From positions 1-37,108 of IMG/VR virus record IMGVR_UViG_3300046010_006313: a stretch of DNA of 37,108 bases; one strand, written 5' to 3'. This document shows positions 1 to 37,108 of this stretch, one piece after another. Numbering within the stretch: the stretch's first letter is position 1; each line of letters opens with the position of its first letter. This DNA comes from a virus. The position numbers were made by a program, and so were the translations under genes. The notes under the pieces are model-generated. The model had not been told where the DNA came from. It worked only from the letters and a program-made list of their open reading frames with translations, and ran no database searches.

Positions 1-256
1 TTTTCCAAATATAACCCCATAATACAGAAGCGGTTACGATTTCTAGTACCATTTCAATATAAAGGAAGTTCATCCAGTATGTTTCGAATTCTGGCGCAAA
101 TGAGTCTAAACCAGCTGACCAGCCGTAAACCCCTTCATACCAACGAACCCAGCCGTAGAACACAATATAAAGTGCTGCGCCTGCGAACATATTTTTTTTG
201 TTTAAAAGCGGTGCTTCCGCTGTTGCTTTTACTGCATCAATTGTAGTAGCTGACAT
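1..256 (-). CDS. pmoC: Particulate methane monooxygenase subunit C, N-terminal 85 codons, cut by window edge
   Basis: The minus strand from an ATG at 254-256 reads without a stop to base 1, giving 85 residues. The protein starts MSATTIDAVKATAEAPLL and contains the blocks WVRWYEGVYGWSAGLDSF and APEFETYWMNFLYIE, which I recognise as the strongly conserved N-terminus of methanotroph PmoC. PmoC is an integral membrane subunit of the copper enzyme that oxidises methane to methanol; bacterial PmoC is about 250-260 residues, so roughly a third is visible. An SD-like GGAGA lies 7 nt before the ATG. The Asp/His/His copper ligands lie further along and cannot be checked here. No pmoA or pmoB is seen. 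In the phage it would be a metabolic gene supporting host methane oxidation during infection (inference). AmoC or another CuMMO C subunit is the alternative, but the wording fits methanotroph PmoC best. Confidence 0.95.
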   Translation of the reverse strand, partial: MSATTIDAVKATAEAPLLNKKNMFAGAALYIVFYGWVRWYEGVYGWSAGLDSFAPEFETYWMNFLYIEMVLEIVTASVLWGYIWK

Positions 257-316
257 ATTAATTCTCCAAAAAGGAAATTCAAATAGAATTTAACTTAGGG
301 TTAAATCCTGACAAGC

Positions 317-324
317 CATTTATA
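317..324 (-). promoter_or_regulatory. Putative T4-type late promoter for pmoC
   Basis: The minus strand reads TATAAATG about 60 nt before the pmoC ATG, one base from the T4 late consensus TATAAATA. The single motif is weak evidence, but similar motifs stand before structural genes elsewhere in the window. Confidence 0.35.
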
Positions 325-353
325 ATAACATACTATTTCAATATGTTAATTAT

Positions 354-412
354 CCTACATTCTCCCCCGATAAATTCGTACAAAAATAGCTTAAAGTACA
401 AAAGAATGTAGG
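354..412. repeat. Inverted repeat in the pmoC leader
   Basis: CCTACATTC at 354-362 is matched by its exact reverse complement at 404-412, with a 41-nt spacer. Inside the spacer GTACAAAA occurs twice as a direct repeat. It lies in the 210-bp gap between the DUF6321-like gene and pmoC, which holds no gene. No T-run follows either arm, so an operator or RNA structure is more likely than a simple terminator. Confidence 0.5.
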
Positions 413-466
413 CATATTTTTGGTTGCGCCTTTACCTAATAAGGTGAAACCATAATCTTTACAAAA

Positions 467-967
467 TCAACAATTCCATTTTTTAAGCGCTAAGGCTTTT
501 CTGGTTGGTTCGCCATTCTTATCTTTCATTGCTCCAGGCATACCACCCATTCTAGCACAAAAACTTTTACGTCTTTTTGCCGCTTTACTATCTGGATCTA
601 ATTTACTTGGTGGTGTAGTAACCGCCATTTGAAGTTTACTTTTAGGATTTTCTCTTCTATAAGCATCAACGCCCTTTTGCGTTAACCCACCAGTAGAACT
701 TTTGTGACCTTTTGCATCAATTGCATATTCCAATAACTCGTCATCACTAATAGCATCAAATAAATCCCAAAGGTAATCACTGGTAAATCCGTTGTCAGTT
801 GCATATTGTTCAACGGTACTTTCAATCATATCAAATATTTCTTCAACGTTTTCATTAGCCACACAGTTATTCACCTTTTTGCCATCTTTTATTTTGGTGC
901 CTTCTTTATGGTAATTTTTCCAACATTTAAAACTTAGAAAATTCTTTTTTTCTGATATGTCTTCCAT
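467..967 (-). CDS. DUF6321-like phage protein
   Basis: The product is 166 residues and of unknown function. Its C-terminal half has the signature of a small phage family (DUF6321, from memory): GLTQKGVDAYRRENPKSKL, then AVTTPPSKL, a basic AAKRRKSFCARM block, and the terminal KKWNC. The N-terminal half is acidic and probably helical. An earlier in-frame start exists at 1030, but that extension would be translated from the tRNA-Pro gene. The ATG at 965-967 has AAGGGAA 8 nt upstream and is preferred. It is the last gene before pmoC on the same strand. Three Cys residues and the very basic tail could suit nucleic acid or metal binding; this is speculation. Confidence 0.8.
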   Translation of the reverse strand: MEDISEKKNFLSFKCWKNYHKEGTKIKDGKKVNNCVANENVEEIFDMIESTVEQYATDNGFTSDYLWDLFDAISDDELLEYAIDAKGHKSSTGGLTQKGVDAYRRENPKSKLQMAVTTPPSKLDPDSKAAKRRKSFCARMGGMPGAMKDKNGEPTRKALALKKWNC

Positions 968-986
968 AAATATTCCCTTATTAAAT

Positions 987-1063
987 TGGTCTCCCATGAC
1001 AGATTTGAACTGCCGACCTATCCGCCCCAAACGGATCGCTCTACCAAACTGAGCTAATAGGAG
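987..1063 (-). tRNA. tRNA-Pro (TGG)
   Basis: A full cloverleaf is visible on the minus strand. The acceptor CTCCTAT pairs with ATGGGAG (one T-G wobble), the anticodon stem ATCCG/CGGAT holds loop TTTGGGG (anticodon TGG), and the T loop is TTCAAAT. CCA is encoded at 987-989. Confidence 0.93.
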
Positions 1064-1122
1064 TTGTTATAAAGGGCGTTTTCTGTTTTTAACGTGGGGC
1101 ACGCCTACCACCATTTCTACAT

Positions 1123-1198
1123 TGGAGCCACTGAAAGGAATCGAACCCTCAACCCCCTGATTACAAGTCAGGTGCTCTACCAATTGAGCTACAGTGGC
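1123..1198 (-). tRNA. tRNA-Thr (TGT)
   Basis: The acceptor stem GCCACTG/CAGTGGC is perfect. The anticodon stem CCTGA/TCAGG encloses CTTGTAA, giving anticodon TGT, and the T loop is TTCGATT. CCA is encoded. The 59-bp gap to tRNA-Pro holds nothing recognisable. Confidence 0.95.
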
Positions 1199-1204
1199 AA
1201 TATT

Positions 1205-1277
1205 TGGAGCGGGATAAGGGAATCGAACCCTACTAAAAGATTGGAAATCTTTTGTTCTACCTTTAAACTAATTCCGC
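1205..1277 (-). tRNA. tRNA-Gly (TCC)
   Basis: The acceptor GCGGAAT pairs with ATCCCGC with one A-C mismatch at the fifth pair. The anticodon stem AAAGA/TCTTT holds loop TTTCCAA (anticodon TCC). The T arm is normal and CCA is encoded. The mismatch is the only flaw. Confidence 0.92.
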
Positions 1278-1282
1278 GTTAT

Positions 1283-1366
1283 TGGTGGAGATCCCTGGAT
1301 TCGAACCAGGTGCCCAAAGGGCACGGATTTACAGTCCGCTGCAGTCACCTATGCCGCTCGACCTCC
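1283..1366 (-). tRNA. tRNA-Tyr (GTA)
   Basis: This is a type II tRNA with a long variable arm (GCCC/GGGC). The acceptor is GGAGGTC/GATCTCC and the anticodon loop CTGTAAA gives GTA. CCA is encoded. It lies 6 bp beyond the stop codon of the RNA ligase gene, so both are likely on one transcript. Confidence 0.95.
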
Positions 1367-1372
1367 TAATAT

Positions 1373-2500
1373 TTATTCTCCGCCTTTAAGTAAAAATTTA
1401 TTAGAAATTGCCTTAAAGTGTAACGAAGGATCGCGAGTATTTTTAAACACAACACCCTCACGTTCAGTTTTATTATTTAGTACACTTTTGCCTTCAGCAT
1501 AATCTAATAAGCCGCTAATTACGTCATTAACGTTTACGCTAGTTCCAGCTGGACTTCTGTATAAACTAACTTTTTCTAATACTTTAACGTGATTTAAACC
1601 TAATTTTTCAGCTAAGGCTACACGTTCTTCGCTATTCAAGTATTCACCTTTATCAATATCGTAGATAGTAAATACATGAAATTGAGTTCCTAAGATTCTG
1701 TATTTATTACCTTGGATTCCTTCGCCAATTAACTCGCCTTGAATTGCAATATTACGATCTGGAACTAATTCGCGTAATTTATTTTCAATATCATCAGCAC
1801 GAGCTTGTCTCCAGAATGAATTTTCCTCAGTATCTTTTAACTCAAGGTTACGAGAACACACACCAAAGTTACGAACAGGATTTCCTTCTTCATCCGCTGC
1901 ATTTTTAATGTAAACAGTCATAGAACTGCCATCATATTTTTCAGTTACTTCCCACTGATCATCAGAACCAATCCATTGGTATAACGATCTAGACAAGTTT
2001 TGAACACGTTCTTCATCGGTTTTAGGTATAAAGCTTGGAAAGTTTCCTTTCGCCATACCAGCTAACTGAGTTGGCATTGGTGGTTCATACTTATGAATAT
2101 TCAGTAAATCAGAAACGTCCATATCTTCTTCATAATAAATGATAGGCATAGTTTCTAATTTAACATTTAAATCTTCCAGCGACTTTTTAACCGCATCATA
2201 CACAACAGTCAGCGGTAATAGTAAACCCTGAGAAATCTGTTTACGCAATCTTACAGTTCTTAGGCGTTCGCCTTTTATACCGTTATATTCACGAGGTTCT
2301 TTGCCTTCACTGGTAAGGAAAGGAGCAAGTTCATTTGGAATAAAGCTATCAATCTCAAAGTAAACAGCAAAGGTATTAACTTCGAATTCGCCTTTCTTTA
2401 CTACAACTTTCCAACCGCCTATACTAGCAGTTTCAATTAAATCTGCGCCGTCAATAGGCTCTAACGCATCAATTTTTCTAACAGTAGCTAACTTTCTCAT
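1373..2500 (-). CDS. RNA ligase, DraRnl (DRB0094) family
   Basis: This 375-residue protein resembles the DRB0094-type ATP-dependent RNA ligases. The N-terminal ~100 residues (RKIDALEPIDGADLIE, then GGWKVVVKKGEF) form the OB-like module typical of this family. The nucleotidyltransferase domain has motif I KYDGSS with the predicted adenylated lysine K188, GELIGEGIQGN near 255-265, motif IV EGVVFK (348-353), and the late basic motif FKAISNKFLLK (362-372). The enzyme seals 3'-OH and 5'-phosphate RNA ends. It sits inside the tRNA cluster with its own promoter at 2536-2563, so repair of tRNAs cut by host anticodon nucleases is a natural hypothesis. Length and motifs look complete. Confidence 0.9.
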   Translation of the reverse strand: MRKLATVRKIDALEPIDGADLIETASIGGWKVVVKKGEFEVNTFAVYFEIDSFIPNELAPFLTSEGKEPREYNGIKGERLRTVRLRKQISQGLLLPLTVVYDAVKKSLEDLNVKLETMPIIYYEEDMDVSDLLNIHKYEPPMPTQLAGMAKGNFPSFIPKTDEERVQNLSRSLYQWIGSDDQWEVTEKYDGSSMTVYIKNAADEEGNPVRNFGVCSRNLELKDTEENSFWRQARADDIENKLRELVPDRNIAIQGELIGEGIQGNKYRILGTQFHVFTIYDIDKGEYLNSEERVALAEKLGLNHVKVLEKVSLYRSPAGTSVNVNDVISGLLDYAEGKSVLNNKTEREGVVFKNTRDPSLHFKAISNKFLLKGGE

Positions 2501-2535
2501 AATATATTCCTCACTAGATTAACTCATTACAGTCT

Positions 2536-2563
2536 ATTATACGCTGTTTTTACAAAAAGTAAA
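2536..2563 (-). promoter_or_regulatory. Promoter of the shared CTTTACT type, upstream of the RNA ligase
   Basis: On the minus strand TTTACT (2558-2563) is followed after 16 bp by a perfect TATAAT (2536-2541). It lies 36 bp before the ligase ATG and shares its upstream AATAAGG-CTTTACTTTT block with other promoters in the window. Confidence 0.8.
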
Positions 2564-2617
2564 GCCTTATTTTGGATGCAGACCTATTTCCTAACCGCGC
2601 TCACACCTACTCAAAAC

Positions 2618-2692
2618 TGGACTCCCTAGCCGAATTTGAATCGACACCTCAAGGTTTTGCGGACCCGCACACTACCGTTATGCTATAGGGAG
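2618..2692 (-). tRNA. tRNA-Cys (GCA), with atypical C33
   Basis: The acceptor CTCCCTA/TAGGGAG is perfect and followed by T-CCA. The D arm has GG and conserved A14/A21 equivalents, and the T arm GTCGA-TTCAAAT-TCGGC is sound. The anticodon loop is CCGCAAA, giving GCA, but position 33 is C instead of the near-universal T. The 27-43 pair is also C-T. It may still work in decoding, or be decaying. Confidence 0.75.
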
Positions 2693-2699
2693 TAAAATT

Positions 2700-2774
2700 T
2701 GGTGTCCTCGCCAGGATTCGAACCTGGAACCAAATTCTTATGAGGAATACGCTCGACCGTTGAGCTACAAGGAC
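2700..2774 (-). tRNA. tRNA with CAT anticodon (elongator Met or Ile2)
   Basis: The acceptor GTCCTTG/CGAGGAC is complete, the anticodon loop CTCATAA gives CAT, the T arm is canonical and CCA is encoded. The G1-C72 pair argues against an initiator. CAT could also be a lysidine-modified Ile tRNA reading ATA; the sequence alone does not decide. Confidence 0.93.
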
Positions 2775-2806
2775 ATTAATAATCTTAAACAGTTTAACCA
2801 TCAAGT

Positions 2807-2883
2807 TATTGTTACTAATTAAAGAATCGAACTTTACGATGCAACCCTAAGTCACACGCTCCCGTTAAGCATCAATAACAATA
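2807..2883 (-). ncRNA. tRNA-like element, possibly a decayed tRNA-Leu (TAG)
   Basis: The minus strand shows a perfect T arm (TAAAG-TTCGATT-CTTTA), a D-arm-like GCT...AGC with GGG in the loop, and an anticodon-like arm (TGTGA/TTGCA, loop CTTAGGG, anticodon TAG). The ends form an 8-bp stem TATTGTTA/TAACAATA, longer and out of register for a normal acceptor. The variable region is only about 3 nt and no CCA follows. It looks like a tRNA relic or a tRNA-like fold in a larger RNA. Confidence 0.4.
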
Positions 2884-2887
2884 CTGA

Positions 2888-2985
2888 ATAGTGCTTGTCT
2901 TTCCAAGCAGTCACCAGTCCACTTAACATGTACAAGCTGGTTCGGTACACTCCTGCCGTATTATTCTCCCAGCAGGCTAAGGAGA
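2888..2985 (-). ncRNA. Structured noncoding segment after the N4 gp49-like gene
   Basis: No ORF fits here. Minus-strand hairpins include CCTGC/GCAGG, CCAG/CTGG, and GCTTG-GAAAGA-CAAGC. The last lies in a block at 2888-2913 that closely matches a block at 3476-3499 in the next noncoding stretch. It may be the 3' part of the RNA described at 3330-3615, or a second related element. Confidence 0.4.
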
Positions 2986-2991
2986 TAAAAT

Positions 2992-3297
2992 TTATTTAGA
3001 ATCAAAAAGCTTTTGCTTTAACAAATAGCCTTCTAACGCCCAAATCTTATTTCTAGCATTATCTTTTGCGATTTTTCTTCCAATTTCAGCGTCAAAATTT
3101 TCTAGCGATGCCGCAGCAGATTCACCGCTAACGTTAAAGCCGTTTTTTAATGTTAATAAACAAACAGTAAAAGTTGTATTTGGAAATACATAATAATCCT
3201 CACCAACAATTGCATTATCAATATCAGCAGGACTTAAACGTGGAGCATTTAAACCTTTTGACTGAATTTCTTGTTCAATTTCTAATTCTGTTGCCAA
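2992..3297 (-). CDS. N4 gp49 / Sf6 gp66 family protein
   Basis: The product of about 101 residues carries the recognisable pattern of this widespread phage family: LSPADIDNAIVGEDYYVFP, then LLTLKNGFNVSGESA, SLENFDAEIGRKIA and the C-terminal NKIWALEGYLL. The function is unknown. No ATG is available. A GTG at 3304-3306 overlaps the SD-like AAGGTG, whereas the TTG at 3295-3297 lies 6 nt after it, so TTG is chosen; GTG would add three residues. The gene stands alone between two structured noncoding stretches and is probably read from the promoter at 3621-3649 through a leader of about 300 nt. Confidence 0.8.
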   Translation of the reverse strand: MATELEIEQEIQSKGLNAPRLSPADIDNAIVGEDYYVFPNTTFTVCLLTLKNGFNVSGESAAASLENFDAEIGRKIAKDNARNKIWALEGYLLKQKLFDSK

Positions 3298-3329
3298 TTT
3301 ATTCACCTTATGTCAAGTTATAATAATAA

Positions 3330-3615
3330 TTGATAGTTGCCGGTGCTGATCTCCGGCTCTTAGCTGACGGCACGAGCGTGCTATATTGCGCATCAGCCTA
3401 CGCATTAACTATCAAGGATTGGCGCTTAACGCGCTACTACAAAACAATTTATGTAGTTTCTAACGCCAATCTTTCATAGTGCTGTCTTTCCAGCTGTCAG
3501 TTATTTTTTGTGCTTTAAGGCTTCCCGCATAACTACATTAGCCACTATTATTTGATTGGTAGTGCTTCCAATTTTGATAGTAACCCCGATCCAAATCGAC
3601 TAGGCTATCAACTCA
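3330..3615 (-). ncRNA. Candidate structured RNA or very long structured leader
   Basis: About 290 nt without a gene follow a strong promoter and fold into many local helices. Stem 3330-3338/3407-3415 (9 bp) closes a junction holding hairpins 3339-3343/3353-3357, 3363-3367/3393-3397 and 3370-3373/3378-3381. Stem 3417-3424/3464-3471 (8 bp) encloses hairpins 3422-3425/3431-3434 and 3436-3441/3452-3457. A GCTG-GAAAGA-CAGC hairpin lies at 3481-3494. This density is far beyond the surrounding AT-rich spacers. I cannot match it to a known RNA family. It could be an independent phage ncRNA or regulate the downstream gene. Confidence 0.55.
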
Positions 3616-3620
3616 GGTAT

Positions 3621-3649
3621 ATTATAACCGGTTAACTCAAAAAAGTAAA
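3621..3649 (-). promoter_or_regulatory. Promoter of the CTTTACT type, upstream of the structured RNA
   Basis: TTTACT (3644-3649) and TATAAT (3621-3626) are spaced 17 bp on the minus strand. The next protein start is over 300 nt away, so the first product is the structured RNA. Confidence 0.8.
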
Positions 3650-3655
3650 GTTTAT

Positions 3656-3901
3656 TTAAAGAGCAGCAATCGCCGCCACTTCACCAACTTCTGTCAAAAC
3701 TGCGATAGTTTCAGCGCTACCGGCTACTTCAGCTACAGTGCCAGCAGCTGCTACAGTTCCTTCTACAGCCGCTGTACCGGTCGAAACGATACTATCGTAT
3801 ACAGTTTTAGCCGCTACGCCGGTAGCAATATCAACAACGCCGTTACCAACTGCTTCAGCTTCATGTTTAACAGCGTGACCAATTTTAGAAAAAATATTCA
3901 T
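3656..3901 (-). CDS. Small Ala/Val-rich protein of unknown function
   Basis: An 81-residue protein, not recognised. After MNIFSKIGHAVKHEAEAVGNG it is almost only Ala, Val, Gly, Thr, Ser and Glu (GTAAVEGTVAAAGTVAEVAG), suggesting one long amphipathic helix or weak membrane association. It has no Cys or Trp. The ATG at 3899-3901 begins just after the stop of the DUF5856-like gene (4 bp apart), so the two are likely co-translated. Confidence 0.6.
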   Translation of the reverse strand: MNIFSKIGHAVKHEAEAVGNGVVDIATGVAAKTVYDSIVSTGTAAVEGTVAAAGTVAEVAGSAETIAVLTEVGEVAAIAAL

Positions 3902-3905
3902 AATG

Positions 3906-4259
3906 TTATCTCAAGTTGTTGAGTTTGTATAAGGTTTCGTTGTTTAATGATTGTAAGGTATCTATAATGTTTTGAATTTCACTTTCTGCCCCGCAATCTG
4001 CTCTGTTTGCATCAACCCAAGAACGTAAGGTAGCCACCAGTTGGACTGCATCACTAGGGTTATTAACAACAGGATAGTCGTTAATAATCCCATTTCTCCC
4101 CTGATGATTTTCCGCAAGCGAATCCGCAATGTCGATAACTGCATTATAGAACTCCTCCAGCGCTTTATGCTGAGCGTAGCTTGTTGTTTGTAAATGTGCG
4201 ATATGAGCTTTATTTCTCGCGTCAAATAATAACGCAATTAATTGTGGCATTTTATTCAT
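3906..4259 (-). CDS. DUF5856-like phage protein
   Basis: The product is 117 residues. AHLQTTSYAQHKALEEFYNAVIDIADSLAENHQGR is the kind of helical segment seen in a phage family I know as DUF5856, sometimes compared with Dps/ferritin-like bundles; function unknown. An upstream in-frame ATG at 4322 would start inside an 11-bp inverted repeat (4292-4330) that looks noncoding. The ATG at 4257-4259, beginning MNKMPQLIALLF, has an AGGAT about 13 nt upstream and is preferred, though the spacing is long. Confidence 0.7.
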   Translation of the reverse strand: MNKMPQLIALLFDARNKAHIAHLQTTSYAQHKALEEFYNAVIDIADSLAENHQGRNGIINDYPVVNNPSDAVQLVATLRSWVDANRADCGAESEIQNIIDTLQSLNNETLYKLNNLR

Positions 4260-4291
4260 TTTTATATATAATCCTATTTTGGTGGAAAGGT

Positions 4292-4330
4292 ATTTCTTAA
4301 TGACACAGGTCGAGTATGCCATTAAGAAAT
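4292..4330 (-). terminator. Long hairpin after the 62-residue gene
   Basis: ATTTCTTAATG and its exact reverse complement form an 11-bp stem around a 17-nt loop. It lies between the small gene at 4358-4546 and the DUF5856-like gene. There is no clear U-tract, so it may be a processing or attenuation site rather than a classical terminator. Confidence 0.45.
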
Positions 4331-4357
4331 AAAGGCGCTAACCTTTATTCCATTAAA

Positions 4358-4546
4358 CTATTCTTCTGTTTGAGCTTCTTCAACAGGTTCTTCTTGAGCA
4401 GCCGCTAATTCTGCCGCTTCTACCTGAGGACGACCCTGATACTGAATTTTAGCGATAATATCGTTGACATCACGGTACGGTTCTTCAGAAAGAGTTTCAA
4501 GAATAAAGTTCACGTCTTCAACAGGCAATTGTAAATTGATAAGCAT
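4358..4546 (-). CDS. Small conserved phage protein of unknown function
   Basis: This 62-residue protein starts MLINLQLPVEDVNFILETL and ends in an Ala/Glu/Gln-rich acidic tail. The start resembles short hypothetical proteins common in marine and freshwater phages (MLINLQLSVEDVN...), one predicted helix followed by a Gln/Pro-type tail. No catalytic or binding motif is visible. It lies directly downstream of regA on the same strand. Confidence 0.7.
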   Translation of the reverse strand: MLINLQLPVEDVNFILETLSEEPYRDVNDIIAKIQYQGRPQVEAAELAAAQEEPVEEAQTEE

Positions 4547-4570
4547 ATAATAAATTCCAAAATAATAAAG

Positions 4571-4957
4571 TTAAGAAGATTTGCCCAAATTATACTTAGG
4601 GCATAGTTCCCAGTCAGATTTTTCCTGAAATGAAAGAATCTTAATGGTGTTTAAAGAGCATGTAACAAGTTCATCTTTATTGACGATTTCTAGTAAACCC
4701 CAATCGTTCAATAATTTGGCAATGGTATTCCTACGTTTAATATCATCTTCTGATATAGAAGTAGGCTTATTATCAAGTTCAAACAATTGTTTAAAATGAA
4801 CCAGATAATATTTACCTTGTTTATGCAATATATGAGCTGTCTGGTATAGTTTCTTTTCTTGTTTAGAAGCAATACCGATACGGCTTAATGTTTCACGAAC
4901 CTTTAAAAAATCATCAGGTTGTTTTAATGTGATTTCCAATAAATCATACTTTTCCAT
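4571..4957 (-). CDS. regA: RegA translational repressor
   Basis: The 128-residue product aligns from memory with T4 RegA (122 residues) along its length: LEITLKQPDDFLKVRETLSR, GIASKQEKKLYQTAHILHK, GKYYLVHFKQLFELD, ISEDDIKRRNTIAKLLNDWG, and the C-terminal WELCPKYNLG. RegA binds the translation start region of early mRNAs and blocks initiation. The ATG at 4955-4957 overlaps the end of gene 62 by 14 nt, as expected for a coupled unit; a longer in-frame start at 5002 lies deep inside gene 62 and is rejected. In T4 regA also follows 45-44-62, so context agrees. Confidence 0.95.
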   Translation of the reverse strand: MEKYDLLEITLKQPDDFLKVRETLSRIGIASKQEKKLYQTAHILHKQGKYYLVHFKQLFELDNKPTSISEDDIKRRNTIAKLLNDWGLLEIVNKDELVTCSLNTIKILSFQEKSDWELCPKYNLGKSS

Positions 4958-5342
4958 GTTTTTGTTTCCCACCCGTACCCATTTGTTCTCTGACAGTATC
5001 AATTTGACTTTCAGTTAATAAGGCAAGAGCCAACGCTCCTTTTTCTTTGCTGTAATTAAAATAATCGCATACCAGATTCAAGTCATCTGAACTATCAGCT
5101 TTCTTGACCCATTTCGAAAATCGTTTCTTTTTCTTGATCGACGCACGCAAAAAATCATTTGCCATATCCTTAGGTAGATTAGGATAACGATTCATTTCGT
5201 TAGCCTGCAAAACCGTATCGACATAATACGATAAACCCCTATTAATAATGAATGGTGTATATTCCTTAATAGATTGTTCATCAACAAGTAAATTTTCTTT
5301 TGTTACGTTTATTGCATTCAGATAGTCAAAAAGCTTCGCCAT
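4944..5342 (-). CDS. gp62: Clamp loader small subunit gp62
   Basis: The product of 132 residues resembles the short gp62 of T4-like cyanophages more than the 187-residue T4 protein: FDYLNAINVTKENLLVDE, PFIINRGLSYYVDTVLQANEMN, KKKRFSKWVKK and a polar tail. gp62 joins four gp44 ATPases and loads the gp45 clamp on DNA. The ATG at 5340-5342 follows GGGAA at good spacing; the upstream in-frame ATGs are less likely. A TATAAATA motif lies 37 nt upstream. Confidence 0.92.
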   Translation of the reverse strand: MAKLFDYLNAINVTKENLLVDEQSIKEYTPFIINRGLSYYVDTVLQANEMNRYPNLPKDMANDFLRASIKKKKRFSKWVKKADSSDDLNLVCDYFNYSKEKGALALALLTESQIDTVREQMGTGGKQKHGKV

Positions 5343-5378
5343 AATATAATTCCCATAATAAACTGTATGCATCATTAT

Positions 5379-5386
5379 TATTTATA
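5379..5386 (-). promoter_or_regulatory. Putative T4-type late promoter (TATAAATA)
   Basis: An exact minus-strand TATAAATA lies in the short gap between the 86-residue membrane gene and gp62. A late boost of regA and gp62 would be unusual, so chance occurrence in AT-rich DNA is possible. Confidence 0.4.
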
Positions 5387-5398
5387 GTTATTGGAGTT

Positions 5399-5659
5399 TC
5401 ACTCACCATCAATAATGTAAATAATGTAATCAGGAAAAGAATCTTTCAAATGCTGGATTAATGCGTCATAATCATCACTTTTACCAAGATACTTTGATGT
5501 TTTATTTTCATAAGCAAAAAACAAATTAGAATGCTTTTCAACCTTAACATAAATTTGCTTCATCCCATCAAGTTCATTAGAGTTAAGACCGCGCCCGTAA
5601 AGTGCCCCGAGAAAAAAGGAAGCTGCCATTAAAGAAATAATAGAAATTAATTGCATCAT
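5399..5659 (-). CDS. Small membrane-anchored protein of unknown function
   Basis: An 86-residue protein with one N-terminal hydrophobic segment (LISIISLMAASFFLGALYG, about residues 4-22), followed by a soluble domain rich in Lys, Asp and Tyr. It resembles a signal anchor. The start ATG overlaps the stop of the 40-residue gene by ATGA, so translation is coupled within the clamp loader operon. I do not recognise a family. Confidence 0.6.
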   Translation of the reverse strand: MMQLISIISLMAASFFLGALYGRGLNSNELDGMKQIYVKVEKHSNLFFAYENKTSKYLGKSDDYDALIQHLKDSFPDYIIYIIDGE

Positions 5660-5778
5660 AATTTATGTAAACTGTCGATAGGGTGGGAAATAAATTTAAT
5701 TATCTGTTCAGTTGTGTACCATATACCGGTTAAAACGTTAATAATACAACTGATTATGAGTGCTATTGTTTTCATCAT
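5656..5778 (-). CDS. 40-residue small membrane protein
   Basis: A short reading frame links gene 44 to the next gene. It starts at an ATG overlapping the gene 44 stop (TAATG) and ends in a TGA overlapping the next start (ATGA). It encodes MMKTIALIISCIINVLTGIW followed by a short polar tail, so one membrane segment. Perfect stop-start linkage on both sides supports it as real. Function unknown. Confidence 0.55.
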   Translation of the reverse strand: MMKTIALIISCIINVLTGIWYTTEQIIKFISHPIDSLHKL

Positions 5779-6728
5779 TATCGGAACGCCACACTGGACA
5801 TGATTTCTGTGAGTGCCGCCATAATATTCAATTCTTGGTCAGCGACGAAAGCAGATTTGTATGAATAATCTGCCATAATTAAAATTAACTGAGGAACAGA
5901 ATTAGGTTCAACCAACGTGGAAGAATAATCATAAAAATGTCTGAACAACTCTACACAATCAACATCATTCATACCTACCCATTTTCTAACTTCAGTAAAG
6001 TTTTTTTCTTTTATATAGCCGATTAATGCTTTATAAGAATCATCGTTGAAGTTTGATAATATGCCAGAATCAATTTTACCTGATACAGAATAACGCTGTA
6101 GTTCATTTAAAACCCTACGATAATCTGGGAAGAATTTAGTAATAACCTCGGCAACCACTTTAGGATCGTATTCAATCTTTTCTTCAGCTAGAATACCACA
6201 TGCCCGTTTAAAGAATTTAGCGGCTAACTCTTGTTTCTCGCTTTTTTCGATAGTAAAGTTTAACGAGGTGCATCTCGAATGGATAGGTTCAATTAATTTC
6301 TGAGGAAAATTACAGGTAAGAATAAATCTACAGTTAGCGCTGAATGTTTCGATAAAACCGCGTAAAGCCGGCTGAAACGAATTAGCATTTAACCCGTCTG
6401 CTTCATCAAGAATAACAACTTTAGTACCACCACCAAACGATACAGTAGAAGCAAATGATTGAATCTTACTTCTAAGCACATCAATACCAGATTCCATAGA
6501 TGCGTTGATGAATAATACGTCAGCATCTAATTCATTACAAAGAGCAAATGCCGCTGTAGTTTTACCCGTACCAGCACCGCCTGATAATAACATATTAGGA
6601 ATCTCGCCTTGTTTAACGATATCTTTTAATGTTTGTTTCATTCGCTCAGGTAAAATACAGTCATCAATTTTAGATGGACGGTATTTTTCAACATATAAGA
6701 ATTCTTCTGGTTTTGCGATTAAACTCAT
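5778..6728 (-). CDS. gp44: Clamp loader large subunit gp44, AAA+ ATPase
   Basis: At 316 residues it matches T4 gp44 (319). The Walker A is GGAGTGKTT (K56), Walker B is VVILDEADG (D108, E109), and the HSRC motif (S151-C153) carries the arginine that senses ATP in a neighbouring subunit. The N-terminal VEKYRPSKIDDCILPE is the usual RFC-type opening. It opens and loads the gp45 clamp on primer-template DNA together with gp62. SD GAGGAGT precedes the ATG. It follows gene 45 after a spacer containing a 10-bp hairpin. Confidence 0.97.
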   Translation of the reverse strand: MSLIAKPEEFLYVEKYRPSKIDDCILPERMKQTLKDIVKQGEIPNMLLSGGAGTGKTTAAFALCNELDADVLFINASMESGIDVLRSKIQSFASTVSFGGGTKVVILDEADGLNANSFQPALRGFIETFSANCRFILTCNFPQKLIEPIHSRCTSLNFTIEKSEKQELAAKFFKRACGILAEEKIEYDPKVVAEVITKFFPDYRRVLNELQRYSVSGKIDSGILSNFNDDSYKALIGYIKEKNFTEVRKWVGMNDVDCVELFRHFYDYSSTLVEPNSVPQLILIMADYSYKSAFVADQELNIMAALTEIMSSVAFR

Positions 6729-6760
6729 AAATTTTACTCCTCAATGATAACATAATAAAT

Positions 6761-6788
6761 TTGAAGCTGATTTTCGGCTCAGCTTCAA
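6761..6788 (-). promoter_or_regulatory. Hairpin between genes 45 and 44
   Basis: TTGAAGCTGA and TCAGCTTCAA form a perfect 10-bp stem with loop GCCGAAAA on the minus strand. No U-tract follows, so it is probably an RNA-processing, stabilising or attenuating element separating the highly expressed clamp from the loader. Confidence 0.5.
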
Positions 6789-6798
6789 GCCGCCTATC

Positions 6799-7458
6799 TT
6801 ACTCGAACGATGAGTCAGATTCAACTGCCAAGAAATACACGGTATCTTTAGTTTTATGTTTAAATCTTGAAATCTTTTTATGAGAGATAGATACGGTATA
6901 GTCGCCGTGTACTAACTTCAACAAACCAATTTTTAGGTAAACTTTAAACGTGGTAGAAGTAGAACCAACCTCAACTTCATACACGTTAGATGAATCAACC
7001 TTTTTATCGCCAACTCGAATAATAATTTTACTACCATCACCAATTAAGGCTAAGTCTTGAGCCTTTAAGACAGATGCTGTACGATTAATCATATCAAGCA
7101 TACTATCGGTTAACTCAAACTCAATATCTGCGTCAGGAAATTTAATTTCTTTAGTCGGTACGGTTAAAACGTTTTCAGCTGCAGAGAAATACTTAATCGA
7201 GTTATTACCCTCAGAAATGGTAACATATTTATCGTTAAATGTCAAGTCAGGATCGCTAAACAAAGAAACAGCGCCTAAAAATTCTGAGATATCGTAAATA
7301 CCGAATGTGGTATCAAACGACTCAGCAATAGCACTATCAGCCATAATGTTTTTTTGAACAGAAACTGTAGAAAGTTTGTTTCCAGGTTTCAACATCACAT
7401 TAGGGTTAATAGATGCAAAGTTTTTTAAGATAGCTTGGGTTTCACGCGATAACTTCAT
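6799..7458 (-). CDS. gp45: Sliding clamp gp45
   Basis: The protein is 219 residues (T4 gp45: 228). The start MKLSRETQAILKNFASINPN and the segments GIYDISEFLGAVSLF and FPDADIEFEL match the T4 clamp pattern. The trimeric clamp tethers the polymerase and, in T4, also activates late transcription with gp33 and gp55, which fits the TATAAATA-like motifs in the window. A promoter at 7487-7515 serves it directly; gene order 45-44-62-regA is conserved with T4, with small genes inserted. Confidence 0.95.
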   Translation of the reverse strand: MKLSRETQAILKNFASINPNVMLKPGNKLSTVSVQKNIMADSAIAESFDTTFGIYDISEFLGAVSLFSDPDLTFNDKYVTISEGNNSIKYFSAAENVLTVPTKEIKFPDADIEFELTDSMLDMINRTASVLKAQDLALIGDGSKIIIRVGDKKVDSSNVYEVEVGSTSTTFKVYLKIGLLKLVHGDYTVSISHKKISRFKHKTKDTVYFLAVESDSSFE

Positions 7459-7486
7459 AATGTTTCCTTAATAATGTAAAAGATAT

Positions 7487-7515
7487 ATAGTAAATGATTT
7501 GGCGCCAAAAGTAAA
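7487..7515 (-). promoter_or_regulatory. Promoter of the CTTTACT type for gene 45
   Basis: TTTACT (7510-7515) is followed after 17 bp by TACTAT (7487-7492), a weaker -10 than in the other copies. It overlaps the stop region of the upstream small gene and contains the palindrome GGCGCC in the spacer. Confidence 0.65.
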
Positions 7516-7517
7516 AT

Positions 7518-7709
7518 TTACTTTTCAACGCACTGTAACGTATAAGCACCATGGATATCGCTAAATGTGCTAGCGAGAACAGCCTTTTCTAGTTTTAAGG
7601 CGTTTTCGCACCTTTCAACACTGTTAAACTCAGTTGATGTAACTTTAACATCATGACCACCATAAACCTGCGTCATGATTGTAACTAATAGAATAATTGG
7701 TTTAATCAA
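7518..7709 (-). CDS. Small secreted protein of unknown function
   Basis: A 63-residue product with a hydrophobic N-terminus (IKPIILLVTIMTQVYG) that looks like a signal peptide, then a short domain with two Cys (in RCENAL and LQCVEK) that could form a disulfide outside the cytoplasm. The start is a TTG overlapping the previous stop, with AAGGTG 6 nt upstream. Function unknown. Confidence 0.55.
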   Translation of the reverse strand: MIKPIILLVTIMTQVYGGHDVKVTSTEFNSVERCENALKLEKAVLASTFSDIHGAYTLQCVEK

Positions 7710-7933
7710 AATTTCACCTTAAAATCAAGTTGGTGTTTAGTTAAAAATTCAATCGCTTTTTTATAAGCTTCATCGTCTTCAGCGTTAACCTCAAACAAAT
7801 CGTTGTAAACGATACCGCTAAGGCTATCAGAAACATCACCGTCAACGCGCAAAACAATTTTATATGGTTGACGAACAGCTTCTAACGTAAGTTTTTTATT
7901 GTTTTGTATAACAGAAAGCGTAATCAGGCTCAT
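7706..7933 (-). CDS. Small phage protein of unknown function
   Basis: A 75-residue protein starting MSLITLSVIQNNKKLTLEAV, mostly beta-strand-like with an acidic centre (EVNAEDDEAYKKAIEFL). A longer in-frame start at 8014 would overlap the 57-residue gene in another frame. The ATG at 7931-7933, overlapping that gene's stop codon region and preceded by GGGGAGA, is clearly better. Not recognised. Confidence 0.6.
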   Translation of the reverse strand: MSLITLSVIQNNKKLTLEAVRQPYKIVLRVDGDVSDSLSGIVYNDLFEVNAEDDEAYKKAIEFLTKHQLDFKVKF

Positions 7934-7934
7934 A

Positions 7935-8108
7935 TTATCTCCCCATTGGGTTAGTGTTAATGACACGAATTCTATCACCATAGTGGATTTTTCTATAGGT
8001 ATAAAATCTATCACGTTTCATGTCAATTCTAACTTTGCGGTTCAAATGTTCTCTTGATTTACGCATTGGAGTAATAATAGAAAACAATTCGTCTTTCTCG
8101 CTAATCAT
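7935..8108 (-). CDS. 57-residue basic protein of unknown function
   Basis: A short gene starting MISEKDELFSIITPMRKSRE and continuing with many Arg and Lys (RKVRIDMKRDRFYTYRK), probably nucleic-acid binding. The ATG at 8106-8108 has SD AGGTG 6 nt upstream, and the promoter at 8153-8180 is directly before it. Its stop is followed at once by the next gene. Position and promoter argue strongly that it is expressed. Function unknown. Confidence 0.65.
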   Translation of the reverse strand: MISEKDELFSIITPMRKSREHLNRKVRIDMKRDRFYTYRKIHYGDRIRVINTNPMGR

Positions 8109-8152
8109 GGTATCACCTCAAAAATTAATAATAAATTTAAACTACAAGAGCA

Positions 8153-8180
8153 ATTATACGCTGTTTTTATAAAAAGTAAA
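8153..8180 (-). promoter_or_regulatory. Promoter of the CTTTACT type for the small-gene operon
   Basis: TTTACT (8175-8180), 16 bp, TATAAT (8153-8158). Its core and spacer are nearly the same as the RNA ligase promoter, including the shared AAAAACAGCGTATAAT run. Confidence 0.85.
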
Positions 8181-8188
8181 GCTTTATT

Positions 8189-8389
8189 TTAATAATCTTC
8201 ACTAATGTAAACCCGTTCACTTTGTCCTGACGTTTCAACATGCAAACAGTAACCAATAGGAATAATCATATCGTCAATCAAAACATCACCATCTCTACGG
8301 TAAACCATAGACCCATGTTTACAGTGGTCGTGAATTAAATCTGATAAAGCTTTGAAGTTTTTACCCGTATATCTTACTGAAGATTTCAT
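8189..8389 (-). CDS. Small phage protein of unknown function
   Basis: A 66-residue protein starting MKSSVRYTGKNFKALSDLIH, with YRRDGDVLID and a C-terminal SERVYISEDY. No known domain is visible. Its ATG overlaps the stop of the pyrophosphohydrolase-like gene (ATGA), so the two are coupled. It is the last gene before the promoter at 8153-8180. Confidence 0.6.
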   Translation of the reverse strand: MKSSVRYTGKNFKALSDLIHDHCKHGSMVYRRDGDVLIDDMIIPIGYCLHVETSGQSERVYISEDY

Positions 8390-8724
8390 TCAATACCCCG
8401 TTCATCAAACTCATACAAAAACATCAAATTACAGGCGGCGTGAAGTAAATGGGATTTGCCTGTTTCGTCATCATTTTTATCGCCTTTAAGGTAATCGTAC
8501 ACATGACGTAAAAGTGCATCAGTGTAACGTTTCCTAGCATCTGGCACGATTAACCAATTATCTTCATCATACTTTTCAGCACCGCTAGTTAAAATAGAAC
8601 CAACACCCTCAATAAAATGAGGACTCAATAACCTATACTTAACCTTTCCCGTATCGAATTTTCGACCAATTGTGCTGTCCAATTTTGGTTTAATTTCTGC
8701 TGTATTGTGATTCGCAAATGCCAC
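8386..8724 (-). CDS. dATP/dGTP pyrophosphohydrolase-like protein (MazG-like, DUF5664 type)
   Basis: The product of about 112 residues has the phage pattern GRKFDTGKVKYRLLSPHFIE, GVGSILTSGAEKYDEDNWL, RYTDALLRHVYDYLKGDKNDDETG and HLLHAACNLMFLYEF. These are the helices and acidic residues of the all-alpha NTP pyrophosphatase-related family PF18909. It would hydrolyse dNTPs to dNMPs and shift precursor pools. A GTG at 8722-8724 after AGAGAGAA is chosen; a TTG at 8742 without clear SD would add six residues. It overlaps the end of the phosphoesterase gene. Substrate is not decided by sequence. Confidence 0.75.
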   Translation of the reverse strand: MAFANHNTAEIKPKLDSTIGRKFDTGKVKYRLLSPHFIEGVGSILTSGAEKYDEDNWLIVPDARKRYTDALLRHVYDYLKGDKNDDETGKSHLLHAACNLMFLYEFDERGIE

Positions 8725-9241
8725 GTCTGTTTCTCTCTTCAATTATATTATCTAACGAAATAGGGTAAAAATCAGTTCTTTCAACGCTGATGTTCATATA
8801 CCTATTATCCGGTGTACCGTCAGGCAATAGTACAACTTCATTGTGGAGATGTCCATGGATTTGAAAACCCCACCGCCCTAAACAATCTGGGTGAACCGGA
8901 ATATGTCCTAACAACATTTTATCAATCACATGATATGCTCTGATATCAGTAAAATAGGGGAGATATTTTTCCAATTTGAATGTATCATGATTACCTTTAA
9001 TCAATCTCAAATTTTTACAGTTCAGCCTTTCTAACATAGGTAGCGCTCTTAAATTTAAAGCAAGATCGCCTAAAATGTAACATTTGTCTTCTGGTTTAAC
9101 TCTTTCGTTAAACCGCTCAACTAAAACCTCGTCCATTTCTTCGATTGAATCCCATGGTCTAATTTTGCTACCATCATAATTTAGAAATTTACACATTCCG
9201 TGATGTCCAAAGTGTAAATCCGAAGTAAACCAAATGTTCAT
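8690..9241 (-). CDS. Calcineurin-like metallophosphoesterase
   Basis: The 183-residue protein has the metal-binding motifs of this superfamily in order: DLHFGH near residues 8-13, GDLALN, KGNHD, GHIPVHP, and HGHLHNE. Such enzymes cleave phosphomonoesters or diesters with two metal ions. The substrate cannot be told; single-domain forms like this are common in T4-like phages. The ATG at 9239-9241 follows AAGGAG by 5 nt, with the SD formed by the last codons of uvsW. A GTG two codons earlier is too close to the SD. Confidence 0.88.
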   Translation of the reverse strand: MNIWFTSDLHFGHHGMCKFLNYDGSKIRPWDSIEEMDEVLVERFNERVKPEDKCYILGDLALNLRALPMLERLNCKNLRLIKGNHDTFKLEKYLPYFTDIRAYHVIDKMLLGHIPVHPDCLGRWGFQIHGHLHNEVVLLPDGTPDNRYMNISVERTDFYPISLDNIIEERNRRGICESQYSRN

Positions 9242-9243
9242 TT

Positions 9244-10602
9244 TCACTCCTTATGTAGTTTTCTGGATTTAATCCAGTCATTATCAATATCACTATCCAG
9301 TGTCAAATCTTTCCCTTTTATTATAGCGCCGCCCGTTAATTTTACATCTTCAATATCGGCTACGACTGTATACATATCGCCAAAATAAACCTTTCTAGAC
9401 TTTTTGGTTGAGTTCAATAGATTACGAATATCGTTTCGCTCAGCGGTATCAACCTCTCCGGAAACGTAATGTATCGTCCTATCAGAACCTTTATCCTTTA
9501 GCAGTTCTAATATTGCCTTTCCATGCGATATATAGTTGAATAGAATTAAGGTTACGCCGTCTAAGGATAACGTCAGATTTGAGATAAATTTATTCCGCTT
9601 ATTATCTAACGTCAAAAACTTAATTTCTTTTTGGTATTCTATTTTCTTACATAAATCTTTTGATTCTTTAGGGTGATTCAGTATTAGGCAATTTATGTTT
9701 AATGGAGTGACTTCTTTATTATCCATCAGTTCTTTGGTGGTAATAACCTTATAAACTTCACCAAATAAGCCGGTTAACTGTAACTCGGATATGTTTTTAC
9801 CATTTAACGTTCCTGTTGTACCAAACCGATATTTAACATTTGGCATATTATTCAGCAAGGTTGACGCAGATTTAGCCGCGTATGTATGACACTCGTCACC
9901 TATAACAACATCTATGTTTTCAAGGTCGCTTGGTTTAAGCTTATACAAACTTTGCCACGTTGAAATAGCACAGTTATGTTTGAATTCCCTAATAAACCCA
10001 GAATAGATTTTGTTACAGTTAGCTTCTACGTTCCATCCATTATGGGTTGAGTAATCCTGAAAATCAGAATACATTTGCTCAACCAAGGTCGTTGATGGAA
10101 CAATAATCAAACATCTCTTACCGGCGTTGATATACCATCTAATCAAACTGTAAATCATCAAAGACTTACCAGAAGACGTTGGCGATACCAATATGCATCG
10201 GTTAAGGTTTAGCGCCTTATGTACCGCATCAAGCTGATAATGTCTAAAGTCGATAGGCTTACTTCTAGCATGTGGCTTTAGAGCAGAGCAAAAAGTAGTT
10301 ATCAAGTCAACAGGATAATTGTTTATTTCCTTAACATCATTTTTGTACGATATAGTGTATTCATTAATATCCGCGAATTTTTCAACATAACCTATTAAAC
10401 CAGTCTGTAACAGCTTTTTATGGATATCGTATAATCGCGCCTTTCCATCCCAAATTTTGTTTCGAAATAGTGGCATAAATTTATATCCAGGAACAAAAAA
10501 TGAAAAGTATTCATACAATTCAGATTCTATTCCAAAATCATCAGCTGTTATCTTAATAAAGGCTTCATTTAGTTTTTCAACATAAAGCGTGCCGTTTGAC
10601 AT
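9244..10602 (-). CDS. uvsW: UvsW-like SF2 helicase, lacking C-terminal motifs V and VI
   Basis: The protein (452 residues) matches T4 UvsW in its N-terminal DNA-binding domain and RecA-like core: motif I SPTSSGKS (K146), Ia IVPSTTLVEQ, II DECH (236-239), III GTTGTL (261-266), and IV-like TLILFNYISHGKAI, followed by VSGEVDTAERNDIRNLL. In UvsW this is followed by motif V (a TGIN-type sequence) and motif VI (Q..GR..R). Here, from about residue 398, an unrelated 55-residue tail follows instead. T4 UvsW (587 residues) unwinds branched DNA and R-loops and drives the switch to recombination-dependent replication. Without motif VI normal ATP hydrolysis is doubtful. No second half is seen in the window. 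Confidence 0.88.
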   Translation of the reverse strand: MSNGTLYVEKLNEAFIKITADDFGIESELYEYFSFFVPGYKFMPLFRNKIWDGKARLYDIHKKLLQTGLIGYVEKFADINEYTISYKNDVKEINNYPVDLITTFCSALKPHARSKPIDFRHYQLDAVHKALNLNRCILVSPTSSGKSLMIYSLIRWYINAGKRCLIIVPSTTLVEQMYSDFQDYSTHNGWNVEANCNKIYSGFIREFKHNCAISTWQSLYKLKPSDLENIDVVIGDECHTYAAKSASTLLNNMPNVKYRFGTTGTLNGKNISELQLTGLFGEVYKVITTKELMDNKEVTPLNINCLILNHPKESKDLCKKIEYQKEIKFLTLDNKRNKFISNLTLSLDGVTLILFNYISHGKAILELLKDKGSDRTIHYVSGEVDTAERNDIRNLLNSTKKSRKVYFGDMYTVVADIEDVKLTGGAIIKGKDLTLDSDIDNDWIKSRKLHKE

Positions 10603-10645
10603 TAAAAATCCTCATATATTCTGTAATGATTTATATATAAGGATT

Positions 10646-10906
10646 TCAGCCGGCGTTAAACGAAGCTAAAACAATTTCATCAGGTTGTATCCCTTTGAAA
10701 GCTAACCCTATAAGTTGCACACGCACATCATCAGGGGAACTTGCCCATGCACGACGGTAAGAACCCCAGCCACCATAATCTCTATTAGGATGAATTTGTT
10801 TAGCTTCCTCTTCAGAATAAGCAGCTACAACCATAGAATCATAAGTATCGTAGCTACTATTTTCGGTTTGCCATATTTTATACAGAAAAAGATTTTTTGT
10901 GTCCAT
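10646..10906 (-). CDS. Conserved small phage protein of unknown function
   Basis: This 86-residue protein has a pattern I know from T4-like phage hypotheticals: SSYDTYDSMVVAAYSEEEAK, IHPNRDYGGWGSY, WASSPDDVRVQLIGLA and terminal EIVLASFNAG. No catalytic motif is known. Its ATG overlaps the upstream stop (TAATG), so it is translated with the 116-residue gene before it. Confidence 0.75.
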   Translation of the reverse strand: MDTKNLFLYKIWQTENSSYDTYDSMVVAAYSEEEAKQIHPNRDYGGWGSYRRAWASSPDDVRVQLIGLAFKGIQPDEIVLASFNAG

Positions 10907-11256
10907 TATTTACCTTTGCGTTTCGCAACTGCTTTTCTAGTTTTAGAACGGATAACGCGCTCAGCGTAGTCAAAACATAAACTAGGCATTTCTTCATTTT
11001 CGTTAAGGTCACCCTCAAAGATTTTGTTTAACATACCGCGTTGTTCTACACCATACTCATCAATATAGATTTCGATTTTGGCACCAAGTTTGATGTTAGC
11101 GTCAATAAAATCACACGCAAAGTATTCTAAATCTTTACCTTTAGAAGTTTTAAATTTAAGCTTAGAATAAATCACTTGTTTGACGTGTTTTCTTTGTTCA
11201 ACAGGGAAAGAGTTAATGAATACTTCAGATAACGGTAAAGTAGTTGCTTCAGTCAT
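10906..11256 (-). CDS. Phage protein of unknown function
   Basis: A 116-residue product starting MTEATTLPLSEVFINSFPVE and ending in a strongly basic tail (RSKTRKAVAKRKGK), so nucleic-acid contact is possible. The ATG at 11254-11256 has GGAG 6 nt upstream; an in-frame TTG at 11268 overlaps the SD and is rejected. It is the first gene after the promoter at 11299-11326. I do not recognise the family. Confidence 0.65.
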   Translation of the reverse strand: MTEATTLPLSEVFINSFPVEQRKHVKQVIYSKLKFKTSKGKDLEYFACDFIDANIKLGAKIEIYIDEYGVEQRGMLNKIFEGDLNENEEMPSLCFDYAERVIRSKTRKAVAKRKGK

Positions 11257-11298
11257 GGCATTCTCCAAATAATTTAAGGGATAACTTCATTAATATCT

Positions 11299-11326
11299 AT
11301 TATACTTTGTTTTTATCAAAAGTAAA
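11299..11326 (-). promoter_or_regulatory. Promoter of the CTTTACT type
   Basis: TTTACT (11321-11326), 16 bp, TATAAT (11299-11304). It lies 43 bp before the ATG of the 116-residue gene and about 90 bp downstream of a second promoter on the same strand. Confidence 0.85.
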
Positions 11327-11360
11327 GCTTTTTTTAATTTATTTTTCAAACTTAATTTAT

Positions 11361-11432
11361 AGCGCCTAAACCCAATTCACGCCCGACTAGGCTATTATAG
11401 GCTCATTGGTCTAAAAAGTAAAGTTTTATTTT
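11361..11432 (-). repeat. 72-bp inverted repeat, copy 1
   Basis: All 72 bases are identical, in reverse orientation, to 23493-23564. The unit contains a complete promoter (CTTTACT, 17 bp, TATAAT) followed by a potential hairpin GCCTA...TAGGC. The 213-bp gap 11257-11469 holds this, the promoter at 11299 and the terminator at 11440, but no gene. Confidence 0.95.
11394..11422 (-). promoter_or_regulatory. Promoter within repeat copy 1, facing left
   Basis: TTTACT (11417-11422), 17 bp, TATAAT (11394-11399). It is the upstream member of a tandem pair serving the genes below 11256. Confidence 0.8.
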
Positions 11433-11439
11433 TAGGCAC

Positions 11440-11463
11440 AAAAAAGCCGACTAAAAAGCCGGC
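11440..11463 (-). terminator. Rho-independent terminator after the tail-tube-fold gene
   Basis: On the minus strand GCCGGC-TTTTTA-GTCGGC is followed by TTTTTT. It lies 6 bp after the stop codon and directly before repeat copy 1, separating the gene from the next promoter. Confidence 0.85.
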
Positions 11464-11469
11464 TCATTG

Positions 11470-11982
11470 TTATAATCCTTCAAATTTGAAAAAAGAATAA
11501 TTAAATGTAACATCGCAGGTCAGGTAGGTAATATCTGACTGGGTGGTCACCATAGTCAACCCGCCTAACTCTATTGGTCGTAAGTCATAAAACGTTATAT
11601 TTTGAATGACATTATTAGATGAGGATAAAATCTGTAAGTTTCCATCTGATACTTCATTCAAATTACTGCCGTTGATAAACTCACTAAATTGTATTCTTGC
11701 TTCAGGAAACCCTAACCCAACCATCCATTTATAAATAGCTAGATAGTTACTCATATCTTCATTAACAGTAAAACTGATGCTCAAATCTGAATACTGAAGA
11801 TTCACGCCTGATTGATAAAAAGTAGATAAAGGACTTTGTATTTCAACAGGAGGAAGCGATACACTGGGAAGAGTTACTTCTTGCGCAAAGTAAGTAAACT
11901 CTGGTATTTTTTGGATATTGAATGTGAACCCTGATGAACTTAATGGGTTCACATTATGCTGATTTGCAACAAAATTTGCCAT
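11470..11982 (-). CDS. Tail-tube-fold virion protein (gp19/gp54-like)
   Basis: The product is 170 residues. FAQEVTLPSVSLPPVEIQSP, LSISFTVNEDMSNYLAIYKWMVGLGFP and the final TYLTCDVTFNYSFFKFE follow the beta-strand plan of tube proteins such as gp19. It is not the main tube protein, which is at 20287-20832. It may be a tube initiator or adaptor in the baseplate (gp54 role) or another tube-like component. T4 gp54 is much longer (320), so the exact role is uncertain. It ends in a clear terminator. Confidence 0.65.
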   Translation of the reverse strand: MANFVANQHNVNPLSSSGFTFNIQKIPEFTYFAQEVTLPSVSLPPVEIQSPLSTFYQSGVNLQYSDLSISFTVNEDMSNYLAIYKWMVGLGFPEARIQFSEFINGSNLNEVSDGNLQILSSSNNVIQNITFYDLRPIELGGLTMVTTQSDITYLTCDVTFNYSFFKFEGL

Positions 11983-11983
11983 T

Positions 11984-12205
11984 TTAACCCTTCATAGAAA
12001 GAGGAATTCTAAGGCTTATTTGTGCTACTTGGATTGAGAACATACCAACACCAAATAGCGCAATATATGCTCCTAAAATTGGTTCAATACCGGTTATCAT
12101 CAACAGAACACCAATAAAGGCTAACCCGTTGGTGTAAATTGTATAATACTCGCTTTTTTTCATAATTGAAAAATCCCATTGTAGGGTTGAAATAATGTTA
12201 CTCAC
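11984..12205 (-). CDS. Small membrane protein
   Basis: A 73-residue protein with one or two membrane segments around LAFIGVLLMITGIEPILGAYIALFGVG (residues ~27-55) and a polar N-terminus. The listed start is a GTG overlapping the preceding stop (GTGA). An ATG at 12163 with a weak GGGA upstream would remove the first 14 residues and keep all membrane segments. Function unknown; it sits between a virion gene and another membrane gene. Confidence 0.55.
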   Translation of the reverse strand: MSNIISTLQWDFSIMKKSEYYTIYTNGLAFIGVLLMITGIEPILGAYIALFGVGMFSIQVAQISLRIPLSMKG

Positions 12206-12384
12206 GGTTGAGTAACTTCTTTTGTTTTAGGCGTAATTTTGCTCGTGACATTTTTACTCCCATTAGTATTTAAAGGTAGATACCCGTTTAATAAATTTGA
12301 CACCGTGTAAATAGCGTAAACTACAATTCCGCAACCCATTGCTGCTTTAAGTGTACTTGCTAAGTTATAACCAATTTCAATCAT
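12202..12384 (-). CDS. Small membrane protein
   Basis: A 60-residue protein with a hydrophobic stretch in AAMGCGIVVYAIYTVSNLL (about 13-32), then a polar, Lys/Thr-rich tail. The ATG at 12382-12384 follows GGTGA by 5 nt; a TTG 12 nt earlier is rejected. Its stop overlaps the next start. Function unknown. Confidence 0.55.
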   Translation of the reverse strand: MIEIGYNLASTLKAAMGCGIVVYAIYTVSNLLNGYLPLNTNGSKNVTSKITPKTKEVTQP

Positions 12385-12408
12385 CACATTCACCAAATAA
12401 TTTAAAAT

Positions 12409-12612
12409 TTACCAATTAGATTCGTCAACAACCGGTACTGTTAGTTCGGTCATTATGCCATTTACTTCATAATCAAATTTTACATACAAAGTGTAACCTA
12501 TACCGCTAGTGTCTGTATGTAACAAATCAATATGTTGTACTTCAGGAAATCTCTGTAATAGACTTGAGATATCGTTTATATCGCTCACACTGATGTTTTT
12601 TATCTTATTCAT
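12409..12612 (-). CDS. Small soluble protein of unknown function
   Basis: A 67-residue protein starting MNKIKNISVSDINDISSLLQ, with beta-rich TLYVKFDYEVNG and an acidic end. The ATG at 12610-12612 overlaps the stop of the preceding gene by 8 nt. A longer in-frame start at 12684 would run through that gene and is rejected. Not recognised. Confidence 0.5.
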   Translation of the reverse strand: MNKIKNISVSDINDISSLLQRFPEVQHIDLLHTDTSGIGYTLYVKFDYEVNGIMTELTVPVVDESNW

Positions 12613-12778
12613 AATCGCCGCGCAAGTAAGCTTTAATGCCGTCTTCAATCTCACGGCTTCGTTTTTTCTTAGGCAAATGAACATGACTTTTTCTTAACAA
12701 AGGACTGTTTAAAACCCTTTCCCTTGTTAAATCATTATAGTCATAACCGCCTTTTGGTCTACCATCTGTATAGTTCAT
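12605..12778 (-). CDS. Small basic protein of unknown function
   Basis: About 57 residues starting MNYTDGRPKGGYDYNDLTRE, with a basic centre (RKSHVHLPKKKRSREIE). The ATG at 12776-12778 lies inside the end of the preceding gene, a 20-bp overlap; a TTG five codons earlier is possible. Not recognised. Confidence 0.45.
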   Translation of the reverse strand: MNYTDGRPKGGYDYNDLTRERVLNSPLLRKSHVHLPKKKRSREIEDGIKAYLRGDYE

Positions 12779-13040
12779 ATTCTCTACGCTCAATCATACG
12801 TTCTCTTAGTTGATTCTCTCTAATTTGTTGTCTTAACATTTCTCTTCTTTCATACTCTCTATAGCCATTATCGTATCCTCTATCACGAATAATAAGCACA
12901 TCTCTTTCAGCTGGCTGGCTATATACCGTAGAACCAATAATAGCACCGCCTATAATAGCAGGCAACACCCATTCATCATGAGCTGAAGCAACAGAAGGAA
13001 TACTTAAGGCTAAAGCCGCAATCAATAATTTGTTTTTCAT
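12759..13040 (-). CDS. Secreted or membrane-associated protein of unknown function
   Basis: The 93-residue product has a clear signal peptide, MKNKLLIAALALSIPSVASA, with cleavage predicted before HDEW. The mature part has a Gly/Ile-rich hydrophobic stretch (LPAIIGGAIIGSTVYS) and then a highly charged helix full of Arg and Glu (EYERREMLRQQIRENQLRER). It could insert into or cross the envelope. The ATG at 13038-13040 has GGGG 5 nt upstream. The promoter at 13081-13108 serves it directly, so early expression is likely. No family recognised. Confidence 0.6.
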   Translation of the reverse strand: MKNKLLIAALALSIPSVASAHDEWVLPAIIGGAIIGSTVYSQPAERDVLIIRDRGYDNGYREYERREMLRQQIRENQLRERMIERREYELYRW

Positions 13041-13080
13041 ACACACCCCAATACGTTATAGGTTAACTTCATTAAGATCT

Positions 13081-13108
13081 ATTATACTCCCTTTTTTCCA
13101 AAAGTAAA
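13081..13108 (-). promoter_or_regulatory. Promoter of the CTTTACT type for the small membrane-protein operon
   Basis: TTTACT (13103-13108), 16 bp, TATAAT (13081-13086). The sequence after the -10 (AGATCTTAATGAAGTTA) resembles that after the promoter at 11299-11326. Confidence 0.85.
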
Positions 13109-13170
13109 GCTTTATTTTAAATTATTTTCAAACCCTAGACTTTTCTATTTTAGCAACAAGTTTTATCTAG

Positions 13171-13256
13171 GTTTTTCGTAAGTCATTGATTTATAAGGTT
13201 TTATTAAAATTAGGGATAAAAATAAAAGCTAATAAAATCAATGACTTACGAAAAAC
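13171..13256. repeat. 22-bp perfect inverted repeat in the divergent region before uvsY
   Basis: The arms at 13171-13192 and 13235-13256 are exact reverse complements (GTTTTTCGTAAGTCATTGAT plus two T), separated by 42 AT-rich bases that can pair further (TTTTATT with AATAAAA). It sits between the two divergent promoters at 13081 and 13305. This 324-bp region (13041-13364) holds no gene. Operator, replication origin element or RNA stem are possible. Confidence 0.85.
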
Positions 13257-13304
13257 GTAAAATTAAAAATGGTGACCCTCTAGGGTAATAAGGGTAGAAA
13301 ATAG

Positions 13305-13333
13305 TTTACTTTTAAAACGAAATTATTTATAAT
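13305..13333 (+). promoter_or_regulatory. Promoter of the CTTTACT type for uvsY
   Basis: TTTACT (13305-13310), 17 bp, TATAAT (13328-13333) on the plus strand. It lies 31 bp before the uvsY ATG. A near-palindrome ACCCTCTAGGGT lies just upstream at 13275-13286. Confidence 0.8.
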
Positions 13334-13364
13334 ACATATTATAGAAATATAAACGTGAGGACAT

Positions 13365-13802
13365 ATGAATATAAGCGAACTACAGGAACAATGGGATATT
13401 GATTCAGATATTGATGGTTTACAGTTGGATATAGAATCTATCAAATCCTCAAAACTTCATTCAAAATATATTGGGATATTGGTAGAATCAAAACTGAAAC
13501 TGATAAAGCTGAGACAAGAATACGCTAATTTAAGAACACTGAAGTTTAGGTATTACCGTGGAGAATTATCTAGGGCAGAATTAACAGAATTAAACTGGAC
13601 ACAGTGCCAGTTAGGAAAGCCGCTAAAATCTGAAATGGACGAGATATTGAAAGGTGATACTGACTTAACTACGATTGAAACTAAAATTGAATATATGGTA
13701 TCTATGATATACATGCTTGAGTCTATATTAAATTCAATAAAAGATAGAACGTGGAGTATCAGAAACGCTATCGAGTTTAAGAAGTTTCAAGCCGGCGTAT
13801 AA
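13365..13802 (+). CDS. uvsY: UvsY recombination mediator
   Basis: The 145-residue protein matches UvsY of T4-like phages: MNISELQEQWDIDSDID, LHSKYIGILVESKLKL, KFRYYRGELSR, and the C-terminal helices LESILNSIKDRTWSIRNAI followed by FKKFQAG. UvsY loads the UvsX recombinase onto gp32-covered single-stranded DNA. T4 UvsY is 137 residues, so this copy is complete. It is the only plus-strand gene I recognise, with its own promoter and a hairpin terminator after it. SD GTGAGGA lies 5 nt before the ATG. Confidence 0.93.
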   Translation: MNISELQEQWDIDSDIDGLQLDIESIKSSKLHSKYIGILVESKLKLIKLRQEYANLRTLKFRYYRGELSRAELTELNWTQCQLGKPLKSEMDEILKGDTDLTTIETKIEYMVSMIYMLESILNSIKDRTWSIRNAIEFKKFQAGV

Positions 13803-13807
13803 AAATG

Positions 13808-13839
13808 AAATCCCGATTCCAATTAAGGTTTCGGGATTT
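13808..13839. terminator. Bidirectional hairpin between uvsY and the HNH endonuclease gene
   Basis: AAATCCCGA and TCGGGATTT form a 9-bp stem with a 14-nt loop, between two convergent genes. T-rich sequence flanks it on both strands, though neither tract is long. Confidence 0.65.
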
Positions 13840-13842
13840 GTG

Positions 13843-15084
13843 TTATATTCCAAGCACAGTTTTAATTTTATAGTTACTGTATTTGTTATTGAAATGTAAC
13901 ATCAACTCTTTTATTTGAGTTGTGCCAGAATTGTATAATTCTTTTATTTTATTGAGGTCAGAGATAGGAATTGCGTCTGACCTCAATAAACCTTTAACCC
14001 AATGCGATTGAGGAATATCTCCAGACAGAACCCTGTAATTTTTAACGCCATCGTTCCAAGAAGAATACCCATTAATAGAACTGGTGTATTTCTTTAACCC
14101 ACAACTTTTATTTGTTTGTGTAGATAATAACTCGCCTTCTTCCCATCCTTCTCCAGGATGTTTTTTCCTTTTTATTGTTTTTGTTCCATCATTATAACAT
14201 TTTGTTCCAGTATTACATATAGAACCTAATTTTAATGATATTTTAGCTTGTTTTTTATGGTTTTCTGTTATATAAAATATTAAACCTAATTTTTCAATTT
14301 CAGGTGAATTTTTTGATAGTTTACCGTAATATGTGCCATCAGGCAAAGCATAATTAGCCTTTTCCTTCAATTTATTTCTTCTTTTATTATTAGCGCTTTG
14401 TTTACAATATTTTTTGTCTTCTTCTGAACAATATGTATTCCATCCTTGAGATAAATATTCTGATAGTTCTTCAGAATATAATTTGATTCTAATTTTAATA
14501 TCTAGAAAATATAACGTGATTTTTTTAAATTTATCTTTAGATTTTGACGATTTAGCCTTAGATTCATTTGACCTTTTGTAACCAGACGCCGCGCCTATTA
14601 ACGATAATTCCTTTATTTTTGTGTCGTCTTTATGTAGGAAATATCTGTTACCAAATTCGTCTTTGTATGTCGCAAACCCTTTTCTATTTTGTAACCTTTC
14701 TTTTTTAACTTTCTCTAAATATAAAATTTGATATTTTGTTGGCACCTTTCTCTCAGAAAGAGAATGTAAATTTGTTTCTGCATTATAGATATCAAGCATA
14801 CATTCTAATGCGAATATTTGAGAACCCTTAAACGTTTTCCATAACATCACGTGAGCCATTAAATGTTGTCTAAACGTTAACCTGATAGAATTCCAACTAT
14901 ATACTTTAAGGTTAGTGTATTCTGGGAATAAATCCTTAGCCTTTGGGCAAATATGATGTATTTCAGTATATTCTAGGTCTGGTAAACTTTTATTTGATTC
15001 ACTACAATAATCAATAAATTTAATGTATCTTTTAAGGTAATGAGAATTGTGTGGTTTAGTTTTTAAAACACTATAAATATTCAT
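13843..15084 (-). CDS. HNH-type homing endonuclease, free-standing
   Basis: The protein of 413 residues has an N-terminal HNH-like core: EIHHICPKAKDLFPEYTNLK (H43, H44) followed by RLTFRQHLMAHVMLWK (H74, H78), as in phage mobile endonucleases. The rest is Lys-rich with repeated small modules ending in patterns such as NDGTKTI/NDGVKNY and GEGWEEGEL, likely DNA-contact repeats. It cuts a specific DNA site to spread its own gene; the likely target is uvsY or gp23 DNA in related phages lacking it. It is more A/T-rich than neighbours. SD AAGGAG lies before the ATG. No intron or intein boundary is evident. Confidence 0.85.
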   Translation of the reverse strand: MNIYSVLKTKPHNSHYLKRYIKFIDYCSESNKSLPDLEYTEIHHICPKAKDLFPEYTNLKVYSWNSIRLTFRQHLMAHVMLWKTFKGSQIFALECMLDIYNAETNLHSLSERKVPTKYQILYLEKVKKERLQNRKGFATYKDEFGNRYFLHKDDTKIKELSLIGAASGYKRSNESKAKSSKSKDKFKKITLYFLDIKIRIKLYSEELSEYLSQGWNTYCSEEDKKYCKQSANNKRRNKLKEKANYALPDGTYYGKLSKNSPEIEKLGLIFYITENHKKQAKISLKLGSICNTGTKCYNDGTKTIKRKKHPGEGWEEGELLSTQTNKSCGLKKYTSSINGYSSWNDGVKNYRVLSGDIPQSHWVKGLLRSDAIPISDLNKIKELYNSGTTQIKELMLHFNNKYSNYKIKTVLGI

Positions 15085-15158
15085 AGCTGTTACTCCTTGT
15101 GAAATGGATTAGTAATAGTGAGTTGGATGCGTCAACATCGCGAACTCAACTTTATTTA

Positions 15159-15183
15159 GCCGGTTTAATTACCGGCTTTTTTT
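15159..15183 (+). terminator. Rho-independent terminator, plus strand
   Basis: GCCGGT-TTAATT-ACCGGC followed by seven T reads correctly on the plus strand only. It would stop rightward transcripts from the uvsY side before they run antisense into gene 23. Confidence 0.8.
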
Positions 15184-15203
15184 CGTCTAAATTTCACCAA
15201 AAG

Positions 15204-15227
15204 AAAAGGGAGCCGAAGCTCCCTTTT
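15204..15227 (-). terminator. Rho-independent terminator after gene 23
   Basis: On the minus strand AAAAGGGAGC-TTCG-GCTCCCTTTT gives a 10-bp stem with the stable UUCG loop and a T-run. It lies 31 bp after the gene 23 stop. Confidence 0.9.
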
Positions 15228-15258
15228 CAATAATTTATGTTAATAAATTAACAATTCA

Positions 15259-16605
15259 TCACATGATGTTACGTACACGAACAACACGATAGAAATAGTT
15301 TTTAGCCGCATATAAGCCAGTGTTACCAGCGCCAGCATCCAATGTGCAGAATGGGTTAGCAGTGATACCATAACGTGTAGCAAAACCAATTTTTGGTTGG
15401 AATGTGTTAGGATCAGAAGCTCTCATTAATTGCAATGGAATATATGGGCAATAGAAAATACCGGCGTCAAACGCGCTTGTACCTTTATAACCAACAACGA
15501 AGTATTGTTCGTTGCTCAAGTTACTTGAATAAGGATCGATGAATACTTTATAACGACCGTTCAATACACCAGCATAAGTTGTAGATGTATCGTCAACGTT
15601 TAAGTTAGTGTTCAAAGCAGGAGCATAATCTAACGCACCAGCCATCGCTAAAGCTGAAGCAACGTCAGCAGAAGTGATAATGAAGTTACCACGACCACGA
15701 CGAGTCAATTGACCAATCGCGTTAGCTTCACGTTCAATTTGGAACAATAAGCCTTTGAATTTTTCAACTGACCAACGACCATTTGAATCTGTATCTAAGT
15801 CGAAGATGCCAGCAGTAGTTGTACCGTTTTGTGCACCTGGAAGAGCAGAAAGATAAACAGTACGGATAACTTCACGGTTAATCTCAGCAAGAATTTCTGT
15901 GCTTAAGATATTAACCAATTCAGATTCAGCATCCAAGCCGTGTACTGATTGAAGATCTTGTGCTAATTCATTTGTATATTCAGCTTTCAACGCACGTGAT
16001 TTAGCAATAACGTGAGTTTTTTCGATAGAGAACGCCATTTCGTTGAAAGTAGCGCCGCCGCTAGAACCTAAAGCTTCCTTTGTAGCTGTAGACATAGCAG
16101 TACCAGTATTATAACTAGCAGCACCAGGATAAGTACCAGTTTGGTCGCCGTTTACTGGAGTGCCAGTACCATCAAACAACGCATTAGTAGCGCCGGCGAA
16201 TTCTGTATTAGCTTCGTTGTAAAGTGCTTCTGTACCGTTTTGTGAACCGTAACGTGATTTCATCGCGAAGATCAAACCAGTAGGTTGAGTCATAGGTTGA
16301 ACACCACAAATATCATAAGCAATAAGCTGTGGCATTGAACGACGAACCAAAGAAATCAAGATAGGATCGTAACCAGAAACAGTACCAGTACCTGCGCCTG
16401 TACCACCTAAAGCGATACCAGTACCGCCGGCGTTAGCAGGAGCTGCTTCATTAAGCATACCGCTTGATTGTGTACGCATATCATTTTCTTGGTTTTCCAA
16501 CAATACCGCTGTTACTTCACGACGATATTTATCTTTGATTTCTGGCATCGCAGAATGTTCAAGGATAGGATTCCATTTTTTTAATAATTCAGGACGTGTA
16601 GACAT
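15259..16605 (-). CDS. gp23: Major capsid protein gp23
   Basis: The protein is 448 residues (T4 gp23: 521; cyanophage forms about 460-470). SLVRRSMPQLIAYDICGVQPM, PTGLIFAMKSRYG and the C-terminal KIGFATRYGITANPFC are the landmark gp23 stretches. Residues 51-54, LNEA, match the (L/I)-X-E cleavage rule of the prohead protease, so the mature protein probably starts at A54 after E53. It forms the hexamers of the head. Genes 22 and 21 precede it on the same strand, and a strong terminator follows. Confidence 0.97.
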   Translation of the reverse strand: MSTRPELLKKWNPILEHSAMPEIKDKYRREVTAVLLENQENDMRTQSSGMLNEAAPANAGGTGIALGGTGAGTGTVSGYDPILISLVRRSMPQLIAYDICGVQPMTQPTGLIFAMKSRYGSQNGTEALYNEANTEFAGATNALFDGTGTPVNGDQTGTYPGAASYNTGTAMSTATKEALGSSGGATFNEMAFSIEKTHVIAKSRALKAEYTNELAQDLQSVHGLDAESELVNILSTEILAEINREVIRTVYLSALPGAQNGTTTAGIFDLDTDSNGRWSVEKFKGLLFQIEREANAIGQLTRRGRGNFIITSADVASALAMAGALDYAPALNTNLNVDDTSTTYAGVLNGRYKVFIDPYSSNLSNEQYFVVGYKGTSAFDAGIFYCPYIPLQLMRASDPNTFQPKIGFATRYGITANPFCTLDAGAGNTGLYAAKNYFYRVVRVRNIM

Positions 16606-16640
16606 TTTTAAAAATTTCCTTATAATAGATGAAGCAAAAA

Positions 16641-17462
16641 TTATTTAACGTGACGGTCAATTGCCGCAACATATTTATTGATAGATGGGTTTGAGTTGTA
16701 GCTTTCGTTCAATTGCTCAACCGGCGCATCAGTAATAAATGACGCAGATGGTTTTGTCGAACTAGGTTTGTTGAAGTAATGCTCGTTGATTGTATTCAAT
16801 TTTGAACGGTAAGCCGCTTCACTAGAATAAGATAATTCTTCAGCAAGTTCACGGAAACGTTCAGCATCAGTGTCAACGAGTTTAGCAGTAAATTCGTCGA
16901 TAATTGAATAACGAGCAGATTCTTCTAATTTGTGTCTATACTGAATAGAAGTATCAACTGCTTCTTTTAATTTTTGTTGTAAAGTTTCAATTTGTTGTGC
17001 TTGTTCAGATACAACATCAACTTTTGATTCTGGAATATCGATATAAGAAGATTCAAATAAACCTTTCAATCCACCAATAAATCCTTCAACAATTTCAGTT
17101 TTTAATCCAGTGTCGATAGCTAAAGCGTTTTGTTTGATGAATTGTTCAGAAACATAGCCTAAATAACCATCGATGCTTTCATCTAAAGATCCAGTATATT
17201 CATCGAATTTTTCTTCATAAATATCAGATAATTCATCGAATTTACTTTCGTAAGATTCTTCCAATTTATTGAATTTTGATTCATACATTTCTTCAATAAC
17301 TGCGATTTCTGATTTAGCACGTTGAGCAACAGCATTCTCAAATGCCTCAACTAATTTACCTTTGGCTTCATCATCGAATCCTTCCAGTAAACCGTCAATA
17401 GAACCATCAGTTAATGACGCATCATTAACCATTGATTCGTATAATTTTTCTTTGATTGACAT
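16641..17462 (-). CDS. gp22: Prohead core scaffold protein gp22
   Basis: At 273 residues it matches T4 gp22 (269) in size and type: acidic, helical and coiled-coil-rich (EEMYESKFNKLEESYESKF repeats at about 58-90), ending INKYVAAIDRHVK near the cyanophage gp22 end. It fills the prohead as scaffold and is digested by gp21. The near-repeated SKFDEL/EEKFDEY segments show short internal duplication. The ATG at 17460-17462 follows GGGGA; an adjacent TTG is rejected. Confidence 0.92.
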   Translation of the reverse strand: MSIKEKLYESMVNDASLTDGSIDGLLEGFDDEAKGKLVEAFENAVAQRAKSEIAVIEEMYESKFNKLEESYESKFDELSDIYEEKFDEYTGSLDESIDGYLGYVSEQFIKQNALAIDTGLKTEIVEGFIGGLKGLFESSYIDIPESKVDVVSEQAQQIETLQQKLKEAVDTSIQYRHKLEESARYSIIDEFTAKLVDTDAERFRELAEELSYSSEAAYRSKLNTINEHYFNKPSSTKPSASFITDAPVEQLNESYNSNPSINKYVAAIDRHVK

Positions 17463-17489
17463 CAATTTCCCCTAATTAAATTCTTATTT

Positions 17490-17499
17490 TATTATTTAG
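17490..17499 (-). promoter_or_regulatory. Putative late promoter for genes 22-23
   Basis: The minus strand reads CTAAATAATA in the short gap between genes 21 and 22, 28 nt before the gene 22 ATG. The same string precedes the sulfotransferase gene. It is a variant of the T4-type late motif. Confidence 0.45.
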
Positions 17500-18150
17500 T
17501 TATTTTACATTTCTAAGAAATTGTTCAAAAGATTCAACGCAAACCCGCTTAAGATCTTTTGAAGACGCAGATAAAATAACCTGTTTAGTTTGTTCAGCAT
17601 ACATAGGTTGATAATGCCCGTTAATCAAAACCCATTCAGCATTTTCCATAATACCGTTAACCCAACAATCTATACCAGACGGCTCAGAAACAATGTCAAT
17701 AGTTCTTAGAAAGAAATCTGACTGAACTTGATTAACACCGTTAACTTGTTTCAAACTACCAATCCCACGAGTCGAAACGCCTAACTTAATCCCTTCTTTT
17801 AAAAGCGCCGCCGCTATAGCTCCTTGTGGCATAGATTCTAAAATTTTAGCTTTTCCATAAACATCATTTTTACCTTCAAATCTTAGGTCAGTAATTTTAT
17901 GAGAAATTCTATCAGGGTTAACCGTCATAGTGTCGGGATGACCCAATTCACCAGTTGAACGGTTTTCTTTAATTAAAGACTGGAAATTGTTAACTTCACG
18001 GTTCATAGTCTCCGCTTCGTAAACTCTTCCGTTTCTATTAGTTACGCCGGCTTGGGCAAAAACGCCCTCGATGTAATAGCTTTTCTGCTTATCAGCACCT
18101 TCTAGTATGCTGTAAGAAACACTTTCAGACAAATCAGTAAATAATTTCAT
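17500..18150 (-). CDS. gp21: Prohead core protease gp21
   Basis: The 216-residue protein (T4 gp21: 212) has the family landmarks YYIEGVFAQAGVTNRNGRVY, STGELGHP with catalytic His71, and KLGVSTRGIGSL with catalytic Ser126. It is a serine protease of the prohead-protease clan with the herpesvirus assemblin-like fold; it matures the capsid by cutting after Glu in sites such as that in gp23. Gene order 20-67-21-22-23 agrees with T4. Confidence 0.95.
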   Translation of the reverse strand: MKLFTDLSESVSYSILEGADKQKSYYIEGVFAQAGVTNRNGRVYEAETMNREVNNFQSLIKENRSTGELGHPDTMTVNPDRISHKITDLRFEGKNDVYGKAKILESMPQGAIAAALLKEGIKLGVSTRGIGSLKQVNGVNQVQSDFFLRTIDIVSEPSGIDCWVNGIMENAEWVLINGHYQPMYAEQTKQVILSASSKDLKRVCVESFEQFLRNVK

Positions 18151-18151
18151 G

Positions 18152-18580
18152 TTACGATCCTACCACAGCAGTGTTGTCATATTCACCAAACAATGGAGTT
18201 TCGATTTTAGATAGGTAGCCATCAACTTTTCTTAATCTAAGCCAAAGTTGCGCTTCACCACCAGAAATCGTCACAACAATATTTGATGCGTTTTCTGTAT
18301 CATCTGGAGGAACCATAGCACCAGAAAAATCAAAAAAGCCTGACGCACCACAGTTAAGGGTAAACGCGGTCACTGAATTTCTTACGATCGTAATAACGCT
18401 AGTTGTGTCCCCAGTCCATTGGAGAGCAGCAACATTTACACGTCTTGGTACAGCAGCAAGTGTTTCTGTACTAACTTTAAGGTCGGTGTCTAAACTAATA
18501 GTAGCAGAGCCAGCGTTACCGGCTATTTTCAAAAAGCATTCTTTTTCAGATGCTTTAATGATGCTCTTAGTGACAGCCAT
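18152..18580 (-). CDS. Virion-associated protein of unknown function
   Basis: A 142-residue beta-rich protein with VNVAALQWTGDTTSVITIVRNS and ISGGEAQLWLRLRKVDGYLSKIET. I recall similar proteins in T4-like cyanophages and marine phages at this place between genes 67 and 21. This suggests a head-assembly or decoration role, but no specific function is known. It takes the place of T4 gene 68, without visible similarity. Confidence 0.75.
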   Translation of the reverse strand: MAVTKSIIKASEKECFLKIAGNAGSATISLDTDLKVSTETLAAVPRRVNVAALQWTGDTTSVITIVRNSVTAFTLNCGASGFFDFSGAMVPPDDTENASNIVVTISGGEAQLWLRLRKVDGYLSKIETPLFGEYDNTAVVGS

Positions 18581-18582
18581 AA

Positions 18583-18735
18583 TTATTCTTCCGTATCAAT
18601 CACTAAATTTTTAGCAATATTTTGTTTTAGGTGTTCAAGATTATCTTGAATTTTATCAGCCATAATCGCGTTAAAGGTTTCTTGGATCAAGTCCACGTTA
18701 CCTTGCTCGATGGCTTCTAATAAATCATTGTTCAT
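18583..18735 (-). CDS. gp67: Prohead core protein gp67-like
   Basis: The 50-residue product starts MNNDLLEAIEQGNVDLIQET and ends in an acidic DTEE. The pattern LLEAI..GN..L.....N..MA.KI....E..K..IAKNL resembles T4 gp67 (80 residues), a small prohead core component degraded to an internal peptide. The long acidic T4 tail is missing. The ATG at 18733-18735 overlaps the gene 20 stop; a start at 18768 lies deeper in gene 20 and is rejected. Confidence 0.75.
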   Translation of the reverse strand: MNNDLLEAIEQGNVDLIQETFNAIMADKIQDNLEHLKQNIAKNLVIDTEE

Positions 18736-20260
18736 TTTGTGTATCCTGTGTTGTTTGTTGCGTATCATCTTCAGTAGACTGATCAGATGGTTGCTGTAAT
18801 GAAGCTTGCAGCGCCGTATCTTCCTTGTTTTCTTTATCTATCTGTTTAATTTCTTCTTCAGTTTGATGTAATATGTTTTTGCGTATCCAATCAACAGAGT
18901 AATATTTACCGACATATGGGTCAATTAATTGTAAGGTTTGAATTCTTCCTTGGATAATCTCATTATCTTTTAATTCAGAATAATGATTATCTTCCGTAAA
19001 TTCAAAATACAAAACCCGTTCTAATTCCGTCCAGTCATCAGAACTTACAATACCTTTACCAATAGTTTGGATTCTTAATAAATCAATAAACAAAGCAGAA
19101 AATTTATGTCTTAATCGACCAATAAATTTAGAAAACTTAACTTCGTCTCTTGATATTTCAGAAGAACGCCCTATATTAAACCCCGTTTCCGGTGTTAATC
19201 TTGATACAGGAACATTTAAAGATTTGTATAGTTTGTTCTGGAAAAACACAACGTCATCAATTTGACCTAATGATTGTCCTCCTGGGAGCGTAACAATTTC
19301 CGTCCCTTTAGATCCGTCCCTCCGAGGCATCCAGTAATCTTCAATCATTGAAGGAGATTTGCGATCCTCGCTTATTTCTCCAGTCGTTGAATTGTAGACA
19401 AGCTTATTTCTAAACCGCGCCATAGTATCTTGAACATATTGGTCAGCCTTAATTTTAGGTAAAGAACCAACATCAATATAAAACACACGGCGTTCTGGTG
19501 CGCGGGTGTAACGGTAGATAATCATCGCGTCTTCAGCCATTTTTAGCTGATTGACCAATTTGACGCATTTATGCAGATAACTTTTAGCTAACCCAGTATT
19601 TGAATCAATTAAACCGGAATTAACATAAATTACAGAATCTGTTGAAAGTTTGATACCTTGGTTTGTAGTAGAAGTAAACCCTTTATCGTTGTAAAGATAA
19701 TAAGAATCACCATCAACGTGAACATCATTCCCTGATGTATCTTTTACCTTTTTAACTTCTTTAATTTTACGAATTTTTCTTGGGTCGATATATCTAACTT
19801 CGACAATCCCTTTTTTCAAATTATCCTTATCAAGTACAATATGGAAATACATTCTTCCATCAATGTACCATTGTCTAAAGAAATCATACCCTTTTTTATT
19901 GAAGTCAAGAATGTTTAAGATACCATTAAATTCATCTCGAATTTTGTTTTTAATTCCTTCAGAGTATTTAACCTCGTCTAGATTTATTGAAACTGGAGAT
20001 TTAATACCATCAAACGTAATTGCTTCATTCGTAATATCATCAATAGCAGATGAACAATCAGGATAATCAGCAGCAATCCTGTACTGTCTAATTAACTGAT
20101 TCTCATCTTTAACAACGCCGTCTAAGTCTAAAGCTAGACCATAAGCGGAATAAGCGCTTATGATCGAGCCGTCGTCATTAGATGGAGGAACAATCGATTC
20201 AATTTTCTTTTTAGATTTATCTTCTTTTTTACCTATAGTAAATCCGAATATTCCAGCCAT
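18725..20260 (-). CDS. gp20: Portal vertex protein gp20
   Basis: At 511 residues it matches T4 gp20 (524). RIAADYPDCSSAIDDITNEAI, WYIDGRMYFHIVLD, RYIDPRKIRKIKEV, RAPERRVFYIDVGSLPK, DYWMPRRDGSKGTEIVTLPGG and LNVPVSRL are the landmark stretches. The dodecameric portal is the DNA entry channel and the tail docking site. The C-terminus is a Gln/Asp/Thr-rich tail (after about residue 480). Start ATG at 20258-20260. Confidence 0.97.
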   Translation of the reverse strand: MAGIFGFTIGKKEDKSKKKIESIVPPSNDDGSIISAYSAYGLALDLDGVVKDENQLIRQYRIAADYPDCSSAIDDITNEAITFDGIKSPVSINLDEVKYSEGIKNKIRDEFNGILNILDFNKKGYDFFRQWYIDGRMYFHIVLDKDNLKKGIVEVRYIDPRKIRKIKEVKKVKDTSGNDVHVDGDSYYLYNDKGFTSTTNQGIKLSTDSVIYVNSGLIDSNTGLAKSYLHKCVKLVNQLKMAEDAMIIYRYTRAPERRVFYIDVGSLPKIKADQYVQDTMARFRNKLVYNSTTGEISEDRKSPSMIEDYWMPRRDGSKGTEIVTLPGGQSLGQIDDVVFFQNKLYKSLNVPVSRLTPETGFNIGRSSEISRDEVKFSKFIGRLRHKFSALFIDLLRIQTIGKGIVSSDDWTELERVLYFEFTEDNHYSELKDNEIIQGRIQTLQLIDPYVGKYYSVDWIRKNILHQTEEEIKQIDKENKEDTALQASLQQPSDQSTEDDTQQTTQDTQNEQ

Positions 20261-20286
20261 AATTTATATTATTCCAAAAATAAAGT

Positions 20287-20832
20287 TTAAACAGTAGCGC
20301 CTGTAGATAAGACTTCTGGTTTATCGCCATCTTCAAAAGTAAAGTAATCATATGTAAATGTTACTGTAAATTCTTCGATAGCATCACCCTGACCGTAATC
20401 TAACTGAATATCGCTAACACTACTAGGGTATGCATTATGTAGTACGTATGAGCGAAGAATGGTATCAGCATTTCTGTCTAATTGGTTAACTATAATGTTT
20501 CCCCAATAGCCGCGTAAATCACCGCCGATAGAATCGTTGTTAGAAATAGCATAGTGCCATTCTTCAAACACTCTACGGTTACTGAATTCATTATCGTTAA
20601 TAAAGGTAGCAGTCCATTGTGCGAAAACTTTTTCACCAGCAAAATGGATAGTTTTACCACGGAATGGTACGGCTACGTCACCAACATCAAATGCTGGTAA
20701 AGCAGCTGCCTTCAATAAAACTGCTTTATTTGTATCAAATCCACGATCCCCTGGAAGGACAACACTGAATTGATTTGCTCTCGCGCCGCCTGTTGAAAGA
20801 GCAGCTTTAAATCTGTCGATAGTTGTAGACAT
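20287..20832 (-). CDS. gp19: Tail tube protein gp19
   Basis: The 181-residue product (T4 gp19: 163) has the gp19 pattern ANQFSVVLPGD, AAALPAFDVGDVAVPFRGKT, WTATFINDNEFSNRRVFEEW, and YVLHNAYPSSVSDIQLDY with FTVTFTYDYFTFE. It stacks as hexameric rings to form the inner tail tube. It lies between sheath and portal genes as in T4. The C-terminal 18 residues (after FEDGDK) extend beyond T4. Confidence 0.95.
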   Translation of the reverse strand: MSTTIDRFKAALSTGGARANQFSVVLPGDRGFDTNKAVLLKAAALPAFDVGDVAVPFRGKTIHFAGEKVFAQWTATFINDNEFSNRRVFEEWHYAISNNDSIGGDLRGYWGNIIVNQLDRNADTILRSYVLHNAYPSSVSDIQLDYGQGDAIEEFTVTFTYDYFTFEDGDKPEVLSTGATV

Positions 20833-20835
20833 TTA

Positions 20836-23415
20836 TTATGCTCCTGCTGTAGTGAATGCAACCGACTGACGAGTCGCAATAAAGTTAAGAGTGATGTAGT
20901 TGATACTATAATTAGGCTTAACATAAATGTCAGCAACGAAATTATTTGTTTCAACAACATTAGCGGTATTGTTAGTAGCATCGCAAACAACTTTAAAGTC
21001 GTTAATGCCACGTCTACCTTTAATATCTCTTAAGAAAGGTTCGATTAAGTTTTTAAACTGTGCTCTAGTTGTTTCATCGTTGATAGCAAACAATTGGTAT
21101 TGAGCAGATTTTTCGATAGATTTTTCTAGCAAAATAAACAATCTACGAACACCAATACGGTCAAACGCGCTTGGGCGGTCTAACAAAGTTTTGTCACCAA
21201 ATAATACAGTTCCTTGTCCTTTAAATGTAACAACTGGGTTAACATTTTGAGGATACAAATTATCACGATCTGCTTTAGTTGGGTTAACAGCTAATTTGAT
21301 AACATTTTTAATTTGACCGTTATTAAAGCCGCCGTTTGAAACCCATGGTTCAGATGTAATAGCCGCTAAACCGGCGATATCACCGTTTAAAGCAATCCAA
21401 CGACGTTTATCATTATAAGCGTCATATTGATATTTAGCGCCTGTATCTAAGAAGCCATATGAAGACGATGGTAATTCTGAACGATATTCAAGCAATTTAT
21501 CAATAGCGTCAGAACCAGTACCTTTGATGAATTCACCGGTAATAGTATCTTCTGGAGAGATAAATACGATAACGTCTTTTCTTGTTTCAGCTAAAGCAAC
21601 AGCATGGCTAGCAACAGTTGAAGAAGCTTTTCCTAAAGCGATGAAAGCAAAATTATATAAGTCTTTATTTGCAAGCAAATCTAAAGCAAGAATTTTTTCA
21701 CCATCTGTAATTGCTGCAGCATCAGTACCGCCGCTTAATTCAACATACAACGGGAATGTTAAAGATTTGAACGATTGAGTTTTAACAGTAACATCAGCTA
21801 ATTCTGTGTTCCAGCTAATACCTGTACCAGAAACGGCACTTGGAATATCTAACCAGTAAACGTAAGCAGACGCGCTGTTGATAACAGTTTTATAGTAGCT
21901 TGAAGAACCATCATCATATTTAGCGTCAGATGCTTTAGATAAGAATGAATACTTTTCAAGGGTAGCGCCTTTCACGCCAGTAAACGCACCATCTTTGTCG
22001 ATAACTAAGATATGGATTTCGTCTTTAGCATTCAATACGCCTTTGCTTTTCGCATAAGAAGAAGTAGCAGGAGCTGAAGTAAATTGACCAGTATAAGAAC
22101 TCGCAATTGAAACTTCAAAGGCAACACCTGAAACAGCAACTTTACCGAAATTAACTAAAGTCAAAGATGTATCAGTTTCGATAGAAGCAACTGTACCAAT
22201 AACTGTATGGGTTGAATCAGCTTTATGGATAACTTCGCCAACTTTTAAAGTTGATAAGAAAGAAGTACCAACACCGGTAAGCGTTTTAGAAGATGTTGTA
22301 GAAGTAACAGTTCCAGTACGAGATTGATATTGGAAAGTATTAGAGTCAACAACAACGACTTGGATAGAGTTACCTAATTTGCCTGGATAACGAGCAGCAA
22401 ATTCACCGATATTCAAACCGCCGTTAATGTAGTTTGATTCATAATCGTCATAGTTATTGATTTTGATACGATTATCTTTGAAAGTTTTTACTTCAGTTGC
22501 AAATTTGCTAGCAGAAACAGCAATTGCGCCGTTAGCCGCTAAAGATAAATTTGTATTATCTGTAATAGAAGCAATAGTTCCGATAATAACACGAGCTGGT
22601 GTAGTTAAAATATCGCCAATAGCTAATACTTCAGTGAAATTAGTACCAACGCCAACTACAGAAGTAGAACTTGTTGTAGAAGTAAGTGTACCAGTTAAAG
22701 TTGAAGCAATACCAAACGCAACACCAGCAGCAGCAACAGCTGAATTAGCCGCTAAAGTAATATGTGTATCGTCTGCGATAGAAAGAACTGTGCCTAAAAT
22801 ATCATATCCAGCTGAGCTTGCTGATAACTTAGTTACGATGTCACCAACAGCAAGTTCTGTTGTAAACAATGTGCCTGTACCAACTACAGCAGCAGAACCT
22901 GTAGATGCGGTAATAATACCTGTCAATGAAGCAATAGAAGATGTTGTTGGTGCTGCTTCTAATGTTAAGTGGGTATTGTCTGTTACAGCGGCAACTGTAC
23001 CGATAACGTTATAACTTGCATCAATTAAATTTTGACCAACTGTTAACGTAGAAAACTGTGTACCGTTGAAACCAAATACAGCAGTAGAACCAGCAACAAA
23101 ATGAACAGTACCGGCTAAATCTACAGAAGGAGTTTTAACAGAGGTGTATTGAGCAGCAGCATCAGCACGAATGTTAATTAAGTTGTTAGAGTAGGCTAAA
23201 AAATTAGCAGCTGTGAACCAACTTTGCGCGTTTGAGTCTGTAGGTTTCCAGAATAATTCTTTCAAATTTAGTTCTGAAGTAACAGTAGTCGGTTGAAGAA
23301 CTGGTCCCCAGTTAAACAACCCTACATGCGCAGCGGCTGTTGAATTAAGACCAGAAACTGTTGAAGTGTTGTCAATTTCATTGACTTCAATTCCTGGCGA
23401 GACTTGGTATGACAT
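20836..23415 (-). CDS. gp18: Tail sheath protein gp18, enlarged by repeat domains
   Basis: At 859 residues this is about 200 longer than T4 gp18 (659). The ends are clear sheath: SYQVSPGIEVNEIDNTSTV with GLFNWGPV at the start, and RRLFILLEKSIEKSAQYQLF, LRDIKGRRGINDFKVVCDATNN and VKPNYSINYITLNFIATRQS at the end. Between lie four copies of a ~65-residue beta-rich repeat with pattern VGTGT-F-T-L-VGD-I then IGTVASI-DNT-LTLAAN, at about 101-164, 165-237, 239-305 and 366-435. These should protrude on the outside of the contractile sheath. An SD TAGGAG precedes the ATG. Confidence 0.95.
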   Translation of the reverse strand: MSYQVSPGIEVNEIDNTSTVSGLNSTAAAHVGLFNWGPVLQPTTVTSELNLKELFWKPTDSNAQSWFTAANFLAYSNNLINIRADAAAQYTSVKTPSVDLAGTVHFVAGSTAVFGFNGTQFSTLTVGQNLIDASYNVIGTVAAVTDNTHLTLEAAPTTSSIASLTGIITASTGSAAVVGTGTLFTTELAVGDIVTKLSASSAGYDILGTVLSIADDTHITLAANSAVAAAGVAFGIASTLTGTLTSTTSSTSVVGVGTNFTEVLAIGDILTTPARVIIGTIASITDNTNLSLAANGAIAVSASKFATEVKTFKDNRIKINNYDDYESNYINGGLNIGEFAARYPGKLGNSIQVVVVDSNTFQYQSRTGTVTSTTSSKTLTGVGTSFLSTLKVGEVIHKADSTHTVIGTVASIETDTSLTLVNFGKVAVSGVAFEVSIASSYTGQFTSAPATSSYAKSKGVLNAKDEIHILVIDKDGAFTGVKGATLEKYSFLSKASDAKYDDGSSSYYKTVINSASAYVYWLDIPSAVSGTGISWNTELADVTVKTQSFKSLTFPLYVELSGGTDAAAITDGEKILALDLLANKDLYNFAFIALGKASSTVASHAVALAETRKDVIVFISPEDTITGEFIKGTGSDAIDKLLEYRSELPSSSYGFLDTGAKYQYDAYNDKRRWIALNGDIAGLAAITSEPWVSNGGFNNGQIKNVIKLAVNPTKADRDNLYPQNVNPVVTFKGQGTVLFGDKTLLDRPSAFDRIGVRRLFILLEKSIEKSAQYQLFAINDETTRAQFKNLIEPFLRDIKGRRGINDFKVVCDATNNTANVVETNNFVADIYVKPNYSINYITLNFIATRQSVAFTTAGA

Positions 23416-23456
23416 ATGTACTCCTAAGAGAATTGGTTGTTAAATTATAGTTATAA

Positions 23457-23466
23457 AAATATTTAG
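23457..23466 (-). promoter_or_regulatory. Putative late promoter for gene 18
   Basis: The minus strand reads CTAAATATTT, 41 nt before the gene 18 ATG, a variant of the CTAAATA motif seen before other late genes. Confidence 0.4.
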
Positions 23467-23492
23467 CTAAAAACGATTTTTAATTTATGTTC

Positions 23493-23564
23493 AAAATAAA
23501 ACTTTACTTTTTAGACCAATGAGCCTATAATAGCCTAGTCGGGCGTGAATTGGGTTTAGGCGCT
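23493..23564 (+). repeat. 72-bp inverted repeat, copy 2
   Basis: Identical over 72 bases to the reverse complement of 11361-11432. It ends exactly at the base before the gene 15 stop codon (23565) and fills the 15-18 gap, where T4 has genes 16 and 17. The embedded promoter faces right, against the surrounding genes. Confidence 0.95.
23503..23531 (+). promoter_or_regulatory. Promoter within repeat copy 2, facing right (antisense)
   Basis: TTTACT (23503-23508), 17 bp, TATAAT (23526-23531) on the plus strand. A transcript from here would be antisense to genes 15, 14 and 13, with no plus-strand gene ahead. Confidence 0.7.
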
Positions 23565-24281
23565 TTAATTATTACCAAAGTTAAATGTCCATTGGTCTAA
23601 GGTTAACGTTCCTGGAACTGTAGCCGCCGCTTGATAGTCTCCGTTAACATCAGGTAGATTAGCCGTTACATGAGTAATCAATTTAGATCTTGTTATTGGA
23701 CCAAATAGGTTAACTTTAAGCGTAAAAGAAAATGTATGGATTATAGATCGTCTTGTTCTAAAATCTGATTCATAATCATCTTCCACAGATACCCCGTTTA
23801 AAACTAAAGGAATATCGTTGATGATATTCATATCTGGAACAGCATCAATCGTAACTGTATAATGCGGAGTAAACATTGGCAGTATTTGTTCCATCACCAT
23901 CAACCCATCTTCTACATTTTTAGTCTGTAAGTAAAGGTTAATATCAATATTGTAAGGAACTGGTGAAAACTGTGTATTCGCTTCAGTAGGCGTAGCGCTA
24001 GATGCTACTCTTTGCATCGAATTAACCTTTCTACTTGAATCGTACGAATAATTAGTTATTTCAAACCCAAATCTAGGCATCGTAGTTAACGTATGATTCG
24101 TGAGATTTGGGTCTTGTTCAATTCTAGTAAGCCATTTCTGTTTGCTAGAATATGCTATAGGTATGTTAATAGTTTGTCCGACTGTACCATCAGTATTTAG
24201 CCTTTCAATCTGAAATTGAGAAAACAAGCTACCGAAAACTGTAATAGTCTTTTTGATTATACCGGCGTAATGTGGAGTCAT
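23565..24281 (-). CDS. gp15: Tail sheath stabiliser and completion protein gp15
   Basis: The 238-residue protein (T4 gp15: 272) starts MTPHYAGIIKKTITVFGSLF and has INIPIAYSSKQKWLTRIEQDPNL, TTMPRFGFEITNYSYDSSRK, NIDINLYLQTKNVEDGLMVMEQILPMFTP-type segments typical of gp15. It caps the sheath and joins the finished tail to the head. The ATG overlaps the gene 14 stop (TAATG). Its stop abuts repeat copy 2. Confidence 0.93.
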   Translation of the reverse strand: MTPHYAGIIKKTITVFGSLFSQFQIERLNTDGTVGQTINIPIAYSSKQKWLTRIEQDPNLTNHTLTTMPRFGFEITNYSYDSSRKVNSMQRVASSATPTEANTQFSPVPYNIDINLYLQTKNVEDGLMVMEQILPMFTPHYTVTIDAVPDMNIINDIPLVLNGVSVEDDYESDFRTRRSIIHTFSFTLKVNLFGPITRSKLITHVTANLPDVNGDYQAAATVPGTLTLDQWTFNFGNN

Positions 24282-24937
24282 TAAAATTCACCAAATGGGT
24301 TTGCTTCATCAAATATAATTGTAGAAGCCTTAGTTTGGAATTTGCTATTATCACCAAATGAATCCTGATCGTCAGTATCTGTATTGATATCAATATCAAA
24401 TGATTTTAAGGTTTCAAACACATCAATATCAACTTCACCTGTATTAATTTTTTCTGAAGAATACTGGAATAATTCAACGGTAAGCTTATACACATAAAGT
24501 CTGCCAATTTGATAAAATGGATCTTGATGTGCAACAAATTTAATTTCAAACAAACCGCCCGTTAAAGGAAAATACAGCAAATCTCCTTCAGCTGGTCTTT
24601 CAGGTAGGATAGTTGTCCCGTATGCCCCAACTAAATCTAACCATTCTTTTCTTGCTACGGTAAGCGTAGCAGACTGCTCCATAGTTAAACCAAATTTAGA
24701 CATAAACGCGCCCTGTCCTTCGAACGAGTCTATGTTCTCAAAATAAGTCACTATAGGGTATGAATTGTTAAATTGAGATAGGGTATCTTCCCCTAAAATA
24801 TCATCTACACCAACCAATGTTCTAGGAATATAAAACATTTCTTGACCATAAATATTAATTGCTTCTATGATAATGTCTTCGTATAGGTTTTGCTCAGACT
24901 GAGATTTACCAAAATTGAAATATTGGTTGCGTGGCAT
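24281..24937 (-). CDS. gp14: Neck protein gp14
   Basis: The 218-residue protein (T4 gp14: 256) shows QNLYEDIIIEAINIYGQEMF, YIPRTLV with DDILGED, and a C-terminal acidic part with FGDNSKFQTKASTIIFDEANPFGEF, as in gp14 of T4-like phages. With gp13 it completes the head and forms the neck where the tail attaches. Spacing to gene 13 is 10 bp. Confidence 0.93.
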   Translation of the reverse strand: MPRNQYFNFGKSQSEQNLYEDIIIEAINIYGQEMFYIPRTLVGVDDILGEDTLSQFNNSYPIVTYFENIDSFEGQGAFMSKFGLTMEQSATLTVARKEWLDLVGAYGTTILPERPAEGDLLYFPLTGGLFEIKFVAHQDPFYQIGRLYVYKLTVELFQYSSEKINTGEVDIDVFETLKSFDIDINTDTDDQDSFGDNSKFQTKASTIIFDEANPFGEF

Positions 24938-24947
24938 AATTTAATCC

Positions 24948-25676
24948 TTAACCAATAAACATATCTAATAAGCCAGATTCATTAGCCGCTTGTTGTTCTA
25001 ATGCGGAAATCTCAGAAACGGCTGTGTCATACATTACCTGCCCGTCAATAGTAACTCCTCCTGGAAGAGAAACGCCGTTGTATTTGCTTAGGTTTTGCCC
25101 CCACTGCATTTTGAATTTGGCAACCACATAAGCCTTTAACCAAACGTCATCATACATTTTTGTTTCTAATTCAGGATCTATAGCCTGATAACAATCAACG
25201 ATAATATAATGGAATGGAGATAATTTATCCCAATTCATATCAATGTATAGTTTACCGTTATTTTTATTGAATCTCAACTGATTTTGACCAGATAACAATG
25301 TGTCTAACATTTGTAGATGGTTCATTGTCATTTGGTAATCTGTAATATTTGAATTGTGTAAATTCGCAATCATATCCATACGGAACTGCGTTTCATAATT
25401 CAAAATTGAGTTAGACGAATTTGCGTTTAAAGAAAAAACTCGAGTTATACCGCGTATGTCGTCAGGCAACTGAATATATTTGTTTGTCATATTAGTGCTA
25501 GTGATAAGATGCTTAAGATACATCCTTTCCACACCATCATAATGATACATGTTATAATATGCTATGGCGTCATCAAGTCTATCTTCTAATTGCTCATCTG
25601 CCACATTCACTTCAATAACAGGAGCACCTAATGCTCTTAATGCATACTGTTTTAATTCTTCTCTTGAACGAATCAT
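24948..25676 (-). CDS. gp13: Neck protein gp13
   Basis: The 242-residue protein (T4 gp13: 309) begins MIRSREELKQYALRALGAPV and contains NVADEQLEDRLDDAIAYYNMYHYDGVE and YIQLPDDIRGITRVF, all gp13 features. The C-terminus YDTAVSEISALEQQ resembles the cyanophage form. It acts as the head-completion adaptor under the portal. It is first in the late unit 13-14-15, with a terminator and a late-type motif immediately upstream. Confidence 0.93.
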   Translation of the reverse strand: MIRSREELKQYALRALGAPVIEVNVADEQLEDRLDDAIAYYNMYHYDGVERMYLKHLITSTNMTNKYIQLPDDIRGITRVFSLNANSSNSILNYETQFRMDMIANLHNSNITDYQMTMNHLQMLDTLLSGQNQLRFNKNNGKLYIDMNWDKLSPFHYIIVDCYQAIDPELETKMYDDVWLKAYVVAKFKMQWGQNLSKYNGVSLPGGVTIDGQVMYDTAVSEISALEQQAANESGLLDMFIG

Positions 25677-25705
25677 ATTTTACCTATTTGAAGTTGGCTT
25701 TGTTA

Positions 25706-25717
25706 TATTATATTTAG
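25706..25717 (-). promoter_or_regulatory. Putative late promoter for genes 13-15
   Basis: CTAAATATAATA on the minus strand, 30 nt before the gene 13 ATG and just after a terminator. The placement is good for a promoter. Confidence 0.5.
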
Positions 25718-25723
25718 TAAAAC

Positions 25724-25759
25724 AAAAAACCCTGTCAACCAGTTAAGATTGACAGGGTT
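25724..25759 (-). terminator. Rho-independent terminator after the lipoprotein gene
   Basis: AACCCTGTCAA and TTGACAGGGTT make an 11-bp perfect stem with a 10-nt loop, followed by a T-rich tract. It separates the lipoprotein gene from the gene 13 unit. Confidence 0.9.
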
Positions 25760-25780
25760 AGCACAACAATTCAATATGAT

Positions 25781-25972
25781 TTATTTGTTACAGTGAATTT
25801 CTATTGAGTTTGGTTCTAATGTTTTTGCTACTTTTTCACGCAAAGTAATTCTAGCAAACTCTGGTGCTTTACAGTAATCCGTTACCGCCGCGCTGATTAA
25901 AGTTTCCGTTTCAACCAAAGCCGCACATCCTGTTAACATAAGGGTAAGCGCCGCCAATAATACTAATTTCAT
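25781..25972 (-). CDS. Small phage lipoprotein
   Basis: The 63-residue precursor MKLVLLAALTLMLTGC has a lipobox (LTGC) with the lipidated Cys at 16. The mature part, starting AALVETETLISAAV, has two more Cys. Its ATG overlaps the stop of the lipase gene (ATGA). An outer-spanin role is a possibility, because small lipoproteins near lysis genes often serve this way, but the usual Pro-rich spanin pattern is absent. Function is unproven. Confidence 0.7.
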   Translation of the reverse strand: MKLVLLAALTLMLTGCAALVETETLISAAVTDYCKAPEFARITLREKVAKTLEPNSIEIHCNK

Positions 25973-26676
25973 AATTTCTCCAAGTTTTTAATGTAGTTTT
26001 TCATTTCATGATTAACGAAAAAATTAACCTTTCCTTTCTTTAACCCCAAAATAGTTCCTTTGATTCTGTCTTTAACCATTTGAAAGACAGTCATATCAGT
26101 TAAGTTACCGCTATGGTCAAAATAATTTAATTCACCATGATGATAGTATGGGAATATTGGATTTCTAGGTACAATATCAGCATTATTAACCCAACGGTGA
26201 TGTTCGATATTTAATGTGTTTAAGAAATTAATATAGGTATAATTACCAACTCTTGGTGAACCAAAGGTATATAGGACTGGATTTGGCATATCAGGAAATC
26301 TGTGACAACGACCAGCAATCAAAGTAGCCATAGCCGCGCCTAAAGAATGTCCTGTAAGATACACCTTTCTGTTAGGGTATTTGAGGAATAATTTAGATAA
26401 ATCTTCCCAAACATTATCAACAGATTGTTTAAATCCATGATGCACTTTACCTATACCGGAACTGCTAGGGACTAATCTGAATCTAATATCCGCGATAATA
26501 TCTTCTAATTTTGTAGGTTGAGTTCCTCTACACACAACAATAATCGTATCGATGTTGAAAAGAAAGTAAGCCTGCGACCCGTTTTTATCCAGAAATATAG
26601 TATTCCAATCTGGGAATTTGTAGTCATCAGTGTAAGCTAATTCACTGAATTTTGCCATCATTAACGGCGTAATCAT
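25969..26676 (-). CDS. Class 3 lipase-like alpha/beta hydrolase
   Basis: The 235-residue protein has the Lipase_3 pattern: IIVVCRGTQPTKLEDIIADI, KVHHGFKQSVDNVW, VYLTGHSLGAAMATLIAGR with nucleophile S111, YTFGSPRVGN, NNADIVPR with D167 and NHEMKNY with H223 as the likely triad. No signal peptide is seen. It would cleave lipid esters, perhaps host membrane lipids at lysis, or act in the virion at entry; context between fibre genes and a lipoprotein does not decide. The ATG at 26674-26676 lies 5 nt after a perfect AGGAGG, so strong expression is likely. Confidence 0.9.
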   Translation of the reverse strand: MITPLMMAKFSELAYTDDYKFPDWNTIFLDKNGSQAYFLFNIDTIIVVCRGTQPTKLEDIIADIRFRLVPSSSGIGKVHHGFKQSVDNVWEDLSKLFLKYPNRKVYLTGHSLGAAMATLIAGRCHRFPDMPNPVLYTFGSPRVGNYTYINFLNTLNIEHHRWVNNADIVPRNPIFPYYHHGELNYFDHSGNLTDMTVFQMVKDRIKGTILGLKKGKVNFFVNHEMKNYIKNLEKL

Positions 26677-26685
26677 ATTCACCTC

Positions 26686-26991
26686 CTATAAATGTTTTCT
26701 TACAGTCACCTGTATAATATCTTTACATGTAACGGTTTTTGAATCAGCGCCTGTGATTATAACGTCAAATGACATTGATGGAGGTTCTAGTTCACCAACA
26801 CCAAAGTTGTATTGCACTATACCTGCGATTTCATCAAGAATAATCATGTCCTTTAATTTTGTGACTTTAGCCTTAGTCACCCATCTAATTTTTACAGTTG
26901 AATCTGTTAAGTCTATTGGAGCAGAAGAAACCGTATCAAGACATTTGACTTGTATAGCAGACCCTGTATCCCCTTCAACGAAATTGTACAT
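26686..26991 (-). CDS. Virion protein resembling the BppU N-terminal domain
   Basis: A 101-residue beta-sandwich-like protein: FVEGDTGSAIQVKCLDTVS, APIDLTDSTVKIRWVT, EIAGIVQYNFGVGELEPPS, FDVIITGADSKTVTCKDIIQ. This pattern is seen in small baseplate or fibre-attachment proteins (BppU N-terminal type). Its ATG overlaps the stop of the 1,141-residue gene (TAATG), so it likely works with that protein, maybe as its adaptor. Confidence 0.65.
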   Translation of the reverse strand: MYNFVEGDTGSAIQVKCLDTVSSAPIDLTDSTVKIRWVTKAKVTKLKDMIILDEIAGIVQYNFGVGELEPPSMSFDVIITGADSKTVTCKDIIQVTVRKHL

Positions 26992-29900
26992 TATTTTAAT
27001 CCTTTAACGTTTAAGTTGTTTGTGAATTCTGAAATTTTAGATTCTTGTATAGTAGCAGAATCTGTAGATTTGATAACATTTGTAAATCTATTTTTAGCGT
27101 TAATCACATTATTTGTTGTTATTTTATTTTTATTGATATTTGTAAATTTAGATTTATAATGTAGGGTTTTAGTAAAAATAGATGCAGTATAATCAAATTT
27201 TGTAAATTCAGTTTTATCTGGTACAACATATAAAAACGTTGAATTGATATTGTCTATATATACAAATTCACAATTAGGATACACAAAATTTGTAAAGCTT
27301 ATGTCAACATAATTTGTTAATACGAATGTGGTTGATGTATAATATACAGATAATTCAGATTTGAACCTTTCAAAATTATCCAGTTCTGCTGTGGCGTAAT
27401 TACTTCTTAATGTTAATGAAGTATTACCCGAAAGATTTGCCAAATTTGTGCTAATTCCAACACCGGATATATTTCCATTGTATCCGATGGATACCCCTGA
27501 TATCCTAGAAATTATTGTGTCAGAATTTAAAGAAAACCTTAACGATGCAGAAATAGGATTTAAGTATGATATTGTACCAAAAGAATCTATTTTTGTAGTA
27601 ACGCCGCCCGCTAACTGTTCTATTTCAGTAATTGAACTGTGCCCACTTAAATTAATTGTGGAGTCAGATTTAACAATTAATGAATTTAAAGTTGTTTGTG
27701 GTTCAAACGAAGAAATAATAGTTGATACACCATTATTTATTTCTCCAATAAATACGGTTGTATCAGGTAATTTTTGTATAGAAGTTACATTTGAATATTG
27801 TAAATTTCCATTTGCACTATCAATTTTTACCCCACGTGCTATTATATTACAGCTTGTTGTGATATTACCAATTGAACATGTAGCAGCAAATCCAAGTAAA
27901 GTTCTAATGTTACCAAATGGGATAGTCCCAACATTACCAAGAATCTGATTATATCTAATTTGTGTTAACGATTGAGATTGCCCTGTAGCAGATAAAGGTG
28001 TTAATATCTTTATTACATTTGGAGTTAAATTTTGTACATATGAATTGCAACTATTTCCTGTTATTGCTACTCTTACATTATTATTAAGCGTGGATACTGC
28101 TGTTGTTGCAGTCGTTCCTAACGTGCTAATAGATGTCGCAAGATTTGTATTACCTACAGCCGGCACGCCTGTTACAGATGAAAGTTTTACTGAATATTCA
28201 AATGGTTCAGTTCCAATATAAGTACCAGCGGTGTTTCCTGTTATATAAACATATTTTGATGTGCCTACATTTCCAGAAATACCCGTAAAATTAACGCCCG
28301 TTACACTTACAACTGGACCATTTATAAAATCTAATTGTGTGGCTACACTAGACGAAGATAAAAGACCATTTAATTGTACTGCTTTGTTGACAGATAATGA
28401 ACCAGCATAAGTAGCGGCGGTTTCTTTTTGTAAATTTGCCGATATTAATGTTGTTAATTGCGCAGATACACCGGTAGCATATATTTGGGATAATCCCAAA
28501 TTAGTTGCTGTTCTTAAATTAGATACTGTAGATACAGCACTATTTCCAGTAAGGCTTAAAATTATATTTTCTTGTAGAGTTCCAATTGAACCTGATGCTA
28601 TTTGGGATTGTACATTTGCATCTACTTTTGGATTAACATTACCATATGCACTTACAAGGTTTACACTTGATTGTTTAATTTCTACATTAGTGTTTACTGA
28701 ATTTATAGAAATTGCTGAACTGATACCAGATAATTGTAATATGTGATTATTTGGTTCTGTTCCAACTGCTGTTGAACCAGTGTTACCGATTAAGCCGTTT
28801 TCGGTTGAATAAGATAATGAACCAATATTAACACTAGCAGTATTATTTGTTGTGCTTTGTTGTGATACAGGATAAAGTGTACCAACGGAAACATTAGATA
28901 TTATTCCGTTTAACGGTATAGTGCTAAACGGTGACTCTGTATTTACTATAGATGTAGCAACAACTGACATCAAATTATTTGTTGACGCGATAGAAACAAT
29001 ATTTCCAGAATACCCTAAACTTGAAATATTAGTTACCGCAGACGCAATAGTTACAGATTGATTTCCTACATTTGAGTTTGAATACGCGCCTAGTAATAAA
29101 TTTGTTCTTGATTGTGATACATTCCCAACTACACCAGTCAATCCACCAGAAGTTAATATTGCTGTTTTATTTGTTGATAAATTACCAACAGAAAAATTAG
29201 AAACGTTTCCGGTTAAATTTACAGTAACATTATACAGGGTGTTTCCTGCAACTGCGTTTACATCAACACCAGATAATTGTAATATGTGATTATTTGGTTC
29301 TGTTCCAACTGCTGTTGAACCAGTGTTACCTGTAATATTAGTAAGCGTAGACTTAGAAAAAACGCTGTTTACTACATTTATAGATTGGTTGCCAGATAAG
29401 GTTATGCTGACTAATTTTGATACAGAACCAATATCTGTATTTGCAAATACATTGGTTAACCCAATTGATACATTAGACGTAATAGAATTGGCGTAACTTT
29501 GTGCTGTTGCTTGAGATAATAAATTACTATGGCTTGATGCTACCTGTCCTATATTCATCGCACTAGATGATGAATAGTTCAAATAATAATCGTTTGTTAT
29601 CCAATCTGCCAGATAATAGGTGATATTATTTGACAAAGTGACCGACATAGCCGGCGTATTATTACCAACATATGATGTTCCTGATACACCAGAAACTACA
29701 ATTACATTACTGACTGATCCAGTTACATAAGTTCCTGTAAGTCCTATTGTTATATTTTTTTGTGCATTACCAGCTGTAATGAAACACGTGTTTCCAGTTA
29801 GCGCTTTTGTTACGTTAGCATCAACTGTACTTATTGAACTTGACCCAATATTACCGGTTAGCGCCTTTGTTACACTCGCTAAATTTGTTCCTACAGCAGA

Positions 29901-30416
29901 TGTTGCAGCATTTCCAATATTTGGGGTTGCGATTCCAATAGCTGCAATGTAATTCAATGAAGACAAACTTGAATTACCGGTTAGCGCTTTTGTTATAACT
30001 GACTGTGGAGTACCAGCTAATGCAGACGCAGCTGTGCTAGAAATTGTTAACGTATGGATATTGGGTTCTGTTCCTACTGCGCATGTCGCAGTATTTCCAG
30101 ACAAAGATATTGATATTGATGTTGACGCTACATTGCCAAATGATGTTGATGTTTGATTACCGCTTAACCTAACAGAATATGTTACATTATTGGTTGCAGA
30201 TGCACAACTGTTTCCAGTTAGCGCTTTTGTTATGTTTACAACTGATGGATAATTAACTGAACTTGTTGAAGAATTTCCAGTTAATGCTTTTGATATTGTT
30301 GGGGATATTGATGAAATAGCACCGGTGCCGAGTGACAATCCGCCACGCTCGACATAAGTGCTATCCACGTAAGTGCTATCAACATAAGACGAATCATTTG
30401 ATATAATAGTAGCCAT
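26991..30416 (-). CDS. Very large repetitive virion protein
   Basis: A 1,141-residue protein built mostly of ~20-25-residue beta-strand repeats with core (K)ALTGN, S-x-x-S-x-x-N and LSGN-x-x-x-x-x-VGT-E-P. Cys, Trp and charged residues are rare; Ser, Thr, Asn, Val and Gly dominate. The N-terminus has a tandem VDSTY. The last ~170 residues differ, with many Phe, Tyr and Lys and ending EFTNNLNVKGLK. Such LTGN/VGT repeats occur in phage structural proteins and suggest a long beta-solenoid fibre or surface protein (inference). It lies between tail and fibre genes. Start ATG at 30414-30416, with SD AAAGGAT. Confidence 0.75.
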   Translation of the reverse strand: MATIISNDSSYVDSTYVDSTYVERGGLSLGTGAISSISPTISKALTGNSSTSSVNYPSVVNITKALTGNSCASATNNVTYSVRLSGNQTSTSFGNVASTSISISLSGNTATCAVGTEPNIHTLTISSTAASALAGTPQSVITKALTGNSSLSSLNYIAAIGIATPNIGNAATSAVGTNLASVTKALTGNIGSSSISTVDANVTKALTGNTCFITAGNAQKNITIGLTGTYVTGSVSNVIVVSGVSGTSYVGNNTPAMSVTLSNNITYYLADWITNDYYLNYSSSSAMNIGQVASSHSNLLSQATAQSYANSITSNVSIGLTNVFANTDIGSVSKLVSITLSGNQSINVVNSVFSKSTLTNITGNTGSTAVGTEPNNHILQLSGVDVNAVAGNTLYNVTVNLTGNVSNFSVGNLSTNKTAILTSGGLTGVVGNVSQSRTNLLLGAYSNSNVGNQSVTIASAVTNISSLGYSGNIVSIASTNNLMSVVATSIVNTESPFSTIPLNGIISNVSVGTLYPVSQQSTTNNTASVNIGSLSYSTENGLIGNTGSTAVGTEPNNHILQLSGISSAISINSVNTNVEIKQSSVNLVSAYGNVNPKVDANVQSQIASGSIGTLQENIILSLTGNSAVSTVSNLRTATNLGLSQIYATGVSAQLTTLISANLQKETAATYAGSLSVNKAVQLNGLLSSSSVATQLDFINGPVVSVTGVNFTGISGNVGTSKYVYITGNTAGTYIGTEPFEYSVKLSSVTGVPAVGNTNLATSISTLGTTATTAVSTLNNNVRVAITGNSCNSYVQNLTPNVIKILTPLSATGQSQSLTQIRYNQILGNVGTIPFGNIRTLLGFAATCSIGNITTSCNIIARGVKIDSANGNLQYSNVTSIQKLPDTTVFIGEINNGVSTIISSFEPQTTLNSLIVKSDSTINLSGHSSITEIEQLAGGVTTKIDSFGTISYLNPISASLRFSLNSDTIISRISGVSIGYNGNISGVGISTNLANLSGNTSLTLRSNYATAELDNFERFKSELSVYYTSTTFVLTNYVDISFTNFVYPNCEFVYIDNINSTFLYVVPDKTEFTKFDYTASIFTKTLHYKSKFTNINKNKITTNNVINAKNRFTNVIKSTDSATIQESKISEFTNNLNVKGLK
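28725..28787. repeat. 63-bp direct repeat inside the repetitive gene, copy 1
   Basis: This block is identical to 29268-29330. It codes for the repeated NTGSTAVGTEPNNHILQLSG. Exact DNA identity while other repeats differ suggests recent duplication or gene conversion. Confidence 0.9.
29268..29330. repeat. 63-bp direct repeat inside the repetitive gene, copy 2
   Basis: Identical to 28725-28787, 543 bp away, in the same frame. Confidence 0.9.
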
Positions 30417-30513
30417 TAACTTGTCATATCCTTTGCAAGCGGTTAAACATACACACTTATATCATTTCATTAATAAAATGCTGAGCACTAATATAAGATT
30501 TACATATTATTTA

Positions 30514-30972
30514 TTACGCAATTCTGATTAATGCATTAGAAGCATCATTTGTTGGCATAGTTAACGTAAACGTTCCTGCTGTAACTGTCTGCGCACCAAA
30601 GGTATGAATTGAAACAGCATTTTTACCTGTAGCCGTGTTATTATAAATTAATACAGCATCAAACGCGGTTGTTAAAGTCACACTAGAAAATACTATAGAA
30701 GCAGATGGTGTGAAAAACGCTGTTGTACCTGAAGTAGTAGGCGCAGTTGCAGTTGTAACAGTTACACCACCAGCAGTATAACCCGCCCCTGATACTTCGC
30801 CTGTAGATGAATATGCTGTTGTGGCAGCACCTAATGTTGCTGATGTTAAGTATAACGCCGCTTTAAATGTGTCTGCAGTAGTTGCTGCACGAACTACTGA
30901 TGTCCCAAATGCATGGATACCATTTAGAATATCTTGTTTGAATGATGTTGCTAAAGCTTGTGTATTAGCCAT
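30514..30972 (-). CDS. Virion protein of unknown function
   Basis: A 152-residue protein rich in Thr, Ala and Ser: MANTQALATSFKQDILNGIH, then TFKAALYLTSATLGAATTAY, GEVSGAGYTAGG and TLTMPTNDASNALIRIA. I know similar proteins in many phage and metagenomic tail regions, where they are treated as structural. It shares the start overlap (TAATG) with the 64-residue gene before it. Confidence 0.7.
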   Translation of the reverse strand: MANTQALATSFKQDILNGIHAFGTSVVRAATTADTFKAALYLTSATLGAATTAYSSTGEVSGAGYTAGGVTVTTATAPTTSGTTAFFTPSASIVFSSVTLTTAFDAVLIYNNTATGKNAVSIHTFGAQTVTAGTFTLTMPTNDASNALIRIA

Positions 30973-31166
30973 TAAAATTCCCCTATTACCGTTTCTGTAA
31001 ATGTTGCTGGTTGTTTAAGTATTAAATGAACGTCCCGTTTTACCAATTCGCCATCTAGATGATATTCAGTCCAATTTGATATTTCATTATCATTTTCGTC
31101 AGAACCCTCAGTTTTAATCAATAAAGATTCTTCAAGTTCACCTTTTGTTGTAAAAATTAATGCCAT
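30972..31166 (-). CDS. Small phage protein of unknown function
   Basis: A 64-residue acidic protein: MALIFTTKGELEESLLIKTE, ISNWTEYHLDGELVKRDVHL and LKQPATFTETVIGEF. Proteins of this type often stand beside fibre genes in phages and have no known role. It forms a unit with the 152-residue gene. Confidence 0.65.
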   Translation of the reverse strand: MALIFTTKGELEESLLIKTEGSDENDNEISNWTEYHLDGELVKRDVHLILKQPATFTETVIGEF

Positions 31167-31195
31167 AATATTTCCTTAGTATTGTATAAGTGTAG

Positions 31196-31936
31196 TTAAG
31201 AATATCTCAATTCTACTGCTGAGATTACAGGTCCCTCAAGTTCACCAAAATTAAAATTGCCACCCGCTAATGTAGTTACTTTCATAGAATATGTATGAGT
31301 TCCTACAGCAGGTGTATCAATTACAGTGCAAGAATATGGAGAATTTTCACTAGCGCCATTTCCTTCAAATTGAATTTCAGTTCCTAATTTTGTAGTTCCT
31401 CGATACAAAGCTAATCTTCCCCACGTAGATGCTGTGCTATTTTCAGCATCTCCATACACAGTAACAAGAACTGGACCACCCGTTGTTGTAATATTAAGGC
31501 TCACTACAGTAAACGGAAATGTAGCAGATGATAATACTGTTGTTCGTGTTCCAATAGTTTGAGCGTAGTTTAAATTGCCAATTGAAGCGCTAGAAGCCCA
31601 GCTAAGATTACCCGCTCCATCTGTTTTTAACGTTTGATTTGCTGTTCCATCCGAAGTAGGTAATGTCCAAATTTTGTTTGCAGATATTGAACCTGCTTTA
31701 AACCCAACATAAAATGTATTTGAACTATTATTTATTCGTAATTCCGTTGAAATTTTAAGTGTATCTATTGTTGGACTGTTTGTTAAAACTGGCACTCCAG
31801 TTCCACTTGGAACAGGAACTGTATATGGATAACTATTTGTTCCACCAATAGCAACTAACAAATTTGAGAAATTTTCGTCTCCTTCTTGATACGTTAAAGG
31901 AGAACCTTTGGTATTTCTTAGTGTTAATGTTGACAT
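31196..31936 (-). CDS. Tail fibre-like protein
   Basis: The 246-residue product starts MSTLTLRNTKGSPLTYQEGD with ENFSNL, the phage fibre N-terminus used for attachment to a baseplate or another fibre. ANKIWTLPTSDGTANQTLKTDGAGNLSW is a second fibre hallmark. The C-terminal ~120 residues are beta-rich and may be a jelly-roll receptor or trimer domain. No chaperone or lectin motif is recognised. Confidence 0.8.
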   Translation of the reverse strand: MSTLTLRNTKGSPLTYQEGDENFSNLLVAIGGTNSYPYTVPVPSGTGVPVLTNSPTIDTLKISTELRINNSSNTFYVGFKAGSISANKIWTLPTSDGTANQTLKTDGAGNLSWASSASIGNLNYAQTIGTRTTVLSSATFPFTVVSLNITTTGGPVLVTVYGDAENSTASTWGRLALYRGTTKLGTEIQFEGNGASENSPYSCTVIDTPAVGTHTYSMKVTTLAGGNFNFGELEGPVISAVELRYS

Positions 31937-31938
31937 TT

Positions 31939-32331
31939 TTATTTACTAATTTCTTTTTGTACGCGTGGTTTCCGTGTTACCGGCGCTTTACCCGTTTTCA
32001 GTATCTGTGTTCCACTAGCAGGTTGGACTTCATTTGGTTTATCAATAAACCGCTCAACCGCTTTGCTAAAATAATAAAAGGCTATTATGTCAATCCCAAT
32101 ATCTTTACATGCCCAAAGTGGTAAAGTCGCATCACTAGGTGACACGCCAGTTCCCAAATAAATGATGTTTCTGAATACTTGTGAAAGTAATCCAACAACA
32201 GCTAACAGTAACCCTATTTTATGCCAACATGGGTACAAACGAATTCTGTCGCTAAGTAAGCCGCAAAACAATATTACGGACGCAAGTATGTTAAAAAATG
32301 TTAATGCTACAAATCCAACGTCTGCTATCAT
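31939..32331 (-). CDS. Membrane protein with basic tail, possible holin-type
   Basis: The 130-residue protein has about three hydrophobic segments (VALTFFNILASVILFCGLL, IGLLLAVVGLLSQVF, and IGIDIIAFYYFS) and a polar C-terminus with many Lys, Arg and Pro (KAPVTRKPRVQKE). It lies in tandem with another membrane gene of the same design. Three segments with a basic cytoplasmic tail fit class I holins, but no homology is recognised. Confidence 0.5.
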   Translation of the reverse strand: MIADVGFVALTFFNILASVILFCGLLSDRIRLYPCWHKIGLLLAVVGLLSQVFRNIIYLGTGVSPSDATLPLWACKDIGIDIIAFYYFSKAVERFIDKPNEVQPASGTQILKTGKAPVTRKPRVQKEISK

Positions 32332-32333
32332 GT

Positions 32334-32750
32334 CTATTTACCGGTTGGTTCTTTTGGTGTTCTTGGTTTTCTTGGTTTGGCAGGTGGTTTTCTAGTAGCC
32401 TTTGGCGCTGTTTTCCGTAATTCTTGAGTGACTTCAAGAATATCCTGCCCTTCTCTATTATCGAAGAATTTGGCTATGAATGATAATACACCCACAGCAC
32501 AAATTCCGATAATATAGCCAACTCCCATTATAGATTCAGTATCGGTAGGCGGTATTTCAAGCAATCTTAAAGCAATACCACAAAGAGCAAAACTAGCTCC
32601 GATTGACATTCCGCCAATCATTAAACCGGCTACGAATTCACCGTATTTATGGAGCTGTTTTGGTTGCCAAAATAAACCGATACTAATACCACCAAGAAAT
32701 GCTGAAAAACTACTAAACAGTTTGGCAACTAGTGGAATAGTCTCATTCAT
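32334..32750 (-). CDS. Membrane protein with Pro/Lys-rich tail, holin candidate
   Basis: At 138 residues, with segments at LFSSFSAFLGGISIGLFW, LMIGGMSIGASFALCGIAL and GVGYIIGICAVGVLSFIA, followed by a polar stretch and a strongly basic, Pro-rich end (TRKPPAKPRKPRTPKEP). Phage membrane proteins with FLGGISIGLFWQPK-like openings occur in tail-lysis regions. A holin role is plausible; the neighbouring gene could be its antiholin or partner. No endolysin is recognised in the window. Confidence 0.5.
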   Translation of the reverse strand: MNETIPLVAKLFSSFSAFLGGISIGLFWQPKQLHKYGEFVAGLMIGGMSIGASFALCGIALRLLEIPPTDTESIMGVGYIIGICAVGVLSFIAKFFDNREGQDILEVTQELRKTAPKATRKPPAKPRKPRTPKEPTGK

Positions 32751-32762
32751 TGTTAAATCCTT

Positions 32763-33188
32763 TTAATTGTTTCTTGATGTGTTTAATTTTTGTAAAATTA
32801 AATTTATTTCTTCTTCTACCGTCATACCAAATTCAATCACAACATCAGCATTTTTAGGCTTAACAAAAATTGCGTTTGTATCGCTATAAACACATTCAGA
32901 TATTCTGTTGACCCAAATAATAAAGTCAGGATTAAATATGGTTCTTGTTTCTTCAGTCGGGCAAATAAAATCTGCTATTGAATCATACCCCGCCCTAGAA
33001 ACTACATCACATAAAAATCCCATTCTTTTGGATTGTTCGAGTCTATCCTGATTAGAAAATCCCAAATCCTTATTGATATTTTCTCTTATTTCATCTGCGT
33101 TAAAATGTACTGCTGAAAGCTTAGTCGCAAGTCGTTTAGCAAGAGTGGTTTTACCCGCGCCGGCTAACCCCATAACAAGAATTTTCAT
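32763..33188 (-). CDS. cysC: Adenylylsulfate (APS) kinase-like P-loop kinase
   Basis: The 141-residue protein starts MKILVMGLAGAGKTTLAKRL with a P-loop (K13), then HFNADEIRENINKDLGFSNQDRLEQSKRMG, the APS-kinase pattern of NADEIR...N.DLGFS...R.E...R. DSIADFICPTEETR corresponds to the segment before the lid. It is shorter than CysC (about 200) but like the phage forms. It would phosphorylate APS to PAPS, the sulfate donor used by the sulfotransferase encoded nearby. A related small-molecule kinase cannot be excluded. Confidence 0.82.
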   Translation of the reverse strand: MKILVMGLAGAGKTTLAKRLATKLSAVHFNADEIRENINKDLGFSNQDRLEQSKRMGFLCDVVSRAGYDSIADFICPTEETRTIFNPDFIIWVNRISECVYSDTNAIFVKPKNADVVIEFGMTVEEEINLILQKLNTSRNN

Positions 33189-33568
33189 TATAATATATCT
33201 AAGTCTTCATGAGTAATTGCAGCTTCAATAGCGGCTAATTTTGTATCATATGCAAGTTTAGCGGCTTCAAAAGATTTAACATTTTTAACTTCGTCTAAAT
33301 CTTTAATTGCTTGTTTGTATTCAAAATCAGCGCTCATTTTTAAAGAACCTTTGCGTTCATCAATTGAAAATTCATAAGTATCCCAAACAATTTCAACTGG
33401 AGTTTTTGTTATATCAAAATGATGTCCAGTGAATCCTGTTCTTTTAGAGTTAACTTCTGGTCTAATTTCAACTGCTTCATGCCAAAATTCTAACTCATTA
33501 GCCGGCGGCGCTGAGTCCCAAACTTGTGTAACTTTTTCATCTTCAATTTTTACATATAATTGAGCCAT
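33188..33568 (-). CDS. Fibre-region phage protein of unknown function
   Basis: The 126-residue protein begins MAQLYVKIEDEKVTQVWDSA, has an EIVWDTYEF segment and a C-terminal helical part with AKLAYDTKLAAIEAAIT. The helical end resembles the DUF4376-type tail-fibre-associated proteins, though the match is weak. Its stop overlaps the APS kinase start (TAATG). Its place between PAPS-making and PAPS-using genes may only reflect a fibre operon. Confidence 0.55.
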   Translation of the reverse strand: MAQLYVKIEDEKVTQVWDSAPPANELEFWHEAVEIRPEVNSKRTGFTGHHFDITKTPVEIVWDTYEFSIDERKGSLKMSADFEYKQAIKDLDEVKNVKSFEAAKLAYDTKLAAIEAAITHEDLDIL

Positions 33569-33594
33569 ATTAATTCCTTGTGTTAAGTGTTAAA

Positions 33595-35352
33595 CTATTT
33601 AATAAATTTTTCATTTAAACGGTCACGAATTTGTTCGAATGGTGCAGACCATTCTCCATATTCTGTTTGTCTAAATAAAGTAAATGAATCATAGTAGGGA
33701 GTTTTTTCACCATCAATAGCATATAAGAAATATGGCATTATTGGCGTAACAACCCAAGTTTCAATTCCCATAGCACCGGCTAAATGTGAAACTGACGTGC
33801 ATGAAGATATGACTAAATCACAACTAGCAATAGCCGCTTGTGTATCAAACCATGAATCGAGAGGAACATCTTTAACCCAATCAGGTGTAACATCTATATC
33901 AGCATCACGTTGTAAAGAAATAAATTCAACATCTAAATCTTTAACCGCGTTAAACATTAGTTCGCTTGGAAACAATTTATGGTGTTGATCTTCAAATGCT
34001 TTATTGCCAGACCACCGTAAACCAATTCTAAATTTTTTAGATTTAATTGCTTTCGGTTTATCTATATAAGGTAAACCGCTTATGCTTTCTAATTCAAATC
34101 CTAATGGTACAACAGCCGACATACCAGCTACCCAATAATCGTGGTAAACTCCATATTCAGCGCCATGTTGAACTACAGCTGAAACACCTTCAACGTTATT
34201 TAATAGAGGGACTAGAGAACCAGTAGCAGAAACCGCGACTTTGTTGCCTAGTTTAGCGATATCTTTGGCGTATCGGATTTGATGAATCTGGTCACCTAAA
34301 CCGCCTTCCAAGTAAAGTAAGATTGTTCCTTTGGTAATTCCATCCCATGGTTGAGTAATGGTTTCAGGATGTTTGTTTCCGAAAACGCCTACTAGACGAC
34401 CTTTATCCATTAAGCGATAGCCTTTTTGGATTTGTCCTTGTCTAAGATAATACCAACCAGAGTTATAGGCTGCTCTGTAGTTATTGGGTTCTTCTTTTTC
34501 GAGTTTCTGAGCAATACGCCAGCCTTCTTCGAAATCGCCAGTTGTAGCAGCAGCAAGTTGTAAATCTAAATCATGAATGGTTGGAATAGTTCTTGGTGTT
34601 GGTAACCAGAATTCAGGTTGGCAGAAAGAACTATAATGATGTTGAAGAATATCTTTTGGATCAGTTGTATGTTGACGTTCAAGTTTAGGCTTAATGTCAT
34701 GCATACCAGCGTATCCATGTAGATTTTCATCATCTTCTTTTACAGGAGTTCCATCGATGTTTGATAAATCGTAATCAAAATCTGGTAGCTCTAAGAATTC
34801 ATGGATTCTATTTAATTGAGCTTGAGGATCCGCGAGTAAATCATCATATTCAACGATTAAGAAACATTCTGGAGCAAACTGATATCCTTCTTGTAGAGAG
34901 ATATAAGCCGCTCTAAGATGGTCAGCTAATTGACCAGTTGCCATGAATTCATCAAGGTTTTCTGGTTTAGCCACTCTAACAAAAGACGACATACAGTCTG
35001 GGATAGATCTGACTGTAGCAATGATTTTAGGTTTATGTTGAAGAACCTGCGACATTGCCTGCATAATGGTCGGAATTGGCCAACCTCTGCCTTTATCAAT
35101 GATGATTGGTTTAGGGATTTCCTCATAATAGGAGTCGATAAGACCTCTCATTGATTGGGCTAGTTTAGTTCTATCAGGATCGTTCTCATTAAGTAAACCA
35201 GCAGAATGCCACGTATTGGCTAGACCGTCTAATGCATGTACTAGACCAGATGTGGTAGAAACATGAGTTGCTGGATTTTGGTTAAGAATAGCAGCAAGAA
35301 CCGTGGAGCCACTGCGAGGAATACCAGATAAGAAGTGAAGAGTTTTGTTCAT
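33595..35352 (-). CDS. Sulfotransferase-TPR-glycosyltransferase fusion
   Basis: A 585-residue multidomain protein. Residues 1-260 form a sulfotransferase: 5'-phosphosulfate loop SGIPRSGST (9-17), 3'-phosphate contact RSIPDCMSSFVR (115-126), and VEYDDLLADP. Residues ~264-330 look like TPR helices (GDFEEGWRIAQKLEKEEPNN, NSGWYYLRQGQIQKGYRLMD). Residues ~340-585 resemble GT9/TPR-linked glycosyltransferases: LYLEGGLGDQIHQIRYAK, IGLRWSGNKAFEDQHH, ASCDLVISSCTSVSHLAGA. It could add sugar and sulfate to a glycan or protein, perhaps on fibres or the host envelope (inference). APS kinase nearby would supply PAPS. A late-type motif and terminator stand directly upstream. Confidence 0.88.
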   Translation of the reverse strand: MNKTLHFLSGIPRSGSTVLAAILNQNPATHVSTTSGLVHALDGLANTWHSAGLLNENDPDRTKLAQSMRGLIDSYYEEIPKPIIIDKGRGWPIPTIMQAMSQVLQHKPKIIATVRSIPDCMSSFVRVAKPENLDEFMATGQLADHLRAAYISLQEGYQFAPECFLIVEYDDLLADPQAQLNRIHEFLELPDFDYDLSNIDGTPVKEDDENLHGYAGMHDIKPKLERQHTTDPKDILQHHYSSFCQPEFWLPTPRTIPTIHDLDLQLAAATTGDFEEGWRIAQKLEKEEPNNYRAAYNSGWYYLRQGQIQKGYRLMDKGRLVGVFGNKHPETITQPWDGITKGTILLYLEGGLGDQIHQIRYAKDIAKLGNKVAVSATGSLVPLLNNVEGVSAVVQHGAEYGVYHDYWVAGMSAVVPLGFELESISGLPYIDKPKAIKSKKFRIGLRWSGNKAFEDQHHKLFPSELMFNAVKDLDVEFISLQRDADIDVTPDWVKDVPLDSWFDTQAAIASCDLVISSCTSVSHLAGAMGIETWVVTPIMPYFLYAIDGEKTPYYDSFTLFRQTEYGEWSAPFEQIRDRLNEKFIK

Positions 35353-35380
35353 TGTTGTCTCATAATGTAAGTGGTTAAAG

Positions 35381-35390
35381 TATTATTTAG
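35381..35390 (-). promoter_or_regulatory. Putative late promoter for the sulfotransferase unit
   Basis: CTAAATAATA on the minus strand, 28 nt before the ATG, the same 10 bases and the same distance as before gene 22. Confidence 0.5.
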
Positions 35391-35395
35391 GGCAT

Positions 35396-35430
35396 TAAAA
35401 AACCACCACTGCGGTTAAACAGTGATGGTT
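35396..35430 (-). terminator. Rho-independent terminator after the NUMOD gene
   Basis: AACCATCACTG and CAGTGGTGGTT form an 11-bp stem (one wobble), loop TTTAACCG, then a T-run. It separates the fibre-endonuclease unit from the sulfotransferase unit. Confidence 0.9.
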
Positions 35431-35459
35431 TTAGTTTTAATCCAAGAGTTTAGATTAGG

Positions 35460-35969
35460 TTATAAATATGACCACCCTTTTCTATGCTCTCGACACCAAT
35501 ATTGTATGGTTTCGGCTGGTATATTCAACGCTTTAGATGCACAATGTGTAGAACCAAAAGTACCATGCGGTCCAACTACCGTTTTTGCTCTGTAGTTATT
35601 ACTACCGCCGATAGCTACTGACATTTTTGCCTTGACTTCAGGTCTATGCATAACATTCTTATCGCCAACAGCGTAATCGTGCGATTTACCTTTAGTCGAT
35701 TCGGATATTTTTGTTCTAGTTTCCGGCGACATCATCTTATCTTTATTACCTTCACTAATATTATTAGAGTTAGTATCGATATAAACATTATCTACCGAAT
35801 ATGGACCAATATCCCCGAATCTACACATACAATAATTATCTTTACCGCGACCACGCTGCTCGTATTTACCAGAATCTTCCCAAATTTTACACCATTCTTC
35901 GAATGACAGTAAAAACTCAACGCCGCGTCGGGTAGCATTAGATTTTTGAGTGGTATATTTACGTTTCAT
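35460..35969 (-). CDS. Homing endonuclease-like protein with NUMOD repeats
   Basis: The 169-residue protein begins MKRKYTTQKSNATRRGVEFL, has YCMCRFGDIGPYSVDNVYID, typical of small phage endonuclease-like proteins, then two NUMOD3-type helices (SPETRTKISESTKG, RPEVKAKMSVAIGG) and a NUMOD1-like DNA-binding end (GTFGSTHCASKALNIPAETIQYW, GWSYL). NUMOD modules give sequence specificity to homing enzymes. A clear HNH or GIY-YIG core is not seen, so activity is uncertain. It follows a fibre gene by 7 bp, with its SD region overlapping that stop. Confidence 0.75.
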   Translation of the reverse strand: MKRKYTTQKSNATRRGVEFLLSFEEWCKIWEDSGKYEQRGRGKDNYCMCRFGDIGPYSVDNVYIDTNSNNISEGNKDKMMSPETRTKISESTKGKSHDYAVGDKNVMHRPEVKAKMSVAIGGSNNYRAKTVVGPHGTFGSTHCASKALNIPAETIQYWCREHRKGWSYL

Positions 35970-35976
35970 ATCAACC

Positions 35977-37108
35977 TCAAGATATAGCCAAGAATATGTA
36001 ACTTACACCAGAAGCATTTACACTTGTAGCAGCAACTTGATTAACCACAAAGCCATTAGTATCATAATCAATCGTATCATCAGTTGTTACTTCAGCAGCT
36101 GCAGTGTTAAGGCTTAAATGCGGTTCATTAGCAGCATTAATACCACGAGCAGTGTCCCAAATAAACCAATCGCCAGTAGCACTTGTACATTTTACCATGA
36201 CGAACCTCGCACCTGACGTAAATCCACAGTTAATAGCCTGAGTTCCACCATTACCTGTGTAGGAGCCTACTTTGCTGATTCCAGCAAGTGTGGCAAATAG
36301 GTAGGCGACGTAGGTATATCCACTAAAATTAGTAGATTCATCATTTTGTACACCAAACGTAGTAGAAGAAATAGAAGTAAATCTTGAACCATAATCGCTA
36401 AAACTTCCTGTAAGATTAAGATATAACCCGCTAGAAAGCGTATTTGGATATACAGCCCAGTTACGTACTGAATTTCTTGCTTTAACTATTATTAGTTCTG
36501 GAGAAACTGTTAAATTGTGATTGTATGTTTGTCCTAAAACCCCATTACCAGTATAACAAACCTCATCAAAGAATCCGGGGGCGCGTTTGAAGAAATACGC
36601 ATTTCCATTATAAGCAACAGTGCTTGGCATGACTGATACTAAAAAATTATCATAACATCCAAATACATACGTTGTTGCCGATGAGGGAATTGTAGTCGCA
36701 GTCACAGATTGTTCTGCTGCTGTACTTGCTGTACTTAAATATTTAGTTGAACCACCAGCAAAGCCTACACCTTGTAATTTACTTGCAATTCTAAAATCAA
36801 AGCTGCCGTTTCGCGGATTAGACAAAACAACATCAGAAAATTCTATACCGGGATTAGACCCACTTGTGTTTGTACCAACTTCAGGACTAAACACCTGCGT
36901 CCCCGTTGTAGGCGGCTTGTTTGGGCGACGGATTGCCATGTAGATGTAAGTTTGACCATTACCAGGTGACGCATCATTTGCAAATCCTGTTGCTGTAGGG
37001 TACCAATTACCCCCTGCGGAAACTTCCGCATTAGCCGTGTTTGCTCCAAGAAGTGCATCTAACCCACTTACATCCATCCCCCGCATAGTGTCAATAAGCC
37101 ACCAATTT
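35977..37108 (-). CDS. Tail fibre or adhesin-like protein (DUF7483 type), 5' end outside window
   Basis: The frame is open to the right edge, so the first residues are missing; at least 377 residues are visible. The segment NWWLIDTMRGM at the edge aligns with WFIWDTARGI further on, showing it extends beyond. Two SYTGNG/CYTGNG modules (YTGNGVLGQTYNHNLTVSPEL, YTGNGGTQAINCGFTSGARF) repeat a domain common in phage surface proteins (DUF7483, from memory). It ends YIFLAIS. A receptor-binding or fibre role is likely. Confidence 0.8.
   Translation of the reverse strand, partial: NWWLIDTMRGMDVSGLDALLGANTANAEVSAGGNWYPTATGFANDASPGNGQTYIYMAIRRPNKPPTTGTQVFSPEVGTNTSGSNPGIEFSDVVLSNPRNGSFDFRIASKLQGVGFAGGSTKYLSTASTAAEQSVTATTIPSSATTYVFGCYDNFLVSVMPSTVAYNGNAYFFKRAPGFFDEVCYTGNGVLGQTYNHNLTVSPELIIVKARNSVRNWAVYPNTLSSGLYLNLTGSFSDYGSRFTSISSTTFGVQNDESTNFSGYTYVAYLFATLAGISKVGSYTGNGGTQAINCGFTSGARFVMVKCTSATGDWFIWDTARGINAANEPHLSLNTAAAEVTTDDTIDYDTNGFVVNQVAATSVNASGVSYIFLAIS

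Follow-up and report, generated by a model that had tools for sequence, protein, structure and literature searches.

A pmoC gene at the end of a T4-like phage record, and group I introns in the pmoC genes of related phages

The DNA analyzed here (the window, a single virus record of 37,108 nucleotides) belongs to a T4-like phage and ends within a pmoC gene. The findings as a whole are best explained by a phage-borne pmoC of methanotroph origin that lies behind a phage leader and would sustain methane oxidation, and we consider this explanation likely. The phage would have taken pmoC from a gammaproteobacterial (Methylococcales) methanotroph, and the gene would be kept under a leader of phage type that provides a ribosome site and, probably, a gp55/gp45-type late promoter. 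Fresh PmoC would then be made late in infection. We infer that the phage PmoC may replace or supplement host PmoC inside the host PmoA/PmoB complexes, and that methane oxidation could go on while host genes are shut down. One further pmoC-phage is by itself expected. The findings on the late promoter and on introns come from relatives of the window phage; they are more novel than the window pmoC itself and matter more.

Identification of pmoC and its phage setting

The minus-strand reading frame at window positions 2–256 translates as MSATTIDAVKATAEAPLLNKKNMFAGAALYIVFYGWVRWYEGVYGWSAGLDSFAPEFETYWMNFLYIEMVLEIVTASVLWGYIWK, which comprises 85 codons from an ATG at 256–254 and contains no stop. The visible part matches the Pfam family AmoC (PF04896, E=1.6e-26) over profile positions 7–82 of 245, and its closest solved structure, among the many available for this family, is PmoC 6cxh_C (E=1.7e-44). 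Identification of this frame as PmoC is thus far above chance. The initial annotation, which had reported 85 codons of pmoC at the left edge, is borne out, and both of the conserved blocks that it named are present. The gene is cut at the end of the record itself (G000, exactly 37,108 bases); only the first third of pmoC is visible, and the copper-ligand positions and codons 202–224, the intron hot spot of the relatives, fall past the edge. An exact-match scan of viral contigs with the start of the window pmoC returned no second contig, and nothing in these contigs came close to the window leader or N-terminus. When GenBank phages were searched with tblastn, PmoC had no match, and the sole match of window positions 1–25000 to these phages was 0.5 kb of gp23.

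The same contig carries the T4-like genes gp23, gp18, gp44, gp45, and UvsW, together with genes for a portal, a scaffold, a protease, and tail proteins. The main features are listed in Table 1. Neither pmoA nor pmoB was found in the window, which is an incomplete 37 kb genome, or in 50 related phage loci, and the same probes matched 72 of 80 bacterial loci. The earlier proposal that a T4-like phage carries pmoC is upheld, with neither pmoA nor pmoB in the part of the genome at hand. Prior reports of pmoC on freshwater phages, which had also been pointed out, are confirmed by Chen et al. 2020 (PMC7674155), and the window phage adds to this published kind.

Two independent contigs, L017 and L015, come from close relatives of the window phage. 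The DNA of L017 is 86.5% identical to the window over 7.9 kb, and its gp44, gp45, and UvsW proteins are 95–97% identical to those of the window, with the gene order kept. L017 has an uninterrupted, full-length pmoC (252 aa). An RNA ligase gene sits amid the window tRNAs. The gene for the DUF6321 protein precedes pmoC in the window and follows it in L003–L007, L016, and L017.

The phage pmoC genes of the relatives are under strong purifying selection, with dN/dS values of 0.04–0.08 across phage pmoC. The copper ligands Asp127, His131, and His144 are invariant in all 42 full-length phage relatives.

Table 1. Features of the pmoC end of the window and T4-like marker genes
Feature	Position	Strand	Basis or remark
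Start of pmoC (85 codons), cut off by the left end of the record	2..256	minus	ORF with ATG; Pfam AmoC; PDB match
pmoC core	2..220	minus	219 consecutive bases identical to L133 pmoC
Phage-specific first 12 codons of pmoC	221..256	minus	Differs at 22 of 36 bases from L133, which has the closest bacterial pmoC
Phage pmoC leader	257..398	minus	Aligns with the L017 (78%) and L015 (75%) leaders; bacterial pmoC leaders are unlike it
Shine-Dalgarno-like GGAGAA	262..267	minus	Ahead of the pmoC ATG; read in the sequence
TATAAATG, candidate T4-type late promoter	317..324	minus	At −68 from pmoC; TATAAATA at the aligned place in L017
DUF6321 protein	467..1006	minus	Repeatedly found next to phage pmoC
tRNA array (Pro, Thr, Gly, Tyr)	987..1366	minus	pmoC comes after a tRNA array also in L017 and L015
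gp45-like sliding clamp	6799..7458	minus	Pfam gp45-slide_C, 5.9e-10
gp23 major capsid protein	15259..16605	minus	Pfam Gp23, 4.1e-141; marks the record as T4-like

Mosaic structure and phylogenetic placement

Compared base by base, the window pmoC reads as a mosaic: its leader and N-terminus are of phage type, and the core that follows is identical to host sequence. L133, the source of the identical bacterial sequence, is a contig from a metagenome-assembled genome of a lake methanotroph, and the identity covers bases 37–255 of the coding sequence, up to the end of the contig. The core of the sister phage L017 is different and has 80% identity with the window over 255 bases. In the simplest reading of this pattern, the core of the phage pmoC would have been replaced recently by host sequence.

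A tree of PmoC with methanotrophs had been called for by the initial annotation. In our tree, the window pmoC falls within Methylococcales, beside L132 and L133 (branch value 95). The main gamma phage clade, which has 15 rows (branch value 98), is separate from it. A grouping of the window pmoC with that of phage L002 (branch value 99) was set aside; L002 is long-branched and 255 bases were compared.

The mosaic could also be an assembly chimera. The phage part would be real, but the assembler would have left it after the leader and continued in pmoC from a co-occurring bacterium, and the sequence past codon 12 would then be bacterial. The identity with L133 reaches the contig end, as it would in such a chimera, and phage scaffolds are reported to stop often at pmoC, where similar bacterial genes confuse assembly (PMC7674155). 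However, L017 and L015, in which the phage pmoC is undisputed, share the leader, the start codon, and the position behind the tRNA array. Moreover, a switch at codon 12 requires a match between phage and bacterium over the assembler word length, so that a phage pmoC would still be present. We therefore regard a chimera as unlikely. The earlier concern that a bacterial contig had been joined by mis-assembly is largely answered in the same way, because L017 and L015 are separate contigs in which pmoC has the same location and a leader that can be aligned with that of the window; the part of it that stands is the identity with L133 up to the contig end.

A different role for the gene product can be imagined from the N-terminal 12 codons, which are unlike those of the host. 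A phage PmoC with altered termini might join the host pMMO and slow or redirect methane oxidation, and divergent termini of phage PmoC were noted by Chen et al. (PMC7674155). However, the catalytic core of the window pmoC matches the host exactly and all full-length relatives retain the copper ligands, while an inhibitor would need neither. Such interference is very unlikely in our judgment, and support of methane oxidation is the preferred role.

A probable late promoter ahead of phage pmoC

The T4 late promoter, TATAAATA, is recognized by gp55 with the gp45 clamp, and gp45 is the coactivator of T4-type late transcription (PMC1524935). The window octamer TATAAATG departs from this consensus by one base. 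Among 27 distinct phage pmoC leaders, 15 have the exact TATAAATA on the sense strand, mostly 65–115 bases ahead of pmoC. Shuffled leaders gave a mean of 0.59 (maximum 4 in 500 shuffles), the antisense strand had a single occurrence, and none of 78 bacterial leaders had the motif. The leaders of gp23, used as a positive control, were partly positive, with a relaxed form of the motif in 25 of 78. Across the whole window, the late-promoter motif occurs at chance frequency.

From these motif counts, the late-promoter octamer is enriched before phage pmoC as a class, and a gp55/gp45-type late promoter probably lies ahead of the window pmoC. High expression of pmoC together with late structural genes was reported for three phages of Lake Rotsee (PMC7674155), and the late-promoter motif offers a mechanism by which pmoC and capsid genes would be expressed together, as reported there. 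A sigma-70 promoter was also considered upstream of the window pmoC and was rejected, as its matches were no better than those of shuffled sequences.

Group I introns in the pmoC genes of relatives

Several phage pmoC frames end early, and most of the gaps are group I introns (RF00028). The pmoC introns that were scored have 63.9 to 104.7 bits, where the gathering score is 50. Introns of this family lie inside the pmoC genes of L003, L009, L013, L014, L019, L027, L036, L038, and L050 and of near-copies of these. In total, 11 contigs contain 15 introns of 249–261 nt at 8 sites, which are located after residues 45, 129, 202, 204, 206, 214, 219, and 224 (L021 numbering), in some cases within a codon. 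Model splicing gave an unbroken PmoC of 250–260 aa that keeps all three copper ligands in 11 of 11 contigs. After clustering, 24 distinct full-length phage pmoC genes remained, and 8 of them bear a total of 12 introns, all without ORFs, at the 8 sites. In L027, pmoC is split by four introns within ~22 codons (residues 202 to 224), and the first of these introns ends in A, not G. The intron of L036 is placed between two copper ligands. Of 80 bacterial pmoC genes, 78 have no interruption, and the remaining two run off their contigs.

Several observations speak for function. Compensatory changes were found in 48 of 60 predicted intron base pairs. The intron guides pair with their own exon ends (CGGU/GCCG, UGGU/GCCA, CUUU/GAAG, CGCU/GGCG, and GGGU/GCUC), with 4–5 pairs versus a mean of 2.0 after swapping, although the pairing position was searched for and the contrast is somewhat favoured by this. 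Where computable, the exons after the introns have dN/dS values of 0.02–0.10. On the basis of sequence and structure, many phage pmoC genes in the relatives would require the removal of group I introns, presumably by self-splicing, to give full-length PmoC, and the phage pmoC genes published as 'fragmented' are probably spliced, not broken. Since intron removal restores the protein in relatives, a split pmoC frame alone would not refute function.

These results bear on the possibility that pmoC is a passenger, which would be gained by recombination with hosts, drift in and out of phages, and decay into split pseudogenes. L049 has a degenerate pmoC with in-frame stops, and phages with part of pmoC or none of it have been described (PMC7674155). 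However, most gaps are explained by RF00028 introns whose removal restores an unbroken frame, the intron pairs are conserved by compensation, exon and guide sequences co-vary, and the exons that follow the introns are constrained as given above. A decaying passenger is therefore scarcely probable, and we retain a functional phage pmoC as the preferred reading. The degenerate copy of L049 (9998–10629) has several stops, two of which are TGA at tryptophan positions, and it may be a pseudogene or be read with an altered code.

No group I intron was found in the 37,108 bases of the window, including its 85 visible pmoC codons, and none was detected there with a profile of the pmoC introns. A fifth copy of the L027 intron family is located outside pmoC, in another gene (L027:8683–8925).

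Endonuclease-like genes and probable intron mobility

Endonuclease-like ORFs lie at most 1.6 kb away in 7 of 8 clusters with introns and in 3 of 16 clusters without them (Fisher p = 0.002), with probes that were derived mostly from intron-bearing loci. Pfam support for these ORFs is clear in L027 (GIY-YIG) and L036 (HNH_3) and absent in L003 and L037, where the call is based on sequence similarity to other ORFs. An ORF-less intron next to an endonuclease-like gene, which is the layout of collaborative homing, is thus present in 7 of 8 intron-bearing clusters, some of them with weak domain matches. L003 and L009 share an insertion site, and their endonuclease-like ORFs are 68% identical.

The pair L003 and L007 suggests how the introns may move. 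The two contigs are 99% identical on either side of pmoC. L007 is intronless. In L003, a single block of about 1.15 kb comprises the intron, a second exon that has diverged, and a GIY-YIG-like ORF. Of the 19 coding differences between them, 18 are at base 612 or later. Read from the alignment, this is the pattern expected for homing with co-conversion.

Taking the promoter, intron, and endonuclease findings together, we lean toward a joint reading in which phage pmoC, driven by a late promoter, would be a battleground of mobile group I introns. The 'fragmented' copies would be intact and spliced, the neighbouring endonucleases would cut the intronless pmoC of rival phages and perhaps the near-identical pmoC of the host, and the intron would spread together with the 3' end of pmoC. 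The window phage would fall in the same group.

Extra copies of the pmoC 3' end are located past the endonuclease-like ORF in L037 (12135–12278) and L038 (12407–12520), as past homing or recombination would leave. The window has two homing-endonuclease-like ORFs of its own, both on the minus strand, at 13843–15084 (phrog_655, 1.2e-16) and 35460–35969 (NUMOD3, 9.5e-8). They adjoin gp23 and the tail-fibre region, in a window free of group I introns.

Comparison with known systems

Chen et al. 2020 described 22 pmoC-phages, four of which have pmoC in two pieces, and mentioned neither introns nor a late promoter (PMC7674155). The phages studied here resemble these freshwater-lake phages in their stand-alone pmoC, T4-like or cyanophage-related myovirus affiliation, absence of pmoA and pmoB from the loci searched, and tRNA arrays. 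The pmoC close to that of lake methanotrophs, the scaffolds that end at pmoC, and the occurrence of some pmoC genes in pieces are further points of likeness. The present account differs from theirs in that the pieces are explained as exons.

The layout of intron and endonuclease in the relatives is similar to that of cyanophage S-PM2, in which psbA has a group I intron and the endonuclease F-CphI is free-standing (PMC6083498). Unlike in psbA, introns enter pmoC at 8 sites, and a single gene can hold up to four. The ORFs next to pmoC look like GIY-YIG or HNH proteins and are not Endo VII-like. Phage genes with more than one group I intron are also known from Bastillevirinae (PMC11878797) and Twort. 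Those described in PMC11878797 code for polymerase, terminase, thymidylate synthase, and reductase and contain at most three introns. In contrast, the pmoC of L027 is a metabolic gene of host origin with four introns in about 22 codons. Carriage of subunit C of a copper monooxygenase alone has a parallel in the amoC of thaumarchaeal viruses, as cited in PMC7674155, but that case concerns archaeal hosts and ammonia. A search of open-access journal articles found no paper in which both 'group I intron' and 'pmoC' occur.

Annotation and read mapping take an intron-split pmoC as broken or weakly expressed. Therefore, phages that are able to make PmoC in methane-rich lakes are probably undercounted. 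In Lake Rotsee, the C-terminal piece of a 'fragmented' pmoC appears to be weakly expressed (PMC7674155). A 3' exon of about 135 bases would lose junction-crossing reads when these are mapped on unspliced DNA, which may explain this observation.

Other genes

Several other genes were noticed. On the minus strand of the window, positions 32763–33188 encode a short adenylylsulfate kinase-like protein (APS_kinase, 2.6e-15), and positions 33595–35352 encode a protein of 585 aa that carries a sulfotransferase domain (Sulfotransfer_3, 7.8e-17) in its N-terminal part. Judging from these domain matches, the two genes, which lie beside tail-fibre-like genes, could possibly form a pair that makes PAPS and carries out sulfation. 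A class 3 lipase-like protein (Lipase_3, 6.2e-27) is encoded among the structural genes at 25969–26676 (minus strand). In L027, the left edge (1–314) encodes the start of an apparent secreted flavoprotein oxidoreductase of bacterial type, as judged by eye from its first residues.

Follow-up and report, generated by a model that had tools for sequence, protein, structure and literature searches.

A widely shared phage gene cassette that probably makes activated sulfate and couples it, along with a sugar, to a surface structure

Phage genes of the cysC type are read as serving sulfur assimilation in the available part of one study (PMC10914622), the function of sulfotransferases in OM43 phages 'remains unclear' in the section of another that mentions them (PMC10580990), and sulfotransferases are listed as auxiliary genes in excerpts of further papers (PMC13079714, PMC12285232, PMC8290583, and PMC10829341). 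When genes of both kinds stand together in one phage locus, the question is whether they form a single sulfation pathway and which structure such a pathway would modify. We addressed this question in a viral DNA of 37,108 nucleotides (IMG/VR record IMGVR_UViG_3300046010_006313), referred to in its full length as the window. A reading of the sequence alone had suggested that one of its loci is a phage sulfation module adding sulfated sugars to phage fibres or to host surface glycans. The present analysis supports a sulfation module well, as an APS-kinase fold is repeatedly coupled to PAPS-type sulfotransferases and has a cellular counterpart beside CysD-CysN. Sulfated sugars on either target are plausible, and the fibre-like neighbours and late-gene position favour fibres over host glycans. 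The cassette is best described as a small, widely shared gene set that probably makes activated sulfate and uses it, along with a sugar, to modify a surface structure, for example the tail fibres.

Gene order and regulatory signals

Both the APS-kinase gene and the fusion gene were found where the sequence-only reading had placed them, all on the minus strand. That reading had set the kinase two genes away from the fusion; the two are indeed close, but a single gene, designated MID, lies between them. The features of the locus are as follows.

33595-35352, minus strand: fusion gene, 585 aa; sulfotransferase, TPR, and GT-B glycosyltransferase (Pfam/PHROG matches and model)
34579-35352, minus strand: sulfotransferase domain, residues 1-258 (fold match to TPST1 and conserved columns)
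34381-34581, minus strand: TPR-like helices, residues 258-324 (fold match to the AspH TPR domain)
33598-34329, minus strand: GT9/heptosyltransferase-like GT-B domain, residues 342-585 (fold matches to WaaC, TibC, and GT9)
33188-33568, minus strand: MID, 126 aa, no known family (linkage to the fusion)
32763-33188, minus strand: short APS-kinase-fold protein, 141 aa (PF01583, family profile, and model of the relative L153)
35390-35384, minus strand: CTAAATA late-promoter-like motif, 38 nt 5' of the fusion start (motif scan)
35416-35401, minus strand: terminator-like hairpin with T-run, 5' of the fusion, where the preceding unit ends
35460-35969, minus strand: NUMOD3 homing-endonuclease-like gene, between the fibre-like gene and the hairpin
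35977-37086, minus strand: tail-fibre-like gene, open to the window end (DUF7483, 1.8e-37; phrog_24898, tail fibre)

Transcription of the minus strand would pass through the fibre-like gene, the NUMOD3 gene, the hairpin, the CTAAATA motif, the fusion, MID, and the kinase, in that order. The MID stop and the kinase start share one base, which makes co-translation likely, and two small ORFs with hydrophobic stretches start 12 bases past the kinase. No terminator was found after the kinase and the next gene is only 12 bases away; the unit therefore probably continues further. An earlier claim that a late-type promoter and a terminator enclose one unit holds for the promoter, as CTAAATA, which we take to be the late-promoter consensus, precedes the fusion, but not for the terminator, since the hairpin is located upstream of the fusion. 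Of the 11 minus-strand copies of CTAAATA, 5 are found no more than 150 nt ahead of a gene start, and the total in the window is not above simulation (11 against a mean of 7.6). At the fusion promoter site, the minus strand does not carry the exact T4 word TATAAATA, nor is this word enriched in the window. The genome is T4-like, with major head, portal, tail sheath, clamp loader, and RNA ligase genes. The product of the upstream tail-fibre-like gene is a candidate substrate, and no RCC1 or ADP-heptose genes were found in the window by tblastn.

Folds and conserved residues of the kinase and the fusion

The 141-aa kinase matches PF01583 (APS_kinase) at 3.5e-15, above the cut-off and over profile positions 5-90 of 152, and its family profile retrieves APS kinases from the PDB at 1.5e-13. 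The APS-kinase fold was modelled on the relative L153, which carries an extra domain and has no Sulfotransfer_3 in its record; this model is closest to APS kinases (Z 19.6, with 138-140 residues superposed at rmsd 1.6-1.9), and gluconate kinase (Z 16.7) and shikimate kinase (Z 13.8) rank behind them. Walker A and the conserved D, R, F, R series are present, with G12, K13, T14, D32, R35, F44, and R49 invariant in 27 kinase sequences; D32, R35, F44, and R49 are presumably the APS-site residues and act as such. The middle of the lid is absent, a family-specific DTN..F..P stretch standing in its place, and the Asn that we take to contact APS in APS kinases corresponds to Gln52. It is because of the shortened lid that the kinase misses the curated NCBIfam apsK cut-off for the full-length domain (TIGR00455, 56.4 bits against 138.7, profile positions 21-106 of 184).

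With identical sequences counted once, 129 kinase ORFs reduced to 86, of which 21 are long and carry a small C-terminal nucleotidyltransferase. The profile of this extra domain matches NMN adenylyltransferases (5e-10), not ATP sulfurylase, and residues 1-254 of L153 align to 1x6v, though at rmsd 17. Among the 46 kinases found in the fusion context, 30 are short and 16 are long; both forms occupy the same slot behind the fusion, which suggests a shared function in that position.

In the fusion, Sulfotransfer_3 is matched at 7.8e-17 over residues 7-192 (62.7 bits against a Pfam cut-off of 27), and the protein matches phrog_27463 at 9.4e-49. The sulfotransferase named by the sequence-only reading is thus evident from Pfam, whereas the TPR and glycosyltransferase parts were barely or not seen there (TPR_17 at E 0.04 at best; no match, PF01075 included, in the C-terminal part) and were recovered by an AlphaFold model computed with 26 relatives (pLDDT 82; pTM 0.55, the orientation of the domains being uncertain). 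In this model, the N-terminal domain matches human TPST1 (5wrj; VIA Z 18.3, 238 aligned, rmsd 3.5), residues 258-324 match the TPR domain of AspH (Z 11.2, 67-68 residues aligned), and residues 342-583 match WaaC (2h1f; Z 15.8, 227 aligned, rmsd 3.1). The C-terminal part has the GT-B fold of GT9 heptosyltransferases, with additional matches to RfaF, TibC (4rb4, Z 14.9), and a GT9 protein (3tov, Z 14.7). Foldseek matches for the fusion model also include SPINDLY and an O-GlcNAc transferase, both of which we take to be TPR joined to GT-B.

The sulfotransferase domain contains a PRSGST loop (R13-T17), D86-K87, R115, and S123. Of these, S16, T17, K87, R115, and S123 are invariant in 26 sequences, and R13-G15 are nearly so, one row being truncated at that place. 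Alongside the Sulfotransfer_3 match, the domain has the 5'-PSB loop and the 3'-PB Arg and Ser, presumably the PAPS-binding motifs, and their conservation at the sequence level makes PAPS binding look intact. The acceptor chemistry is putative, and two catalytic positions appear changed: by sequence spacing, what we take to be the catalytic Glu99 (TPST2 numbering) aligns with Thr34, and the Asp that we assume to be conserved near the C-terminus of GT9 aligns with Cys518. In nearly all loci, conservation is higher in the sulfotransferase part than in the glycosyltransferase part. The earlier proposal had been made to depend on catalytic residues, and its expectation is borne out for nucleotide binding in both the kinase and the sulfotransferase, but not for the kinase lid, which is shortened, or for the TPST Glu base, which appears not to be conserved.

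Linkage in phages and in cellular relatives

The gene pair is not a chance arrangement of this genome, as order and strand are kept across IMG/VR loci. Among the best 80 of at least 172 fusion relatives (68-94% identity), HMM searches found MID in 71 and the kinase in 60. These counts become 67/67 and 59/67 in loci with at least 2 kb downstream, and 48/48 and 45/48 in loci with at least 4 kb. Wherever the kinase was present (60/60), it lay downstream of the fusion on the same strand, and in the nearest relative of the window among the matches listed (fusion 94%) it is situated about 1 kb behind the fusion. A second phage lineage has a stand-alone sulfotransferase, and the gene that directly follows it on its strand is again this kinase in 80/80 loci, these being the best 80 of 172, picked by the sulfotransferase alone and 89-100% identical to the query. 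The co-occurrence rows come from related sequences and therefore do not represent independent trials. The two lineages differ in the sulfotransferase, in the small neighbour, and in the fibre type (RCC1 repeats versus fn3 and Lcl_C).

Sampling by the kinase gave 48 distinct sequences, in a set that excluded kinases first seen in fusion loci, which lowers the linkage. A sulfotransferase was present within 7 kb in 21 of them and was the directly upstream gene in 15; another 14 without one have less than 6 kb of upstream sequence. The remaining 13, with at least 6 kb upstream, had no sulfotransferase within 7 kb and no PF13469 in their whole records. Sulfotransfer_2 gave 0 matches in the 27 kinase records lacking a nearby sulfotransferase, with the control likewise silent. 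One weak candidate, in L126, matched PF03567 (E 0.024) and PF00685 (E 0.039), both below the cut-offs, and was left out of the counts. The gene preceding the kinase in L089, L111, and L112 had been taken for a sulfotransferase by eye; the L089 copy had no Pfam match, and this assignment was dropped. On the kinase tree, which has few columns and many unresolved forks, the genomic context changes at least 11 times, the fusion label also covering loci where just MID or part of the fusion is present; the pairing of kinase and sulfotransferase has thus been re-made.

A more divergent stand-alone sulfotransferase query returned two loci: L273 has the kinase by HMM, and in L274, whose record ends 207 bases after the match, HMM found none. 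A portal-based set of T4-like relatives comprised 17 loci, mostly fragments, and was left out of the counts. Among cultured phages, a DNA-level search yielded three short matches only, and tblastn against INPHARED gave fusion half-matches in 9 records (none covering 80%), weak kinase matches, and no match for MID. In Bhz60, a cultured Stenotrophomonas phage, the kinase lies beside NADAR and no sulfotransferase was found in 10.4 kb. Conversely, no such kinase was seen near cyanophage sulfotransferases.

The cassette relatives sit among RCC1-repeat or Lcl_C fibre-like genes. Their order is RCC1, fusion, none to two RCC1, MID, in some cases GT25, GT32, or a methyltransferase, and then the kinase; an optional series of HldE nucleotidyltransferase, cupin, HldE kinase, and HldD follows, before lysis genes (labelled by eye) and other late genes. 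ADP-heptose genes, comprising HldE parts and HldD (2.8e-64), occur in about 10 loci and fit the heptosyltransferase-like domain of the fusion. No convincing Pfam or PHROG match was obtained for 26 MID members, and assignment to a known tail-fibre chaperone was unsupported, with no chaperone-family match among them. MID is a near-obligate partner of the fusion, perhaps an adaptor or a fibre chaperone.

A scan of 84,980 species genomes returned 6 matching loci only, one of which (L163) is a phage contig, judged by eye from terminase- and capsid-like ORFs. In L166, a MAG contig from a 0.8 Mb genome, CysD (TIGR02039) and CysN (TIGR02034), both above NCBIfam cut-offs, are followed in succession by a 143-aa short APS kinase and a sulfotransferase. 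The adjacency to CysD-CysN indicates a role in sulfate activation for the short kinase of L166. The TPR-glycosyltransferase of L166 is a separate gene further on (42% to the fusion), and GT41, GT2, and an RCC1 protein are nearby on the same contig. In L193, from a relative of the L166 genome, an RCC1 protein is followed by a TPR-glycosyltransferase and a sulfotransferase fused in reverse order. Separate genes in L166 and two opposite fusions elsewhere suggest that the sulfotransferase and TPR-glycosyltransferase domains work together. The sulfotransferase is present in 8 of 148 genomes related to that of L166, L166 included.

Proposed pathway and comparison with known systems

From the observed genes, folds, conserved nucleotide-binding residues, linkage, and synteny, we infer APS as the kinase substrate, together with the sugar, the acceptor, and the purpose. 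In the proposed pathway, the host would make APS, which the kinase would phosphorylate at the 3' position to PAPS, and the N-terminal domain of the fusion would use PAPS as the donor to sulfate an acceptor. Docking of a protein and addition of a sugar, possibly heptose in relatives with ADP-heptose genes, would fall to the TPR and GT-B part; for the cassette of the window, both the sugar and APS would be supplied by the host. If a protein is docked and glycosylated in this manner, a tail or adhesin protein encoded nearby probably provides the acceptor, either through a sugar that it carries or through one of its residues. We consider the sulfation chemistry highly probable, and we hold with somewhat better than even confidence that PAPS supply, sulfation, and glycosylation act together and that their target is a phage adhesin and not the host. 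Several features favour the adhesin target: the cassette has a late location among fibre genes, its pairing has been re-made alongside different fibre types, the fusion has a TPR-glycosyltransferase architecture, and RCC1 proteins are the partners in cells.

It is possible, at perhaps a minor chance, that the same PAPS-dependent chemistry is directed late in infection at LPS or capsule on the host surface, for example to block re-adsorption or superinfection. The glycosyltransferase domain is as similar to the LPS heptosyltransferases WaaC/RfaF as to the protein heptosyltransferase TibC, and GT25 (LPS type), GT32, and methyltransferases are among the neighbouring genes of relatives. However, the cassette of the relatives lies among fibre-like genes and ahead of lysis genes, the TPR and TPST-like fold suggest protein acceptors, and RCC1 proteins adjoin the cellular relatives. 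We find it slightly less probable still that the kinase acts on another small molecule while the fusion takes host PAPS, as two steps of one glycan pathway. The shortened lid and Gln52, the kinases without sulfotransferases, the 21 of 86 long forms with their NMN-adenylyltransferase-like domain, and the NADAR neighbour in Bhz60 would suit such a division, but immediate pairing with two sulfotransferase lineages, best structural matches to APS kinases (Z 19.6, against 16.7 and 13.8), and the short APS kinase after CysD-CysN in L166 speak for APS.

The accessible part of PMC10914622 would place the phage kinase in auxiliary metabolism, raising assimilatory sulfate reduction in the host; we regard this as improbable here, given that the partners of the kinase are sulfotransferases and glycan enzymes. 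ATP sulfurylase was also considered as a phage gene and rejected, PF01747 being matched in 0/15 phage records with a positive control in 5/14, in a search that did not extend to the heterodimeric CysDN type or to cysH. Least probable, and very much so, is sulfation or glycosylation of phage DNA bases: the available excerpt of PMC10829341 states that such systems are reported in phages, citing Iyer 2013, but among the loci mapped, no gene next to the cassette was recognisable as a DNA-modification gene, and TPR-glycosyltransferase and RCC1 partners are of cell-surface style.

Counting against adhesin sulfation by the cassette are the kinases without sulfotransferases, the cyanophage sulfotransferases without kinases, the NADAR-associated copy in Bhz60, the shortened lid, Gln52, Thr34, Cys518, and a window without RCC1 or ADP-heptose genes; the acceptor is putative. 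As a tentative and doubtful extension of this reading, phage cysC-like genes may often be the PAPS suppliers of mobile adhesin-sulfating cassettes (with a sulfated sugar, heptose in some) and not serve assimilation, the long form acting as a miniature PAPS synthetase with sulfate as its starting compound.

Compared with known systems, the kinase shares with APS kinases (CysC and the kinase domain of PAPSS) the P-loop GLAGAGKT, D32, R35, F44, R49, P77, and the fold (Z 19.6 for L153), but has only 141 aa and the DTN..F..P stretch in place of the lid middle. By fold, the N-terminal domain is closest to TPST1/2 (Z 18.3), with which it shares the PAPS loop, K87, R115, and S123, while identity is 13%, the phage domain is fused to TPR-glycosyltransferase, the catalytic Glu, judged by spacing, appears not to be conserved, and the acceptor is putative. 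GT9 WaaC/RfaF and TibC share the GT-B fold (Z 14.7-15.8), with ADP-heptose genes in some relatives, yet the fusion is 12-14% identical to them and is joined to TPR and a sulfotransferase. To our knowledge, no described phage makes its own PAPS and sulfates a surface structure, and no account of a kinase-sulfotransferase pair as a sulfation pathway was found in the open-access PMC literature.

The auxiliary cysC genes described in the available part of PMC10914622 are likewise phage-encoded and APS-kinase-like, from fresh water, whereas the kinase here is physically tied to sulfotransferases and glycan enzymes. The Sulfotransfer_3 genes of OM43 phages (in the accessible section of PMC10580990) and of cyanophage S-SKS1 (about 30% identity) belong to the same Pfam family; around the S-SKS1 and AG-345 sulfotransferases, no kinase, MID, or glycosyltransferase fusion was seen. 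Phage cysC and phage sulfotransferases are therefore known parts, and what is new is their combination and its reading. The linkage ties both to one testable pathway with named parts. If the reading is true, phages themselves produce the PAPS with which they sulfate a surface structure, and a role would be found for phage sulfate genes whose usual explanation at present is the metabolism of sulfur as food.

Homing-endonuclease-like genes and a repeat-rich late protein

Because a NUMOD3 gene adjoins the cassette (fusion, MID and APS-kinase-fold genes) in the window and GIY-YIG-like genes (family f23, a label assigned by eye) lie within it in several relatives, homing may aid cassette movement.

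35460-35969, NUMOD3 homing-endonuclease-like gene, immediately upstream of the cassette
13843-15084, second homing-endonuclease-like gene, adjoining the major head protein gene
26991-30416, 1141-aa late protein built from Thr/Ser/Asn-rich 'LTGN..'-like repeats

The late protein, which had no PHROG match, is possibly a heavily modified fibre.

Genes fused to or following the kinase in relatives

In some relatives, phage-borne ADP-heptose genes (HldE halves, HldD) and a cupin gene lie 3' of the kinase gene, and in some the APS-kinase-fold protein is fused to a tiny nucleotidyltransferase with the motifs GRxQPxHxGH, GRDVGY and ISAT.IR.

L014 9584-10732, ADP-heptose genes and cupin
L024 7880-8641, the same
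L076, the same
L004 12115-12951, kinase-nucleotidyltransferase fusion
L153 7995-8759, the same
L272 4992-5732, the same

These fusions include one in the cultured Stenotrophomonas phage Bhz60, adjoining a NADAR gene; PAPS or NAD-type chemistry are candidate functions.

Cellular relatives

L166 3990-11041, CysD-CysN-short APS kinase-sulfotransferase, in a MAG with a small genome
L167 9596-20507, stand-alone sulfotransferase of the cassette kind and adjoining 3164-aa ORF, Eilatimonas milleporae

In the MAG, the TPR-GT gene (TPR helices and a heptosyltransferase-like part) adjoins genes for RCC1 repeat and dockerin-type surface proteins. The E. milleporae ORF looks like a giant adhesin, and the sulfotransferase beside it is 41% identical to the phage form.
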